Origin: Methanomassiliicoccales archaeon
Lineage (GTDB): Archaea; Thermoplasmatota; Thermoplasmata; Methanomassiliicoccales; JACIVX01
Reading direction: 5' to 3'
DNA length: 64,000 nucleotides
NCBI GenBank assembly: GCA_038850735.1
Contig: JAWCLO010000006.1
Coordinates: 1 to 64,000 of the forward strand
Position 1 is the first letter of the stretch. The number at the start of each line of letters is the position of its first letter. The notes below the pieces were generated by a model. That model saw only the letters and a program-made list of their open reading frames with translations, was not told where the DNA came from and made no database searches. Made by a program: the position numbers and the translations under genes. Positions 1-64,000 of this stretch are shown piece by piece.

Positions 1-179
1 ACGGGAACGAGGACTTCGGCACCTTCTTCTGCTTTTGACACACCAGTTAGCGTGGACTTCGCCCTGAGGTGTTCCTCGATTGATGCCTGGACGATCTGCT
101 GCTGCTCCACGAGCCCCTCGATCTGTGCTCTGTAAAGCTCGAGGAGTGCAAGCGATTCCTGTAATTCTCTTTCGCTCAT
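1..179 (-). CDS. pfdA: Prefoldin alpha subunit, partial (C-terminus beyond window)
   Basis: Only the first 59 or so codons are present; the gene runs off the left edge. The visible N-terminus (MSERELQESL, then a glutamine-rich EQQQIVQ helix) is the first coiled-coil arm of archaeal prefoldin alpha, part of the hexameric chaperone that hands unfolded proteins to the thermosome. The ATG overlaps the stop of the upstream LX gene as ATGA (176-179), so the two are probably translationally coupled. LX, pfdA and ftsY form a well-known archaeal gene order, so ftsY may lie just outside the window. The call rests on a short piece plus this context. Confidence 0.82.
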   Translation of the reverse strand, partial: MSERELQESLALLELYRAQIEGLVEQQQIVQASIEEHLRAKSTLTGVSKAEEGAEVLVP

Positions 180-409
180 TCCGTCACTCCCACAAGATAT
201 TTCACCACTGAGTTCTCAATCTCATCAGGGCTCAGCTCCCTGATCTCACTCAGCTGGATTGCTCTTCTTGGCAATCTGTGTCGGCTTCCAAGATTGCAGA
301 ACACCGTGTGGATCGCACCATCTTTATCCTTCGCCGCCACTTCGATGCTGAAGTACTGCTTGCGTTTGGGGCCAACTTTGAAAGTACCTATCACCCTGAA
401 CGCTTTCAT
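176..409 (-). CDS. rplX: Large-subunit ribosomal protein LX (L18a/L20A family)
   Basis: This 77-residue protein starts MKAFRVIGTFK and carries the F-x-I-E-V and C-N-L-G-S-R-H-x-x-x-R-R patterns of archaeal ribosomal protein LX, homologous to eukaryotic eL20 of the large subunit. Length matches the family. The reading frame stays open upstream, but family alignment and the promoter put the start at the ATG at 409: a TATA-like element lies about 35 bases upstream. It is the first gene of a minus-strand unit continuing into prefoldin alpha with a 4-base overlap. Confidence 0.95.
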   Translation of the reverse strand: MKAFRVIGTFKVGPKRKQYFSIEVAAKDKDGAIHTVFCNLGSRHRLPRRAIQLSEIRELSPDEIENSVVKYLVGVTE

Positions 410-1327
410 GGAATCTCCGGTGTGTGGAAATGTTTCACTCGAATAAATATTTTGGTTAAATAATCCTCTTAATAAAGAGAAAAACACGATATGTAAGTTC
501 ACTGGGTACTCTCCTAGCGAGAAATTCCAATCGATGTCGGTAATTCGGGATCGTTGCGGACTCATGTGCATCCGTTGGGGCGTAGAATATGTGTGCATAC
601 CCCTTCCTTTAAAATCTCCAACAGAACTCCTGCTCACTGCAGATTTCCTTTTCGAAAAAATGCGAACGGCATGCCTATCAGCGACGGATGCGACCGCAGA
701 AACTCCCTAGTATCGGAAGCATTTGCGCCCACCATCTTGAGGTTAACAGAATGGGTTTTGATCGTCGATGCTAACGCCATTCTTTGCGAGCCCGATGAAA
801 TTCAACTCTAGCGAGAGCGGATGTGGATTGCCTTTTGCTACCCTTTCAAAAGAACTCGAAGGGTATCAAGGAGATTTTCCAACCAAAGCGACTGCGAGGG
901 ACTGCATAATGTAACTAAGGGTGTTCGCGAACGCTGTTGAAAAGGGAATGGCGCCAAAAGTCTGCATCCTACTTTCTTGCGACTTGAAATGGCAAGTCGG
1001 GGCGATCGACGTCCTTACAATTTATTCTATATATGCCATTATATGCCCTTGTCATTTTCTTTGAATACCAATGCTTAGAGGCTTCTCTGCCGTAATATGA
1101 TACTGGATGACGAGCGAGTGATTCATCTTGTATCGAAGAGTTCGAATCACTGACCAGCACAACCGTTTTGGGTTGAATGAGGCAGCGCGGAAATCATGCC
1201 CTTAATAGGACGTGCGTAGAGAAGGAGATCTGGGCATCGCGCTCAGATTGGGAAGAATTCTGAAATCTTCGTCGTATATAGATTGTGCTCCAAAAATACT
1301 GCTGCCCTTCGTGTCACTAATTGACAA
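410..1327. other. Long stretch without a convincing gene
   Basis: Apart from the LX promoter, this stretch of about 920 bases shows no gene I can support. The open frames at 554-811 (plus) and 969-1160 (minus) have no recognisable motif and no ribosome-binding site or promoter in the right place. A weak inverted repeat (TACCCTT at 839-845, AAGGGTA at 859-865, 13-base loop) is the only structure seen. It may be decayed coding sequence or a spacer between divergent units. Confidence 0.5.
441..451 (-). promoter_or_regulatory. TATA-like element for the LX-pfdA unit
   Basis: On the minus strand an A+T run reading AATATTTATTC lies 32-42 bases before the LX start codon. That is the right place for an archaeal TATA box with a short leader. 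The match is by eye only. Confidence 0.4.
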
Positions 1328-2158
1328 TCATTTGTAGATGGATTCCTGGGCGTATTTCCTCCGTATCAGCACGAAATAAGCGATGGCCACGCCATATACC
1401 ACGATAAAGAGGAGCGCAAAGAAGGGAACGTAGTCAAGAAAAACGTGTGAGACGTTCTTGTGCAGCGTATAGGAGAGTGGCGTCTGATCACTGTCAAGAT
1501 GCTCTACAACGATGTAGTACGTGCCGTATGTCGCATCTGGAAAGTCGAAAGTGATTTCTGGATTGGTTGAATTGACTGTCCATTCAAGGTAATTGATGCG
1601 GTGCAGCTTTATGAAGTTCATGTCAGAGGCGTAAGCGGGGTAATACTCAGAACTCACGACGTAAACATTGGCAGCATTCCCCTGGCTTTCGATCGTGATC
1701 CTGTTGACTGATATCAAACCAAGGTTGTCTTTATTCATGAATTCTAGAGTGCTCGATACTGTTCCGCTCGTGCTCAATGCACCTTCAATAGCGTTGAAAA
1801 TAAATGGCACCCTGAGCACGGCAATGACGGCAACGCAAATCACGATGATGAGCACGCTTCTCCTTATGAAGCGCTTTGCCATGTAGGCTTTTGAGCTCAT
1901 CGATTTCACAAGCCTGATTTCCAAGCTTCTGAAATAGAAGCTTTCGGCGCCAATGATCACGCCCATTAAAAGAAGGAAATATATGAACGAGTTGATAGGC
2001 AAATAGAAAGGCTTTAAAGAAAAAGCCTCAGCATTAAAGATGAGCAGAAAAACAACCACAATGGCAAAAATGACCTGTGTGATGTATAAATAGAACTTAA
2101 CCCGGCGAATGCGCGTTAAGCGCCATCCGCCCTCCAATGCCTCGCGTCCGCCCTCCAT
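1328..2158 (-). CDS. Membrane protein of unknown function, four predicted segments
   Basis: This 276-residue protein is not recognised. Three hydrophobic segments lie in the N-terminal half (around FYLYITQVIFAIVVVFLLIF, then SFIYFLLLMGV, then SVLIIVICVAVIAVL). A polar, beta-rich stretch of about 110 residues with an N-linked site (NSTN) follows, probably outside the cell, and a last membrane segment near the C-terminus leads into a basic tail (RRKYAQE). The start chosen is the ATG at 2158: an upstream GTG-type extension to 2239 would run through the TATA box at 2190-2200, which points to a transcript beginning near 2168. It stands alone on the minus strand before priS. Function cannot be assigned. 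Confidence 0.7.
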   Translation of the reverse strand: MEGGREALEGGWRLTRIRRVKFYLYITQVIFAIVVVFLLIFNAEAFSLKPFYLPINSFIYFLLLMGVIIGAESFYFRSLEIRLVKSMSSKAYMAKRFIRRSVLIIVICVAVIAVLRVPFIFNAIEGALSTSGTVSSTLEFMNKDNLGLISVNRITIESQGNAANVYVVSSEYYPAYASDMNFIKLHRINYLEWTVNSTNPEITFDFPDATYGTYYIVVEHLDSDQTPLSYTLHKNVSHVFLDYVPFFALLFIVVYGVAIAYFVLIRRKYAQESIYK

Positions 2159-2189
2159 TAGATTCGATACGAAGCATGATCTGGAACGA

Positions 2190-2200
2190 ATATATATTTT
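2190..2200 (-). promoter_or_regulatory. TATA box deciding the start of the membrane protein
   Basis: The minus strand reads AAAATATATAT here, about 32-42 bases ahead of the ATG at 2158. A start about 25 bases downstream gives a leader of roughly ten bases. It lies inside the longer open frame, which argues against the upstream start. Confidence 0.5.
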
Positions 2201-2341
2201 TCGTTGGGTTGCTCTGACTGGCTTTGGAGGCGGTCCCAACGCTCCAGCCTTTGAGTTGGCCGATCGACATGACTAGGTGCTACAAATTGAATAAGTACTT
2301 GCGCGTGCTCGGAAATGCGGTGCAGTCGGCTTTGCCTCAAC

Positions 2342-3559
2342 TTATGCCAGCGTCGCCTCCTTTCTGCAGATCAAAAACAATGCAGCAAAGGTTGGCACTT
2401 CTGTGTCGCCTTCAAGTACGAACCTCTCGTTCTTCAATCTGATGTCAACTCTGCGATGCACATGGATTCTCACGGGATCATCTGCAAAAATTTTGGGAAC
2501 AGCATCCCGCAACGGCTCAAATTTATCGAGCCCATCCCTGTCCATTCCAACAACAACAAGACCAGTTTTTCCATGCAGCGAAAAAGGCAATCGGATAAGT
2601 CTTTTGATATCGCTTGTGACCGGCTCATCAACGTGCCCAGCCATTCTTGACTTGAGCGTATTGAAGGCAAAATTCACGAAGAGCTCTCTTATTTTGTCAG
2701 ACGAGAAAACCTCAAGCGTATTCTTTTCAAAAATCCTCCTTGCTGCTGTCCAATCATCATCTGAGAGATCTTCGATCATCTTCTCAATGAGCTTATCAGG
2801 ATACGACTTCAGCGCATCGTACCGTTCCTTCATCTCTTGTATGCTCAAATCTCTGATCTCATCTAGCAGTGATTCGAGACCGATTCGGAAGCGTTTGCGC
2901 CATGCGACAGAACCCAGGGGTGGGATTTTCCTCGAAATTCCCACCTTTGTGATGTGTTTGAACTGCCTCTTCTCAAAGACCTCTGTTGGAAACACCCACT
3001 CGACATCCAAATCGGTGCCTGTGATGTAGTCTACGATTTCCCTGCGCTCGTGGCTTTTGAGGCCAATAACACGCTCATCGTGTACATGGACATGGTAACC
3101 CCTACCGCCTGAGAAGACGATTCGGATGCTATCGGACGAAAATCCTAGATCGCCCATGAGGAAGTCGTCAAGGAGCCTGATAATCTCCCTCTTCACCGCC
3201 GCGAGCATATCACCGTAAGCTAGGTTTTCGGCACCTTTCAGGTGATCAGCATCGAGGTCGAAAACGAGGTCCGCTCCCAACCATTTCTTCGCTTCCATAG
3301 TGGGTGCAGAAGGGAATTCGTAATACGCAGAAGAATAGTAAACATGAGCCGGAACGCGCGAAACAAGGAATGAGTGAAGATCATTCAATTTCGAAAAGGC
3401 GATATGCCTCTGGACAAATTCCTTCTCAAAAAACATGAAGCCGAATTCACGCCGCCCGAACCTGTCTGGTGGCGGAGGAGGAGATTCGAGATAGTACTTT
3501 TTGAACTGGTTTATTATGAATTCCGTGTCATTTGAGCTAGCGGCGTGATCTGATTTCAT
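2342..3559 (-). CDS. priS: DNA primase small (catalytic) subunit PriS
   Basis: This 405-residue protein is the archaeal/eukaryotic primase catalytic subunit, which makes primers at the replication fork with PriL. It shows the catalytic metal-binding pattern D-L-D-A-D-H near residue 100, the S-G-G-R-G-Y-H-V-H-V motif near residue 150, and the late R-L-P-x-S-L-H-G-K-T-G-L motif. Length is near the usual 350-400 or slightly above. The ATG at 3559 (MKSDHAA) is preferred over the in-frame start at 3586, because the A+T-rich promoter around 3590-3600 would overlap the longer version. PriL is not in the window. MCM lies 17 kb away. Confidence 0.95.
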   Translation of the reverse strand: MKSDHAASSNDTEFIINQFKKYYLESPPPPPDRFGRREFGFMFFEKEFVQRHIAFSKLNDLHSFLVSRVPAHVYYSSAYYEFPSAPTMEAKKWLGADLVFDLDADHLKGAENLAYGDMLAAVKREIIRLLDDFLMGDLGFSSDSIRIVFSGGRGYHVHVHDERVIGLKSHERREIVDYITGTDLDVEWVFPTEVFEKRQFKHITKVGISRKIPPLGSVAWRKRFRIGLESLLDEIRDLSIQEMKERYDALKSYPDKLIEKMIEDLSDDDWTAARRIFEKNTLEVFSSDKIRELFVNFAFNTLKSRMAGHVDEPVTSDIKRLIRLPFSLHGKTGLVVVGMDRDGLDKFEPLRDAVPKIFADDPVRIHVHRRVDIRLKNERFVLEGDTEVPTFAALFLICRKEATLA

Positions 3560-3889
3560 GGTGCTTCTTGAGAATAAAATTACCAATTCTTAATAAGATT
3601 CTTGTCGGACCCCCTCCGTCGCTGCTACTCTTGTGGATTACTTTATCTGCGAGTTGATCAGAAGAGCGCTGCTTTTGAAGTTCTTCACTGGCACTCTACT
3701 TGTGCTCTTCACGCCTCGTCGAATATCAGCACTTTCTATCGAGAATGTCAGCGTTTGATTCATTTATGTGCATGCGTTGCCAATAAAAAGGAAAATAGAA
3801 TCATTGGGGTCGGTTCTTCGACGACTATTGGCTAATAAACTTACATTAATATTTATTATACTTGAAAGATATGCTTTTGCTCGATACGG
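3560..3889. other. Divergent intergenic region, priS and winged-helix gene promoters
   Basis: About 330 bases separate priS (minus) and the winged-helix gene (plus). A clear A+T run (TTAATATTTATTATA, about 3848-3862) precedes the plus-strand gene by about 30 bases and fits a TATA box. The short frame at 3602-3835 looks fortuitous. Confidence 0.45.
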
Positions 3890-4501
3890 ATGAAAGCGTT
3901 CATCAAGGTAGAGTACAGTAGCGAAGGTAAAGCACCTGCCGAAATCCAAATGATTTTCGAGGAAGCAGGCTTCAGGAAGATTGAAGGAGCACCGGTTTTT
4001 GAGATTTCTGTTGCGAGCGAAAGTGAATTTAACGAAAAGCTGGTGCAGCTCCACCAGTCTTTAAGGAATGCGGGTGTCATTTATGTTCCGTCCATGACCC
4101 GACCTGCCGAGGCACCCCAAGCCAAGGCGACAAATTACAGAGAAAGGATGGAATTGTGGCGTGTACTTGGCATTAATGTTGACGAGCTGTTGAACCTCCT
4201 TGAAATCGATGTCGAGAAGTTCAGGGCTAGAGCTGTGGAACTCGTGCGAGCCGAAATCGACCGTATAGCCGCTCAGAGAGAAAAGGAATTGAGAGAAATT
4301 CAAGAGCGCGAGCTTATAGAGAAAACGAAGAGTAAGATTGTTGAGAGTGCTAGAGTAGAAGGGGGTCAAACATTTAACGACCTACTCAGAATTGTCGGCA
4401 TCGATGAAGACATGCTCTCTCATATGATCGACGAGCTTGTAGAAAAGGGCAGGATCAAGGCGGAGCAGCGGGGTCGAAAGGTTGTTTACGTAGCTTCGTG
4501 A
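3890..4501 (+). CDS. Protein with C-terminal winged helix, function unknown
   Basis: This 203-residue protein is not assigned to a named family. Residues 1-65 look like a small alpha/beta domain (MKAFIKVEY, then F-E-I-S-V). Residues 75-100 hold a helix containing MELWRVLGINVDELL. Residues 110-150 are charged and helical (AQREKELREIQERE), probably coiled coil. The last 50 residues form a winged helix (QTFNDLLRIVGIDEDMLSHM, then a wing rich in Arg/Lys ending RKVVYVAS). DNA or protein binding is likely but unproven. It is divergent from priS and followed by htpX after 150 bases. A TATA box at about 3848-3862 supports the ATG start. Confidence 0.7.
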   Translation: MKAFIKVEYSSEGKAPAEIQMIFEEAGFRKIEGAPVFEISVASESEFNEKLVQLHQSLRNAGVIYVPSMTRPAEAPQAKATNYRERMELWRVLGINVDELLNLLEIDVEKFRARAVELVRAEIDRIAAQREKELREIQERELIEKTKSKIVESARVEGGQTFNDLLRIVGIDEDMLSHMIDELVEKGRIKAEQRGRKVVYVAS

Positions 4502-4654
4502 TTTCTTTCAAGTTACATTCTACCCTCGAAAACATGTGCGGTGCCACAGCTCGGTCTTGATGTAACGACCCAATATGTTTGGGGCAAATCTCGCCGAGTA
4601 ATTCGATCAATCCAGATATCGGGAGATTGAGGGATAGAAATAAATAGAAGTTAC

Positions 4655-5560
4655 ATGATTGATGCGATGACAGGTGAGACAATGGGCGCTTATGTACGCA
4701 CTGCGTTGCTTTTCGCATTCATGTTCGGCTTATTCATCGTCATAGGTTGGGCCATCGGTAGCCTCTTCGTAGGGAACTGGATTGCTGGAGCAATATTCTT
4801 TCTTGCCATAGCCGCCGTCATCAATCTCTTTGCTTATTTCTTCTCTTCAAAGATAGTCCTTCTCTCATATAGAGCAAAGATTGTGACGGAGAAGGAAGCG
4901 CCGAGATTGTACAGAATTGTGAAGAATGTGGCCTTTAAAGCCGACATGCCAATGCCGAAAGTCGCTATCATACCGAGTGAAACTCCAAACGCATTTGCAA
5001 CTGGCCGCAATCCGAACAACGCGGTCGTGGCTGCTACTGAAGGAATCCTCAAGACTCTCAATGACGACGAGCTCGAAGGTGTTATTGCTCATGAGTTCGC
5101 ACACATCAAGGACAGGGACATCCTCGTCATGAGCATTGCCGCAACGCTGGCAGGTGCGATATCCTTCGCCGCAAGGTCTTTCTGGTACAGCATGATATTC
5201 GGAGGAGGGCAGCGGAGGGACTCGTCCGCTGCGGTAATAGCGCTCATCGTTGCCATAACGGCGCCGATCGCAGCTCTCCTCATTCAGCTCGCGATATCGA
5301 GAAGCCGTGAGTACCTCGCTGATGAGGAGGGAGCGCTGATCATCGGTAGGCCGATGAGCCTCGCGAGGGCTCTTGAGAAATTGGATGCCTACAACAAGCG
5401 GAAGCCAATTGAGTTCGGCAACCCCGCATCATCTTCTATATGGATCGTCAATCCATTTGGCTCCAGTGGGTTTTCTCGCCTCTTCTCGACGCACCCGCCA
5501 ATTCCTGAGAGGATAAAGCGCCTCAAGCAGATGGCGAGCAAGATGGGAATGCCCTTCTGA
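4655..5560 (+). CDS. htpX: HtpX-type membrane zinc metalloprotease
   Basis: This 301-residue M48 family protease probably acts in quality control of membrane proteins. The zinc site HEFAH is at residues 146-150 and the third ligand Glu at about 219 in the S-R-E-Y-L-A-D motif. Two hydrophobic segments lie at residues 14-64 and one or two more around 158-215, as usual for HtpX, with the active site on the cytoplasmic face. C-terminal THPPIPER is also typical of the family. ATGs at 4655, 4667 and 4682 are possible; the first is used. A GAAATAAATAG element 10-20 bases upstream could instead drive a transcript starting near 4667. The gene is monocistronic. Confidence 0.93.
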   Translation: MIDAMTGETMGAYVRTALLFAFMFGLFIVIGWAIGSLFVGNWIAGAIFFLAIAAVINLFAYFFSSKIVLLSYRAKIVTEKEAPRLYRIVKNVAFKADMPMPKVAIIPSETPNAFATGRNPNNAVVAATEGILKTLNDDELEGVIAHEFAHIKDRDILVMSIAATLAGAISFAARSFWYSMIFGGGQRRDSSAAVIALIVAITAPIAALLIQLAISRSREYLADEEGALIIGRPMSLARALEKLDAYNKRKPIEFGNPASSSIWIVNPFGSSGFSRLFSTHPPIPERIKRLKQMASKMGMPF

Positions 5561-5744
5561 GGGGTCTGAGAAATTCCTTTTCATTTTTTATATAATTTAT
5601 ATCTATTTGAACAAGTCGATTTTCAATTGTTTTTGCGGGCATCAAATATGTTGTGCGCGATTCTCGCATCTCCATGCGGTTCTTAAGCATGTAGAACAAG
5701 GCCGTATCACTTGTTCTCATCGATAGAACGACCTCTCCTGACAT
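5523..5744 (-). CDS. Possible small protein downstream of the PHP gene
   Basis: This is a 73-residue open frame starting MSGEVVLSMR, with no family recognised. In its favour, a strong GGAGG immediately follows the stop of the PHP gene and ends ten bases before this ATG, suggesting translational coupling in one unit. Against it, the last 38 bases overlap the 3' end of convergent htpX, and the middle is A+T-rich, including a T-rich stretch that may end htpX transcription. It could be a real small protein or a chance frame. Confidence 0.35.
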   Translation of the reverse strand: MSGEVVLSMRTSDTALFYMLKNRMEMRESRTTYLMPAKTIENRLVQIDINYIKNEKEFLRPLRRAFPSCSPSA

Positions 5745-5759
5745 GGTGCTGTGGCCTCC

Positions 5760-6437
5760 TTAATAGATGAGACGATCAGAGATTCCGAGCCTTCTTGCGA
5801 ACTCATATGCATTTTTCACGTTGAAAATCTCGGAGATCGTTCTATGCACGTCGGTACCGATCGAAAACTTCACAGAGCTCCTGAGTTCCGAGATGAGGTC
5901 CGCCGCTCTTTCATAATATGGAACTCCATCTCTTCTATAAATTCTGGCAGTGTTGATCTCGACGAAAAAATTGTACTCGCCGAGCTTTTTAGCGAGCTCA
6001 TGAGGATCGCGGCTTGAGAAGGCAACTTCAAAATCGGGATGAGCGAGCCCGCATTGGACAGGGAGATTCGATGCGAAATCGCCAACGGTTTCGATGCTGG
6101 CGCCTCCTGCTGGAATGTTGCCAACATACTCGAATAGTGCGATGTCAAGACTCTCGAAGATCCTTCTTGGTATGCTGACGAAGTCGCATCTGTAGGGGTT
6201 CGTATCTATCTCTATACCCGCCAAGACCTCTATTGTCCCCTCATATTTTCTTCTGATGGTTTCGATCGCATCGACGTACTTTTCGAAATCTCTCAGTTTC
6301 AGGCTTCGTACCTTCGTTGTCTCAAAGTGGTCAGTTATAGCTACATGTGTAAGACCGTTTCTTGCACCCTCGAAGACTATCGTCTCGATGTCGAATAAGC
6401 CGTCAGAAAATGTGGTGTGGGTGTGGAGATTGATCAC
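5760..6437 (-). CDS. PHP-domain metal-dependent phosphoesterase
   Basis: This 225-residue protein has the PHP fold used by histidinol phosphatase and nucleotide or sugar phosphoesterases. Metal-ligand motifs are present in order: H-T-H-T near the N-terminus, I-T-D-H-F, a Glu in G-I-E-I-D, H in L-A-H-P-D, and the final G-T-D-V-H. Substrate is unknown. The start is taken as GTG at 6437, giving a GTGA overlap with the upstream gene, the same junction used by btuD-like, ABC-permease and fumB-like genes in this window. An in-frame ATG at 6452 would give a 19-base overlap instead. Its partner is the hexulose-phosphate synthase/RraA fusion, so a sugar-phosphate substrate is a reasonable guess. Confidence 0.85.
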   Translation of the reverse strand: MINLHTHTTFSDGLFDIETIVFEGARNGLTHVAITDHFETTKVRSLKLRDFEKYVDAIETIRRKYEGTIEVLAGIEIDTNPYRCDFVSIPRRIFESLDIALFEYVGNIPAGGASIETVGDFASNLPVQCGLAHPDFEVAFSSRDPHELAKKLGEYNFFVEINTARIYRRDGVPYYERAADLISELRSSVKFSIGTDVHRTISEIFNVKNAYEFARRLGISDRLIY

Positions 6438-7735
6438 TGTACCTTTTCCCACTTCTCCAACTCCTGCACGCTCGAGAGTGTCCTCCCCTTCTTGATCTCC
6501 TCCCTTATCCTGTTCTCCCTCTCATGCACATCAACTGCTCGATTTGCAATTTCAACGGCGAGCTCCTGCGGGATGACGACGACTCCACTTTCATCCCCTA
6601 CGATCCAGTCGCCAGTCCTCACCACCTGCCCCCCGCACACAATTTCGAGGCCTATACCACCGAACCCTTTAGGCTCTCCAGCTTCTGGAGTGACGTATCG
6701 AGAAAAGCACGGGAACTCCATTTCGACGATCGCGTCGACGTCCCTCACGGCCCCGTCAACAACGATGCCTGCCACGCCCTTTAGTTTGCAGCTCCACGAA
6801 GCGAGCTCGCCCCACACGGCGATGTCGCTTCCACCGGCGTCCACGACAATCACGTCGCCTTTCTGGGCGCGGTCGATGGCCTCAACAGGCTTAGCCCAGT
6901 CGCCCTTTGACGTCTGGACTGTGAGTGCACGTCCTACCATCTTTCTACCGTGTTTGATTCTCGGAACAATGCCCTTCATAACCCCCCTCTTGTGCGCCGC
7001 GTCTGCGATATTCGGCGTGGAAACGCGCGAAAATGCTTCAAAGAGCTCTTCCGAGGTGTATTTTCTTGAGAGCTCTGAGGCAACCACCACGCCCTTCTCG
7101 ATCGCCTCCTTGATTTTCCTCGCGGCCTCTTTCACGTTCTCGGCCTTTATGATCCCCCCACCGACAATGATGATCGATGCGCCAGCCTTCATGTACAACG
7201 CGGCAGTTTCTGAAGTGATGCCACCAGCGACGGCAACGGGGAGGGATGTGGCTCTCGCAACAGCCTTTACAACATCAATCGGTGATTTACCTCCACGCAT
7301 TTGTTCATCGATTCCCACATGGAGGCACACATACGAGGCACCGAGCGCCTCGACTTCCTTTGCCCTCTCCGCCTTATCTGCGACATTCATGAGGTCGACC
7401 ATGATTTGCGTCCCGTACTTCCGGCCAGTGAGAACAGCCTCGGAAATGGTCCCGTCATCGGAGAGACCCATCACCGTTACGACGTCGGCGCCCGCTTTCG
7501 CTGCAATCTCCACTTCGAATCCCCCGACATCCATCGTCTTCATATCTGCAACGAGCACACGGTCTGGAAATTCTTTCTTGAGTGCCCTGAGGCATTCGGC
7601 CCCCTCGCTCTTGATCAGGGGGGTGCCCGCCTCTACCCAATCAGCGCCCCCTTCGACTGCCTCCTTTCCTATCTCAATCGCTCTTTTGAGATGCATCATA
7701 TCCAGCGCAACTTGAAGAACTGGTTTCATCGCCAT
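6434..7735 (-). CDS. 3-hexulose-6-phosphate synthase fused to RraA-like domain
   Basis: This 433-residue protein joins two enzymes. Residues 1-210 are an OMP-decarboxylase-fold barrel of the hexulose-phosphate synthase type (V-A-D-M-K-T-M-D motif, H-V-G-I-D-E-Q, A-G-G-I near the phosphate site). Residues 225-420 are an RraA/HMG-aldolase-like domain (G-R-A-L-T-V, G-D-V-I-V-V-D, G-I-V-V-D-G-A-V-R-D). This fusion is known in archaea, where the first half links ribulose 5-phosphate, formaldehyde and hexulose 6-phosphate in pentose synthesis. The role of the second half is uncertain. No separate hexulose-phosphate isomerase gene is seen nearby. An A+T element at about 7755-7763 fits a leaderless start at 7735, or at the ATG six bases on. 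Confidence 0.92.
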   Translation of the reverse strand: MAMKPVLQVALDMMHLKRAIEIGKEAVEGGADWVEAGTPLIKSEGAECLRALKKEFPDRVLVADMKTMDVGGFEVEIAAKAGADVVTVMGLSDDGTISEAVLTGRKYGTQIMVDLMNVADKAERAKEVEALGASYVCLHVGIDEQMRGGKSPIDVVKAVARATSLPVAVAGGITSETAALYMKAGASIIIVGGGIIKAENVKEAARKIKEAIEKGVVVASELSRKYTSEELFEAFSRVSTPNIADAAHKRGVMKGIVPRIKHGRKMVGRALTVQTSKGDWAKPVEAIDRAQKGDVIVVDAGGSDIAVWGELASWSCKLKGVAGIVVDGAVRDVDAIVEMEFPCFSRYVTPEAGEPKGFGGIGLEIVCGGQVVRTGDWIVGDESGVVVIPQELAVEIANRAVDVHERENRIREEIKKGRTLSSVQELEKWEKVQ

Positions 7736-8671
7736 TCGATAGGCGCATTTCCTCTAATTAATTCTTTGAACGGTTGCCGTGGAAACGCTTCTAGCAAACA
7801 AGCGTTCTTGGTACCTGCAAAGACGTATGTGCGGGTGCGCATTTATGCGAGCATCTAAAAGATCGAAGAAGAGCGAAGTGCTCGGAAAGAAGAGGATTTC
7901 AGGGGGATCGAGGTTTTGCAAATCCTAATTCTTCCCGCCACGCGGCTAAGCGTTGCTGGAATTCGATTCCTGAAATTCTATTGAACCCTTTCTGTGAATC
8001 TTCGTAGCGTGAGGGAAAAATTAGTTGACCGCAGGACTCCGCACTGTTCTTTATTCAAGGGGGATAGGAGGATACCTCAAACCTATGAAGCGAGAGATGC
8101 GGAGTCCATGTGGTCTAGAGGGAGTTCAGAGGCATTAGCAGATAGATGGTATTCAGCAGTACTGGTCGTACCGGTTTCCAGCGTTTTCTGGCGACCTGAG
8201 GCGGAGATTCGATTCGTTATTACGATTCGTTATTTCGTGTTACTAATACACAATCCAATATAATAACTTTGGGCCCGAAGCATCGTAGCAGACTGCTTGA
8301 GGTAGCCGATTGATGTTTCTTTCATTACTCGAATGCAAGCTGGCCGGCCTCGGTCATAGCGCATGGAACGACTGAAATTCAAGTGAGTTGAGATCCCATC
8401 GTGCCTTTCGACTTCGTCGAGAATTTTGCCAGCTGACGGGATCAAAGCGCGGAAAACATGAAAAAGAAGTCGAGAGGAATCATGAACAGAAGGCATCAAT
8501 CTACGCGCCGCATGTGGTACTTGTTGCGATCTTCTATGCTAGGTGCAAGCCGTGTCCATCCGAAGATATTGGTGTTTACTGCAATCTCGATTCGATTCTG
8601 AGAAGATTTTAATAGTATCGTGTTACTTATCGGATAATAGTGTTACGCACTGTTTGAATCGGGGGGCATTT
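7736..8671. other. Long intergenic region before the importer operon
   Basis: These roughly 930 bases hold no gene I can support. The frames at 7994-8263 (plus) and 8230-8499 (minus) have no motif or initiation signal. Three copies of GTGTTAC occur at 8237, 8620 and 8640; the last two lie just before the substrate-binding-protein gene and are listed separately. The rest may be decayed sequence. Confidence 0.45.
8620..8646 (+). promoter_or_regulatory. Paired GTGTTAC repeats, likely operator of the importer operon
   Basis: GTGTTAC occurs at 8620-8626 and again at 8640-8646, start to start 20 bases (two helical turns), so both face the same side of the DNA. They follow a TATA-like TTTTAATA at about 8607-8614, so they cover the predicted transcription start, and they precede the ATG at 8672. 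A third copy is at 8237. A repressor site responding to the transported metal or corrinoid is plausible. The regulator is not identified. Confidence 0.4.
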
Positions 8672-9610
8672 ATGAATAAGAATTACGTGAAAGCAACATA
8701 TACAATTGTCATCGCTGCAATCGTCATCCTGGCGTTTGCTGGGGGATATTATCTAGCAAAATCATCAACACCCGAGACGCCAGTATACGAAGGGGCTAAT
8801 CGAATCGTATCGCTTTCCGCTGCCTGTACGGAAATTATCGTAGCGCTCGGAGCAGGGGATAAGCTTGTTGGCGTTGACCAGGACAGCATTAATTATGCAA
8901 ATGCCGGCAATGAGAGCTTCGAGAATGCGCCAGGCGAGCTCGAAGAATATCCGTCGGTAGTTTCAAACAAAACGAACGTTGGCAAAGCATCGAATCCGAG
9001 CATGGAAACCATCGTGAGTTTAAATCCAGATATCGTCTTTGCTTGGTGGTACAACACCGAGGTGAACAAAAAGATCGGAGATCTGGGAATACCAGTGATC
9101 ACGGTCAATCCGCAGTCCGTTGAAAATGTAACAATCCTTGTGAGAACAATCGGCTCGCTTGTCGGCAAAGCAGCCGAAGCTGAGGATGTGATTGCGGAAA
9201 TGAATGAGAGAATCCAGGCAGTTGTAGATAAAGTTTCAGCGCTCTCTGACGACGAGAAACCACTCGTTTATTATGAGCTGGGAACGCCTCTGAAAACCGT
9301 CGGGCCAGGAACATTTACACATGAACTTATAACGATGGCAGGAGGAATAAACATTGCCGCCAACGAAAGCGCAAGGTATCCGCTGCTCAGTAACGAATAC
9401 ATTCTAGAAAAAAATCCAGACATCATCGTCATCGTGAGCTACGGCGCCTCCATCGAAGCGGTCAAGAGCAGGAGTGGCTGGGCGACGATCAGTGCAGTGC
9501 AGAATGATGAAGTATATAAGATCGAGAGCGGGTGGCTGACGGCGAGCCCACGATTGGTTCTCGGACTCGAGCAACTTGCCAAGTGGTTCCATCCCGGACT
9601 CTTTGACTGA
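8672..9610 (+). CDS. BtuF/FepB-type substrate-binding protein of ABC importer
   Basis: This 312-residue extracytoplasmic binding protein has an N-terminal membrane anchor (residues 9-29, no lipobox Cys) followed by the two-lobed fold used for corrinoids, haem or iron siderophores. The start of the first lobe (R-I-V-S-L-S-A-A-C-T-E-I) is diagnostic, and the W-W-Y-N-T and G-W-L-T-A-S-P-R segments fit the ligand-facing regions. The open frame extends upstream to 8543, but the start is set at the ATG at 8672 after a G-rich GGGGGG. It is first of four genes: binding protein, radical SAM, permease, ATPase. The ligand cannot be read from sequence. Confidence 0.9.
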   Translation: MNKNYVKATYTIVIAAIVILAFAGGYYLAKSSTPETPVYEGANRIVSLSAACTEIIVALGAGDKLVGVDQDSINYANAGNESFENAPGELEEYPSVVSNKTNVGKASNPSMETIVSLNPDIVFAWWYNTEVNKKIGDLGIPVITVNPQSVENVTILVRTIGSLVGKAAEAEDVIAEMNERIQAVVDKVSALSDDEKPLVYYELGTPLKTVGPGTFTHELITMAGGINIAANESARYPLLSNEYILEKNPDIIVIVSYGASIEAVKSRSGWATISAVQNDEVYKIESGWLTASPRLVLGLEQLAKWFHPGLFD

Positions 9611-9623
9611 TGGTGCATCTCGT

Positions 9624-10331
9624 ATGGCGATCTACAGAATCACCTTCTCCCGCGAATATGGGCGAGTGAGCCTTTACAACTGGGGTTGCAATTTCAGTTG
9701 TAAGGGATGCTGCTACAGCATTCTGTCGATTCCAAACGAGAAGAAGATCCCGCTGGAACGCGTGAAGAAGGTTTTGCTGGAGCTCAATCCGACTCGGGTA
9801 CACTTCCTCGGCGGTGAGCCGACGACAAATCCAGATTTGCCGGAGCTGGCGCGCTTCTGTCACGAAGAGCTCCGCGCCTATACAAAAATAGGGCATTCGA
9901 ATGGATCGAACATGCCGCCGAGGCACATCGATGCTGTCTCGGTAAGCATTAAAGCCATCACCGATGAGATTCACCGCGAATACACTGGTGCTTCGAACGC
10001 ACGCGTGCTTGATAATTTTATGAGGATGTACGAAAGAGGCATCAAGGTCGATGCGAGCAGTGTTTACATCCCTGGTTACATCGATTGCGATGAGATTGAA
10101 AGGATCGCGAAATTCATTTCCGCCATTGATCCAGAAATTCCCTACCACATCGTTGGGTACGTTCCGGTTCCAGGATCCCAGTGGAGAAACCCGCTGGCGG
10201 AGGAGGTGCAGGCGGCTGCAAGAGTTGCAAGAAAGTACTTATCAAACGTCACCTTTTCCTGCCTTACCCGCGAAAGGCTGCTGGATTTGAGATCAACAGA
10301 CCCGCGCTTCAAGAGTGCTGTGGTGGCTTAA
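9624..10331 (+). CDS. Radical SAM protein within the importer operon
   Basis: This 235-residue radical SAM enzyme has the [4Fe-4S] motif CX3CX2C at Cys22, Cys26 and Cys29 (W-G-C-N-F-S-C-K-G-C) and the SAM-binding G-G-E-P at about residues 63-66. The size fits a minimal barrel without an extra cluster domain, closest in style to activating-enzyme-like members, but the reaction is unknown. The start chosen is the ATG at 9624, 14 bases after the binding-protein stop; the frame is open back to 9576 inside that gene. Its stop TAA abuts the TTG start of the permease gene. Sitting between transporter genes suggests it modifies, releases or senses the imported cofactor. Confidence 0.88.
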   Translation: MAIYRITFSREYGRVSLYNWGCNFSCKGCCYSILSIPNEKKIPLERVKKVLLELNPTRVHFLGGEPTTNPDLPELARFCHEELRAYTKIGHSNGSNMPPRHIDAVSVSIKAITDEIHREYTGASNARVLDNFMRMYERGIKVDASSVYIPGYIDCDEIERIAKFISAIDPEIPYHIVGYVPVPGSQWRNPLAEEVQAAARVARKYLSNVTFSCLTRERLLDLRSTDPRFKSAVVA

Positions 10332-11384
10332 TTGAACACGAGGAGCATCGACGAGCTTTACGCGCAGAAGAAAGTCAAGAGGCTTATTATTATTATATCA
10401 TTAATTGCAGTGCTTTTCGTTCTCGTCATTCTGGTTATGTGCGTAGGGCCGGTGAAAATATCGCCCTTTACCGTTATTGAGATTCTCTTCGGCACCAATT
10501 CTCCTGGACCCAGCGACGAGCTCTACAGGAAAATCGTCCTGGAGGTGCGCCTGCCCCGCGTGATCCTCAGCGGGCTTGTTGGTGCAGCTCTCTCTGTTGC
10601 TGGCGCCGCTATGCAGGCGCTCTTCCGAAATCCCATGGCAAGCCCTTACATCCTTGGCATTTCGTCGGGCGCTGCATTTGGTGCGTCTCTTGCTATGGTT
10701 TTGGGCATCGGGATGGCTCTGGGCATTTATTCGATACCGCTCTTGGCGTTTGTCTTCGCCCTTGCAACGATTTTCCTCGTTTACGAGGTGGCGAAGGTAC
10801 AGGGGAGGACGCCTGTAGAAACGCTGCTGCTCACCGGCATCGCCGTCGGGTCGCTTTTCTCAGCGCTGGTCTCGTTCATGCAGTACATTGCAGGCGAGAA
10901 ATTGAGCACGATCGTATTTTGGCTCATGGGTGGATTTTGGACAAGCGACTGGGATAAGGTGGCGATCGCCGCGCCTTTGATATTATTGGGCATCGTGGCC
11001 ACCTCAGCGTTCAGCAGGCACCTCAACCTCATCCTCATGGGCGAGGAGACGGCGACGAATTTGGGCCTTGAGGTGGAGACATTCAAAAAGATCATACTCG
11101 TTCTCTCCTCCCTCGTTACGGCCGCTGCCGTCTCGGTGTGCGGCATCATTGGATTTGTTGGTTTGATCATTCCCCACATCATGCGCATTGTCGTCGGCCC
11201 CGACCACCGATTACTTCTGCCCGCATCGTGCATCGTCGGCGCGATATTCCTTATCTCGGTAGATACATTTGCACGTACGATCATAGAGCCTACGGAACTG
11301 CCGGTGGGCGTGATCACCGCGCTCCTTGGCGTCCCCTTCTTCCTCTACCTCCTCCGCAGGAGAAAGAGAATCACGGGGTGGTGA
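10332..11384 (+). CDS. BtuC/FecCD-type ABC importer permease
   Basis: This 350-residue membrane protein of the FecCD family has about ten transmembrane segments. Family signatures include R-L-P-R-V near residue 75, G-A-A-L-S-V-A-G-A-A-M-Q-A, R-N-P-M-A-S-P-Y-I-L-G-I-S-S-G-A-A, and G-F-V-G-L-I-I-P-H-I-M-R near residue 280, which forms the coupling helix for the ATPase. It starts with TTG directly after the radical SAM stop, and the ATPase start overlaps its stop (GTGA), so the products are probably made in step. The protein carries the chelate through the membrane. Confidence 0.93.
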   Translation: MNTRSIDELYAQKKVKRLIIIISLIAVLFVLVILVMCVGPVKISPFTVIEILFGTNSPGPSDELYRKIVLEVRLPRVILSGLVGAALSVAGAAMQALFRNPMASPYILGISSGAAFGASLAMVLGIGMALGIYSIPLLAFVFALATIFLVYEVAKVQGRTPVETLLLTGIAVGSLFSALVSFMQYIAGEKLSTIVFWLMGGFWTSDWDKVAIAAPLILLGIVATSAFSRHLNLILMGEETATNLGLEVETFKKIILVLSSLVTAAAVSVCGIIGFVGLIIPHIMRIVVGPDHRLLLPASCIVGAIFLISVDTFARTIIEPTELPVGVITALLGVPFFLYLLRRRKRITGW

Positions 11385-12166
11385 AGGTGCTCTTGAAAAT
11401 CAAGGATGTGAGTTTTTCGTACAACAGCGTCAATGCGCTCGAAAGCGTGACTTTCGAGGCGGGAGAGGGGGAGATTACTGGCATCATAGGACCAAACGGC
11501 TCAGGAAAGACAACGCTCCTCAGGTGCATCAACCGGTCGCTCAAGCCGAAGGCGGGAACGGTCATGCTTGACGGCGCCGACCTTTCGAAAATGGATAGGG
11601 TGGAGATCGCGAAGAAGATCGGCGTGGTGCCGCAGCGAACCACGGTCTTTCCGTTTACAGTCTTTGACGTCATCCTCATGGGCAGGTTCCCTCATTTGGA
11701 CGTCATGGGGGGCGAGAAGCCGGAAGATTTTGAAGTGGTAAAGAGGGCGATGACACTCACAAACACGTTGCATTTGGCGGAGAGAGTGGTCGACGAGCTG
11801 AGCGGCGGCGAACTGCAGAGGGTGATCATCGCCAGGGCGTTGGCCCAGGAGCCTGAGGTGTTGCTTCTTGACGAGCCGACGCTTCACCTCGATGTGAACC
11901 ACCAGCTCGAGCTCCTTGATCTCGTGAGAAGTATCACGAAGGAGAAGAGGTTGATGACAATCCTCGTCTCTCACGACCTCAACTTAGCGGCAAGGTACTG
12001 TGACAAGCTCATTATGCTGAGCGACGGTAAGGTCCACTCTGTCGGTAGCGTTGGTGAGGTGCTGACGCCGCGGCGACTCAAGGAAGTTTTCCATGTGGAC
12101 GTTGAGGTCATTTACCACGAGAAGACGAGATCTTACAACGTGATCCTCCTCTCGCCTAACGGATGA
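11381..12166 (+). CDS. BtuD/FecE-type ABC importer ATPase
   Basis: This nucleotide-binding subunit of about 261 residues energises the importer. It shows Walker A G-P-N-G-S-G-K-T-T, signature L-S-G-G-E-L-Q-R, Walker B L-L-L-D-E-P-T and the switch S-H-D-L-N. The much longer open frame upstream is only the permease gene read in another frame. The start is set at GTG 11381, giving a GTGA overlap with the permease stop, although GTG 11387 or TTG 11393 are also possible. Last gene of the operon; a gap of 140 bases follows. Confidence 0.93.
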   Translation: MKVLLKIKDVSFSYNSVNALESVTFEAGEGEITGIIGPNGSGKTTLLRCINRSLKPKAGTVMLDGADLSKMDRVEIAKKIGVVPQRTTVFPFTVFDVILMGRFPHLDVMGGEKPEDFEVVKRAMTLTNTLHLAERVVDELSGGELQRVIIARALAQEPEVLLLDEPTLHLDVNHQLELLDLVRSITKEKRLMTILVSHDLNLAARYCDKLIMLSDGKVHSVGSVGEVLTPRRLKEVFHVDVEVIYHEKTRSYNVILLSPNG

Positions 12167-12308
12167 ACCGAAGGGAACGTTATCATCGTTATTTATTGGC
12201 GAGGTATTAGCTACAATTCACATGATCTCCAGTAAATCACCATCTTCTCTTAGCTGGACCGTCTGATCTAGCGCCAAAGTTACTTTTAAAGCATGTGGCG
12301 GATACGCC

Positions 12309-13130
12309 ATGAGAATCGAATTCTTGCGAGATCAACATGTATCTGATTTACTTTCATGGGGTTCCTTAGAAAATGCTATAATAGGGCAATCGAATATTGT
12401 CCAGCAAATGCAGTCATTGCAGAAGGAAAGGAAGTTGTGCGCGACCGGTATTGAGTGCCTCGACAGAATTCTTGGAGGAGGAGTCCCGGTCGGACATGTC
12501 GTGCTTGTGATCGGCGCCTCTGGCACGGGGAAGACTACATTGTCATTAGAATTTCTTATCAGAGGGGCAATCGCTAGCGAAAAGGGAATTTTCGTATCGA
12601 CTGTCTCGCCTGTGGAAAAGATTCTATCGAGCATCGATCGTTTCGACTTCTTTGACAGGAAGATGCTAGAAGATGGTAGGTTGAACATTCTGCACATCGA
12701 TGCTTTTGAAAGCTCCATCGGTGATGCGTTGATCCTTGATTCCTTGGAAAAAGGGATGAGGCTGGCTGATTTAATAGGGGATAAAATAAGGAAAATCAAT
12801 GCGAGCAGGCTCGTTATCGATTCGTTCAGCAGTTTTTCTGGGCAGAGCAACGGCGTGCCAATAGGCCCTAAGGTACTCTCGAGGCTGAGCTCAATTCTCT
12901 TTGAGGCAAAATGTACTGCAATGGTCACCGCTGATGAGTTGAAGGGAAGCGAGCTAGCGGTGGCGGATGGAGTGATACTTATGGGCGATTTCGAGAGGCG
13001 AGGAGATTTGCTGAGGACAATGCAGGTGATCAAGATGAGGGGAGTCGACCATTCAAGATCGAGGTACGTCATTGATTTGACAAGCTGCGGGGTCTTGGCC
13101 ACTCCGCTACTGAGAGGCGGCAGCAGATGA
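12309..13130 (+). CDS. KaiC-like RecA-fold ATPase
   Basis: This 273-residue single-domain KaiC/RadA-like ATPase has a 45-residue N-terminal extension. The KaiC-like entry T-G-I-E-C-L-D-R-I-L-G-G-G-V-P is at residues 46-60, Walker A G-A-S-G-T-G-K-T-T at about 69-77, and Walker B R-L-V-I-D-S-F-S at about 165. Archaeal relatives include the archaellum regulator FlaH and many signalling ATPases; nothing here shows a clock role. It overlaps the next gene by ATGA (13127-13130), so the two proteins likely work as a pair. A type IV pilin gene follows. A TATA-like ACTTTTAAAG at about 12281 supports the start. Confidence 0.82.
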   Translation: MRIEFLRDQHVSDLLSWGSLENAIIGQSNIVQQMQSLQKERKLCATGIECLDRILGGGVPVGHVVLVIGASGTGKTTLSLEFLIRGAIASEKGIFVSTVSPVEKILSSIDRFDFFDRKMLEDGRLNILHIDAFESSIGDALILDSLEKGMRLADLIGDKIRKINASRLVIDSFSSFSGQSNGVPIGPKVLSRLSSILFEAKCTAMVTADELKGSELAVADGVILMGDFERRGDLLRTMQVIKMRGVDHSRSRYVIDLTSCGVLATPLLRGGSR

Positions 13131-13717
13131 GCGCGGAAAAAAAGGATAAGGAGAGCGCTTCTCAACATGATTTAAAGAATAAGTTGAAATCTTTAGCTCC
13201 TGCTTCAGCACTCGCCTTGGAAGTTCCTATGGATAAGTATTTCGACCTCATTGCTGAGCTGATTGACAATTTCGCAAAGACGAAAAATTTGGAGTGCATC
13301 TACCTTCTTGCATCCCTGCCATCTTCCACCATGATCAACGCATTGGAAGCGTTGAGCGTTGATACCGCAAGGATCCGCTTTATCGATTGCGTGACCAGGA
13401 TGATTTTCGGAGAAGCAGCTCCGTCGGGAGCGATCGATTACATCGAAAGACCAACGATGTTAGAGAACATCATTCTGAAGGTTGATTATTTCATGCGGAA
13501 GAATACAGCGAAAAATCCCCTCGTCATCATCGATTCTATTAACGCGCTAGAGGCGCACAACGGTTTAGGTATCCTTTCGGAGTTTTTGCAAGTGCTGCTG
13601 AACATGCTGAGGTCGAAAGGAGCGCACTCTGTGCTCATGTTTATCAAAGAGCAGACGAAGGACGAAGCGAGGGAAACGCTCTCGCTGCTCGTAGACGAAT
13701 ATGTAGATTTTTCGTGA
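13127..13717 (+). CDS. KaiC/RecA-fold protein lacking Walker A, partner of upstream ATPase
   Basis: This 196-residue protein has the core pattern of a RecA-type domain (I-Y-L-L-A-S-L-P where Walker A would be, and N-P-L-V-I-I-D-S-I-N-A-L as a Walker B-like strand) but no G-x-x-x-x-G-K-T/S. It is probably catalytically inactive and could cap or regulate the active ATPase encoded just upstream with a 4-base overlap. The first 25 residues are Lys-rich and likely disordered. No named family is recognised. The relation to KaiC is inferred from the Walker B strand and context. Confidence 0.65.
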   Translation: MSAEKKDKESASQHDLKNKLKSLAPASALALEVPMDKYFDLIAELIDNFAKTKNLECIYLLASLPSSTMINALEALSVDTARIRFIDCVTRMIFGEAAPSGAIDYIERPTMLENIILKVDYFMRKNTAKNPLVIIDSINALEAHNGLGILSEFLQVLLNMLRSKGAHSVLMFIKEQTKDEARETLSLLVDEYVDFS

Positions 13718-14072
13718 TAGATGTTTTGTGGCGATCGCCTTATATCCGCTACAGATCTTTTTTTGAGGAAGTCGAGTTGTGATTATGCATTGATCGAAGC
13801 TGAATCCTCGAGCGATTTCGAGAAATTTCGCAAAACGAGGGGACCCATGTACAGTTCTTCAATCTGATGACAGCTTCGTAATATTATTAACGCTTCATTC
13901 ATGAATTCCAAAAGGTTCTTCATTTCGACAATAGTCGAATTTTATATTATCAGTAGTTCGCCATCAGTCGATTTCGTGCAATCTGAATTGATATCTAAAT
14001 AGAAAGTTTTATAATCAACGATACAAAAATATCTACCAACGTAGGCTTGGCCTACGATAGGAGGACAAAAGA
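13718..14072. other. Intergenic region with pilin promoter and leader hairpin
   Basis: About 355 bases. A TATA-like AGTTTTATAATC at about 14004-14015 precedes the pilin gene, with a leader of roughly 30-40 bases containing the perfect palindrome at 14040-14056 and a GGAGG ribosome-binding site at 14060-14064. The upstream part shows nothing recognisable. Confidence 0.45.
14040..14056 (+). promoter_or_regulatory. Perfect palindrome in the pilin leader
   Basis: CGTAGGC, TTG, GCCTACG forms a perfect 7-bp inverted repeat with a 3-base loop. It ends three bases before the GGAGG of the pilin gene. As RNA it could form a hairpin next to the ribosome-binding site, and as DNA it could be an operator downstream of the promoter. 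Confidence 0.5.
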
Positions 14073-14552
14073 ATGAAAAGGATTTGGAAAATGAGAAGGG
14101 ATTCTGAAGCAGTTTCCCCAGTCATCGCGACGATCCTCATGGTGGCCATTACTGTTGTATTGGCCGCTGTGCTGTACGTCATGGTGATGGGATTCGGAGG
14201 GCCGTCTTCGAATCCACCAATTGCAGCGCTAAATTATGAGAAAACCGCGGAAAACACTTACAAAATCAGTGTAATCTCAATTGACCGAGAGGTATTCTGG
14301 TCTGATTGCAAGCTCGCAGTCGTTAATAACACTGCTTCAGATACATCAGAATTACTGTCAGGTGGGACTGTATCAGGAATCGCGCCCGCTGTTGCTTACT
14401 CGGTAGAATTAATCGATCTTGGAACTGGTGCGAAGGTCGGAGCTGGTGATTACTTCGTTATTAAAACCCAGGCAGATCATACCTACACGATAAGCATACT
14501 GTACGGCACGAAGGAAGACGCCATTGGAACTGTGACCTTCACTGCGACCTGA
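14073..14552 (+). CDS. Archaeal type IV pilin-like protein
   Basis: This 159-residue protein has the archaeal class III signal: basic MKRIWKMRRDSEA followed by V-S-P-V-I-A-T-I-L-M-V-A-I-T-V-V-L-A-A-V, the conserved N-terminal helix of DUF1628-type pilins, cleaved by a prepilin peptidase just before the hydrophobic stretch. The rest (residues 48-159) is a small beta-rich head with N-N-T-A-S and similar sites. It has a good ribosome-binding site (GGAGG, 8 bases before the ATG) and its own promoter. The pilus ATPase and platform genes at the far end of the window could assemble it, but that link is inference. Confidence 0.9.
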   Translation: MKRIWKMRRDSEAVSPVIATILMVAITVVLAAVLYVMVMGFGGPSSNPPIAALNYEKTAENTYKISVISIDREVFWSDCKLAVVNNTASDTSELLSGGTVSGIAPAVAYSVELIDLGTGAKVGAGDYFVIKTQADHTYTISILYGTKEDAIGTVTFTAT

Positions 14553-15757
14553 TGGCGGTGCAGTTCAACAAATTATTTCAACGCCTTTCAATAATTTTAA
14601 TTTTTTTTTGAAGATCTCTTTAAACTGACAAGATCTAGAAAGCTGCTGTTTGGCTTTATCTTGTGAAAAGTTCATGAGTTAAGAATGAACTACAAATATT
14701 TCTTAGCGCGTCATTATCGTTTTATTCAATATTGTTGATTATTAATATTAATCGTGAAATGTTTTATAATGTTTCCCAATATTATGCAACAACATCCGAT
14801 TTAAATTTACGGGATGAGGTTGCAATGGGCGATATACTAAAACGGGGATTGAAACCAACTTTCTTTAGTTCGGAAGGGATTAATCGAATTTGCTATATCA
14901 GCCAGTCTACTATCACAATGATCGAAAATTATTCACATCGTTTAAGTGATGACGAATTCTAGATTTCAAATCTGAACCCTATCGATAAGCATTATGGTAC
15001 CTTGCTTTACAATCTTTAGGGAATTGAAGTGCTATTGCCTTGATATCCTGATGAAAAAATCAATAGCTATTCATCTGATGCTTGTACCAAATAATAACTG
15101 AAATCCTAATGCGAATAAAAATGAGCACATTTGCATAATATTCTATAAATAATCAACTTGACTTAGAACTATTTGGATGCTAGCATGTTCCTTGATTCTT
15201 TTACGACATGCGTACTAAATGTATAGTAATCTCACACATTTCTCGTGGCGGCTCTCCTGTAGGCAAGCGATTCTTGCTCGCCGCAGATGGAGATTTGATT
15301 ATTCAATCTATCTCGAGCAGTCTGGACTGAATGCTCTCTTGTCACAAAATTGAAGGAAGCCATGGTCATCAAAAATTCCATCCGATGAAATGAATAACAA
15401 TAATTAGTTTTGTAAATCTGGTGTAATTTGCTCGATAATACTGGCTTTAATCATTCGCGAATAATACCGATGCAAGTTTATTTCTTATGGAAAGTTCGTG
15501 AAAAAAAGCATAATACTCCTCAGTTACCATATGTATATAAATTTGATTTATTATGATCGTTTCATTATAATAATATGCTAAATTTTTTTATTCAACAATC
15601 CCGAAGCCAGCAATAGCTCTTCCTAACAGCATTAGAAAGTAATTACACCTTATAATGATCAGCTCATTAAACTGGATTTCTGATAGTGTGGGGATGGGCT
15701 ACGTATTGCGGTTGTACCGAATTTAAGATAGTTTATTGTAATCTTGCAATCAAGGGC
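14553..15757. other. A+T-rich stretch of 1.2 kb without a convincing gene
   Basis: This is visibly richer in A+T than the surrounding genes, with many short runs of A or T. The frame at 14732-14962 (76 codons) has no family, no ribosome-binding site and the composition of its surroundings. No tRNA, repeat array or transposon end was seen. It could be a decayed insertion, a regulatory or replication region, or a place for untranslated RNA. Confidence 0.5.
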
Positions 15758-16267
15758 TTATTTTGCTCTTAGCCATCCTATGAGGCGCTTCTGCTTACTC
15801 GCCACATTCATGATTTTTTTCACTTCTGGTGAAAACACAATTACCGATGTGCCTGCGACGGTATCGCTCCACCTCTGCCTCGGATCTCCTTCAATTGCAA
15901 GCCCCACCAAGACATCGAGAGGGAGGAATATGTACCAGAAGATCTTAGGTACGCTTCTGATGAAAGTCTTACTTAAGGAAAGCTCTTCCCCATCTTTCAC
16001 AGGTATGACTTTGAGGCTCAGCAACTTTTTGCCTATGGTCTTTGCATAAACACCTTCAAGAACGCCGCTGTATACAAACCATGCCACTCCAGCAAGCACA
16101 CCAGCGAAAATGTCTTTGTAGGGAACGACAACATGAGAAAGGGCTATCCTGATCGGTATGAACAGTATGAGGGCATCGATAACCGCGGCAACAATTCTAC
16201 GAAGCCAATGTCTTCTCAAAGCACTGCTGTGCTCCAAAAGATCGTATCCTGTCGGCATCCCATCCAC
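15758..16267 (-). CDS. RDD family membrane protein
   Basis: This 169-residue protein has the RDD pattern: R-R-I-V-A-A-V-I-D-A-L in the first membrane segment, T-I-G-K-K-L-L-S-L-K-V in the middle, and D-P-R-Q-R-W-S-D-T-V-A-G-T before the end. Three or four membrane segments are predicted at residues 25-43, 50-70 and 108-126. Members are small integral membrane proteins, some linked to ion transport, but no firm function is known. It stands alone on the minus strand, flanked by gene-poor sequence. Confidence 0.85.
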   Translation of the reverse strand: MDGMPTGYDLLEHSSALRRHWLRRIVAAVIDALILFIPIRIALSHVVVPYKDIFAGVLAGVAWFVYSGVLEGVYAKTIGKKLLSLKVIPVKDGEELSLSKTFIRSVPKIFWYIFLPLDVLVGLAIEGDPRQRWSDTVAGTSVIVFSPEVKKIMNVASKQKRLIGWLRAK

Positions 16268-16688
16268 CTGATATCATCATTACTTGTTTTTGATTAAATA
16301 CTTTGCTGAAGGCGATTTGTTCTGCGGTACCATCACGCAAATGAGTTCAACGAGCCAAACTGCGAAGTCAAGTGGAATATTGTGAGATTCAAGAGCTGTA
16401 TTTCTTCATTTACTGGACCCAGGAAAAATCCGTTCTTCATCGAAAGCACGTCGGCCAGGCATGCTTCCTTGCGGATCCATAACCGCAAATTGCGCATCTT
16501 CAATGAAAGATGAAAATCGTTGCCACTCAGCTCGCCCGTCTCTCTTCACATTTCTGTGCTGGGTTTATCATCATCGTGGCGCTCTCTCAATAAAGAGACG
16601 CATAAGTTAAATTTAACGCTCTTCGAACGATGAGCTATGGCATTCCCCTATGAAATCATCGCAACAAAAAGTATAGATTTGAATCGTC
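16268..16688. other. Intergenic region
   Basis: About 420 bases between divergent RDD and MFS genes. Nothing recognisable was found beyond weak A+T-rich promoter-like runs near 16280-16310 and 16660-16685. The plus frame at 16637-17035 is a shadow of the MFS gene. Confidence 0.4.
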
Positions 16689-17891
16689 ATGTCGCTGCAA
16701 ATGGACGGAAGACGAAAGGGCAGGCTGACGCTCGCAATGCAGGTCATTGTATTGCTGGGGCTCGTGAGCCTGCTAGGCGACATCATCTACGAAGGAGCGA
16801 GGAGTATTACCGGGCCTTACCTTGCGGTTCTAGGGGCGAGCGCAGCGGTTGTCGGTTTCGTATCGGGCATCGGCGAATTCATTGGATACGCGGTGAGGCT
16901 TCTGTCGGGATACCTTGCCGATCGAACAGAAAGATACTGGGTGATGACGTTCCTCGGCTATGGCCTTCTCGTTTCAATCCCCCTGCTTGCCGTGGCAGGC
17001 CGATGGGAGATTGCAGCAATTCTGATAGTAACTGAGAGAATGGGAAAGGCTATCAGAACTCCTTCAAGGGACGCAATTCTGTCTCATGCCACGAAAGAGG
17101 TGGGGAGGGGGTGGGGGTTTGGAATTCATGAAGCCCTCGACCAGGTAGGTGCTATCATAGGCCCTCTGATTTTCACAGTCGTGTTCATCCTCAAAGGGAG
17201 TTATGAGCAGGGATTTGCCCTGATGGCAATTCCGCTCATCCTCATGATAATCGTTCTCTTCATCGCAATGCGCAAGGCGCCGATCCCCTCGAAGCTCGAA
17301 TCCGAAGAAAAGAACGATTCCGACGACGGAAGGAACAGCTTGCCGAGAACTTTCTGGCTCTACACGATTTTTATCGCTCTCTCCGTACTCGGCTTCGCGC
17401 ATTTTCAGATAATTTCATATCACATGAAGATCGAGTCAGTCGTGCCCGATGCCGAGATTCCGCTTTTCTACGCGGTCGCCATGGGTATTGATGCGGCCGT
17501 TGCGCTGCTTGTCGGTAGATTTTATGATAAAATTGGATTGTGCACCGTCGCCCTCATTCCTCTTCTGACAATCCCCATTCCGTTCCTAGCATTCACGACT
17601 TCTTACATTGCGATACTCTTCGGTACCGTGTTGTGGGGTGCCGTGATGGGGGTACAGGAAACGATCATGAGGGCAGCGATCGCAGATATTTCCCCTTTGA
17701 GGAGAAGGGGGTTTTCATACGGCGTTTTCAACACTGCGTACGGTGCATCGTGGTTCGTTGGCAGCACGATCATCGGCATTCTTTACGAAATCTCGATTTT
17801 CTGGATTTATCTGCTCGTGCTTGCAACTCAGATACTGTCGTTAGTAATCTTCTATCCGGTCGTTCGATGTCGCCCCAAGCAAGGGGCTTAG
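16689..17891 (+). CDS. MFS transporter
   Basis: This 400-residue major facilitator protein has about 12 membrane segments. The characteristic loop between segments 2 and 3 reads S-G-Y-L-A-D-R-T, and an early acidic motif is L-L-G-D-I-I-Y-E-G-A-R-S-I. A large cytoplasmic loop of charged residues (ESEEKNDSDDG) sits between the two halves, near residue 205. Substrate is unknown; export of a drug or metabolite is a common guess for this type. The start may be the ATG at 16689 or 16701. It is followed after 136 bases by a PadR regulator gene with its own promoter, so a regulatory link is possible but not shown. Confidence 0.9.
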   Translation: MSLQMDGRRKGRLTLAMQVIVLLGLVSLLGDIIYEGARSITGPYLAVLGASAAVVGFVSGIGEFIGYAVRLLSGYLADRTERYWVMTFLGYGLLVSIPLLAVAGRWEIAAILIVTERMGKAIRTPSRDAILSHATKEVGRGWGFGIHEALDQVGAIIGPLIFTVVFILKGSYEQGFALMAIPLILMIIVLFIAMRKAPIPSKLESEEKNDSDDGRNSLPRTFWLYTIFIALSVLGFAHFQIISYHMKIESVVPDAEIPLFYAVAMGIDAAVALLVGRFYDKIGLCTVALIPLLTIPIPFLAFTTSYIAILFGTVLWGAVMGVQETIMRAAIADISPLRRRGFSYGVFNTAYGASWFVGSTIIGILYEISIFWIYLLVLATQILSLVIFYPVVRCRPKQGA

Positions 17892-17970
17892 AGCAATGCC
17901 AGTGGAGACAGCGAGCATCTCCGTGTTTGGACGTCATATCTGATCGAAAGTTTTCAAAGAGTAGAGAAAC

Positions 17971-18002
17971 ATTATATATAGGAGATCTTCATATATCATA
18001 TA
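17971..18002 (+). promoter_or_regulatory. Promoter and possible operator of the PadR gene
   Basis: A clear TATA box (ATTATATATAGG, 17971-17982) lies about 50 bases before the ATG. About ten bases on is the palindrome TATATCATATA (17992-18002), covering the expected transcription start. PadR repressors often bind such sites ahead of their own gene, so self-repression is plausible. Confidence 0.4.
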
Positions 18003-18027
18003 GAACATCATAATATGGAGAAACTGC

Positions 18028-18402
18028 ATGCCAGACCTTGCAGATGGTAATTACTGGAAATCCATGATGAACATGGCCCTCACGAAATTCCTCGTACTGA
18101 GGTGTCTCTATCAACAGCCGTCGCACGGCTATGTAATTCTGGAGAAGCTCAGAGCTTTCACGGAAGGCTGTTGCACGCCCACTTATGGAGGCATTTATCC
18201 AATTCTCAGAGAACTTGTAAAAGAGGGATACGCGTCGGTCGAAAGCGAAACGGTTGATGGGAGGGAGCGAAAAGTCTACGCGCTCACGGACAGGGGAAGG
18301 AGGGCATACGAGTGCGCGCTTTCTACATGGAAAGAGGTTATTCCATACCTGCAGAAGGCTGTGGATGAGATGAAGCGCGATACGCCCGATCAGACGGCAT
18401 AG
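18028..18402 (+). CDS. PadR-family transcriptional regulator
   Basis: This 124-residue winged-helix repressor has the PadR core: L-V-L-R-C-L-Y-Q-Q-P-S-H-G-Y-V-I-L-E-K-L, then P-T-Y-G-G-I-Y-P-I-L-R-E-L-V-K-E-G-Y, then R-K-V-Y-A-L-T-D-R-G-R-R. The C-terminal helix (residues 95-118) is for dimerisation. Cys residues (Cys47 and Cys48 in G-C-C-T-P, Cys25) could sense a metal or thiol-reactive compound, consistent with the Cys-rich protein and ArsP-type permease that follow 32 and 185 bases downstream. It probably controls that unit. Confidence 0.9.
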   Translation: MPDLADGNYWKSMMNMALTKFLVLRCLYQQPSHGYVILEKLRAFTEGCCTPTYGGIYPILRELVKEGYASVESETVDGRERKVYALTDRGRRAYECALSTWKEVIPYLQKAVDEMKRDTPDQTA

Positions 18403-18434
18403 TCTGGAAATGTACAAAAAAGGAGGGTTGGTTC

Positions 18435-18542
18435 GTGTCAGAAGAAAAGAAAGGCATCAAAGAAAAGCTATCGAAGTCAAGAAAGGGCTGTTGCGGTGTA
18501 AAGATCGTTCCGAAGGAAGAAGCAGAAAAGGCTGAAAAATAG
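18435..18542 (+). CDS. Small 35-residue Cys-Cys protein, putative metal binder
   Basis: A GTG start at 18435 follows an excellent GGAGG (18422-18426, 8-base spacing) and opens a 35-residue frame ending at TAG 18540-18542. The product is Lys/Glu-rich (MSEEKKGIKEKLSK) with a central R-K-G-C-C-G-V-K-I. The double Cys in a tiny charged protein resembles short predicted metal-binding proteins found beside metal or arsenic permeases. It lies between the PadR regulator and the permease on the same strand, so a metal or metalloid chaperone is a reasonable guess. The ribosome-binding site and position make it likely real. Confidence 0.6.
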   Translation: MSEEKKGIKEKLSKSRKGCCGVKIVPKEEAEKAEK

Positions 18543-18587
18543 CCTTGGGAAATCATTCCAGTTTCCATAGGATAGAAGGGATAACAA

Positions 18588-19529
18588 ATGAGCGAAATGA
18601 TAGGCAGTTTAGCGCAAGCTGGGGAGTTCTTTGTCATCATCATGCTCGAGCTAACCCTGCTCTTTCTCGGGATCACATTCCTTGTTGGGATCATGCAGGA
18701 ATATGTTCCTGAAGAGAAGATCAAGAAAGCTCTTGGCGCAGGCAAGAGAAAAGCGGTTGGAAGCGTTTTTGGTGCGTTTTTCGGGGCGCTCACGCCATTT
18801 TGCTCCTGCTCGACAATTCCCATATTTGTAGGCCTGATCGACGCGGGCGTGCCGTTTGCCATAGCTATGTCGTTTCTCATCGCATCTCCTCTGCTCAATC
18901 CCATCATCATCGGTCTCCTGCTTCTGCTCCTCGGCACCACCATTACATTGATCTATGCTCTTGTCAGCTTCACATTTGCCGTCGGCGTTGGCTTATTGCT
19001 CGATGCCGTGGGATTTGAGAAGCACTTGAAATCTGTGACTGTGGTGGGAAAGGAGGAGAGGGAGATCGTTGCAACAGGGGGGAATTCAACCTTCTGGCAG
19101 AGGCACGGTCCAAGGCTGAGGAGAGCAGGGAGCTTCGCGTGGTCGCTCTTCCTGCACATGTTTCCATATCTGCTTGTCGGCGCTGGTATCGGTGCTTTCA
19201 TCTACGGCTTCGTGCCGCAGGACTTCATCGTTCAGTACGCCGGTCCCGGAAATCCCTTTTCAATTCCAGTGGCTGCAGTCATCGGCGTGCCCATGTACAT
19301 CAGGGCTGAGACGATCATTCCGATAGGCTTCGTGCTCGTTGAAAAGGGCATGAGCGTCGGCACGGCAATAGCACTCATCATCGGAGGTGCCGGCGCGAGC
19401 ATTCCAGAGTTGATGATGCTGGCCGGAATTTTCAAGAGGAAGTTATTGATCGCATTCATCGCCGTCGTTATTGGGGTCGCGATTGCAGCTGGTTATCTTT
19501 CGGATTTTCTTATCATGATCATGAAGTGA
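18588..19529 (+). CDS. ArsP/DUF318-type permease
   Basis: This 313-residue membrane protein of the UPF0718/ArsP family has about eight membrane segments. The hallmark T-P-F-C-S-C-S-T-I-P is at residues 67-76; its two Cys residues probably bind the substrate (trivalent organoarsenicals in ArsP). A mirrored half follows with P-M-Y-I-R-A-E and G-G-A-G-A-S-I-P-E. The cytoplasmic loop around residues 145-185 is charged. Its PadR regulator and the small Cys-Cys protein lie just upstream in one unit. Export of a metalloid or soft metal is likely; the true substrate is unknown. Confidence 0.87.
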   Translation: MSEMIGSLAQAGEFFVIIMLELTLLFLGITFLVGIMQEYVPEEKIKKALGAGKRKAVGSVFGAFFGALTPFCSCSTIPIFVGLIDAGVPFAIAMSFLIASPLLNPIIIGLLLLLLGTTITLIYALVSFTFAVGVGLLLDAVGFEKHLKSVTVVGKEEREIVATGGNSTFWQRHGPRLRRAGSFAWSLFLHMFPYLLVGAGIGAFIYGFVPQDFIVQYAGPGNPFSIPVAAVIGVPMYIRAETIIPIGFVLVEKGMSVGTAIALIIGGAGASIPELMMLAGIFKRKLLIAFIAVVIGVAIAAGYLSDFLIMIMK

Positions 19530-19914
19530 AAAGGAAGCATTGATATCTCGTAAGCGTTGAATTGATGTGTCCGCGGGGATGCTAGAATATTGAAAATGAT
19601 AATGACTCATCGACTTCTCCACTTATTTGAGGAGGCTTGAAAAGCAAACGCCAAATTTGATTTTTTTAATCACCTATATATTAGCAAATCTGGGTGTGAG
19701 TGAGTGCACTGAACATGTAATATTATGAATATCAATGGCTTGCGCTTGCATCGCGCTGTTATCGAATGAAAGTGTTATGGAACGATTTCGCTGGAGTAAG
19801 TTATCGTCACGGTGGAGCAGTTGCATGATCCCCCTCGAAATGGAAGTATTTGGGTACAGTCAGTTGCAACAATGCCAAACCTTTATTTCTTTAAATCCTA
19901 AGTTACCGTCGCAC
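19530..19914. other. Intergenic region before tsr3
   Basis: About 385 bases. A T-rich run at about 19660-19668 may end transcription of the permease unit. An A+T element (CTTTATTTCTTTAAATCC, about 19881-19898) fits the tsr3 promoter. The open frame that continues from tsr3 back to 19735 is not conserved-looking. Confidence 0.4.
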
Positions 19915-20430
19915 ATGATACCAGTTTACGTTTACGAGGGCGGCCAGTGCGATCCGAAGAAGTGCACTGCCAAAAAAATGTCAAGACTGGGGCTGGCTAA
20001 GCCGATAAAGCTGCTCCGTGAAATCCCAAGAGGGAGCATCGTGCTCGATCCGATGGCAGAAAAAGCACTTTCCGCTGAGGATAGGGACAGAGCTTTGAGA
20101 AGGGGGATTGTTGTCATGGATATTTCCTGGGAACACATCGATCTGTTTCCCAAAATCGAGAAGAGTGTGGAGCACCGAGCGCTTCCTTATCTACTGGCCG
20201 CGAACCCTGTCAATTGGGGGAAACCTACGAAGCTGAGCAGCGCGGAAGCTCTGGCAGCAGCATTGCACATCCTTGGTTTTTTTGATCAGGCAAGGAGCAT
20301 CCTGTCAAAATTTTCGTGGGGCGAGCAGTTCATCAACCTTAATAAAGAATTGCTGGATCGCTATGCACAAGCTAAGACAAGTGCTGAGGTCGTAGACATT
20401 CAAAAGGATTACTGCGGATCTCTGCCGTGA
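19915..20430 (+). CDS. tsr3: Tsr3, rRNA aminocarboxypropyltransferase
   Basis: This 171-residue protein is of the Tsr3/DUF367 family, which transfers the aminocarboxypropyl group of SAM to a modified uridine in the small-subunit rRNA during ribosome maturation. Conserved motifs visible are D-P-K-K-C-T-A-K-K-M near the start, V-L-D-P-M-A-E-K, V-V-M-D-I-S-W-E-H, R-A-L-P-Y-L-L-A-A-N-P-V-N-W-G and L-S-S-A-E-A-L-A-A-A-L. The start is at the ATG at 19915 (MIPVYVYEGG), since family members begin just before this strand; the 60 residues upstream in the open frame do not fit. Confidence 0.92.
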   Translation: MIPVYVYEGGQCDPKKCTAKKMSRLGLAKPIKLLREIPRGSIVLDPMAEKALSAEDRDRALRRGIVVMDISWEHIDLFPKIEKSVEHRALPYLLAANPVNWGKPTKLSSAEALAAALHILGFFDQARSILSKFSWGEQFINLNKELLDRYAQAKTSAEVVDIQKDYCGSLP

Positions 20431-20551
20431 TATAGCACATCAATTTTCTTCGAAAGCGGAAAGATGAAAGTATTTTGTAGGCGATCAAATTCTGCAACCG
20501 CTCAAAATTCATTTACTCGGAGCCGTTATATACATCAGATTCTTACGGCCT

Positions 20552-23218
20552 TTGCCGCGTTTCACGCCAGGAGGCATCGATCTCTTGCCAGTTGAATACT
20601 CGAACGAGGATCTCATCGCCAGATGGGAAGAGTTTTTTGAAACATCAGCGTACAGAATCAAGATTCTCGAAGCTTCTGATCTTTTCCCTGAGGTGAGGAG
20701 CCTTCTTATTCCTTACTCGGATATTGACCAGTTCGACCCCGATGTTGCAGATTATCTTCTCCAGCATCCTTACAAATCGCTATGGGCTGGAGAGCAGGCG
20801 ATGAGAAAACTTGTGCCGCCAGGAAGAGAAGGTGTCGATATTCATTTGCGGATCACTGGACTGCCTAGGGACAGCAGGATTGAAATTAGAAAGTTACGCA
20901 GTAAGCATCTTGGCAAGCTCATTTCCGTTGAGGGTCTCGTGAGGAAGGCCACCGAAGTCAGACCCAGAATCACGAACGCTCTCTTCCAATGTATGCGGTG
21001 CAATGCCATCATCAAAGAGCCGCAAGAGGGTCTTTATTTTAAGGAACCACTCGAGTGCCATAAGGAACAAGGTGGATGCGGGCGTGCCGCAGGCTCTACA
21101 AGGTTCAAATTGCTGACTGAGGACTCCCATTATGTTGATACGCAAAAGATTGAGATTCAGGAGAGCCCCGAGGGATTAAGAGGGGGCGCTCAGCCAGAAA
21201 GGCTCATTGGATACCTAGAAGACGATATCGCCGGCAAGGTCGCTCCTGGGGACCGCGTAATTCTCAACGGTGTGCTTCGCTCGGTGCAGAAGGGGACTCA
21301 AATCAAGTCGACGCTTTTTGATATCAATTTAGACATCATTTCGGTGGAATTCCAGCAGCATGAGTACGAGGAAATCGTAATCAGCGAAGAGGATGAGCAG
21401 GAAATCATTAGGCAGGCGAAGAGTCCCGACATCTTTGAGAAGATTGTGCGATCGATCTCGCCTGCGATTTACGGTTACGAGATAGAGAAGGAAGCGATCG
21501 CTCTGCAACTCTTTGGCGGAGTCCCGAAGCAGCTCGAGGACGGGACGAGGATTCGCGGCGACATTCATATCCTGCTTGTCGGTGACCCTGGTGTTGCCAA
21601 GTGCGTCACTTGCGATGCCGAAGTGACACTTGCGGACGGCTCAAGGCGCAGGATTGGCGAAATAGTCGAAGAGGCGCTGGCATGTGGTAAGATCGAAAAA
21701 GTCGACGACGGTTTCTATGCGGATATAAATCTGGACATCCTGACCTTCTCGCACCGTGGCATTGTTGAAAAGGGAAAAGCCATAAGGGCGTGGAAGCGGC
21801 GTGCACCAGATTACCTATTCCGCTTGACAACTGAATGCGGCAGGACGATCATCGCAACGCCGACGCATCCGCTGTTTGTCCAAAACGGCCCGCGGATACA
21901 GCCGAGAAGAATAGACAAGCTTTCTGTGGGGCATTACATTGCTGTGGCTGAGGGATGCGGAAGAGCAGGACCAGATGACACCATAGGATATGCTCGCGGA
22001 CTCATGTGGGACAGGATAGCGTCGATTGAAAAGCTTCCTGCGGAAGACGACTGGGTTTACGATATTGAAGTGGAGGGTACTCATAATTTCATCGCAAACG
22101 GCATCCTTTCGCACAATAGCCAATTATTACGGTACATGTCTGAACTCGCTCCTCGCGGGATTTATGCGTCTGGAAAAGGCTCATCGGCAGCGGGGCTTAC
22201 AGCAGCCGCCGTTAAAGACGAATTTGGGGAAGGCAGGTGGACGCTTGAGGCAGGGGCCCTCGTTCTGGCTGACAAGGGGATTGCAGCAATCGATGAGCTG
22301 GACAAGATGGAGGAGCACGATAGGAGCGCAATGCACGAAGCGATGGAAAGCCAGACGGTAACTGTAGCCAAGGCAGGCATCACGGCAAGGTTGCAGTGCA
22401 GGTGCGCCATACTGGGTGCGGCAAATCCGAAATACGGCAGGTTCGAAGAGCATAATTACATCGCAGACCAGATAAACTTACCACCAGCTCTGCTTTCGAG
22501 ATTTGACCTCATTTTTGCCATGACGGACAGGCCGGACGCGGAGCTCGATGCAAGAATCGCCGATCACATACTCAAAGCGCACCGATGGGGTCAGATCAGA
22601 AAGTACAGCGACCCAACCGAGATCGCCGGCATTCAGTTGGACGCTATTGCGAAGGATAGCCAAGAGCTCGTTCCGGTGTTTTCCAGGGAGTTCTTCAGAA
22701 AATACATTGCATATTCGAAGCGCATAGTCCCCGTGCTTACTGATGAGGCAATGAGAATCATCCACGATTATTATCTCCAAATAAGAAAGCAAGGTGAGGG
22801 CGAGGGGTCCTCCGTCCCGATCACTGCTAGGCAGCTCGAAGCATTCGTCCGGTTATCCGAGGCGAGTGCGCGGGCGAGGCTGAGTTACCTAGTGACGGCC
22901 GATGACGCGAGGCGTGCTGTGAGGATCGTCGAATACTACTTGAGAAAGATTGCCGGAGAAGCCGGAAGGCTGGATATCGACATCATCACAACCGGTGTGA
23001 GCAAATCGCAGCGCGAACAAATCAGCGTGCTGAAGAAACTCATCGCAGACCTTGCAGACCCAGCCAAGGGCGTATCGGTGGAGGCACTAGTTCAAGCAGC
23101 GGACGCAGAGGGGATTTCCGAGGACCGTGTGAGGATGCTGCTGAAGCGACTCAGTTCTGTAGGTGAAGTGTATTCTCCTTCGCCAGGTTATTACAAGTTG
23201 GTATCGGAGGAGTTTTAA
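20552..23218 (+). CDS. mcm: MCM replicative helicase containing a mini-intein
   Basis: The 888-residue precursor yields a 716-residue MCM after splicing. It is the hexameric helicase that unwinds DNA at archaeal forks. The N-terminal domain carries zinc ligands Cys147, Cys150, Cys169 and Cys176. The AAA+ domain has Walker A G-D-P-G-V-A-K (344-350) interrupted by a 172-residue intein before S-Q. Walker B is A-I-D-E-L-D-K-M, sensor G-A-A-N-P-K-Y-G, Arg finger L-S-R-F-D-L, and a winged helix occupies the last 75 residues. The start is a TTG about 25 bases after a TATA box (TTATATA, about 20525), nearly leaderless. DUF424 and Nmd3 genes follow with almost no gap. Confidence 0.95.
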   Translation: MPRFTPGGIDLLPVEYSNEDLIARWEEFFETSAYRIKILEASDLFPEVRSLLIPYSDIDQFDPDVADYLLQHPYKSLWAGEQAMRKLVPPGREGVDIHLRITGLPRDSRIEIRKLRSKHLGKLISVEGLVRKATEVRPRITNALFQCMRCNAIIKEPQEGLYFKEPLECHKEQGGCGRAAGSTRFKLLTEDSHYVDTQKIEIQESPEGLRGGAQPERLIGYLEDDIAGKVAPGDRVILNGVLRSVQKGTQIKSTLFDINLDIISVEFQQHEYEEIVISEEDEQEIIRQAKSPDIFEKIVRSISPAIYGYEIEKEAIALQLFGGVPKQLEDGTRIRGDIHILLVGDPGVAKCVTCDAEVTLADGSRRRIGEIVEEALACGKIEKVDDGFYADINLDILTFSHRGIVEKGKAIRAWKRRAPDYLFRLTTECGRTIIATPTHPLFVQNGPRIQPRRIDKLSVGHYIAVAEGCGRAGPDDTIGYARGLMWDRIASIEKLPAEDDWVYDIEVEGTHNFIANGILSHNSQLLRYMSELAPRGIYASGKGSSAAGLTAAAVKDEFGEGRWTLEAGALVLADKGIAAIDELDKMEEHDRSAMHEAMESQTVTVAKAGITARLQCRCAILGAANPKYGRFEEHNYIADQINLPPALLSRFDLIFAMTDRPDAELDARIADHILKAHRWGQIRKYSDPTEIAGIQLDAIAKDSQELVPVFSREFFRKYIAYSKRIVPVLTDEAMRIIHDYYLQIRKQGEGEGSSVPITARQLEAFVRLSEASARARLSYLVTADDARRAVRIVEYYLRKIAGEAGRLDIDIITTGVSKSQREQISVLKKLIADLADPAKGVSVEALVQAADAEGISEDRVRMLLKRLSSVGEVYSPSPGYYKLVSEEF
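21602..22117 (+). other. Mini-intein within mcm (172 codons)
   Basis: The insert starts at Cys351 (C-V-T-C-D-A-E-V) and ends at His521-Asn522, followed by Ser as the +1 residue. Block B T-P-T-H-P and the terminal block (V-Y-D-I-E-V-E-G-T-H-N-F, then I-L-S-H-N) are intact, so splicing should work. No LAGLIDADG motifs are seen and the length leaves no room for a homing endonuclease. The site splits the ATP-binding loop between Lys and Ser, so unspliced protein cannot hydrolyse ATP. Confidence 0.93.
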
Positions 23219-23512
23219 TTGATTACCTTGCGCGTTCATAGGAGCGGGAGGGAAATCGTGGTGGCCGCCTGCGACAAGGATCTGATTGGAAAAGTCTTTC
23301 GTGAGGGTGAGCTGCATCTAGAAGTTTCAAGAGGATTCTACGAAGGTGACGATGCAGACGAGGAAACGCTTGTTAACAGGCTCTCAATGGCAACCATCGC
23401 AAATCTCGTTGGCGAGGTCACTGTTGGCATAGCAATTAGGCATAACTTTATCAATGAGGACTGCGTGTTGAGGATTGCTGGTGTACCCCACGCACAAATG
23501 GTGAGAATCTAG
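23219..23512 (+). CDS. DUF424 family protein
   Basis: This 97-residue archaeal protein of the DUF424 family starts at a TTG that directly follows the mcm stop. Family features include the A-A-C-D-K-D-L-I-G-K-V-F-R-E-G segment and the late pattern I-A-I-R-H-N-F-I-N-E-D-C-V-L-R-I-A-G-V-P-H-A-Q. It is small and soluble, with no known biochemical activity. It is wedged between mcm and nmd3 with gaps of 0 and 1 bases, so it is made from the same transcript and may have a role in replication or translation. Confidence 0.88.
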   Translation: MITLRVHRSGREIVVAACDKDLIGKVFREGELHLEVSRGFYEGDDADEETLVNRLSMATIANLVGEVTVGIAIRHNFINEDCVLRIAGVPHAQMVRI

Positions 23513-23513
23513 A

Positions 23514-24587
23514 ATGTTTTGCGTCAACTGCGGCCGCGAAGGCCCTTTATACGAAAACCTATGCGCATCGTGCTTCCTCGAGAAAACGCAGTTTACCAAG
23601 ATCCCTGATCACGTGGACTTGGTCCAGTGTACGCTATGTGATGACTTTCTTTTAGATAGGTCATGGCGTGCATATGGATCGATCGAAGAAGCTGCCTGTG
23701 AGCTCGCAGTTCAGTCGATCTCCATCCGCAGAGGAGCGCTCTTGAGCGATAGCAGCGTCAAAATCGTGCAGAAGGATGAAAGGAATTATGGCCTCGAAAT
23801 CGAAGCTGAGGTTAGAATGGGAAATCTTGAGAAGAGAGAAAGACTTTCGACAGTTGTCCGCATCAAGAAGGGACTATGCCAGCGGTGCAGTAGGATCAAA
23901 GGATCGTATTACGAATCGATCATACAGGTGAGAACGAGAGAAAGGGAGTTTCCGAAGGAAGAGATGGAAGCCATGCTGTCGGAAATTGAAACGCTCGTAG
24001 AGAAGGCATCGAATAGGAGCCGGGATGCGTTTATTTCGAAAGTTGAGGAAGAGCAGGGAGGATTCGATGTTTACCTTTCATCATCTTCATTGGGCAAGGC
24101 CGTATCAAGGGAGATCTCAAGGATATACGGCGCCGAATTCAAGGAATCCCCTAAGACCGTTGGAAGGAAGGACGGAAGGGATGTCAGGCGACTCACTTAT
24201 CTCGTTAGGCTGCCCTCCTATCGTGCGGGAGACGTGATACGCCACAAGGGCGTCCTTTACTGCGTTCAGGGGATAAGTCCTCAAGGGGTGAGGCTAGCAC
24301 GCCTTGAAACGCATGAATCTGTTGTTCTGTCAGGCAGCGAACTCGAGTCAGCAAGGGTCCTCGCTAGGAAAGAGGACATTGAGGATGCAGTAGTGTTAAG
24401 AGAGGAGGAGAAAGAACTGGAGATCCTCGACCCCTGGTCGCTGAAACCCGTTGTCATTAAGAAACCATCGGGCTACAGAAGAAGGGAGAAGACAGCAAGA
24501 ATTCTCGTGCTGGACGATCAGATATATCTTGTACCCCGTAACCGGGGAGCTGGTGGTTTGGGAAAATCAAATGCTTCTGATGAATGA
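23514..24587 (+). CDS. nmd3: Nmd3-family ribosomal protein
   Basis: This 357-residue archaeal Nmd3 homologue has four CxxC pairs forming the N-terminal zinc-binding region: Cys3/6, Cys17/20, Cys39/42 and Cys122/125. Eukaryotic Nmd3 is the export adaptor of the large ribosomal subunit; in archaea it is thought to act in large-subunit assembly or translation. The C-terminal half is beta-rich (Y-R-A-G-D-V-I-R-H-K-G near residue 237). It follows DUF424 by one base and ends two bases before the convergent cinA-like gene. Confidence 0.93.
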   Translation: MFCVNCGREGPLYENLCASCFLEKTQFTKIPDHVDLVQCTLCDDFLLDRSWRAYGSIEEAACELAVQSISIRRGALLSDSSVKIVQKDERNYGLEIEAEVRMGNLEKRERLSTVVRIKKGLCQRCSRIKGSYYESIIQVRTREREFPKEEMEAMLSEIETLVEKASNRSRDAFISKVEEEQGGFDVYLSSSSLGKAVSREISRIYGAEFKESPKTVGRKDGRDVRRLTYLVRLPSYRAGDVIRHKGVLYCVQGISPQGVRLARLETHESVVLSGSELESARVLARKEDIEDAVVLREEEKELEILDPWSLKPVVIKKPSGYRRREKTARILVLDDQIYLVPRNRGAGGLGKSNASDE

Positions 24588-24589
24588 AA

Positions 24590-25345
24590 TCAATCTTCAA
24601 TGAATGCATCACGCGACTTCTCGATGAGCTCTTTGAGCTCTTCAGCTGCCTTTTCCACGGTTTCCTTGTTATCCCCCTTCACTATAACCCTGTTCCCCCT
24701 TTCACGCCACTGCTCGTCTGGAAGCGAGGCAATCTGCACATTGTATTTTCTCACTATCTGATTGAACAGCGGCTCCATCGTCGTCTCACCACGCCAGGCT
24801 CTGATTTCCACAGTATATACTCTTTCAGGCTCGATCCTAGGCAGGATGTATGCTTCGAACATAGGGATCATTTCCTTGGGAAAGCCAGGGAGGCAGAAGA
24901 TTGTCATTTTGCCCTTTCTTGCCTCGATGCCGCAGGCGGCGCCCGTGAGATTTTTAAGCGCAATGGCCCCCTTTGGAATCGTTGCCATCCTAAGCGCCTC
25001 CTCATTAAGGACCGGCCTCTTGCCGTACATTCTCTTTACAGCCTCGCTCAGCCACTCGACCGCCTCCTCGTGGACTTCGAGATCTGTGCCGAGAAACTCT
25101 GCAACGGCGTATCGGGTCAAGTCGTCGAGGGTAGGACCAAGTCCTCCCGTGAGGATGATGACGTCGACGCCCCGACTCTCAGCGGATTTCAAAACATCAA
25201 CGATTTCTGCCTTATCATCGCGCATGATCGTGATCATATTCACGGACGCGCCTTTCTGCTTGATCATCTGGATCATCTGTGCGGGGTAAGGGTTTATCTC
25301 ACCGGTAAGGAGCTCGTCGCCGATGTGGACAATTTCAATCTTCAA
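24590..25345 (-). CDS. CinA-like molybdopterin-binding-domain protein
   Basis: This 251-residue protein of COG1058 type has one MoCF/CinA N-terminal domain (I-G-D-E-L-L-T-G-E-I near residue 8; T-G-G-L-G-P-T-x-D-D at about 66-75; C-L-P-G-F-P-x-E-M near residue 150) and a C-terminal alpha/beta tail. The amidase half of full CinA is absent. Such proteins hydrolyse dinucleotide pyrophosphates such as ADP-ribose or NAD derivatives in some species. It ends two bases from convergent nmd3. The ABC exporter genes lie upstream on the same strand, ending 17 bases before its ATG. Confidence 0.88.
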   Translation of the reverse strand: MKIEIVHIGDELLTGEINPYPAQMIQMIKQKGASVNMITIMRDDKAEIVDVLKSAESRGVDVIILTGGLGPTLDDLTRYAVAEFLGTDLEVHEEAVEWLSEAVKRMYGKRPVLNEEALRMATIPKGAIALKNLTGAACGIEARKGKMTIFCLPGFPKEMIPMFEAYILPRIEPERVYTVEIRAWRGETTMEPLFNQIVRKYNVQIASLPDEQWRERGNRVIVKGDNKETVEKAAEELKELIEKSRDAFIED

Positions 25346-25362
25346 CTCCGCACCCCCTAATT

Positions 25363-26202
25363 TCAGGCAGCCATCTCCCTCCGCGAGAAGATCACCATCG
25401 CAGCCGCAAGAGCCGCAATGATGTACACGATAGCGACAATCACAGCTGTTGTAACTTCTGGATAATAATATGCGATTTCAAGCACATCGTTGCCGATTGG
25501 AATTTGGCGTATGAAATCCGTTGGATAAGGTGTTTCCATTATGTATTCAATGGCGCCAGCGGCAAAGCTGATCGAGAAATTCGGTTTGACCTTCGCGAAG
25601 GTCAGTATTCCATCGACAATGGAGAAGATGAGCAAGAATAAAGCAAAGGTCATGACGAGCGCACCTGTTGAACCCTTCATGACAGAGCTCACCAGGTATG
25701 CCACCGAAGTCGCCGCAATGCCGAAAAGTAATGCGAGGCCAAATGAAGATGCCGTCAAGTTCGACAAACCACCGTCCACTGCGAATACAAGAATTGACGA
25801 TATTCCATAGAAGATCGATAGCGCCACAAAAATGATCGCCACCGACGCGAGAAATTTCCCGGCAAAAATAATCCTCTTTTTTATAGGGTTTGGGAAGAGG
25901 AGGTAGCCTGTGCGGCTTTGAAATTCCGATACGAGAGAATCGCTCGCCAGAAGCGTGACGCCTATGACGATCAAGAACCACACCCACTGGATGAAGACCT
26001 TTGAAAATTCTGCTGGATCTTCAGGATAATCTCGGCCAAGCGCCGGCGGCACGATCATGATAAGGGCAATCATGAGGAATTCCAGAGCGAACAAGCCGAG
26101 AAGCCTCCGGCTCCTCAAGTATTTCAGCAATTCATAGCGCGCTACTGTCATCATCTGGTTAAAATCTGATGGTATACTGGAATTATTTGCCAAACACCTC
26201 AC
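25363..26202 (-). CDS. ABC-2 type membrane permease
   Basis: This 279-residue membrane protein has about six hydrophobic segments, starting at about residue 34 (L-L-G-L-F-A-L-E-F-L-M-I-A-L). It is the membrane half of an ABC-2 exporter. The N-terminal cytoplasmic arm (A-R-Y-E-L-L-K-Y-L-R-S-R-R) and the large extracellular loop after segment 1 are typical. The start is GTG, whose bases overlap the stop of the ATPase gene (GTGA), so both halves are made together. Substrate is unknown; NosFY-like and multidrug-like systems share this plan. Confidence 0.87.
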   Translation of the reverse strand: MRCLANNSSIPSDFNQMMTVARYELLKYLRSRRLLGLFALEFLMIALIMIVPPALGRDYPEDPAEFSKVFIQWVWFLIVIGVTLLASDSLVSEFQSRTGYLLFPNPIKKRIIFAGKFLASVAIIFVALSIFYGISSILVFAVDGGLSNLTASSFGLALLFGIAATSVAYLVSSVMKGSTGALVMTFALFLLIFSIVDGILTFAKVKPNFSISFAAGAIEYIMETPYPTDFIRQIPIGNDVLEIAYYYPEVTTAVIVAIVYIIAALAAAMVIFSRREMAA

Positions 26203-27134
26203 CTCGAATCTTCGATGAGGGACATGTAAAGGGATTCAAGGGGTATTCCCATTTCCCTGAAACTCACGATCTTAAGGCCTAACGAATACATGTCCGCCAG
26301 AAGCTTCGCTTGTCTTTCCTCATCCCCATCGAATGTGATCTTGAGCATCCTCTCGCCTATAGAGTTTGTCGAAATGACACCGTCGAAATGGGAAATTCTC
26401 TCGACATAATATCCCTCTAGCGGCTTGAGGACCCGCACCTCTATGTCCCTTACCCTGGTCTTATTCACGAGCGACGACACGCTGTCATGGAGGAGGAGCT
26501 TTCCCCTATTGATGAGTGCGACGCTCTCACAGACTTCTTGAACCTCGTTGAGGAGGTGTGAACTCATGAATACCGTAAACTTGCTGTTCTTCAGATCTTT
26601 GAGGATGTTCCTCACCTCGACCATTCCCCTGGGATCGAGACCGGACGTCGGCTCATCGAGTATGAGGACGCTCGGCTCGTGAAGTAGTGCTTGAGCGATT
26701 GCGAGACGCTGCTTCATGCCCTTCGAAAACTTGCCGATCTTTTTATCGGCCCATTCTGAAAGTTTGACGGTCTCCAAGACTTCCTTTATTCGTCTATTGA
26801 TGTCTTGTCTTGGCATCCCCCTCAGGGTGCCAAGATAGCTGAGAGTTTCCACAGGTGTCAGATAGGGATAAAACTCGGGCGTCTCGACCACTGCCCCTAT
26901 GTCAGCTAGAGCGGCTTTGGGATCCTCGAGAACATTGATTCCATTCAAATAAGCGCGACCAGATGTCGCAGAAAGCAAATTTGTCAGAATTTTTATCGTC
27001 GTCGTCTTTCCTGCTCCATTAGGTCCTAGGAATCCGAGGAATGACTGCTTCTTTACAGTGAGGTTGAGTGAATCGACCGCCCTAAAGCTGTTGAATTCCT
27101 TCGTCAGCTCCTCAATCACAATAGGCTCTGCCAT
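26199..27134 (-). CDS. ABC-2 exporter ATPase
   Basis: This 311-residue ABC ATPase of the DrrA/CcmA type has Walker A G-P-N-G-A-G-K-T-T at about residues 38-46, signature F-S-K-G-M-K-Q-R, Walker B V-L-I-L-D-E-P-T-S-G-L-D-P, and switch H in M-S-S-H-L-L. The 90-residue C-terminal extension beyond the core is usual for this group. It pairs with the overlapping permease gene downstream. It diverges from the fumarase operon, with a TATA-like ATTAATATC at about 27178-27187 on its strand. Confidence 0.92.
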   Translation of the reverse strand: MAEPIVIEELTKEFNSFRAVDSLNLTVKKQSFLGFLGPNGAGKTTTIKILTNLLSATSGRAYLNGINVLEDPKAALADIGAVVETPEFYPYLTPVETLSYLGTLRGMPRQDINRRIKEVLETVKLSEWADKKIGKFSKGMKQRLAIAQALLHEPSVLILDEPTSGLDPRGMVEVRNILKDLKNSKFTVFMSSHLLNEVQEVCESVALINRGKLLLHDSVSSLVNKTRVRDIEVRVLKPLEGYYVERISHFDGVISTNSIGERMLKITFDGDEERQAKLLADMYSLGLKIVSFREMGIPLESLYMSLIEDSR

Positions 27135-27237
27135 ATGAACGACCGCGCTACGATCCCTTGGAACACAGAGGTATCGATATTAATGTTTTCTCCTTAAAAC
27201 AAAGTATTATTCCGATCGACACGATTTATTCGATCTG

Positions 27238-28107
27238 ATGATATCAAGACAATTGATTGAGGACGTCGCGTTCAATCTTCTCAAAAAATCTTCGATCGAC
27301 CTTCCTCGGGACGTCGTAGAAGCGATCAAGAACGCCTTTAATTATGAGACCTCGGAGATCGCGCGGATCCAGCTAAACACAATCCTCGACAACATCAGCG
27401 AGGCGTCAAAATGTTTGATTCCCATGTGCCAAGACACTGGCATACCTATATTCTTCGTCAAAGGGGATTGTTGCAGGGAGATCATGGAGGGAATCAGGGC
27501 GGGGGTGCTGCGGGCCACTGATGAAATTCCTTTGCGTCCCAATGCAGTTCACCCTATCACGCGGAGGAATTCGGGTAATAATGCTGGTGTAAATATGCCC
27601 TACGTACATTTTTCGCCAGGAGAAGACGGTTTTATCGAGATCGCCGTCCTCCCGAAGGGAGCGGGTGCAGAAAATATGAGCGCACTGAAAATGCTCAATC
27701 CATCAGACGGTCTCGATGGCATCAAATCATTCGTGCTCGATACAGTGGTGAGCGCAGGTGGAAAACCATGTCCGCCAATTATCGTTGGTATAGGGATAGG
27801 CGGATCCTCGGATGTCGCGATGACACTTGCTAAGGAAGCGCTCCTCCTGCCGCTCAATAAGAAAAACTCTGATGGTATGCTGGCATCCCTTGAGGAGAAT
27901 ATTCTCGCAGCACTCAACCAAACGGGTATAGGACCTATGGGGCTCGGAGGACGTACAACCGCGCTAGGCGTTAAGATCAGAATGGCGCATTGCCACACGG
28001 CGAGCCTCCCTGTCGGAGTCAACATCCAGTGCTGGGCTGCGAGAAAGGCATTTGCGAGAATCTATGGCGATGGAATCGTTGAATATAGTCTGGAGGGATT
28101 TCAGTGA
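27238..28107 (+). CDS. fumA: Class I fumarate hydratase, alpha subunit
   Basis: This 289-residue large part of two-subunit class I (iron-sulfur) fumarase or the related tartrate dehydratase converts fumarate to malate. Family patterns are I-P-M-C-Q-D-T-G near residue 62 (a cluster Cys), N-x-G-x-N-M-P-Y-V-H-F, [10 protein letters not shown] and [11 protein letters not shown]. The ATG lies about 30 bases after an A+T element at 27201-27213, so the mRNA may be leaderless. The beta-subunit gene overlaps by GTGA. Fumarase activity is favoured because it is the common archaeal role; tartrate dehydratase cannot be excluded. Confidence 0.92.
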
Positions 28108-28709
28108 ATCTTGAGACACCCCTTAGCGAGGAAACTGTTCGATCGCTTTGTATTGGAGACATCGCCTATCTCAACGGGATCGTTTACACCGCCCGGGATG
28201 CGGCACATACGAGAGCGCTTAAGATTATTGAAGAGGGAGCACAGCTCCCGTTCGATTTAAAGAACGCAGCTCTTTATCATTGCGGTCCCATTGTCAGGAA
28301 AGTCGGGAGGGATGGAATCGAATGGAAGGTCCTCGCCGCCGGTCCCACGACGAGCGCTAGAATGAACTCACTGGAACCGACCTTCATATGTCATACAGGG
28401 ATAAGGGCGATCATAGGCAAGGGAGGCATGTCGGTGGAAACTGTCGAGGCAATGCAGCGATGCGGATGCGTTTATTTCGCAATTACTGGTGGCGCGGCGG
28501 TCACAACCGCGAATAAGATCGCGAGGGTCGTTGATGTTGCATGGCTCGATCTCGGCATGGCAGAAGCGATGTGGGCATTTGAAGTAAGAGATTTTGGCCC
28601 GCTCGTCGTTGCCATCGATGCGCACGGAAAAAGTCTATATGATGACGTTGAGAGGACTGTAGTGGAAAATATTGTAAAAGCGAGGAAGATTCTGGGATTT
28701 CGATCTTAG
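28104..28709 (+). CDS. fumB: Class I fumarate hydratase, beta subunit
   Basis: This 201-residue small subunit completes the class I fumarase. It contains the swivelling-domain patterns G-D-I-A-Y-L-N-G-I-V-Y-T-A-R-D-A-A-H, G-P-T-T-S-A-R-M and G-K-G-G-M-S, typical of the C-terminal half of one-chain fumarases. Starting at GTG inside the alpha stop (GTGA), it is translationally coupled to the alpha subunit. Nothing is missing by length. Confidence 0.92.
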   Translation: MNLETPLSEETVRSLCIGDIAYLNGIVYTARDAAHTRALKIIEEGAQLPFDLKNAALYHCGPIVRKVGRDGIEWKVLAAGPTTSARMNSLEPTFICHTGIRAIIGKGGMSVETVEAMQRCGCVYFAITGGAAVTTANKIARVVDVAWLDLGMAEAMWAFEVRDFGPLVVAIDAHGKSLYDDVERTVVENIVKARKILGFRS

Positions 28710-28780
28710 AACCTCCCATAAAGATTTTGTGAGAAAAGGTTCTACTGCCGTGCGAAGAGCCGATGCCGTTGCGATTTTCA

Positions 28781-29839
28781 TTACTTTGAAGGTTTTACTT
28801 CCTTTTCCTCAGTCTCCTTCTTTTCCTCCTTTACCTCCTCTTCAGCAAGCAATCCAGGATTCCGTGCAACTTTATATTTGACAAATAGTGAGATGATGAG
28901 AATGACGATTGCGACAGCGAGCGCAACCACCATCAACGAATGCGGTAAATCGAATCCTGGAATAAACCCGGTGCTTTCCTCGATTGCTTCCTTCTCAAGG
29001 AAAAAGTCTAGGCGCTTGTTTTCAAAGGGCGAGAGCGAAATTTGAATGATTTTTTCCTGGTAACCAGCTTTCCTGAAAGTCACTGTATAGCTGCCTGCTG
29101 GAACGCCCGTTATGGTATAATTTCCATTTGAATCGGTCATAGTGGCGGTCGAAAATGACTGCGCTTGAACTATGACTTGAACACCTGGAATCGGAACGTC
29201 GCCCATATACACAGTTCCGAAAATTTTGGCGGGCTGTTCAAGCAGCGTGAAATTGAGGATTGTTTTCACACCTCTCACGATAAAAATAGGTTTGTTCGAG
29301 TAGTTCGTCCAATAACCTTGTTTCTCAGCGTAGGCAACATACACACCCGGGGCTATACCAGTGATTGTGTATTCACCAAGGGGGCTTATAGAAGTGCCAG
29401 AATAGTTGTATTGTTCGTTCTTCAAGTAGACAATCGCACCAACTACTGGCGCCGTTCCATTCGTCACGTGTCCGCTCAAGCACCCAAGGATTTCTGACAT
29501 GGTAAAGTTCAGCGTCAAAACTGTAGAAAACCCAACAACCACGTTCAGATAGGTGATATTTGCCCTGTAGTTTTCGAGCGATGCTGAGATATTATAAACA
29601 CCAGCGGGAAGTGATATGTTATATGCGCCAGAAGAATTGGAATAAGAGGAAAAGATCGTTCCAGTTGTTGTATTTGTAGCCGTGATGTTGACGCTGGCGA
29701 GGGGCATTCCTTTATCGTCGAGAACGCGTCCGATGATGAAAAATACATCGCCCTCTTGCGCCATAGCAGGAGTAGAAAACGCAAGCACCAAAAGTGAAAC
29801 TATAGACGCAATGAGCAGTGCGCCTCGGCAAATTTTCAT
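28781..29839 (-). CDS. Membrane-anchored surface protein with CarboxypepD_reg/CnaB-like repeats
   Basis: This 352-residue protein has a signal peptide (residues 1-27, ending T-P-A-M-A-Q) and three beta-sandwich repeats with the pattern G-x-V, then T, then S-G-x-Y-x-I-x-x-x-x-A-G-x-Y (residues 33-110, 118-195 and 205-280). Many N-linked sites (NIT, NTT, NSS) and one membrane segment at about 305-325 follow, then a Lys/Glu-rich tail inside the cell. Such domains serve as extracellular scaffolds or adhesion modules. It stands alone, convergent with fumB and divergent from lhr. Confidence 0.85.
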   Translation of the reverse strand: MKICRGALLIASIVSLLVLAFSTPAMAQEGDVFFIIGRVLDDKGMPLASVNITATNTTTGTIFSSYSNSSGAYNISLPAGVYNISASLENYRANITYLNVVVGFSTVLTLNFTMSEILGCLSGHVTNGTAPVVGAIVYLKNEQYNYSGTSISPLGEYTITGIAPGVYVAYAEKQGYWTNYSNKPIFIVRGVKTILNFTLLEQPAKIFGTVYMGDVPIPGVQVIVQAQSFSTATMTDSNGNYTITGVPAGSYTVTFRKAGYQEKIIQISLSPFENKRLDFFLEKEAIEESTGFIPGFDLPHSLMVVALAVAIVILIISLFVKYKVARNPGLLAEEEVKEEKKETEEKEVKPSK

Positions 29840-30030
29840 GTCGTTTGCGGATTATGAGCTGACATGAATAAATTAATTGCGAATCTCTAAAGCGAGATGC
29901 AGTATAACCGAGTGGACCTAGCGATGCAAATGGCGCATTGTGGACAAAGTACGTTGCCAGCATAACCTCGCAAAGTAGTAATATAAGGATGATCAATGAA
30001 TTATGATTTCCTTCCTGGAGAGAAATCCGA

Positions 30031-33000
30031 ATGATAGAACGAGTCACACGTTGTTACACAAAAGATGAGGTTCTAAGTCTGATGGACCCGCTCATTCGTG
30101 AATGGTTTAGTTCAAAATTCACGAAATTGACAGAGCCGCAGGCATATGCCATCCCGCTGATTCACAGCAGGCAAAGTGTGCTCGTTTCCTCACCAACTGG
30201 TTCTGGTAAAACTTTGACAGCGTTTCTGTCGATAATAAATGAGCTTCTAAAATATTCAAAAAATGACAAACTTGAAGATCGCGTATATGCGGTCTATGTC
30301 TCTCCGCTAAAGGCTTTGGCAAACGACATCAATCGTAATCTGGAAGAACCACTTAGGGAAATGCGCGCACTTGCAGAAGGAAAGGGTATGAAGTTTCCAG
30401 AAATCCGCGTGGGTGTGCGGTCTGGTGACACCTCGTCCTACGAGAGGCAGAAGATGCTGAGAAAACCGCCGCATATCTTTATCACAACACCAGAGTCGCT
30501 TGCTCTCGTCCTTGCTGCGCCAAAATTTCGGGAGAGATTCTCGAGAGTAGAATATGTAATCGTTGACGAGGTGCACGAAATTTGCGATTCGAAGAGAGGT
30601 GCTATGCTTTCACTCACACTCGAGAGGCTACAGGCCTATTGCGAGAGACCATTTGTGAGGGTAGGTCTTTCTGCCACTCTTGCCCCAATTGAGGAAATAG
30701 CGAGTTTTCTCGTCGGCTTTGAAAAGGGAAGAATGAGAGACATCAAAGTGGTCGAGGTCCGGAGCCAAAAGAATTTGGATCTTAAGGTTCTCTGCCCGAC
30801 CGAGGACATGACTGCCCTCCCCTATGAGATTGTAAACTCGAAAATGTATGATCTTTTAAAGGATCTTGTGGAAAAGCATACAACCACATTGATCTTCACC
30901 AACACGCGATCAGGCACCGAAAGTATCGTATACAAGCTAAAAGAGAGGGGAGCTGAGGCGATCGAAGCACACCACGGCAGCCTCAGCAAATTGACGAGGC
31001 TCGATGTCGAGGGAAGATTAAAGAAAGGCGAGCTGAAGTGCGTTGTTTCCTCTACATCCCTCGAACTCGGCATTGACATCGGATCAATCGATCTCGTGTG
31101 CCAAATAGGCTCACCCAAGTCGGTAGCAAAGGCTCTGCAGAGAATTGGAAGGAGCGGCCACGCCTATGGGCAGACGTCCAAAGGAAGGATCATCGTATTT
31201 GACAACGATGACCTCGTTGAGTGTGCGGTCCTTTCAAGGGCTGTCAAGAGAAACCAGATCGATAGGGTCACCATACCTGAGAACTGCCTAGACGTCCTCG
31301 CTCAGACTGTGGTGGGTATGTCGATCGAGAAACGGTGGGAAGTGTTCGAAGCGCTTGAAATCATACGGAGATCTTACTGCTACAGGAATCTCCCGGACGA
31401 GAGATTTTTCGACGTCCTGCGGTACCTCGGAAGCAAGGACGCCTTCGAAGGCGTTTATTCAAAAATCTGGTACGACGAAGCTGAGGGCCGTTTTGGAAGG
31501 AAGCGCGGTGCGAGAATGATTTACGCTCTCAATTTAGGGACTATTCCCGAGGAGGCGAATTACACCGTATACACTGAGAAAGGAGCTCCTGTTGGCGATC
31601 TTTCGGAGAAGTTCGTCGAAAGACTTTCTCCTAAGGACATATTTGTGCTTGGAGGGCGCACATATGAATACATCAAGACGAGAGGTATGAAGGTCTTCGT
31701 AAGAACAGCAAGCGGCAGGAAGCCCACGGTTCCTTCCTGGACAGGCGAAATGCTTCCCCGCAGCTTTGATCTTTCGATGGAGATCGCACGCTTTCGTAGG
31801 GAAATGGCTGAGAAGCTCATGGCGGAGGATGATGAAAAGATAGTCCACTGGTTAGTCACAGATTTCAACATCGACTGTGGCTCGGCAAATTCAATACTCA
31901 GCTATTTCAAAGAGCAGTTTGCCTCCTGCGGTTTCATTCCGAACGACAGAATTCTTGCTGTCGAGGGATACAGGGACATGGCGGGGAACTACTGCATCAT
32001 TTTTCATTTTCCGTTTGGAAGACGAGTTAACGATGCCCTTTCGAGGGCGTACGCATTCCAGATAACGAAGAGACTCGGCTGCAATGTGAGTGTGTCGATC
32101 AGTGATGATGCCTTTCTACTCAGCTCGCCGAAGCCTGTCGAACTAAAGAATATTGAAAGGCTTGTCAATCATGCCGACCTGGAAGATGTTTTAAGACGGG
32201 CAGTCAGGGACTCAGAGATTTTCAAACAGAGGTTCCGGCACACGGCTGCACGAAGCTTTATGATCTTGCGGAATTACAAAGGTAGGGAGGTATCAGTTAA
32301 TAGGCAGCAATTACGCTCAAGCTTCTTACTCGATGCCCTGAGCAGCATTGAAAACATGCCCATTATTGAGGAAACTTATCGAGAGATACTATACGACGTC
32401 ATGGATTTGCAGAATGCGAAACTGGTTTTGTCGATGATTGAAAGAGGCGAAATGAATGTGCGCGTAATCGACTATTCTTCTGCGCCTACGCCCTTTGCTC
32501 ACGGAATTATTCTCGCTGGTATCTCCGACATTGTGTTAATGGAAGACAGGAGTCTGTTGCTTAAGGAGCTGCACAGGAGAATTTTGTCAAAGGTTCTTGT
32601 TTCGGAAGTTTCTGAGTTTGAATTCGAAGCAGACCAGGTGAACGCTTATTTCAGAAGGAAACTCGGGACAATTGAGAGGAAAGAAGACATCGTGCGTCTA
32701 CTCAAGATGGCAGGGCCAATGAGAATATTTAAAGAGAGAACACGCAGCATTTACCCCTTCACATCCAAAGAAAGGAAGGTTGTCGATAGATGGGCTATCG
32801 AATTGATGGAGGAGGGAAGGATTGCAACAGTCTACATCGACGATACATATTTTGTTGTTATCGAGGATCTTGATATCTACGCAACGGTATTCGAAAGAGA
32901 GCGGCGGCTCGGAGAGCTCGAAAGAAGGGTCTTGGAACTATTAGACTCTGAAAGAACTCAGATGCAGATCGCGCAGGAACTAGGACTCAGCTCTGAAGAG

Positions 33001-35406
33001 GCCGGGCACATTCTTCATATTCTTGAGTCGGTACAGATCGTTGGAAGGACTGCTCGAAGGGGAGGCCAGTGGTTTTTCAAGCGGAGAGTGTGCAGAAAGG
33101 TGGATCGTGAGGAAGCACTCCGTATTGCCACCAGCAAATTCGTAGGTTCAAATGGGCCTGCAACGGCCGAGGAAATTGCGTACGCGCTCAATATGCCTGA
33201 CGAAATTATTATCGACGTCGCTGAGTCAATGGTCAATGAGGGCATTCTTGTAAAAGGGAAGTTCATCGTATCGGAAAAACCGCAGTATATGCTGCGCATT
33301 GACTACCTGAGGCTGAGGAGCGAAAATCTGAATGCTTTTGACTCTGGGACTGTAGAATCATACCGCCAGAAAAAACTAGATGGACCATTTGAAACCATCG
33401 AATCGTGTCTCAAGTTTCTTGGTGGTGTCGGCAGTCCACTCGATGTCTATCACCGCGTACCTGGCTTTTCATTAGCAGAATGGGAACGGCTCAGGAAGTC
33501 TGGGAAGATATTGATGGGCAGATTTCACAGGGGCCATGTGAGGTATGTTCTAGCGGAGGATGCTCCTCTCTTTGTTGCAGCGTACAGGCATCAACCGCTG
33601 GGACAGAGAGACCTTGAGGTTCTGAGGGCAATAGAGAGTCACGAAGGAATCAGTCTAAGACAATTAGCAAAAAAGCTAAACATGACAAAGGATCAACTGA
33701 AGACAATTATCGACAGGCTTGATAGAAACCTCTATATTGTCAGGGGTTACGACGAGAGTGAAGTATTTTCGAGGGAAAACGTCTATGTACCGCTCAACGT
33801 TCCAGCCCACGAGGGCAACGCCATCCATGAAATCGTCAGAAAATTCATCAGGGCTTATGGACCAGTACCGATGAGGGCGATCGCGGGTTTCACCGGATTT
33901 TCAGAAGAGGACATATCAAAAGCCGTTGAAGGCGAAGACATTTCGAGAATTGTTGTCGGAGACACGCAAACTGAGATGCTGATTTATACTAGTGAAATCG
34001 AAGCGCTTGAACACATTTCGCGGGGGGAAAGAAGGATTCGCGTGAGATCCCTTCATGATCCATCAGTACAGCACTTATGGTCTGAGGTCGAGTCAAAGTA
34101 TGGCGATAGGTGGATTTACCCTCTAGTACGCGATGGAACCCTCGTTGGAGCCCTCGAAATGTGGAAAATGAGTGGATGTGTTGAAATTAGAGAGATCGAT
34201 ACCGGGGATCAAAGTCTCATTAGCGAGATTCTTACTTCGATCGACGAAGTGATGGACTTTTACAAACAAATGGGCATCGACATCGTCAGAGTGAAGGAAA
34301 TCTTCGGCTTGGAACCCAATGGAATTTCGGCAGATCTGCTGGAAGAATTCAGTAAAGCAGGATACCACAGAATAGGAAACGCACTGGTTAAGGGGAATTT
34401 TCTGCCTCTTGTGTACCCCTGGGAAGATATCTTGCAGTACCTATTCTTAAAACAGTCAATACTCTATCAGTCGAACTTTGACAACGTGATGGCGTGCGTA
34501 AAGAAAATCGGTGCTCTCAGGTCCGATACCTCTGCATACCTGAGGTGCAGAGTGAGGGTACCTTTGAAAAGACTCTTTGAGCAGGGGCTTCTTATTAGAG
34601 CCCATATATTACCGCCCTTCATTTCTTATACAACACTGGAATTCGCCTCTCTCTGCAGGAAGGCGAAAGATGTCGTTCTCAGCGAAGATATGAAACTTAT
34701 TTTGCGTATCATTGGAGACCGCGGCTCAATCTCAAAGAATGAACTCTTTTCGATATCGCCATTTGGATATGGCCGTACCTATGAGGCCTTGAAGAAACTC
34801 GTCGATAGCACAGCAGTCTATTTCGACGGAAGAAAGAAGGTCTCAGTCACTCCGGAAATAGATTTAACCGTCGAAGAAGCTCGAATTCAACTTCTCACGC
34901 GGATGTTTGAGAATTTTGGGATTGTCAGTGCGGAGAATCTTGCGAGAATTTTGAATCACTTCATACCGATGAGAGAGCTGCGCAGGTTGCTCTCGGTGCT
35001 CGAAAATGAGGGGGTTCTGGTGAAAGGATACTTTGTAGAAAATGATGAGATGCTCTACTGGATGCTGGCGAAAGATGTGCCGATGAAAAAGGTGGAATCC
35101 GAGGAGGGATTTGTACTCACCTCCGATGACAACCTCTTCTTTTATTTACAGACCTGGCTCAAGGGGAAGATAGTGCGGCGCGGGGATGCAATTTTCAAAG
35201 GTCCAAGAATCGTAGGCAGTTTCAGGGCTCACCGGGCCGGCTCCAATCTTTACCTCGATGAATTTTCTGGAAACCAGGAGGCTAAGAGAATTCTCAGGGC
35301 GTTCATCAGAATGCATAATTATACATTGAGAAAAAGCAAAGAAGAAAAGGTGCCGGATTGGGAAATACAGGAGTTCTATGAGAAGACCCATCCTGGCGAA
35401 GTCTGA
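30031..35406 (+). CDS. lhr: Very long Lhr-type superfamily 2 helicase
   Basis: This is a 1791-residue protein. Residues 1-850 hold the Lhr core: Walker A S-P-T-G-S-G-K-T (54-61), V-D-E-V-H at about 177-181, S-A-T-L near 213, H-H-G-S-L and Q-R-I-G-R-S-G-H at about 370, then the winged helix and Lhr-specific domain. About 900 further residues contain repeated winged-helix units (for example Q-M-Q-I-A-Q-E-L-G-L-S and S-L-R-Q-L-A-K-K-L-N-M-T) similar to the C-terminal half of bacterial Lhr and to AlkZ-like glycosylases. Archaeal Lhr is normally about half this size. A role in repair of damaged or hybrid DNA is likely. Promoter: TAATATAAGG at about 29978. Confidence 0.9.
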   Translation: MIERVTRCYTKDEVLSLMDPLIREWFSSKFTKLTEPQAYAIPLIHSRQSVLVSSPTGSGKTLTAFLSIINELLKYSKNDKLEDRVYAVYVSPLKALANDINRNLEEPLREMRALAEGKGMKFPEIRVGVRSGDTSSYERQKMLRKPPHIFITTPESLALVLAAPKFRERFSRVEYVIVDEVHEICDSKRGAMLSLTLERLQAYCERPFVRVGLSATLAPIEEIASFLVGFEKGRMRDIKVVEVRSQKNLDLKVLCPTEDMTALPYEIVNSKMYDLLKDLVEKHTTTLIFTNTRSGTESIVYKLKERGAEAIEAHHGSLSKLTRLDVEGRLKKGELKCVVSSTSLELGIDIGSIDLVCQIGSPKSVAKALQRIGRSGHAYGQTSKGRIIVFDNDDLVECAVLSRAVKRNQIDRVTIPENCLDVLAQTVVGMSIEKRWEVFEALEIIRRSYCYRNLPDERFFDVLRYLGSKDAFEGVYSKIWYDEAEGRFGRKRGARMIYALNLGTIPEEANYTVYTEKGAPVGDLSEKFVERLSPKDIFVLGGRTYEYIKTRGMKVFVRTASGRKPTVPSWTGEMLPRSFDLSMEIARFRREMAEKLMAEDDEKIVHWLVTDFNIDCGSANSILSYFKEQFASCGFIPNDRILAVEGYRDMAGNYCIIFHFPFGRRVNDALSRAYAFQITKRLGCNVSVSISDDAFLLSSPKPVELKNIERLVNHADLEDVLRRAVRDSEIFKQRFRHTAARSFMILRNYKGREVSVNRQQLRSSFLLDALSSIENMPIIEETYREILYDVMDLQNAKLVLSMIERGEMNVRVIDYSSAPTPFAHGIILAGISDIVLMEDRSLLLKELHRRILSKVLVSEVSEFEFEADQVNAYFRRKLGTIERKEDIVRLLKMAGPMRIFKERTRSIYPFTSKERKVVDRWAIELMEEGRIATVYIDDTYFVVIEDLDIYATVFERERRLGELERRVLELLDSERTQMQIAQELGLSSEEAGHILHILESVQIVGRTARRGGQWFFKRRVCRKVDREEALRIATSKFVGSNGPATAEEIAYALNMPDEIIIDVAESMVNEGILVKGKFIVSEKPQYMLRIDYLRLRSENLNAFDSGTVESYRQKKLDGPFETIESCLKFLGGVGSPLDVYHRVPGFSLAEWERLRKSGKILMGRFHRGHVRYVLAEDAPLFVAAYRHQPLGQRDLEVLRAIESHEGISLRQLAKKLNMTKDQLKTIIDRLDRNLYIVRGYDESEVFSRENVYVPLNVPAHEGNAIHEIVRKFIRAYGPVPMRAIAGFTGFSEEDISKAVEGEDISRIVVGDTQTEMLIYTSEIEALEHISRGERRIRVRSLHDPSVQHLWSEVESKYGDRWIYPLVRDGTLVGALEMWKMSGCVEIREIDTGDQSLISEILTSIDEVMDFYKQMGIDIVRVKEIFGLEPNGISADLLEEFSKAGYHRIGNALVKGNFLPLVYPWEDILQYLFLKQSILYQSNFDNVMACVKKIGALRSDTSAYLRCRVRVPLKRLFEQGLLIRAHILPPFISYTTLEFASLCRKAKDVVLSEDMKLILRIIGDRGSISKNELFSISPFGYGRTYEALKKLVDSTAVYFDGRKKVSVTPEIDLTVEEARIQLLTRMFENFGIVSAENLARILNHFIPMRELRRLLSVLENEGVLVKGYFVENDEMLYWMLAKDVPMKKVESEEGFVLTSDDNLFFYLQTWLKGKIVRRGDAIFKGPRIVGSFRAHRAGSNLYLDEFSGNQEAKRILRAFIRMHNYTLRKSKEEKVPDWEIQEFYEKTHPGEV

Positions 35407-35408
35407 TT

Positions 35409-36182
35409 TCAATCTTTTCTTGAAAGGATGAGTTCAGCCACTTTCTTGCCCGAGAGAAGCATGCCTCCAAATATCGGCCCCATCCTTGGGGCACCCATCA
35501 CAGCATTGCAGGCCATGCCAGCGACGTAGAGATTCGGAAACACCTCTACGGTGTTTTCCACGGTCATTTTTTCCCCCACTTCTGCCCACATGCTCTTCTC
35601 TCCTTCAATTCTTCCTGACGGGGTTCTCAACCTACCGGCCTTTTCCTGCACGATTCTGCATACCTCCGCAGCGTGACCAGTTGCATCGATTACGTATTTT
35701 GACTTCACGCTGACGGGATCGACGTGCAAGCCTGCGATATCTATGGCGCTCCAGTTAATGACCACTCCTGTAATTCTGGAATCTCTGATCATGACGTCTT
35801 CAACAGTGATGCCGTTGAACAGCCTCGCCCCCGCATCGAGCGCTGACGCGATCAGTTTTGCTGAAGACTCGACGGAATCTGCTGTATAGTATCCCCCGCC
35901 CTCATCTCTGAGTCTGACGCCAATTTCCTCGAGGAGCATCTTCGATTCTTCTTGGACAACGATGACTGGAAACAGCATGCCTCCGCCCCACATCCCTCCG
36001 CCTGGAGAAAGGCGCCTCTCAAAGATCACAACCTTCTTCCCTCCCTTGGCAAGGTACCTTGCAGCCGTAAGGGCGGCAGGGCCAGCTCCGGCGATTATAA
36101 CATCGACATCCAAGCTCTTTACGAATTCTTGCGAAAAACGCTCGACGATTTTCCGAGTGATTACGACTTCATCAATGGCCAT
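35409..36182 (-). CDS. thi4: Thi4-type thiazole synthase (sulfide-dependent form)
   Basis: This 257-residue FAD/NAD-binding protein of the Thi4 family makes the thiazole part of thiamine. Dinucleotide-binding G-A-G-P-A-A-L at about 32-38, then S-P-G-G-G-M-W-G-G-G-M-L, and the C-terminal M-G-P-I-F-G-G-M-L-L-S-G-K. Where yeast Thi4 has the sulfur-donating Cys, this protein has His (A-G-L-H-V-D-P, about residue 153), the form that uses free sulfide and works catalytically. The start is the ATG at 36182 (MAIDEVV), matching family starts, with GAAAGGGG seven bases upstream; the ATG at 36206 is an alternative. It ends two bases from convergent lhr and is divergent from an HTH regulator. Confidence 0.93.
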   Translation of the reverse strand: MAIDEVVITRKIVERFSQEFVKSLDVDVIIAGAGPAALTAARYLAKGGKKVVIFERRLSPGGGMWGGGMLFPVIVVQEESKMLLEEIGVRLRDEGGGYYTADSVESSAKLIASALDAGARLFNGITVEDVMIRDSRITGVVINWSAIDIAGLHVDPVSVKSKYVIDATGHAAEVCRIVQEKAGRLRTPSGRIEGEKSMWAEVGEKMTVENTVEVFPNLYVAGMACNAVMGAPRMGPIFGGMLLSGKKVAELILSRKD

Positions 36183-36698
36183 ATGACGACCCCTTTCATG
36201 TTTCATATTTCATTAACAATCGTTTGCATTATAAGCTTATTTACCGTCCGTTAATGACCTAGACTTTCTAAAAATACTTTTGCATAATTTCGCGAGGAGC
36301 CCTCGAAAAGCGGGGCAATAAGTGGGAGAAGATCATCACACTGAAAGTTCCAAAATCGATAATCATTGATTGGAACTTCTCAAGACATGATGATTGGTAT
36401 TCCTTACGACAAATGATATATATGCCGCATAGCAGGTGTCGAGGACCGGGGGATCGCTCGGCGACCGATTCTCCAATGGCACCATGCGATGGCTGGCTTA
36501 GTGTTAAGGAAACATAAGAGCACATTCCAATGGATTCTGGAATCAGTTCAAAATGCTGATCGATTTGACCAAGTTCGTTAAGGACTGCATTACTCCGTTT
36601 TCCTTCAGGCAAACTGACTCATTGTAATCTAAATTACTACGATTGAGCTGAAGGATAAATTATAAATCTTAAATATCGTTAAATTATCAAGGGTCGAT
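36183..36698. other. Divergent intergenic region, thi4 and HTH gene
   Basis: About 515 bases. A thi4 promoter candidate (CTTATAATGC on the minus strand, about 36226-36236) and an HTH promoter candidate (AATTATAAATCTTAAATATC, about 36657-36676) lie at the two ends. The middle shows no gene. The frame at 36268-36612 has no motif. Confidence 0.45.
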
Positions 36699-37073
36699 AT
36701 GAAGATCCCCTGTGAACTGATAGTCTGGTATGTTCTACCCTCGATCCGGAGGGAACTGGCTAGAGAACTTGTCGAGAAGCACGGAATGACTCAAGCTGAT
36801 GTCGCAAGAAGATTTGGAGTGACGGACGCGGCTATTTCGCAGTATCTTAAATCCAAGCGCGGAACTAACAGAGAAATCGAATCAAGCGAACGGTATGAAG
36901 AATTTAAAAAGGAAATTGAGCGAGCCGCGATGAGGATGATCAATGGATCTGACATTGTGACGGAGACCTGCAGGATATGTGAAATGGTGAAAAAGAGTGG
37001 AATGCTGGTCTCCATTTATGAGAGCTACACTGGGGTTAAGGCACCGAAATGCGTGTGTCCTCAGATGGAATGA
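36699..37073 (+). CDS. HTH transcriptional regulator with C-terminal Cys cluster
   Basis: This 124-residue protein has an N-terminal helix-turn-helix (residues 20-55, M-T-Q-A-D-V-A-R-R-F-G-V-T-D-A-A-I-S-Q-Y-L) preceded by the conserved start M-K-I-P-C-E-L. The C-terminal part has Cys91, Cys94, Cys118 and Cys120, a likely iron-sulfur or zinc site, as in COG2522-type archaeal regulators. The HTH resembles that of ThiR thiamine regulators but the ThiN domain is missing. It faces thi4 across 515 bases, so control of thi4 by cofactor or redox state is possible. Its 3' end overlaps the convergent glycosylase gene by 38 bases. Confidence 0.82.
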   Translation: MKIPCELIVWYVLPSIRRELARELVEKHGMTQADVARRFGVTDAAISQYLKSKRGTNREIESSERYEEFKKEIERAAMRMINGSDIVTETCRICEMVKKSGMLVSIYESYTGVKAPKCVCPQME

Positions 37074-37878
37074 TGCCCTCGCCCCTGCTTCTTGCCTCTG
37101 AAATGTAAATGAACTCCTGTGCGTAACCAGCATACTCCCCGAAATACTTTCTACAGAATTTGCTAACTTTCCTATAACTCCCTTCGATGCCATAGTTCTT
37201 CTTCACCGCACGCGCGATTCTCACATCGATGGGAAATGCTTCCAAATGGTCAAGCGAAAAAAGCGCTATGCAATCGGCGACCTTATTGCCGATGCCCTCA
37301 AATCTCATCAATTTTCGGACACACTCTTCATATTCGATCTCCCGTAGCTCGTCGAAATTTAATTCATTGGAAATTACGCGCTCGGCGAAGGCTAGTAAGC
37401 GCTGGTAGCGGAATCCTAAACCACACATTCTGACGTAACCATCATTTCTTATGATCTCTTCGGGTGTAGGAAAGGTGTAGTAACCTTCTGCGATTCTCCT
37501 ACCGCACGTCCTGCATAGATTCTCAATCATTTTCTCAATTCGCGGGATGTTTGCGTAAGTGGCAAGTATGAACGATGCTGAGCATTCCCACGGATCCTGT
37601 CTTATGAGGCGCAACCCGCTATAATCTGATACAAGTTTTGATATGTAATTGTCCTTTGCGATATCCGCGTAGATCGTCTCGATCCTATCATCATGCCTGA
37701 AATATTTGTCTAGCTCCCCCTCCGTTACATTACCGTTTGCTGTGTATGTATCACCTACTTGCTCTAGTCTCACGATCTCAGAGCCGATAACGCCGATCCA
37801 ACTCCTACCCAATTTCTTCCATCGAAAAACTTGCCCGCAGCCTAAAGTATAATCTAAATTGATTGGTCGAACAGTCAT
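37036..37878 (-). CDS. ogg: OGG-type 8-oxoguanine DNA glycosylase/lyase
   Basis: This 280-residue base-excision repair enzyme has an N-terminal OGG domain (T-L-G-C-G-Q-V-F-R-W near residue 12), the R-Q-D-P-W-E-C segment, and the helix-hairpin-helix F-E-G-I-G-N-K-V-A-D-C. The Lys in G-N-K-V is the catalytic lysine and the Asp in A-F-P-I-D-V the catalytic aspartate. The start is the ATG at 37878, sharing one base with the upstream stop (TAATG), so it is coupled to the methyltransferase gene. The frame extends to 37914 but this would overlap more. It excises oxidised guanine, complementing Nfo nearby. Confidence 0.93.
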   Translation of the reverse strand: MTVRPINLDYTLGCGQVFRWKKLGRSWIGVIGSEIVRLEQVGDTYTANGNVTEGELDKYFRHDDRIETIYADIAKDNYISKLVSDYSGLRLIRQDPWECSASFILATYANIPRIEKMIENLCRTCGRRIAEGYYTFPTPEEIIRNDGYVRMCGLGFRYQRLLAFAERVISNELNFDELREIEYEECVRKLMRFEGIGNKVADCIALFSLDHLEAFPIDVRIARAVKKNYGIEGSYRKVSKFCRKYFGEYAGYAQEFIYISEARSRGEGIIPSEDTRISVP

Positions 37879-38705
37879 TAGATCTTCCTTGCGAGAAATA
37901 CCATAATTTCGCAATCCTTCTTAAACGGTGAGAACGCGTAGTCTCCGTACACCTCAACAACATCAAACATGCATCGTCTCAGGAGCTCCATAGTTTCTCT
38001 GTAGGACATGCATCGCATTGTATATGCTGATGTTACACGTCTCAGGTTTCTGTCTTGCCTCGAAATGTCATAGAACAGATGAATCGTGAGCCTCTGACTA
38101 GAAGCATCGTATTCTCTTGATTCAAATCGAGAAATTATTTCGCCACCAGGGATCGTCTTTGTTCCGGTATGATGTACAATACCGTTATTTCTTTCAAATT
38201 TAGGATTCGCGAGAGAAATCGCTAAAAGTCCATCTGCCGTTAGATGTTTCCAGATATTTTTCAGAGCTTTTTCCTGGTCTTCAGTTTCGAGAATATGCAT
38301 GAACGAGTTGTGCGGTATAATGGCAAAATTGAATCGTTCGGGGACATTGAAATCGCAAATGTCGGCTTGCAAAATGTCGATTCTACCCTGAACCTCTTCA
38401 CGAAGGAGCTCGATTTTTGCGCTGCAACGGTCAAGCATAGCAGAACTCTTATCGATGCCAGTGACTTCATAGCCTTTTTCCGCAAGCGGAATGAGGATTC
38501 GGCCTGTTCCACACATGCATACCAGTATCGGGGAGCCTGCTGTTTCTGCCAATTGGATGTAAAAATCGATATCTTCCTTCAGATCTTCAGCCCAGATATC
38601 GTAGTATTTCGCTATGGGCTCGTATTCATCTGCCAATCCAAATCTGGTGTTATCGTTTGTAACCGATTTTCCTGAGGAAATCTCTCCTCTCTTTTTCTTT
38701 TTCAT
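37878..38705 (-). CDS. SAM-dependent methyltransferase, class I
   Basis: This protein of up to 275 residues has the Rossmann SAM site: I-L-V-C-M-C-G-T-G-R-I-L at about residues 60-71, G-I-D-K-S-S-A-M-L at about 83-91, and I-L-Q-A-D-I-C-D-F. The entry motif is Y-E-P-I-A-K-Y-Y-D-I-W. Substrate is unknown. The ATG at 38705 overlaps the upstream adenosine-kinase gene by 56 bases; a TTG at 38636 (before A-D-E-Y-E-P) would avoid this and may be the true start. The glycosylase gene follows with a one-base overlap. Confidence 0.85.
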   Translation of the reverse strand: MKKKKRGEISSGKSVTNDNTRFGLADEYEPIAKYYDIWAEDLKEDIDFYIQLAETAGSPILVCMCGTGRILIPLAEKGYEVTGIDKSSAMLDRCSAKIELLREEVQGRIDILQADICDFNVPERFNFAIIPHNSFMHILETEDQEKALKNIWKHLTADGLLAISLANPKFERNNGIVHHTGTKTIPGGEIISRFESREYDASSQRLTIHLFYDISRQDRNLRRVTSAYTMRCMSYRETMELLRRCMFDVVEVYGDYAFSPFKKDCEIMVFLARKI

Positions 38706-39132
38706 CGTCCTCGACTCCTACGGGAGGCTTTCCATCGATCACCCCGAGTATCCCCCGGCCTCTATCAGATTCTGCTACGACAACCTCAACATCGTTGGCG
38801 GTTGCGCAAAAAATCGAGCACACCTCCTGGACGTCTTTAATGCTCTTCATCACATTGATCGGATAGGCATTGCGCATCACGATAATGAATGAGTGGCCCG
38901 CGCCTATCTTCATGGCGTTTTCACTGGCGCATTTCCTTAGTTCCTCATCGTTTCCATCCACCCGCACCAGCCGATCCTGTGAAGCCTCGCAAAATGCAAC
39001 TCCGAATTTGATCTGCGGGCATGAAGTCACGAGCGCCTCGTACAAATCTTCGGTTGTCTTTATGAAATGCGACTGCCCGACGATGACATTTGCATCGTGA
39101 GGTTTTTCGATAAGAACGGTCTCGATTCGCAT
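38650..39132 (-). CDS. Adenosine-specific kinase
   Basis: This 160-residue archaeal adenosine-specific kinase (DUF355 type) has the family start M-R-I-E-T-V-L-I-E-K-P and the patterns V-I-V-G-Q-S-H-F-I-K-T, F-C-E-A-S-x-D-R-L-V-R, G-A-G-H-S-F and the late G-R-G-I-L-G-V-I-D-G. The enzyme phosphorylates adenosine to AMP in nucleotide salvage. The start is set at the ATG at 39132; the frame is open to 39156 but the family begins here. It is first of a three-gene unit with the methyltransferase and OGG. Confidence 0.9.
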   Translation of the reverse strand: MRIETVLIEKPHDANVIVGQSHFIKTTEDLYEALVTSCPQIKFGVAFCEASQDRLVRVDGNDEELRKCASENAMKIGAGHSFIIVMRNAYPINVMKSIKDVQEVCSIFCATANDVEVVVAESDRGRGILGVIDGKPPVGVEDDEKEKERRDFLRKIGYKR

Positions 39133-39286
39133 AATACCCCAGTATGAAAAAAACATCTACTCGGATAAATATGTTTTCAGGTTTTGGTGCTGGTCTAGCA
39201 GTGGAGTTGTCTATTTGTCATATCTTGCCGCCTCGAGGAAGCGTTAATGGAAGTGTTAATTATTTCCGTCGGCATTTTCTCCAAAT

Positions 39287-40096
39287 GTGTATTATTTTGG
39301 GCCCGCCGGTTATCCTGAGGGAAGCAAAGGGCCAATCGACGCCCTAGGAAAAATACACGATCTTGGCTTGAATGCCCTTGAAGTCCAATTCGTAAGGCAG
39401 GTTATGATATCTGAGGAAAAGGCGAAGTTGATCGGCGAGAAAGCTAAGGAGTTGGGAATTCTGTTAAGCGTGCACGCTCCCTACTATGTGAATTTCAACT
39501 CTGCAAATGAAGAAACCGTTAAAAAGAGCGTAGAATGGGTTTTAAAATCAGCAAGGGCAGCGGTGGCAATGGGTGCATGGATAGTCGTCATCCACGCGGG
39601 TACTTACGCCTCGAAAACACCCGAGGAGGCGACCAACGCGGTGATAAGAGGGATCATGAAGTGCCGGAAAGAGCTCGGCAGAAGTGGAGAGGGGGTAGTT
39701 CTGGGACTGGAGACGATGGGAAGAAAAGGATACTGGGGCACGCTCGATGAGATTTCAGATGTTGTGAAAAAGGTCCCCGGTACTTGCCCCGTGCTCGATT
39801 TCGCACACCTCCATGCGAGGAGCAACGGTGGGCTTAAGTCACAAGAGGATTTTGAAAAAATCATCGAATTTTCAGAAAGAATTTATCCAAGACACCTTCA
39901 CATACATTTTAGCTCCGTCGAATTCACTGATGCTGGAGAGAGAAGGCATTTACCTTTGGAAGCAAAATCCCCGAATTTTGAGCTGCTTGCAGACAGTCTT
40001 AAAAAAAGGTCTTATGATATCACGATCATAAGCGAAACCCCATTGCTCGATCAGGACGCTGTCAAAATGAAGAATATTCTGCTTAAATCGGGATAG
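39287..40096 (+). CDS. nfo: Endonuclease IV family AP endonuclease
   Basis: This 269-residue TIM-barrel protein of the Nfo family cuts DNA at abasic sites during base-excision repair. Metal-ligand positions are visible: S-V-H-A-P-Y at about 61-66, V-I-H-A-G at about 100, G-L-E-T-M near 142, D-F-A-H-L-H near 170, H-I-H-F-S near 205 and I-I-S-E-T near 249. The start is a GTG (Y-Y-F-G-P-A-G), with A+T-rich sequence (GTTAATTATTTCC) 20-35 bases upstream. It is divergent from adenosine kinase and close to the OGG gene, whose product makes its substrate. Confidence 0.92.
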   Translation: MYYFGPAGYPEGSKGPIDALGKIHDLGLNALEVQFVRQVMISEEKAKLIGEKAKELGILLSVHAPYYVNFNSANEETVKKSVEWVLKSARAAVAMGAWIVVIHAGTYASKTPEEATNAVIRGIMKCRKELGRSGEGVVLGLETMGRKGYWGTLDEISDVVKKVPGTCPVLDFAHLHARSNGGLKSQEDFEKIIEFSERIYPRHLHIHFSSVEFTDAGERRHLPLEAKSPNFELLADSLKKRSYDITIISETPLLDQDAVKMKNILLKSG

Positions 40097-40307
40097 CAAG
40101 AGAATTTCGATTGGCGAATCGAACAAATCAGCACAATCTTTACGTGCCAATGACTCTATGGTCATGGGAAGACACGAGAACCAGCGCTCTGCAAATTAAA
40201 GAGATGGACTCTGGAGATAATCTCTGAGATTTTGCTAATTCATGCTTCAAAACATAATTATAGCTAAATATTTTGAAGAAGATTATCAACCGATAGCTGG
40301 TGATTGA

Positions 40308-41348
40308 GTGAAGCCAGACCGCTCCGAAGGGGAAGAACAGATAGAATTCGATTGTCCTGAATGTGGCACGCATATTGTTGGTGAGGTGACAAAGTGCCCG
40401 AAATGTGGTGTCGAATTCGTGATCGAGGAAGTTTTGGAGGTTGAATGTCCCAATTGTGGGGCGGTCGTTTCGGCAGATCTGGAAACATGCCCAAAGTGCA
40501 ATGCGAGACTTCAATCTACGGAAGAGGCTAGTGTTTTGGAGGGTGAAGGTGCCGAAGCGCCCTTGATGGCTGCGAAAGAACGTGAGAACGAGCTGCGTAG
40601 GCAATTTCCTGCGCTCGTTGAGGAGGTCAAGTCGCTTCTTTCAATAGCAAGCGAATTTAACATAGATGCGAGCGTTGCAAAGATCTTTATTGACAAGGCT
40701 GTGAGGGCTGGAAAGCAGAGGAACATAGAATCTGCAGTGGCATTCGTGCGGGAGAGCCTCGAAAAGGCAAGAGAGGCCATTGAGGAAAGAATTCTAACTG
40801 ATATAGAGCGGCTTGAGAGACTCGCAGAAATTACACAGAAAACGGGCTCTGATCCCAAAGAAATTTTCCAGTCGCTGGAGAGCATCAGGGTGAAAAAAGC
40901 TCAGGATGATCTAAGGGGAGCTCTTATGGAGATCAGAATCGGCATGGATACGGCTCGCAGGATCACAGGACGTTACGTCGAAGCTAGTGAGTTATGCGAA
41001 AGTCTTGAGAAGTTGATTAGGGACTCAGAACACCTTTACATCGATGTCAGAGAAGCGAGGAGGCTTCTCAATGAAGCAAAGGACGCTGGAAAGCACGGTG
41101 ACTGGACAATGATGGGCGTTCTCGCAAAGAAGGGAAGAGAAACCATACTGAAACTTCTGCCCGACACGCTCAAAGATGAATTGAAGAAGTGCAAGGAAGT
41201 GCTTTTAGAAGCGAAGGCAGAAGGGAAGGAGGTAACTTCTCTCATAAAGATTCTGAAGGAAGCAGCTGTTGCTTTTAAGAAAAGGAATCTGGAGGAAGCC
41301 CTTGAAAGGCTCATCGAATTTAAGGCGGAGCTGAAGAGAATCTCCTGA
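40308..41348 (+). CDS. Double zinc-ribbon protein with long helical region
   Basis: This 346-residue protein has GTG as start. Two zinc ribbons (C-P-E-C-G with C-P-K-C-G at residues 16-33, C-P-N-C-G with C-P-K-C-N at about 47-64) are followed by about 250 residues of nearly all-helical, charged sequence (repeated A-L-x-x-I/L and A-K-x-A-G-K patterns), likely helical hairpins or coiled coil. No enzyme motif is seen. It is convergent with the DnaA-like gene, ending 32 bases from it, and its ribbons are very like the one in that protein. A TATA-like run at about 40256-40272 precedes it. A scaffold or adaptor role is a guess. Confidence 0.8.
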   Translation: MKPDRSEGEEQIEFDCPECGTHIVGEVTKCPKCGVEFVIEEVLEVECPNCGAVVSADLETCPKCNARLQSTEEASVLEGEGAEAPLMAAKERENELRRQFPALVEEVKSLLSIASEFNIDASVAKIFIDKAVRAGKQRNIESAVAFVRESLEKAREAIEERILTDIERLERLAEITQKTGSDPKEIFQSLESIRVKKAQDDLRGALMEIRIGMDTARRITGRYVEASELCESLEKLIRDSEHLYIDVREARRLLNEAKDAGKHGDWTMMGVLAKKGRETILKLLPDTLKDELKKCKEVLLEAKAEGKEVTSLIKILKEAAVAFKKRNLEEALERLIEFKAELKRIS

Positions 41349-41380
41349 TCTAGAATGAAGTTAGGGGTTGAAATGAAACC

Positions 41381-43516
41381 TCATGAAAGCTTTATCACTT
41401 CCATTTCTCGCTCGAGAATAGATCGGTCCTGAATCCTGAGGCTCTCTTCGCTCACCGAAACGAGGAATATTGACTGGGTCTCTGAAATCTCGTCAACAAC
41501 GCTCCTGATAAACCTGATGACGCCTTCAAATGTTGTGTAGCTTATCAGGTATTGGATATCATCGAGGAGGATGATGCTTTTTTCGTTCGAATGAATGAAT
41601 TCTTCAATTACAAGCATGATTCTCTCCAGCGAAGGCGGGAGAGTTTGGGCTGTTGTTGACTCCCGATCGGTAAGCCAGTAGAGAGTTGCCCTGAGTTCTC
41701 CCATCCTCTCCATGAGGTTTCTAGGATGTCCCCGCGTTATCGCCATCCCACTGTAGCCCTCCTGGAGTTTTGACACGAATGCTCTGTAAGCACCCTCTGG
41801 CCTGGATTCTTCAAGGAGATAGCTGTGGCCCCCTTTTAAATCAAATCTCGTTTGGCTGATGCGCAGCCCAGCAGCCTCGCTGCTTAGAACTTCCCTTGCC
41901 AAGTTAAAATCGATGTTGACATTCATAAGCGATGAGAACGCGACAACTCTGTTGAGGCCTCCATGGAGCTGCCTGATGTTGTTCCTACAAACGTCAGCGA
42001 TGAATTCAAGCACTTCTTTCGGAACCGATAAGCCCTCCTCTCTGATCTTCCTTTCAAGAATCGCAACCCTTGTCTCATATTCAGGCTGCTGTATATCTGC
42101 GATGAGCCCCGATTCGAATCGAGTAATCAGTCTATCTGAAATCGAGGGGATATCCTTCGGAGGCCTGTCGCATGCAAGAACTACCTGCTTCCTATTCTCG
42201 ATGAGCTCGCTGAGTACGTGAAAGAGCTCTTCTTGCATTCTCTCCCTACCGGCAAGGAATTGGACATCATCGATCAGCAGTACGTCCGCGCCCGCATAGT
42301 GCCTTCTGAAGTCATCAATTGCACTCGTTGCAAGAGCCTCAATGAGCTCCCCCTCGAATTTTTCCATCGATGTATAAAGAACAATAAACTTGTTTGACTT
42401 CGAAAGAATCTCATTTGCAATCGCATGAAGCAAATGGGTCTTACCCATTCCTGACCTTCCATAAATGAACAGCGGGTTGTACATGGTGCCGGGGCTATTA
42501 GCTACCCCCCTCGCTGCAGCTTCAGCAAACCTGTTAGAATGACCAACTACAAAGCGAGAGAAGGTGAGCTGAGGGTTTATCGGGCGTCCATATCGGGGCT
42601 TTTGAATGACAGTCTCGCCGCATTTCAAACAGAGCCCATCGCGATCGAGAGGTTCTCCGCATCTTGGGCATCTTGCTGTGCTAGCTGCACCTGATGACTT
42701 CATTTTGTGATATTGAATGATGAGATCGTATACTCTATCGATCCTCTCATTTTGTTTTTTCCTCTCAACGTCAAGACGAATTTGTCTCTCGGCTAATTTC
42801 TCCTTTTCAGAAGTTTCCAAGCGTTTAACGAGGAATTCAAACTCCATTTCTGCATCAGCGACCCTATCAGGATCTTTCGCTTTCTTAGAAATCGATCGTA
42901 ATTCCCTCTCTATTCCTTCACCCTTTACAACCCTCAAACGCTCAAGTAACGCTCTTGCCCTATCGATATTCTTTTCGTAATGATCGATAACTAGCGTCGC
43001 TTTCTCAGGGTCGCTCAGATAAATGTCAAGAACGCGAGAGACATCGTAGCCTTCTTGTGCCCACGTTTTAATTTTTCTTGCCGCTATGCTATCGTCATTT
43101 GCCAGAACACCAAGGTCGATGCTCATCAACGGTGATCGGGATTTCCACTTCATTATGAGACTCTCGTACGCAATTCGAGCTCCTGAAGCCTTCTGCTCAA
43201 CCAATGCTGGGTCAACGTCTGCATGTATAATTAGCGTGGCAGTTGGGGATTCTGAGTCTTCCAAAATGAAATCGAAAGCCCTCGCTCCGGAATAACTCTC
43301 CGTGGTGATAATTCGATCCTTCTCGATGATGAATCTGTAGAAGGCGCCGATTGGAAGACCTTTGTTTGTGAGTATTGTACCATGAGAAGCAATACGGTCA
43401 TCTTCATATAAAACTTCAATGTATCCAGATACGCATCTCGCTTTACAGATTTCTATAATATCTGCTAAGACGCCATATCCACCCTTTCTTTCTTCGATGA
43501 TGTGTCCTTCAGGCAT
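41381..43516 (-). CDS. DnaA-like AAA+ ATPase with N-terminal archaeal domain, zinc ribbon and DUF835-like C-terminus
   Basis: This 711-residue protein has several parts. Residues 1-110: a beta-rich domain resembling DUF2226 (S-G-Y-I-E-V, G-L-P-I-G-A). Residues 125-275: helical and coiled coil. Residues 283-302: zinc ribbon C-P-R-C-G/C-L-K-C-G. Residues 312-545: a DnaA ATPase domain with N-P-L-F-I-Y-G-R-S-G-M-G-K-T-H-L-L-H-A-I (Walker A), V-L-L-I-D-D-V-Q-F-L-A-G (Walker B), A-C-D-R-P-P-K-D-I (sensor 1), R-L-I-T-R-F-E-S-G-L (Arg finger) and N-I-R-Q-L-H-G-G-L-N-R-V. Residues 564-711: DUF835-like. DnaA domain IV, which binds DnaA boxes, is absent. The ATG at 43516 is about 25 bases from TATAAT at 43537-43542, hence leaderless. 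Confidence 0.85.
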   Translation of the reverse strand: MPEGHIIEERKGGYGVLADIIEICKARCVSGYIEVLYEDDRIASHGTILTNKGLPIGAFYRFIIEKDRIITTESYSGARAFDFILEDSESPTATLIIHADVDPALVEQKASGARIAYESLIMKWKSRSPLMSIDLGVLANDDSIAARKIKTWAQEGYDVSRVLDIYLSDPEKATLVIDHYEKNIDRARALLERLRVVKGEGIERELRSISKKAKDPDRVADAEMEFEFLVKRLETSEKEKLAERQIRLDVERKKQNERIDRVYDLIIQYHKMKSSGAASTARCPRCGEPLDRDGLCLKCGETVIQKPRYGRPINPQLTFSRFVVGHSNRFAEAAARGVANSPGTMYNPLFIYGRSGMGKTHLLHAIANEILSKSNKFIVLYTSMEKFEGELIEALATSAIDDFRRHYAGADVLLIDDVQFLAGRERMQEELFHVLSELIENRKQVVLACDRPPKDIPSISDRLITRFESGLIADIQQPEYETRVAILERKIREEGLSVPKEVLEFIADVCRNNIRQLHGGLNRVVAFSSLMNVNIDFNLAREVLSSEAAGLRISQTRFDLKGGHSYLLEESRPEGAYRAFVSKLQEGYSGMAITRGHPRNLMERMGELRATLYWLTDRESTTAQTLPPSLERIMLVIEEFIHSNEKSIILLDDIQYLISYTTFEGVIRFIRSVVDEISETQSIFLVSVSEESLRIQDRSILEREMEVIKLS

Positions 43517-43977
43517 CCCATCTCTTTTTATCAATTATACCGATTACATTATCATGATTTTCCGTTAAATCCTTTCTGTAGCCAATATTTAATCTTTCGT
43601 GGAGAACTTCACATAAATTGACCGCTATCGATTATGGCAATATAGGAGCGGGCGATCGTGCCCTCCTCCCCCAACAACTTCTTCTATGCATTCTTTCGCT
43701 ATTTCTATGTTGATATAAATTCGCATGCCCACACATGCATGCGAAACCTTGAAAAGACTTTTCAGGCGGGAGCAATCCCAACTCTCTAGTATGTGGCTTT
43801 ATGGCCTTGAGGAATCGACAACAAACTAGTTTGATCCTGCTATCCGACCCCTTCGGCGAGGGAAGAATTCAGATTTTCAGCATCAAATATCTGGAGTCCA
43901 TGACATCAGCCTTTCTTCACGCTTTTGATTTGTAAGAAAATTTTAAATCAGCGTGAAGATTTGTGTGGCCGAGTGAT
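43517..43977. other. Intergenic region, DnaA-like gene and tRNA promoters
   Basis: About 460 bases. It holds the TATA box of the DnaA-like gene on the minus strand and, at 43939-43949, a TTTTAAATC element suited to the tRNA promoter. Nothing else recognisable is seen. Confidence 0.45.
43537..43542 (-). promoter_or_regulatory. TATA box of the DnaA-like gene
   Basis: The minus strand reads GGTATAATTG here. Transcription about 25 bases on would begin at or next to the ATG at 43516. This supports that start over the in-frame TTG at 43534. Confidence 0.5.
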
Positions 43978-44068
43978 GCCACCGTAGCTTAGCGGAAATC
44001 TTTGATCGCTAAAGAGCGACGGTTTCGTAAACCGTAGGTCGGGGGTTCAAATCCCTCCGGTGGCTCCA
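43978..44068 (+). tRNA. tRNA-Thr (anticodon CGT) with 16-base insertion in the D-loop
   Basis: Acceptor stem GCCACCG (43978-43984) pairs with CGGTGGC (44058-44064). The discriminator is T and CCA (44066-44068) is encoded. The anticodon arm is ACGGT, TTCGTAA, ACCGT (44019-44035), giving anticodon CGT for Thr codon ACG. The T-arm GGGGG-TTCAAAT-CCCTC is normal. The D-arm GCTT/GAGC is separated by 23 bases rather than about seven. The extra bases (about 43996-44011) suggest an intron, since TTAGCG (43989-43994) and CGCTAA (44007-44012) pair exactly around it. Confidence 0.9.
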
Positions 44069-44176
44069 TCTGCCTTGGAATCGAAGGGCGTTCAAAAATA
44101 CCTGCTGCCTACTACAAAGACTCGCCAAGCAAATCTCGTGAATGAATAGAAGGCAATCATGCATTTCATCAGGATC

Positions 44177-45457
44177 TCAGCAAACCCCGTCCTTCTTCAA
44201 GTATTCCCTCAGAATCTTGATGGCGCATACATCGCCACACATAGAGCACCCCTCGCTAGCCTCCGTTATCCCCCTCGCCCTGTATAGCCTCGCCTTTTCA
44301 GGATCGATCGCTTCTTTGAACATCGCATCCCAGTCGAGCGCCTTCCTTGCTTTTGACATCCTTAGGTCCCATTCCAATCCTTTTCCTCTTGCCACGTCTG
44401 CAGCGTGGGCCGCAAGCTTCGCGGCAATCAATCCCTCTTTTACATCTTCTTTGCTTGGAAGCGAAAGGTGCTCAGCTGGCGTGACATAACAGAGAAAATC
44501 AGCGCCGTGATATGCTGCCAACGCTCCGCCAATTGCACCAGATATATGATCATAGCCTGGCGCGATATCTGTAACCAGCGGACCGAGCACATAAAAGGGG
44601 GCTCCATCACACACAGTCTTTTCCACGCGTACGTTGGCTTCGATTTGATTTAATGGGACATGGCCTGGCCCTTCAACAATCACTTGGACCTCTTTCTCTT
44701 TTGCTCTCCTCACGAGATCTCCAAGTATGATGAGCTCCTGTAATTGTGGAACATCCGTTGCGTCATGGATGCATCCTGGTCTAAGTCCATCTCCGAGACT
44801 GATTGTAAATTCGTATTCGGATGCCAGTTCAAGTAGATAGTCAAAGTTCTCGTATAGAGGATTCTCCTTTTCATTATGGAGAATCCATGCGACTAGGAAC
44901 GATCCGCCTCTCGAGACAACATCTGTGATTCTCCTGGAACGTCGCAGATGCTCGACGCTTTCCTTGGTCACGCCGCAGTGTATGGTCATGAAATCAACGC
45001 CATCTTTTGCATGTCTGATAATGCCGTTGAATATGTCATCCTCATCCATGTCCACGACTGCGCTTTCCCGGGCGGCTTTCAGGCCAGTCTGGTAAATCGG
45101 AACAGTTCCGACGGGTATTCTCACTTCTTTTAGAATTTTCCTTCTTACCAGATCGATATCTCCGCCGGTGCTCAAGTCCATGATAGTATCGGTACCGTAG
45201 TTGATTGCAATTCTTACTTTTTCCAGTTCGTTTTCGATCGAAGGCATGTCTCTTGATGTGCCTACGTTGACATTGACCTTTACTGCAAGCCCCTCTCCGA
45301 TCCCACACGGTTTTGGAGAGTGTATTGGATTTGATGGAATGACGATGCGCCCTCTAATAATACCCCTTCTTATGAACTCTGGATCAACGCCCTCTTGCTT
45401 AGCCACTGCGATGATTTCATCCGTGAGCCCCTTTTTTGCATCCTTAATTGTTACCAT
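44177..45457 (-). CDS. thiC: ThiC, phosphomethylpyrimidine synthase
   Basis: This 426-residue radical SAM-type enzyme turns aminoimidazole ribotide into the pyrimidine of thiamine. Motifs include M-D-L-S-T-G-G-D-I, P-V-G-T-V-P-I-Y-Q, M-T-I-H-C-G-V-T, S-L-G-D-G-L-R-P-G, V-E-G-P-G-H-V-P and the C-terminal cluster motif C-S-M-C-G-D-V-C. The last Cys is three residues after the second, whereas bacterial ThiC has four, a variant worth noting. The start is the ATG at 45457 (MVTIKDAKKG); the 70 residues upstream in the open frame are not part of the family. No TPP riboswitch was recognised upstream. Thi4 is 9 kb away. Confidence 0.94.
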   Translation of the reverse strand: MVTIKDAKKGLTDEIIAVAKQEGVDPEFIRRGIIRGRIVIPSNPIHSPKPCGIGEGLAVKVNVNVGTSRDMPSIENELEKVRIAINYGTDTIMDLSTGGDIDLVRRKILKEVRIPVGTVPIYQTGLKAARESAVVDMDEDDIFNGIIRHAKDGVDFMTIHCGVTKESVEHLRRSRRITDVVSRGGSFLVAWILHNEKENPLYENFDYLLELASEYEFTISLGDGLRPGCIHDATDVPQLQELIILGDLVRRAKEKEVQVIVEGPGHVPLNQIEANVRVEKTVCDGAPFYVLGPLVTDIAPGYDHISGAIGGALAAYHGADFLCYVTPAEHLSLPSKEDVKEGLIAAKLAAHAADVARGKGLEWDLRMSKARKALDWDAMFKEAIDPEKARLYRARGITEASEGCSMCGDVCAIKILREYLKKDGVC

Positions 45458-47768
<2,311 letters not shown>

Positions 47769-47777
47769 GGTGTTTTG

Positions 47778-50700
47778 ATGGAAGAAAAGACCGTACGAAT
47801 AATTCAGCGACCTATTGAAACGGAGATGAAAAAGTCCTACATCGACTATGCAATGAGTGTTATCGTTGGGAGAGCTCTACCGGATGTCAGAGACGGTCTA
47901 AAACCGGTCCAGAGGAGAATCCTCTATGCGATGTATGACATGGGTCTGTACTCAAATAAACCTCATAAGAAAAGCGCTCGTGTGGTTGGCGAATGTTTTG
48001 CCGCGGGGACAAAGGTACTGACATTTCGGGGGCTTGTTCCGATCGAAGAAGTAGAAAGAGGGGATATCGTCTTTACACAGTCTGGATTTGGGCGTGTTCT
48101 GGAATTGTATGAGATGCCCCCGAGACCGCTCGTAAGAATCAGATTTGAAAATGGTATGGAACTCTTATGCACGCCAAAACAGCTCTTGAAAGTCTATGAG
48201 CCATCGAGTGGGATCTTTTGGAAAGCTGCAGAAGAATTGCGGGTTGGGGACATGCTTGTATCTCGATGTGTGTATCCTTGCGGTCTCGAATATCCCCAGA
48301 TGGAAATATCCAATGGAAATTTAGTCACCATCGACGAGTTATTTGCCTATTTGTACGGCTGTTTGCTGGTGGTAGGTCAGTACTCCGAATCTTATGTTGC
48401 CTCTGTGCGTGAGATCGTGGAATCTCTAGCCTCTCGATCAGGAAGGATATACACTGCCGCGCCCCTCATTATCAGGAAAAAAATTTCCGCACTTTGCAGC
48501 TCACCTGCAGTCAAATCACTGGGGCATATTGAGATGTTTGAGGAACTGCTTTTAAGAATCTCAAAAGTAGTGAATTCCCGCTCAAGCCTTGCCGAGGAAT
48601 TTTTCAGGTCACCTAGATCCGTCTTGGAATCTCTCGTATTGGGGGTAATCAATTCTTCTGCATCATTTTCCGATGGAAAGATTAGAATTCCTTTCAAGTC
48701 AAAGAGGCAGGCCGCTGACATCCAGCTAATCCTGCATCATTTGGGAGTGATTTCTAAAATAATTATGTCACCAGCTGGTGAAAATGAAGGCGACCGTCTT
48801 GATCAAATGGGGTACTTCAGAGCTACCACGGTTGAATCAGAATCATCCTGTACCATTGAGATTAGTGGCACGCACGCAGATCTAATGAAACGGCTCTTGG
48901 AGCCTGAGCCACCTTATGACGATCACTCAAGGGTCCCCCATCCAGCTCAGAATTTTAGCTGCCCGAAGGAGTGCTATGTCGACGAATATATCAATCAGGT
49001 GCAAGGTCTGCCTATAATGTATTGCAAGGATTCAGACGTTGTTGCAGAAGCCACGGCCTTCTGGAATTCTGATGAGCCTTTGCCAGACGATATCACCTTC
49101 ATCCGGGTACTCTGCATCGAGACCGCTCCGGCCGAAATGACGTATGATATTGAGGTTGAGGGATCGCACGAGTTTTTAGCTAATGGCGTAGTTTCCCATA
49201 ACTGCCTTGGTAAGTATCATCCTCATGGAGATATGGCTGTTTATGATGCTCTCGTGAGAATGGCCCAAGACTTTTCAATGCGATATCCTCTGGTCGATGG
49301 CCAGGGAAACTTCGGCAGCGTAGATGGAGACTCAGCTGCCGCGATGAGATATACTGAATGCCGTCTATCTCCCATTGCCGAGGAGCTCCTGGTTGATATA
49401 GAAAAGGACACCGTCGATTTTGTCGATAACTTTGATGGAAGTTTGAAGGAACCAGCAGTTCTACCCGGGAAATTTCCTAATCTCATTGTCAATGGATCAT
49501 CTGGAATAGCTGTAGGCATGGCCACAAACATCCCACCTCACAATTTGAGGGAGGTGGTCGATGCTATCGTCAATTTAATAGACAATCCGAGCATGGAAAC
49601 ATCTGAGTTGATGGAATTCATCAAAGGGCCAGATTTTCCAACCGGCGGCATCATTTATGGTATAAGTGGGATTTTGGAGGCTTATTCCACCGGAAAAGGC
49701 AAGTTGAGGGTGAGAGCAAGAACTCAGATTGAGGAATTTGAGAACAGGAAGAGAATAGTTGTTACAGAAATCCCCTACCAGGTCAATAAGTCTAACTTGA
49801 TCGAAGCGATCGCAGAGCTCGTTAGGGACAAGAAAATCGATGGCATTGTTGATCTTAGAGACGAATCAGACCGCGAAGGCATGAGGGTTGTTATCGAACT
49901 TCGAAAGGATGTGATGGAGAATATCGTACTTAATCAGCTGTTCTCTCATACTCAGATGGAGGTTACGTTCGGAGTCATAAACCTCGCCCTCGTCAACAAC
50001 GAACCAAAGATACTGACACTTAAGGAAACTTTGCAGCATTTTATTGATTACAGAAAAAATGTTGTCACGAGGAGAACGAAGTTCGAGTTGGAGGAGGCAA
50101 AGAAGCGAGAACACATTTTGCAGGGTTTGATGAAGGCGGTTGACGCGCTGGATGATACCATTATGCTGATTCGAGCTTCGAAGACTCCCGAGGAGGCAAG
50201 GGTCGGGCTTATCAATCGATTATTGATTACTGAAGAGCAGGCAAAGGCTATTCTTGATATCAAACTCCAGCGCTTGACAGGTCTTGAAATTGAAAATCTT
50301 AAGAAGGAATTCTTTGAAATCGAAAATAGAGTGAGGGAATTGGAGGGCATTCTCGCGGATGAGAAAAAGATCTTGGAAATCATCAAGAATGAAATGCTCG
50401 AGATCAGAGAAAAACACGGGGACGAGCGAAAAACTGAGATCGTTCACGATGTGCAGGAAATAGACCTAGAGGATCTTATTCCCGATGAAGAAATGGTCAT
50501 CATTGTTACGCATGATGGCTATATAAAGAGGGTGCCTTTAGATACTTACAAGCAGCAAAGAAGGGGCGGCGTCGGTCTCATAGGAATGGAAACAAAAGAG
50601 GAGGATTACGTGACTAACCTCTTTGTTACATCAACGCACAATTATCTGATGTTCTTTACGAATTTAGGAAAAGTCTACTGGCTCAAGGCATATCAGGTGC

Positions 50701-51515
50701 CGGTGGGAAGCCGTCAATCCAAAGGAAAACCTATCGTCAATTTGCTCCCTGCAATGGCTGAGGGTGAAAAAATACTGGATACCATTGCTGTTAAAGAATT
50801 TGATGAAAACCATTTCCTCGTTTTTTCAACGAAGAAAGGCTTCATCAAGAAGACACCACTTACGGCATATTCCCATGTGAGGTCGTCAGGAATAATCGCA
50901 TTGGGCCTTACGGAAGGTGATGAGCTCGTCGATACGAGGCTCACCGACGGCACGAAAGAGATAATCATTGCTACAAAAGGCGGGCAAGCGGTGCGGTTTA
51001 GCGAGACAGAGGTGAGACCGATGGGAAGGGCGGCAAGAGGAGTCATTGGAATTAGGCTTAATCCAGGTGATGAAGTCGTCAGCATGGCCGCAGTATCAGC
51101 AAACTCGATGCTCTTATCCGTTACTGAGAATGGATACGGAAAACTCTCCCCCGTTCCAGAGTACAGGAAGACGAGGAGGGGCGGGAAGGGCGTAATTACG
51201 ATCAAAACTGGCGAGAGAAATGGCAAGGTCGTCTCAGTGCTCGATGTTGCGGAAAATGACGAGCTCATCATCACGAGTACACAGGGGATGGTCATTAGAA
51301 TTCCGGTCTCTGATATTAGAGTAATGGGAAGGGCCACGATGGGCGTCAAGATCATGAAGCTTCGGGAAGGCGATAGGGTTACTGCGGTGGCTCGACTCAT
51401 AGGTGAGAAGGAAGAAAAAATGGTCGAGATGGCCCAGATAACGGAAGATAAAGATATGATTCCAAAAGAATCACCAGAAGATCTTTTCGAGGAAGAGGAT
51501 GAGCCAGGAGAATAG
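47778..51515 (+). CDS. gyrA: DNA gyrase subunit A containing a large intein
   Basis: The precursor has 1245 residues; removal of a 403-residue intein leaves an 842-residue GyrA. The catalytic Tyr (A-M-R-Y-T-E-C) is residue 525 of the precursor and 122 of the mature protein, the same number as in E. coli. After the breakage-reunion domain and coiled coil, the C-terminal beta-pinwheel contains the GyrA box Q-R-R-G-G-V-G near residue 925 and a second T-R-R-G-G-K-G. The tail is acidic. The start is the ATG at 47778, nine bases after the gyrB stop. With GyrB it adds negative supercoils to the chromosome. Confidence 0.97.
47994..49202 (+). other. Intein in gyrA with decayed LAGLIDADG endonuclease region
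   Basis: A 403-codon intein starts C-F-A-A-G-T-K and ends V-V-S-H-N, followed by Cys as the +1 residue ([10 protein letters not shown]). The splice site after A-R-V-V-G-E corresponds to the mycobacterial GyrA intein site. Block B (C-T-P-K-Q) and block F ([11 protein letters not shown]) are present. The middle 150-170 residues resemble a LAGLIDADG endonuclease, but motif 1 reads L-Y-G-C-L-L-V-V-G (Val for the catalytic Asp) and motif 2 G-V-I-N-S-S-A-S (no Asp). Splicing is probably active, homing probably lost. Confidence 0.9.
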
Positions 51516-51769
51516 TAATAGATACATATTCAACTCGATGCGATTGCAGACTTATGACGAGAAATCTATTAGTTAAAATAAACGAGAGATAAACAAAACA
51601 TTAAACCCAAACATTAATTTCAATAGCCAATATTTCTTGATTTTAGTCTCTCAGAATGAGTCATTTGATAATTTTGCGCGATTTCGTCCTCTTCTTCAGT
51701 CTTACCTGCTAAATGTTGAGAAACGATGTGAAAAAGTTTTATTAATGGTCATATCAATGGATTCCCCAG

Positions 51770-52486
51770 GTGCTGGTGCGCATTATGTTCAGAAATTCAA
51801 TTCAGGGGCTTGAGAAAATATTCAGGACCGATATTGACGCGCCGAAGGTAGTGCTGGTAACTGGGCCGCCTGGATCTCTCAAGACGAGTTTTACTTATTC
51901 TCTCATATCTGCTTATCTTGAGAAAACAGATGAATGCGGTCTATATGTTACATTGGAAGAGACTGCGGACAGTCACCTCAAGAATATGAGAAGCCTAGGA
52001 ATAGAGATCGCTCCAAAACTCGAGATTTCCGATTTTACCGATCTCAGAGATCTAGATGAGGTGATCGAGTCGGAGGCGCCGACGGACTACCTGCATTTTG
52101 TTGAGCAAGTCATTTCGTATTATAGAAAGAAGCACCAGGAGAAATTTACTATCTTTGCACTGGACTCACTTGGCGCACTGTATTCTCTTATGGACGAAAC
52201 GAAAGGTATGCGGAAGAAAATGTTCTATTTCTTCAAAACGCTCCGTGATCTCAATCTCATTTCATTCATTATAATGGAGAAGACTCAGGGGGAATCCGTT
52301 GAGTTTGTTGGTAACGAGCTATTTTTGGCCGATGGTATCATCGAGCTTGGAATTGATCGCACACGTGGAAAATTAGCGAGGTATGTCAGAGTGGAAAAGA
52401 TGAGAGCATGTGAGCACAGCATGGAAAAACATACGATTGAAATAGGAACAAATGGGCTGATGGTATTGGGCCCCACGCTGGTGTAG
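51770..52486 (+). CDS. KaiC-like RecA-fold ATPase
   Basis: This protein of about 238 residues has a single KaiC-like domain: Walker A V-T-G-P-P-G-S-L-K-T-S at about residues 30-40, V-T-L-E-E-T near 61, Walker B F-A-L-D-S-L-G-A-L near 127. The Leu before Lys in Walker A is unusual but within tolerance. The start could be GTG at 51770 or ATG at 51785; a TATA-like TTTTATTAATGG at about 51736-51747 favours the earlier, leaderless one. It follows gyrA by 254 bases with its own promoter and precedes a coiled-coil zinc-ribbon gene by 58 bases. A signalling or DNA-associated role is possible; the actual function is unknown. Confidence 0.8.
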   Translation: MLVRIMFRNSIQGLEKIFRTDIDAPKVVLVTGPPGSLKTSFTYSLISAYLEKTDECGLYVTLEETADSHLKNMRSLGIEIAPKLEISDFTDLRDLDEVIESEAPTDYLHFVEQVISYYRKKHQEKFTIFALDSLGALYSLMDETKGMRKKMFYFFKTLRDLNLISFIIMEKTQGESVEFVGNELFLADGIIELGIDRTRGKLARYVRVEKMRACEHSMEKHTIEIGTNGLMVLGPTLV

Positions 52487-52544
52487 GTGATGTTTGGCGA
52501 AGTAATTGTGGTTAATATCATAATATCGCGATAGCTATAGGTGA

Positions 52545-53798
52545 ATGGAAGGTGATTTGACAGGAGGAGTTGTTGTGTCGTCGCAGGACAGTATTCCAAT
52601 ATGGCAGGTTATTGAAGAATTCAAAGAAAAGATAAAAACTCAAGATGCGGAAATGAAGAAACGTAAGGAAGAGCTCGATGCAAGGGAATCTGAGCTAAAA
52701 GAGCGCAAAAAGCAGCTCGACGAGTACGCTGAAGCTCTGAGCAAGAAAGAACATGAACTAAGAGACTGGGAATCCAAGTTGATCCCTAGGGAGCAGGCGG
52801 CGAGAAAAGCTGAGAAGGAAATGGAGGCGCTTGAAAAGGAACTAAGAATAAGAGAAGAGGAGCTGCATAACGCCCGACTCATAATTGAGAAACGCCAGAA
52901 GGAAATTACTGAACAGGAAACCCAGATTTTGAAGTTGAGAGAAGAGGCAAAGGGATATGAAGAGCGTATCAAGAATGCAGCGGAAAAGGTGCTCGCTATT
53001 GAAGAAAAAGTCCTTGCTGGTGAACAGGAATTGAAGAGGGTTCTTGAAGAGATTTCTGGAAGGCGCGAGGAATTGCTTGCGAAGATCAAGACATTCCAGG
53101 AACAGCAGGAGTTGCTCGAAGAGAGCAAGTCGATTCTCATCAATGAACAAAAGAGACTTGTTGAATGGGAAAAGATATTGAACGACCGTGAAGAAGCCCT
53201 CAGTGCGCGCGAGAGAGTTCTCGTGAGGAGGGAGGAATTGCTTTCTGGGCTACCAACAGGCGAGGAACTTGCACCGGAGTCCGCAGTTGAACCGTCTCAT
53301 GGTGTATCGATTTCTGACGTCCCAGTTTCAGAAACGGCGACCGTGAAAGAGACTGGAACTATGGCGCCCACAGCTTCTGTATCAGGTGAAGAGAAGCCCG
53401 CTTCTAGCGGGGAAATCAAGTCAGAGTATGTTTCTGAGGAAAGGGCTGTTTTGGGAGAGAAAGGCAGCGTGGTGGCAGAAGAAGTGCCGATCAAGGAGGA
53501 GCAACCTCTGTCTCGTCCAGAATACCGGGAGACATTCTGCCCAAATTGTCGTACAATAGTTGATGTTGATGCGGAAAAGTGCTATGCATGTGGATATTTA
53601 TTGAAGCAAAAGGAGAGGGCGGGGGAAGTGTCCGTACAGGCAGAAGAAACTGAAAAGGTGCCTGGAGAAAAGCCCATGGCGGAGACGCCAGTATCAGCAG
53701 CTTCCGAAAAGACTGAGGAGAAGCCGGAAGGCGAGGCAGAGAAAGAAACGGTAGTTAAACGTCCTATATCAATCAAAAAAATTATAAGAAAGAAATGA
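52545..53798 (+). CDS. Coiled-coil protein with zinc ribbon
   Basis: This 417-residue protein has no known family. Residues 20-230 form an almost unbroken coiled coil (repeats such as R-E-E-E-L, R-K-E-E-L-D-A-R-E-S-E-L). A low-complexity Pro/Ser/Glu linker runs from about 235 to 325. A zinc ribbon C-P-N-C-R/C-Y-A-C-G sits at about 332-350. A second linker follows and the basic end reads K-R-P-I-S-I-K-K-I-I-R-K-K. The gene lies 58 bases after a KaiC-like gene and probably shares its transcript. The basic tail resembles R-R-I-I-K-R-P near the end of the giant surface protein downstream. Confidence 0.75.
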   Translation: MEGDLTGGVVVSSQDSIPIWQVIEEFKEKIKTQDAEMKKRKEELDARESELKERKKQLDEYAEALSKKEHELRDWESKLIPREQAARKAEKEMEALEKELRIREEELHNARLIIEKRQKEITEQETQILKLREEAKGYEERIKNAAEKVLAIEEKVLAGEQELKRVLEEISGRREELLAKIKTFQEQQELLEESKSILINEQKRLVEWEKILNDREEALSARERVLVRREELLSGLPTGEELAPESAVEPSHGVSISDVPVSETATVKETGTMAPTASVSGEEKPASSGEIKSEYVSEERAVLGEKGSVVAEEVPIKEEQPLSRPEYRETFCPNCRTIVDVDAEKCYACGYLLKQKERAGEVSVQAEETEKVPGEKPMAETPVSAASEKTEEKPEGEAEKETVVKRPISIKKIIRKK

Positions 53799-54304
53799 TC
53801 TCTCTGATGCAGGAAGTTGCCTTATTGCATTGAAGTAATTTATTGCAGGCCACCGTGAATAGATTGCACTTATCCTATTTTTCATTTTTATTGTTGGCTA
53901 TACATGAGGGAAAGTATTTCATTTAAGAATTGTGAAAGTGACAGAAATAAGAAAAAGATGTTTCTGTTTTATTGGTTTGATCTGGTATTTAGTAAAACAA
54001 TTTCGTTGTTCACGGCGTTCAATTTTTTCGGTCTAATGCTGGATTGATGCAGCAATTTGCTATCATGAAAAAAAATTTCTACGATGCCATGTGTTTTATG
54101 AATATAGCCCAGTAACTCAGAGAAATGAGTATATTTTATACAATTCGAATGTAAGTTCCCATACTCCTCCAAAATCAATGATTCATCAATCTCCAATAAT
54201 GCTTATTGATCATTGCTTCTTATCATTTTATATTACCTGAAAAGATATGTATTTATAATCACTAATATCTAACATCATCTGGCGGAAATATATTTGGTGG
54301 GACA
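53799..54304. other. Intergenic region before giant surface protein
   Basis: About 505 bases, A+T-rich. ATTTATAATCACTAATATC at about 54250-54270 fits a promoter for the giant gene at 54305. A minus-strand frame from a TTG at 54196 to 53969 (75 codons) is preceded by TAATATAAAATG at a promoter-like distance but has no recognised family; I do not call it. Confidence 0.45.
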
Positions 54305-57300
54305 ATGTTACGGTCAAATTTGGTAGTTAAATCCATAAGCATGCTGATCGTCTGGAGCTTTGTTTTTTCCTCTCTGGCTGGGCTATTTCTTTTCGCTTTG
54401 CCGGAAGGAGTTCGAGCATCATCACCAAGTGGGGATGTCATAATCGGCGAAGATTATCCTAATGCCTACTGGGAGATAAATGGCACAATATGTAACATGA
54501 GAGGAAACCTCATCATTCGGTCAGGCGGGATAGTTAATGTTGTAAACGGTGGCATAGTTTTCAACCAAGACACTGGTCCTGACGGCGTTGCGGGAACCTC
54601 CGATGATCATGTTTATACTTTGGTTATTGAAGACGGTGGAAAACTCATATTGAACAATTCGATTCTTACCACAAATCTCTATCAAATCAACGCTTTCCCC
54701 AGTCTAGGAGTCGTGGTGAGGAACAACGGAATTTTGGAAGTGATTGATTCCACGCTAAAATTCCCTGGCCACATTCTCATCGATAACTCGACACTTATAA
54801 TGAGAAATTCGAGGACCTCTGGGCACTCAGCATCGGATATTATTGCTTACTGTGATCAGACGCAATTCCCTGTTCAATTTTATGATGATTTTGCGACAAT
54901 CGCTCTTATTTCTTCTGAAGTATACTTTTACGATTGTGAGATTGAGGATCTCCTGGAAGGGGTAGCAATCCCAACATCGTATGATCATCAATATCAATTT
55001 GCATGGGACGACGGATCCAAAGTTACAGTTGTTTACAATCTGACGAGAAATGTCAACGCGATTGGGACTAGCAATACGGCAATCGGAGAACTATCTGATT
55101 TGTTGTTTGACGATAGCAATCTATTTGCTGTAGCCCCAGGTGAAATCCTGGCAACAGATGGTATTAATCTAGGTGGCTTGGCATTTGACAAGGGAGATGG
55201 TGTTACAGTAACTCTTTATGTGAAATATAAGACGGACCCTGGTTACGATGGAAGTAATGTAATTGAATGGTCTTTCAGGAATGGTGCATCATCATCATCG
55301 GGAATTCAGCCATCAGATACAGCTGAACCATATAATCCTTCAATAAACGAAGAAGTCACAGCATATGCTACACTTCCAGACATGTCTTCTACGGATTTAA
55401 GCAAGATAAACATTACTTTTGAAAACGACGATAGCCTCGATAGGAATGTTTACTTCAACCGTATCTGGGTCGGAATTGAGATCCCACTGCCTAGCTATAG
55501 AAACATCACCCTTGTGGGCTCGACAAAGTTGACGGCAATCAACACTTATTTATCAGTCGATTTTTCAGACGATCCATCGGAGCATAATCAGCTGATTGTC
55601 CGGGATTCTTCGGTTGCTTATCTTTACGGAGTTTACGCGGATATGGAGCAAGGAACGGTGGGAGCATCAGCATATCTAACAGAAGACAATACGCTGACCG
55701 TACTTCCATATGCCAGAGGAGGGGATGACGATACTGGCCAACCGCTGGCAAATCTAATGGCTGATGATAATAACTATTATTCAGTTGTAAACGGAGCTAC
55801 AATGCACATATCTGGATTTAATGCGAGCGCACTTTCGGGTGATCTTTCTGATGTGGTGTTGCATGTAAAATATATGACAACATCAGGATTTAGCCCTAGC
55901 AATTACGTTCAATATTCATTGGACGGTGTGAATTATTTCAATACCAGTATAAGACCGATTCGCACTACTATTGAAACTGAAGATTCCTTCGATCTCCTTG
56001 GCGCAGGGATAAAAACATGCGAAGAAATGTCAGATCTACAAATCAGATTTGTAAATGATGGTGGTGATTTAGCATATATCGAGACCATCTGGATAGAGAT
56101 CGTAATGAGGCCATCCATATATATCTATAGATGGCTCAATCTCACAGTCTTAGATTCTCAGTCGCTACCAGTTGCTAATGCAAATGTTACTGTAACAATC
56201 TCTGGTACGAATATCTCAGCGTATTACATTACACCTGATGGAATACAATCAATTCCGCCGAACCAATTGCTCACATATCTCGGGAGAAATGAAACAACAC
56301 TTAACAAGACCGGGCAGTTTGGTGAAGTTCTTATTCCGCTTTTATGGGAAGTTGTTAATGAGAGCACCCTTCCAAACGCGCATCAACTCGTTGGTGGCTA
56401 CTCTGCAAAACTCGTATATAGGAACGTAACAGGTTTCGTATATTATGCGTCGTGTGGGTTTAATTTTTCCGCATATCCAGCTATTGCTGAAGAGGATCAG
56501 GTAGTTAATAAAATAATACGAATGGAAGATCTTTCCGTCGACAAACCAGATCTGCTTGTTGAATCCTTAACATATAACCCTTTGACGATCTACGAGTACG
56601 ATGTAGTGACGATCACGGCAAAGATATCGAATTTCGGGGCAACCGCCGTATCTAACATCCTGGTTGATTTCTATGATTTCTACGCGGGGGTCACAACATC
56701 GATTGGAAACGCTACAATATCGACTTTGTCGCCGGGAGCTTATCAAGATGTGGAAATTGTTTGGCGTGACACAAGATCGGGTACCCACACAATTACTGTT
56801 GAAGTTGACAAAGCTGGAAAGGTACCAGAATTGAGTAAAGTCAATAATCATATGTCCAAGACGCTATTTGTTTTGGCACTACTGCCGGAACTTAGCATCA
56901 GTGATGGGGATATAAGTATTGAGCCTGCTGAGCTTTATACTGGACAGTTGGCATTCATCAATGCGACAATACACAACACCGCAGGAAAGAAAGACGCCTC
57001 AAACGTTTCCGTTGATTTCTATGCTGGAAACCCGCTGACGGGCGGAAGGTTGCTGGGTACCACATATATAGATGTGCCTTCTGGAGGATCAAACGTAACA
57101 CACTTCACCTTTATCCCCACTCAAATTGGCAATTATCCAGTTTACGTCTACGTTAATAAAGCCCAGAGAATACTCGAATACTCCTACAATAATAACATCG
57201 CAAGTAAGAATGTTCAAGTCGAGCTGTCAGCCGGCCCGAACGATCTTGTTGTCGACGATGACGACGTTTTCATGATCTTGCCTGGTACTTACTACTTCTC

Positions 57301-60300
57301 TGGAAATATCATCATCAAAGATAATGGAACACTCATTGTTGATTCAGCTACATTTACGATATATCAAAGGATGGTGGACGAATTCCTGATAGTTATTCAG
57401 GACAACGGATCGCTATTAGTAGATTCATCTACCCTTAACTCTAATCAGAACATCAAGACATACTTGTTCGATCACGCAACTCTAAAACTTAATGCTTCTA
57501 TAATAGGACCTACGCTTTCCGTTATGGCTGATGATAACGCGGAGATACAAATCATAGCATCAACGGCCCATTGCGAAATTATTGCCCCATCATCTTCCAA
57601 TGCAGTGATTACCGCAGTGAACTCAACCTTCACCAAGCCATTGGCGTCACTGGGCGGAAATTCAAAGGCGTATCTCACCAGTATAGCAGCTCCAAGCATT
57701 CAACCCAAGGAATCTGCTGTAGCGTTGCATTACAGATGGCTCACTGTGACCGTCTTAGACGGCGTCGGGATACCTCTCGAGGGAGCTTATGTCAGTATTA
57801 ATTACTACGTAAATGGCAGCTTATATGCAGGTGCAATTACGAACGAGAATGGCAAAGTTACAATAGCAGCTCTTTGTGATAGATTAACTTCTTCTTCGAT
57901 TCAATATGTTGGTTGGTACAAGGTTAACGCCACATACTGGTATGATGGAACTCCTTATGAAACAGATATCCCAATGGGCGTTTCACTGGCCTACTACGCG
58001 ACTCCGCTTGCTCGCAACGATAAATCCGTCGTCGTATCAATACAAAGTGCTTTGCCCGACTTGGATCCGCCATTCTGGGTTTCAGACACTTCTCCGGCAA
58101 GGGGTCAGTCGGTTGTACTAACAGCCAATATCACGAATAGTGGAGTGGTTCCGGCAAATGGTGTGGTTGTGAGATTCTATGACAATGCGAGTGTCATCAG
58201 CAATCATGTTATTGCATTGATTAATCCGGGGGAAACCGTCACCGTTAACACGACATGGGTCGCAGGATTGCCGCTCGGTGAGCACAATCTATCGGTTGTT
58301 GTAGATCCAGATAATCTTCTGAAAGAGCTAGACGAATCAAATAATGTCAATTACACTCTTGTTTACGTGCGTGGCGTGGCCCAACTTCGTGTCACAACAG
58401 GAGACCTTGTATCGGTACCGACATCTCCCGTGACAAATAGTACGGCAACGATCGTGCTTACAGTGCGAAACGAAGGCGATATTACAGCTGAAAATGTCAA
58501 TGTCACCTTCTATCAGTTGAGAAATGGAGGCTCGCTAGAATTCGTCGGCTATACACTTATAACCAGAGTTCTTGCGGGGAGCTCTGAAACAGCATCTATC
58601 TCATGGATACCAAGTCTACCAGGTGCTTGGACTATAGTTGCAATTGTAGATGAATTCAATGAGATTGAGGAAACTACTAAAGTCGATAACATCATAAATC
58701 AAGAAATCATCGTAAAGAATTACGGAGATTTGACTCCTACCACAATTGTTTTCTCACCAGCAAGTCCTCTGGCAGCAGGCACGCACATTAGAATGGATGT
58801 TACTGTTAGAAACATTGGAGAAAGTACAGCTGGAAGTGCCGTAGTTGAGTTCTGGTTGGATGCAATTGGCGGTTCTGGTACACTCATCGATGAAACATTC
58901 ACTGGTGCGATCAGCCCCGGTCAGACCGTTATCATCTCCGGCGAATGGGATGTGGAAATTTCATCAGGATTGAGTGCGCAGACCAGGACAATTTATGTGG
59001 TAGTGAATCCTGATTTAATAGTATCTGAAATAAGCTACTCAAATAACATTGCGAGCCAGCAACTCGTTATATATGATACAAGACCTGATATTCTGTTTTT
59101 AGGAGGTATAGAGGCGACCTTAGGAGGCACCGTAGTAGATGAGTTGTACATTGGAGAAACGGTCGTTTTGGGCGTTGAAATGAAGAACAGCGGATATGCT
59201 TCCGCTTTGGGAGTGAGTATAGCGTTTTACGCCATTGATGCAGATTTGATCCCGAGATATCTTGGCTCCATAACAAAAGACTTTGGAGTTGGCGCTACTA
59301 TCACTGGCAATCTCACTTGGACCGTAAATCTCACGGCGGGCACATATTCGATTGTTGCAAGAATCGACCCCAATGGGCTTATCGATGAGTCAAATGAAGA
59401 TAACAATGAGCTCTCTTCCACCCTCAATATCTCAATACCCACAGCGGTGATAATTGTCGATTTAGGAAATACATACACTTACAAAGCTGGCGAAGACATG
59501 GTCGTGAGCGGTCGCGTGAAAAATCAGGTGACCGGCAATCCGCTATCTGGTATAGCACTGGCCATTTCGCTAGTTGATTCAAATGGCGATGTCGTAAGCG
59601 GGCCGTATACAGTAACAACGAATCAAAATGGATACTACAATGCTGTAGTCTATATACCGATAAGCGCCTCTGGAAGTTGCAGTCTTGTTGTTACGGCGAC
59701 GATCTCAGGAGAAGAGACTGATAAGGTCGTAGGAATCACCATCGAGAAAGGATTTACAGAAACAGGCATCGAATGGTGGGTTTACGCGCTCATAATCGCG
59801 ATTGTTGCTGCCATCATCATCGCATTCTCAGTTTATCTGTACAAGTACGGTCTTGGTAAGATGGTGGAATGCGGCGAATGCGGAGCCCTCATTCCAGAGT
59901 CTTCCCGCCGGTGCCCCAAGTGCGGTGTAGAGTTTGAATCAGGAACTGTTAAATGTAGTGAGTGCGGTGCGTGGATACCTGCCAATTCGTCAGAATGTCC
60001 TGAGTGCGGAGCGAAATTTATCACTGAACCACTTGCGGAAGAGGAAGACGAATACATGAAGAAAATGAGGGAACAGTACAACCGTTTCATTGAGGTTTAC
60101 AGGGAACAAGCCAGGAGCGAGCTAGGGAAGAAATATTCTGAAGAAAAATTCAGGGAATGGTGGAAGAAACAGCCAACATACATCTCATTTGAGAAATGGT
60201 TGTCGCAAGAAGAGGAGAGGAGGAAGCTTGGTGCATTTGCGTGCCCCGTGTGCGGTACGCTGAATGCAAGGGGATCGACAGTGTGTCACAAATGCGGCAC

Positions 60301-60451
60301 TGTATTCGAGGGTGGGAAGGAGGAATTATCAGAGGCACCGCCAGAAGAAGAGAAGCGCAAACCGCTGAGAAGGATTATAAAGCGCCCCGCTGAGAAGAAG
60401 GAAGGTCCTGAGGAGAAACAAAAATCGGGAGAAGAGGAGAAACGAGAATAG
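54305..60451 (+). CDS. Giant CARDB-repeat surface protein with cytoplasmic zinc ribbons
   Basis: 2048 residues. A signal peptide (1-39) leads into beta-helix-like stretches (about 45-240 and 980-1140, rows of I-x-N-G and L-I-V-D-S) and further beta domains. At least six CARDB-type domains occupy about 745-970 and 1255-1720, recognised by N-x-G-x-x-x-A-x-x-V-x-V-x-F-Y and ending in E-x-N/D-x-S-N-N. Another beta-sandwich, then one membrane segment at about 1823-1847 (V-Y-A-L-I-I-A-I-V-A-A-I-I-I). The cell-side tail holds three zinc ribbons (about 1854-1904 and 1979-1998) separated by a helical region with W-W-K-K-Q-P-T-Y. Surface adhesion or envelope role likely; the ribbons inside are unexpected. 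Confidence 0.85.
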   Translation: MLRSNLVVKSISMLIVWSFVFSSLAGLFLFALPEGVRASSPSGDVIIGEDYPNAYWEINGTICNMRGNLIIRSGGIVNVVNGGIVFNQDTGPDGVAGTSDDHVYTLVIEDGGKLILNNSILTTNLYQINAFPSLGVVVRNNGILEVIDSTLKFPGHILIDNSTLIMRNSRTSGHSASDIIAYCDQTQFPVQFYDDFATIALISSEVYFYDCEIEDLLEGVAIPTSYDHQYQFAWDDGSKVTVVYNLTRNVNAIGTSNTAIGELSDLLFDDSNLFAVAPGEILATDGINLGGLAFDKGDGVTVTLYVKYKTDPGYDGSNVIEWSFRNGASSSSGIQPSDTAEPYNPSINEEVTAYATLPDMSSTDLSKINITFENDDSLDRNVYFNRIWVGIEIPLPSYRNITLVGSTKLTAINTYLSVDFSDDPSEHNQLIVRDSSVAYLYGVYADMEQGTVGASAYLTEDNTLTVLPYARGGDDDTGQPLANLMADDNNYYSVVNGATMHISGFNASALSGDLSDVVLHVKYMTTSGFSPSNYVQYSLDGVNYFNTSIRPIRTTIETEDSFDLLGAGIKTCEEMSDLQIRFVNDGGDLAYIETIWIEIVMRPSIYIYRWLNLTVLDSQSLPVANANVTVTISGTNISAYYITPDGIQSIPPNQLLTYLGRNETTLNKTGQFGEVLIPLLWEVVNESTLPNAHQLVGGYSAKLVYRNVTGFVYYASCGFNFSAYPAIAEEDQVVNKIIRMEDLSVDKPDLLVESLTYNPLTIYEYDVVTITAKISNFGATAVSNILVDFYDFYAGVTTSIGNATISTLSPGAYQDVEIVWRDTRSGTHTITVEVDKAGKVPELSKVNNHMSKTLFVLALLPELSISDGDISIEPAELYTGQLAFINATIHNTAGKKDASNVSVDFYAGNPLTGGRLLGTTYIDVPSGGSNVTHFTFIPTQIGNYPVYVYVNKAQRILEYSYNNNIASKNVQVELSAGPNDLVVDDDDVFMILPGTYYFSGNIIIKDNGTLIVDSATFTIYQRMVDEFLIVIQDNGSLLVDSSTLNSNQNIKTYLFDHATLKLNASIIGPTLSVMADDNAEIQIIASTAHCEIIAPSSSNAVITAVNSTFTKPLASLGGNSKAYLTSIAAPSIQPKESAVALHYRWLTVTVLDGVGIPLEGAYVSINYYVNGSLYAGAITNENGKVTIAALCDRLTSSSIQYVGWYKVNATYWYDGTPYETDIPMGVSLAYYATPLARNDKSVVVSIQSALPDLDPPFWVSDTSPARGQSVVLTANITNSGVVPANGVVVRFYDNASVISNHVIALINPGETVTVNTTWVAGLPLGEHNLSVVVDPDNLLKELDESNNVNYTLVYVRGVAQLRVTTGDLVSVPTSPVTNSTATIVLTVRNEGDITAENVNVTFYQLRNGGSLEFVGYTLITRVLAGSSETASISWIPSLPGAWTIVAIVDEFNEIEETTKVDNIINQEIIVKNYGDLTPTTIVFSPASPLAAGTHIRMDVTVRNIGESTAGSAVVEFWLDAIGGSGTLIDETFTGAISPGQTVIISGEWDVEISSGLSAQTRTIYVVVNPDLIVSEISYSNNIASQQLVIYDTRPDILFLGGIEATLGGTVVDELYIGETVVLGVEMKNSGYASALGVSIAFYAIDADLIPRYLGSITKDFGVGATITGNLTWTVNLTAGTYSIVARIDPNGLIDESNEDNNELSSTLNISIPTAVIIVDLGNTYTYKAGEDMVVSGRVKNQVTGNPLSGIALAISLVDSNGDVVSGPYTVTTNQNGYYNAVVYIPISASGSCSLVVTATISGEETDKVVGITIEKGFTETGIEWWVYALIIAIVAAIIIAFSVYLYKYGLGKMVECGECGALIPESSRRCPKCGVEFESGTVKCSECGAWIPANSSECPECGAKFITEPLAEEEDEYMKKMREQYNRFIEVYREQARSELGKKYSEEKFREWWKKQPTYISFEKWLSQEEERRKLGAFACPVCGTLNARGSTVCHKCGTVFEGGKEELSEAPPEEEKRKPLRRIIKRPAEKKEGPEEKQKSGEEEKRE

Positions 60452-60688
60452 GACTCACAAACCTCTTCTTCTTTTTTAATGATTAACATTTTTTATTACA
60501 TTCAATGAATTTTCATTTGCCAAAGAATTTTGAGATGTGCACGAATAGTCCTTGGATTTTTGGTCTGGACCCCCAAGCGGGAGATCCATCTGGCGAATCC
60601 TGCGCGGATTGATTTACTTCGCGCCCACTAGACCCAAATAGCAGAACGTCAATCTGAGTGATGCTCTTATCGGATTCGTTTCAATTTG

Positions 60689-62389
60689 TCAGCTCTCAGC
60701 CAATTTCTCCCTGACTTCCTTAATGACTCTCTCAGGATCACGATAGTATGCGGAAATAATTTTTGCAACATCTCTGTAATTGTCAACATTGATTTTCTTC
60801 ATGTATTCAAGAATGTCGACCCTTCGCTTCACTTCCCTCTCCATTTCTCTTGGCGACCAGTTCCTTATCGTTCTCACCTTCTCGTAGATATAAGAATGAC
60901 CACTGAAGCTGAAGGTATCATCTGCTGGATTCCAAACATGTACCGAGTTTGTGATGAGTTCACCAGTCTCAGGATCCATGCCAACAATCTCAGTGAGCGA
61001 TTTAACGCGCCTAGTCATCTTCGTTCCGACTTTCACCTGGGCCTGGAGTAAAACGATGTCAAGGGCCGTTAAAAGGGCCCTTGGCAGGTTAATTGGATCA
61101 TTTTCCATTCTGTGAACCATCGCCTGGACGTCCTCTGCGTGGAATGTTGAGAATGCGGTCTTACCTGTAGCCATTGCCTGGAATACTACGTACGCCTCTT
61201 TTCCTCTGACCTCACCGACCATTAGGTACTGGGGTCGCTGTCTAAGAGCCGCGGTTAGAAGTTCAAACATGTCGATCGTTCCAGCTTTGTTTGCGCTTCC
61301 TCTACCACCGAATCCCTCCCTCGTCAAGGCTGGTATCCAATTCTCGTGAGGAAGATTCAATTCCCTTGTATCCTCAATACTGACGATTTTCATCTGAGGT
61401 GGAATGAAAAGCAGTATTGCATTTAGCGTCGTCGTCTTACCGCTGGCAGTTCCGCCACAGACCAACATAGAGCTTCCGTATTCTGTAGCAATCCAGAGGT
61501 ATGCCATCATGTCAGTGCTCATGGTTTTGAATTTCAGCAAATCGATAGGAGTGAATGGATTTTCTTTAAAACGTCTAATTGTAAAAGAAGATCCTCTCTT
61601 CGTCACATGTTTGCCCAAGGTGGCGTTCAATCTAGATCCATCAGGTATGGTCGCGTCAAGTATTGGATCGGCTACCGAAATATGTTTCCCGCATTTCTGT
61701 GCTAGCCATACCACGAACGAATCGAGCTCTGCTTCATCATCGAACCTAATGTTCGACTTGATAGAGCCATACTTTCGGTGGAATATATATAGTGGGATCC
61801 CGACACCGTCGCAGGAACAGTCTTCGACGTTTGGATCGGTCATCATAACATCGATGACACCATATCCAATGAAATCCCTGCGGAGATAATAATGGATTCT
61901 TTCTCGCGAAATCGGATGCAACCTTATTCCAAAATTCTTCAAAAGTGAATCTGTTGCGAGTCTCAGAATATCCTCTCTTTCCTTTAGTGTCTCAACCTCA
62001 GTGAGGTTGAGCGTCAAAATCAGCGAAGTTTTCAAAACATCCAGTATGTTTTTCTCATCTTCCGTAAGACTTGGCTCAATGACTTCGTAAAGATATTCGC
62101 CGGCAGTGTTGTCATACTTTATTCTGACGAATGAATAGGGATCGTGGATCTTTGCTATTTCGACCTCATCGACGTTCGTTTCCGTAATTTTAGGTATCTC
62201 CGTTATTACATCGAGCGATCCTCTAGTGATGCCTGCTGGGATTCGAACCTTAAGCGGTTTACCTCTTAATCTCAAGAGCAACGAGAGGTACTTACTTGAC
62301 AGTCCTCCCACCCTTGGTTTCTTTTCTTCCTCAATCACAGCGGCAGGTACTCCCTCCGCCACATTTTCTGCTTCAACAGATCCCGCCAT
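60689..62389 (-). CDS. Type II/IV secretion ATPase of an archaeal type IV pilus
   Basis: This 566-residue assembly ATPase of the GspE/TadA/FlaI superfamily has Walker A C-G-G-T-A-S-G-K-T-T at about residues 310-319, Asp box S-I-E-D-T-R-E-L, Walker B-region L-M-V-G-E-V-R-G-K-E and His box F-S-T-F-H-A-E-D. The first 100 residues form an archaeal N-terminal domain. It powers assembly of pili or secretion of pilin-like proteins. It is followed on the minus strand, in the sense of transcription, by nothing in this window, and preceded by two platform protein genes with gaps of 12 bases each. It is convergent with the giant surface protein gene. Confidence 0.93.
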   Translation of the reverse strand: MAGSVEAENVAEGVPAAVIEEEKKPRVGGLSSKYLSLLLRLRGKPLKVRIPAGITRGSLDVITEIPKITETNVDEVEIAKIHDPYSFVRIKYDNTAGEYLYEVIEPSLTEDEKNILDVLKTSLILTLNLTEVETLKEREDILRLATDSLLKNFGIRLHPISRERIHYYLRRDFIGYGVIDVMMTDPNVEDCSCDGVGIPLYIFHRKYGSIKSNIRFDDEAELDSFVVWLAQKCGKHISVADPILDATIPDGSRLNATLGKHVTKRGSSFTIRRFKENPFTPIDLLKFKTMSTDMMAYLWIATEYGSSMLVCGGTASGKTTTLNAILLFIPPQMKIVSIEDTRELNLPHENWIPALTREGFGGRGSANKAGTIDMFELLTAALRQRPQYLMVGEVRGKEAYVVFQAMATGKTAFSTFHAEDVQAMVHRMENDPINLPRALLTALDIVLLQAQVKVGTKMTRRVKSLTEIVGMDPETGELITNSVHVWNPADDTFSFSGHSYIYEKVRTIRNWSPREMEREVKRRVDILEYMKKINVDNYRDVAKIISAYYRDPERVIKEVREKLAES

Positions 62390-62401
62390 TCCAGATCCCC
62401 T

Positions 62402-63316
62402 TTAAATGAGTCTCGTACCAATCAATCCAATCACCAACATAATGAAGCTGTGTCTCATACCGTTGGAGATTCTTCCATCCTGCAACACACCAGCTAGGAT
62501 CCCATCTCCAAATGCATGGATGACAACAGCGATGACAAAGATCATCTGCACTTGTGGTATGACGTCGGCTCTTATAGTTGCGGGTAGATTCGTGATACCG
62601 GCCTGCTCAGCACCCTCTGCAACCTGTCGACCCGCTTCTTCCATTTTTGGAAGGAAAGTTGAGTTCAGAATGAATATCGTTGCAATGAAAACAGCAAAAG
62701 CGATGTAGGTAACAACCATGTACGTGGACATTGCGATCTTTCTTTCATTTTCATTAAGCATTGTTTCGCGTGCGTCATGAGAGACCATTGTGAGAACGTC
62801 GGCAACACTTCCGCCAGCATCATTTGCCTTGATGATAATTGACATCATTCTGTTGACGAGCGGCGTATTAACACGCTCGGCGAATAATCTCATTGCGTCA
62901 CCAGCGGGCACTCCCCAATCGATCTGAGCAGCCATCCTCTTTATTTCGGGTGTGAGCTTGCCATATCTACCCCCTGACGCTGCTTTAACAGCCTCAGCCA
63001 AAGTCATCCCGAATCGTCCAGCCTCCGCAACGTCTCTTAGGAAGTCTGGAAGCCTTGATTCGATTTCCTTAATCTGCTTATGTTTGTAGCTCGTATAGAA
63101 CCCATAAGGGCCGCATAATGCCATCAACCCAATTGCGGTATAATCTATCCATTCAAGACCAGTACTTAATCCGCCGATGGCGTCGAGGAAACCGATGAAA
63201 ATGAAAATGACCATGAAGACTATTCCGATCACAAGCAACGTCTTGGAAAGATCCTTCTTCTTAGTCGCAAGCTGTTTGACATCGATGACATCCTTCGTTT
63301 TTTTCTTATCGACCAT
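62402..63316 (-). CDS. Type II secretion F-domain platform protein (TadC-like)
   Basis: This 304-residue integral membrane protein is the inner platform of an archaeal type IV pilus or secretion system. Two membrane segments near residues 25-45 and 55-75 precede the cytoplasmic F domain (L-P-D-F-L-R-D-V-A-E-A-G-R-F-G-M-T-L-A-E-A, then G-D-A-M-R-L-F-A-E-R, then N-D-A-G-G-S-V-A-D-V-L). Further segments follow at about 195-220, 255-275 and 285-302. It sits between the ATPase gene and another platform gene with gaps of about 12 bases, clearly one operon. Confidence 0.88.
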   Translation of the reverse strand: MVDKKKTKDVIDVKQLATKKKDLSKTLLVIGIVFMVIFIFIGFLDAIGGLSTGLEWIDYTAIGLMALCGPYGFYTSYKHKQIKEIESRLPDFLRDVAEAGRFGMTLAEAVKAASGGRYGKLTPEIKRMAAQIDWGVPAGDAMRLFAERVNTPLVNRMMSIIIKANDAGGSVADVLTMVSHDARETMLNENERKIAMSTYMVVTYIAFAVFIATIFILNSTFLPKMEEAGRQVAEGAEQAGITNLPATIRADVIPQVQMIFVIAVVIHAFGDGILAGVLQDGRISNGMRHSFIMLVIGLIGTRLI

Positions 63317-63328
63317 CGAATCATCTCC

Positions 63329-64000
63329 TCAAATACTCGCCTCTTTTGTCATATTCCATATGTAAAAAATGAATCCAAATTGAGAAACGGGAATCATGAG
63401 CCCTACAACGGCATAAAGGAGCATGAGGGTCGATTGTGATCCGCCTCCGCCGCCAGGCACAATTGCCATTATCGCCATGATGACAACCAAGAACAGCGGA
63501 AACGCAACAACGACGGTTACAAACGATTCCGCCATCAAACCGAGGGTCTCGAGCATAGAGCGCATTTCTAGTTTTGCTTCTTTCTCAAATTGCTCAGCCT
63601 TCTGCAGGAAGTATGGTTTGAGCTGTCCTCCAGATGTAGCGGTCGTAACCACGCCTTGCAGAAATTCTTGAAATTTCCTCGACGGCGTTCTCTGGGCAGC
63701 GTTACTGATCGCTGTCAAAATGTCAACGCCCAGTAACTCGGTATCTCTTGTGATCCATTCTGCCTCGTTCCGAATCTCTCCGTAAATTGGCTGCCTTGCT
63801 AGTTCTTTGAAAATTACATCAACATTTACATCAGCAGAGGCCATTGCGGAAATGAAACTCATGGCCGGTCCTATTCTCTTATCAATATCCCTGGCACGCC
63901 TCTTGGCCACGGAGGCTGGTTGTGATATCAAAACTGAGTAGGCGAGAATTGGAGGGATGGCAATAATGAGTGCTGAAAAAACGAGCACGAGAGATACGTC
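63329..64000 (-). CDS. Second type II secretion F-domain platform protein, partial
   Basis: The visible 223 or so residues continue open to the window edge, so the N-terminus lies outside. A GTG at 63988 is an unlikely start because the family has about 300 residues. The F domain shows I-G-P-A-M-S-F-I-S-A-M-A-S-A-D-V-N-V and L-G-V-D-I-L-T-A-I-S-N-A-A, followed by membrane segments around the V-V-V-A-F-P-L-F-L-V-V-I-M-A-I-M-A-I-V stretch and a G-G-G-G-G turn. With its neighbour it forms the two-protein platform used by archaeal pili. Confidence 0.82.
   Translation of the reverse strand, partial: DVSLVLVFSALIIAIPPILAYSVLISQPASVAKRRARDIDKRIGPAMSFISAMASADVNVDVIFKELARQPIYGEIRNEAEWITRDTELLGVDILTAISNAAQRTPSRKFQEFLQGVVTTATSGGQLKPYFLQKAEQFEKEAKLEMRSMLETLGLMAESFVTVVVAFPLFLVVIMAIMAIVPGGGGGSQSTLMLLYAVVGLMIPVSQFGFIFYIWNMTKEASI

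Follow-up and report, generated by a model that had tools for sequence, protein, structure and literature searches.

Bacterial DnaA is the initiator of replication, the DnaA ATPase module is its core, and diverged forms of the module occur in Hda and in loaders. What is such a module doing in an archaeal protein that ends in a DUF835 domain? The protein is encoded in a Methanomassiliicoccales archaeon (assembly GCA_038850735.1), and we analysed the stretch of 64,000 nucleotides that carries its gene (the window; contig JAWCLO010000006.1, positions 1 to 64,000), which is part of a 122-kb contig in a genome that is 98% complete. The gene lies on the reverse strand at 41381..43534 and encodes 717 amino acids from a TTG start codon. 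An alternative ATG is located at 43516, but homologue alignment supported residues ahead of it; an earlier sequence-only reading had counted from this ATG, and its residue numbers are therefore 6 lower than ours.

The sequence-only reading had assigned residues 312–545 (its numbering) to bacterial DnaA domain III, and profile searches bore this out. The AAA+ core and lid of domain III span residues 319–551 (41882..42580, reverse strand), with the Bac_DnaA profile PF00308 matching residues 320–479 (42098–42577; E = 3.2e-60), and the DnaA motifs quoted in that reading were found in the protein. The closest PDB match was domain III of Bacillus subtilis DnaA (E = 1e-74; 51% identity over 236 columns). 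The DnaA equivalog TIGR00362 matched residues 228–554 with 326.4 bits, slightly under its cutoff of 343.9, whereas the competing profiles reached 99.9 (Hda, TIGR03420, which did not attain its cutoff of 194.8), 51.9 (IstB), 21.8 (RFC-L), and 14.5 bits (DnaC). The winged helix of Orc1/Cdc6 (Cdc6_C, PF09079) had no match in the protein. DnaA_N (domain I) and Bac_DnaA_C (domain IV) were likewise not matched by the Pfam profiles; the same profile library does detect domain I in a bacterial DnaA. Judged by its sequence, the protein is a DnaA-type ATPase and not an Orc/Cdc6, DnaC, or IstB protein, and it has no DnaA-box-binding domain, as had been claimed. It stands outside the DnaA initiator family and is a new architectural variant among the DnaA-clade AAA+ ATPases. 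PF00308 matches were also recorded in the Methanocaldococcus jannaschii, Haloferax volcanii, and Methanosarcina acetivorans controls and carry no weight in our reading.

Walker A and B, sensors I and II, the Arg finger, and the lid are all intact in the 717-aa protein, which retains every scored catalytic residue and both basic residues of the DnaA ssDNA-binding motif. Among 36 DUF835-type homologues the Walker A lysine was present in all, the Walker B DD in 34–36, the sensor I aspartate in 33, the Arg finger in 32, and the sensor II arginine in 30. The first basic residue of the ssDNA-binding motif was K or R in 30 of these 36 and the second was R in 19, the latter being frequently missing outside Methanomassiliicoccales. 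The Arg-finger region was degraded in families f35 and f43, which may, as a guess, be Marine Group II.

The remaining parts of the protein are of other kinds. At the C-terminus, where the sequence-only reading placed a DUF835 domain instead of domain IV, PF05763 matched residues 585–711 (E = 8e-22; 77.9 bits against a cutoff of 33.1) within a domain of residues 559–717 (41384..41860, reverse strand). A model of this domain built from two sequences, of moderate confidence (pLDDT 64, pTM 0.67), gave FlaH as the best Foldseek hit (E = 1.2e-4), followed by KaiC among others, and no P-loop was found in the family alignment; the domain is predicted to be a KaiC-like fold without a P-loop. DUF835 has been described as an inactive KaiC (iKaiC) that serves as an output domain of response regulators in Methanomicrobia and Thermoplasmata (Galperin et al., 2018, PMC5847659).

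The N-terminal alpha/beta domain (residues 1–122; 43169..43534, reverse strand) had been called DUF2226-like, a resemblance that proved weak: the match had E = 0.041 in the 717-aa protein, 5 of 17 homologues matched (best 5e-4), and the N-terminal profile found nothing in the PDB. A helical or coiled-coil region follows (residues 150–279; 42698..43087, reverse strand), taken from the family alignment, with helices at 141–279 in a low-confidence model. For the zinc ribbon (residues 285–309; 42608..42682, reverse strand), the CxxC...CxxC motif is present and supported by the alignment, but the profile match was weak (Zn_ribbon_3, E = 0.001), and the ribbon is missing from some homologues. The full-length AlphaFold model from two sequences was poor (pLDDT 53), and domain packing was not read from it.

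To place the protein among its relatives, we compared genomes across the phylum. Strong DnaA-domain matches were found in 22 Methanomassiliicoccales genomes, and the order gyrA-gyrB-thiC-[gene]-zinc-ribbon was kept wherever the contig reached, small local insertions aside. Phylum-wide, strong matches (E below 1e-21) occurred in 39 of 390 sampled genomes, one of the 39 being the contaminant G435; many more f35 and f43 genomes carry a diverged DnaA-like version, and homologues are spread over many more families across the phylum. The fusion of DnaA domain III with DUF835 was confirmed by Pfam in f1, f4, f8, f11, f12, f13, f17, f20, f21, f26, and f36, and by alignment in f2, f3, f6, f16, f18, and f19, so that it spreads over many families of Thermoplasmata and two further families. 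In the tree, the Thermoplasmata domain III formed a group near bacterial DnaA (support 93/80). A single archaeal group was not rejected (AU p = 0.26), and the deeper branches are compatible with one or several transfers.

Other architectures were also seen. Proteins of 1213–1407 aa in f29, f45, and f49 (L078, L082, L083, L103, L104) carry DnaA domain III towards the C-terminus; a C-terminal double zinc ribbon was confirmed in L078 and L103, and no DUF835 was found in the two proteins of this kind that were scanned. Proteins of about 430 aa in f29 (L091–L093, L117) combine DnaA domain III with a C-terminal tail unlike DnaA, and their genes share a conserved neighbourhood with, by eye, apparent isoprenoid-pathway genes and a tRNA-thiolation-type zinc-ribbon ATPase. 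The Thermoplasmatota MAG G435, in which Orc1/Cdc6 is also present, encodes a true bacterial DnaA with domains I, III, and IV (L080, G435:C23:3096-4466); this DnaA grouped with gammaproteobacteria in the tree, and its contig is MAG contamination.

Natural deletions were found among the relatives. In genera g24, g26, g29, and g30 of f6 the syntenic gene encodes only 335–370 aa, with the N-terminal domain (which is thus kept in ATPase-less orthologues) joined to DUF835 and the coiled coil, zinc ribbon, and DnaA domain absent. As these short forms make up one clade (100/100) nested among the long forms of the order, a single loss of the ATPase is the simplest explanation. Three f4/g6 genomes lack the gene altogether, and the partner gene described below is still in place. 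Both the DnaA-type ATPase and the whole gene are, on this genomic evidence, dispensable in relatives. As the sequence-only reading had suggested checking, the host genome contains two Orc1/Cdc6 matches (PF09079), on a contig other than that of the window, and no DnaA domain IV (PF08299) anywhere. Orc1/Cdc6 was present in all 27 genomes checked (the host and 26 further genomes, long and short gene forms among them), and domain IV was absent from these save in one contaminated MAG.

The sequence-only reading had also listed gyrBA and a zinc-ribbon protein as neighbours, and both are present. The zinc-ribbon/helical-repeat partner gene (346 aa; 40308..41348, forward strand) is convergent to the DnaA-DUF835 gene, with 32 nt between the stop codons. 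Many families have its homologues tail-to-tail with the DnaA-DUF835 gene (25 loci), and the two stop codons often overlap; the partner is conserved across the class and always convergent, an arrangement that is weaker functional evidence than an operon. Of 61 relatives, which are phylogenetically non-independent, 34 had both the partner and a long or short form of the gene, none had the gene without the partner, three had the partner alone, and 24 had neither.

Further along the forward strand of the window are gyrB and gyrA (45873..51515), an active KaiC-family ATPase with a P-loop (51770..52486; PF06745, E = 1e-35), a protein with a coiled coil and zinc ribbon (52545..53798), and a large protein of 2048 aa with a signal peptide, CARDB repeats, a transmembrane helix, and C-terminal zinc ribbons (54305..60451; CARDB E = 3.5e-72). 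The large protein is of surface type, with six CARDB repeats, one transmembrane helix at 1825–1843, and the zinc ribbons on the cytoplasmic side. The set of KaiC ATPase, coiled-coil zinc protein, and CARDB protein (51770–60451) recurs beside the gene pair in f13 and f20 and partly in f11, f16, and f19. The gyrBA neighbourhood was limited to Methanomassiliicoccales and f11, and gyrBA is a less conserved neighbour than the KaiC gene or the convergent zinc-ribbon gene; gyrase was rejected as a functional partner since it is not conserved as a neighbour outside these groups. Gyrase in the host's branch of archaea has been attributed to one bacterial transfer (PMC9348778). Within gyrA (47775–51515), the [12 protein letters not shown] site holds an intein (Intein_splicing, E = 6e-14; Hint_2), the relative L150 has one in its gyrB, and the lengths of gyrA and gyrB reading frames in several other relatives suggest further inteins.

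In some families the two domains are encoded separately. In f35 and f43 a DUF835-group gene lies directly upstream of the DnaA-like gene on the same strand in 7 of 7 loci, and Pfam confirmed DUF835 in both of the two upstream genes tested; in f49 the DUF835 gene comes after the DnaA-domain gene. In f38 (G166) domain III of the DnaA-domain protein is preceded by a signal peptide, an fn3-type domain, and a transmembrane helix, and the gene for this protein is followed by a KaiC-family gene and a gene for a 7TM-DUF835 protein with gaps of 2–16 nt, apparently as an operon. A possible operon at L084 (6509–11953) and L087 comprises a signal-peptide/fn3/TM protein that ends in a DnaA ATPase, KaiC, a 7TM-DUF835 protein, and another fn3 protein, and looks like a membrane signalling system. 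As the DnaA module is fused to DUF835/KaiC proteins in some lineages and encoded beside them in others, the two are tied to each other.

The sequence-only reading proposed that the ATP-switch machinery of DnaA had been reused for another job, such as DNA remodelling, signalling, or regulating replication. Reuse of the switch is supported by our data. Among the suggested jobs signalling fits best, because of the fusion to or adjacency with DUF835/KaiC genes and the transmembrane version, while replication regulation found little support, since the ATPase or the whole gene was lost in relatives in which the partner gene stays. Our best reading, held at about even odds, is that Thermoplasmatota took a DnaA ATP-switch module from bacteria and remade it as part of a signalling assembly that includes KaiC-family proteins. 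The capture of bacterial domain III, as AAA+ core and lid, would date from early in Thermoplasmatota, and the module would have become part of signalling-type proteins. ATP binding would drive DnaA-style head-to-tail oligomers through the Arg finger, making the module an ATP-dependent assembly switch. Input might come from the N-terminal domain, whereas one lineage may use a transmembrane/fn3 receptor for this; the output may be the docking of DUF835 onto active rings of KaiC-family proteins or onto other partners, and the zinc-ribbon helical-repeat protein could act as a scaffold. More tentatively still, the DnaA AAA+ module may belong to a phylum-wide signalling apparatus, being coupled to KaiC-family proteins as an ATP-driven assembly switch and placed, in some lineages, on the cytoplasmic side of a receptor in the membrane.

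The main rival to the signalling switch, which we hold to be rather unlikely, is a DNA-acting relative of DnaA that assembles on ssDNA by way of a DnaA-type ssDNA-binding motif, either to remodel DNA or to modulate replication or repair, as an Hda-like regulator or an ssDNA filament. It draws on an identity to DnaA domain III far above that to Hda, on the kept catalytic residues and first ssDNA-contacting basic residue, on gyrBA nearby in Methanomassiliicoccales, and on a downstream gene in f26 and f36 that resembles, by eye, RadB recombinase. Such a role sits poorly with the lack of the dsDNA-binding domain IV, the second basic residue often gone outside the order, the loss of ATPase or gene in relatives retaining Orc1/Cdc6, and the membrane-anchored version. 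As the ssDNA-contacting basic residues of DnaA are often kept, DNA binding by the protein is possible, and its residues would be compatible with an ATP-dependent filament on ssDNA. A DnaC/IstB-type loader of a helicase or transposase is much less probable: the weak matches to IstB, DnaI, and DnaC-like proteins are set against 326 bits for DnaA versus 52 for IstB, a match that extends through the DnaA lid, and no adjacent helicase or transposase gene.

That the protein works as a replication initiator, supplementing or replacing Orc1/Cdc6, is highly improbable, as homology to domain III is all that speaks for it, while every genome checked has Orc1/Cdc6, the protein has no DnaA-box-binding domain, and relatives do without the gene. 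Least credible of all is that the gene stems from bacterial contamination, from a chimeric contig, or from an isolated transfer of recent date. A bacterial DnaA contig truly contaminates the relative G435, but the present gene has syntenic orthologues in about 20 genomes throughout Methanomassiliicoccales, a vertical-looking tree, and archaeal fusion domains, and synteny rules out contamination or a chimera. Two further readings were considered and rejected. A scan of viral contigs found no relative, matches in phage collections being DnaA-like genes of less than 60% identity, and PADLOC returned only generic P-loop and coiled-coil matches for a defence system.

The protein differs in composition from the systems it resembles. 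With bacterial DnaA (TIGR00362; PDB 8bv3, 8btg, 3r8f) the protein shares domain III, the ATPase and Arg-finger residues, the lid, and the first ssDNA basic residue, but in place of domains I and IV it has DUF2226-like, coiled-coil, zinc-ribbon, and DUF835 parts, its gene is dispensable in relatives, and its host uses Orc1/Cdc6. Hda, the regulatory inactivator of DnaA, also has a DnaA-like AAA+ core and lid without domain IV; its profile scored well below that of DnaA, and its partner domains differ. Archaeal two-component iKaiC proteins (REC-DUF835, REC-PAS-PAS-DUF835; PMC5847659) have the same C-terminal DUF835, whereas the N-terminal partner here is a DnaA AAA+ module and not REC or PAS. FlaH of the archaellum and KaiC have a fold in common with DUF835, and active KaiC-family genes are nearby, but DUF835 has no P-loop and no archaellum genes were seen in the neighbourhood. 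Virus-associated archaeal AAA+ proteins of SSV have been labelled DnaA-like (arCOG07960, PMC4158269); the present proteins, set apart from these by description and not by sequence, are chromosomal, syntenic, and fused to DUF835. In the open-access PMC literature we found no paper with both DnaA and DUF835 and none describing DnaA-domain proteins in Thermoplasmatota, and a signalling role of this kind for a DnaA domain did not appear in the literature searched.

A catalytically intact DnaA module tied to KaiC-type domains shows a possible use of the DnaA switch away from origins, and the family lends itself to testing cleanly which DnaA residues are there for ATP-switching and which for DNA. 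For the annotation of Thermoplasmatota genomes, it means that a gene labelled "DnaA" need not encode a replication initiator.
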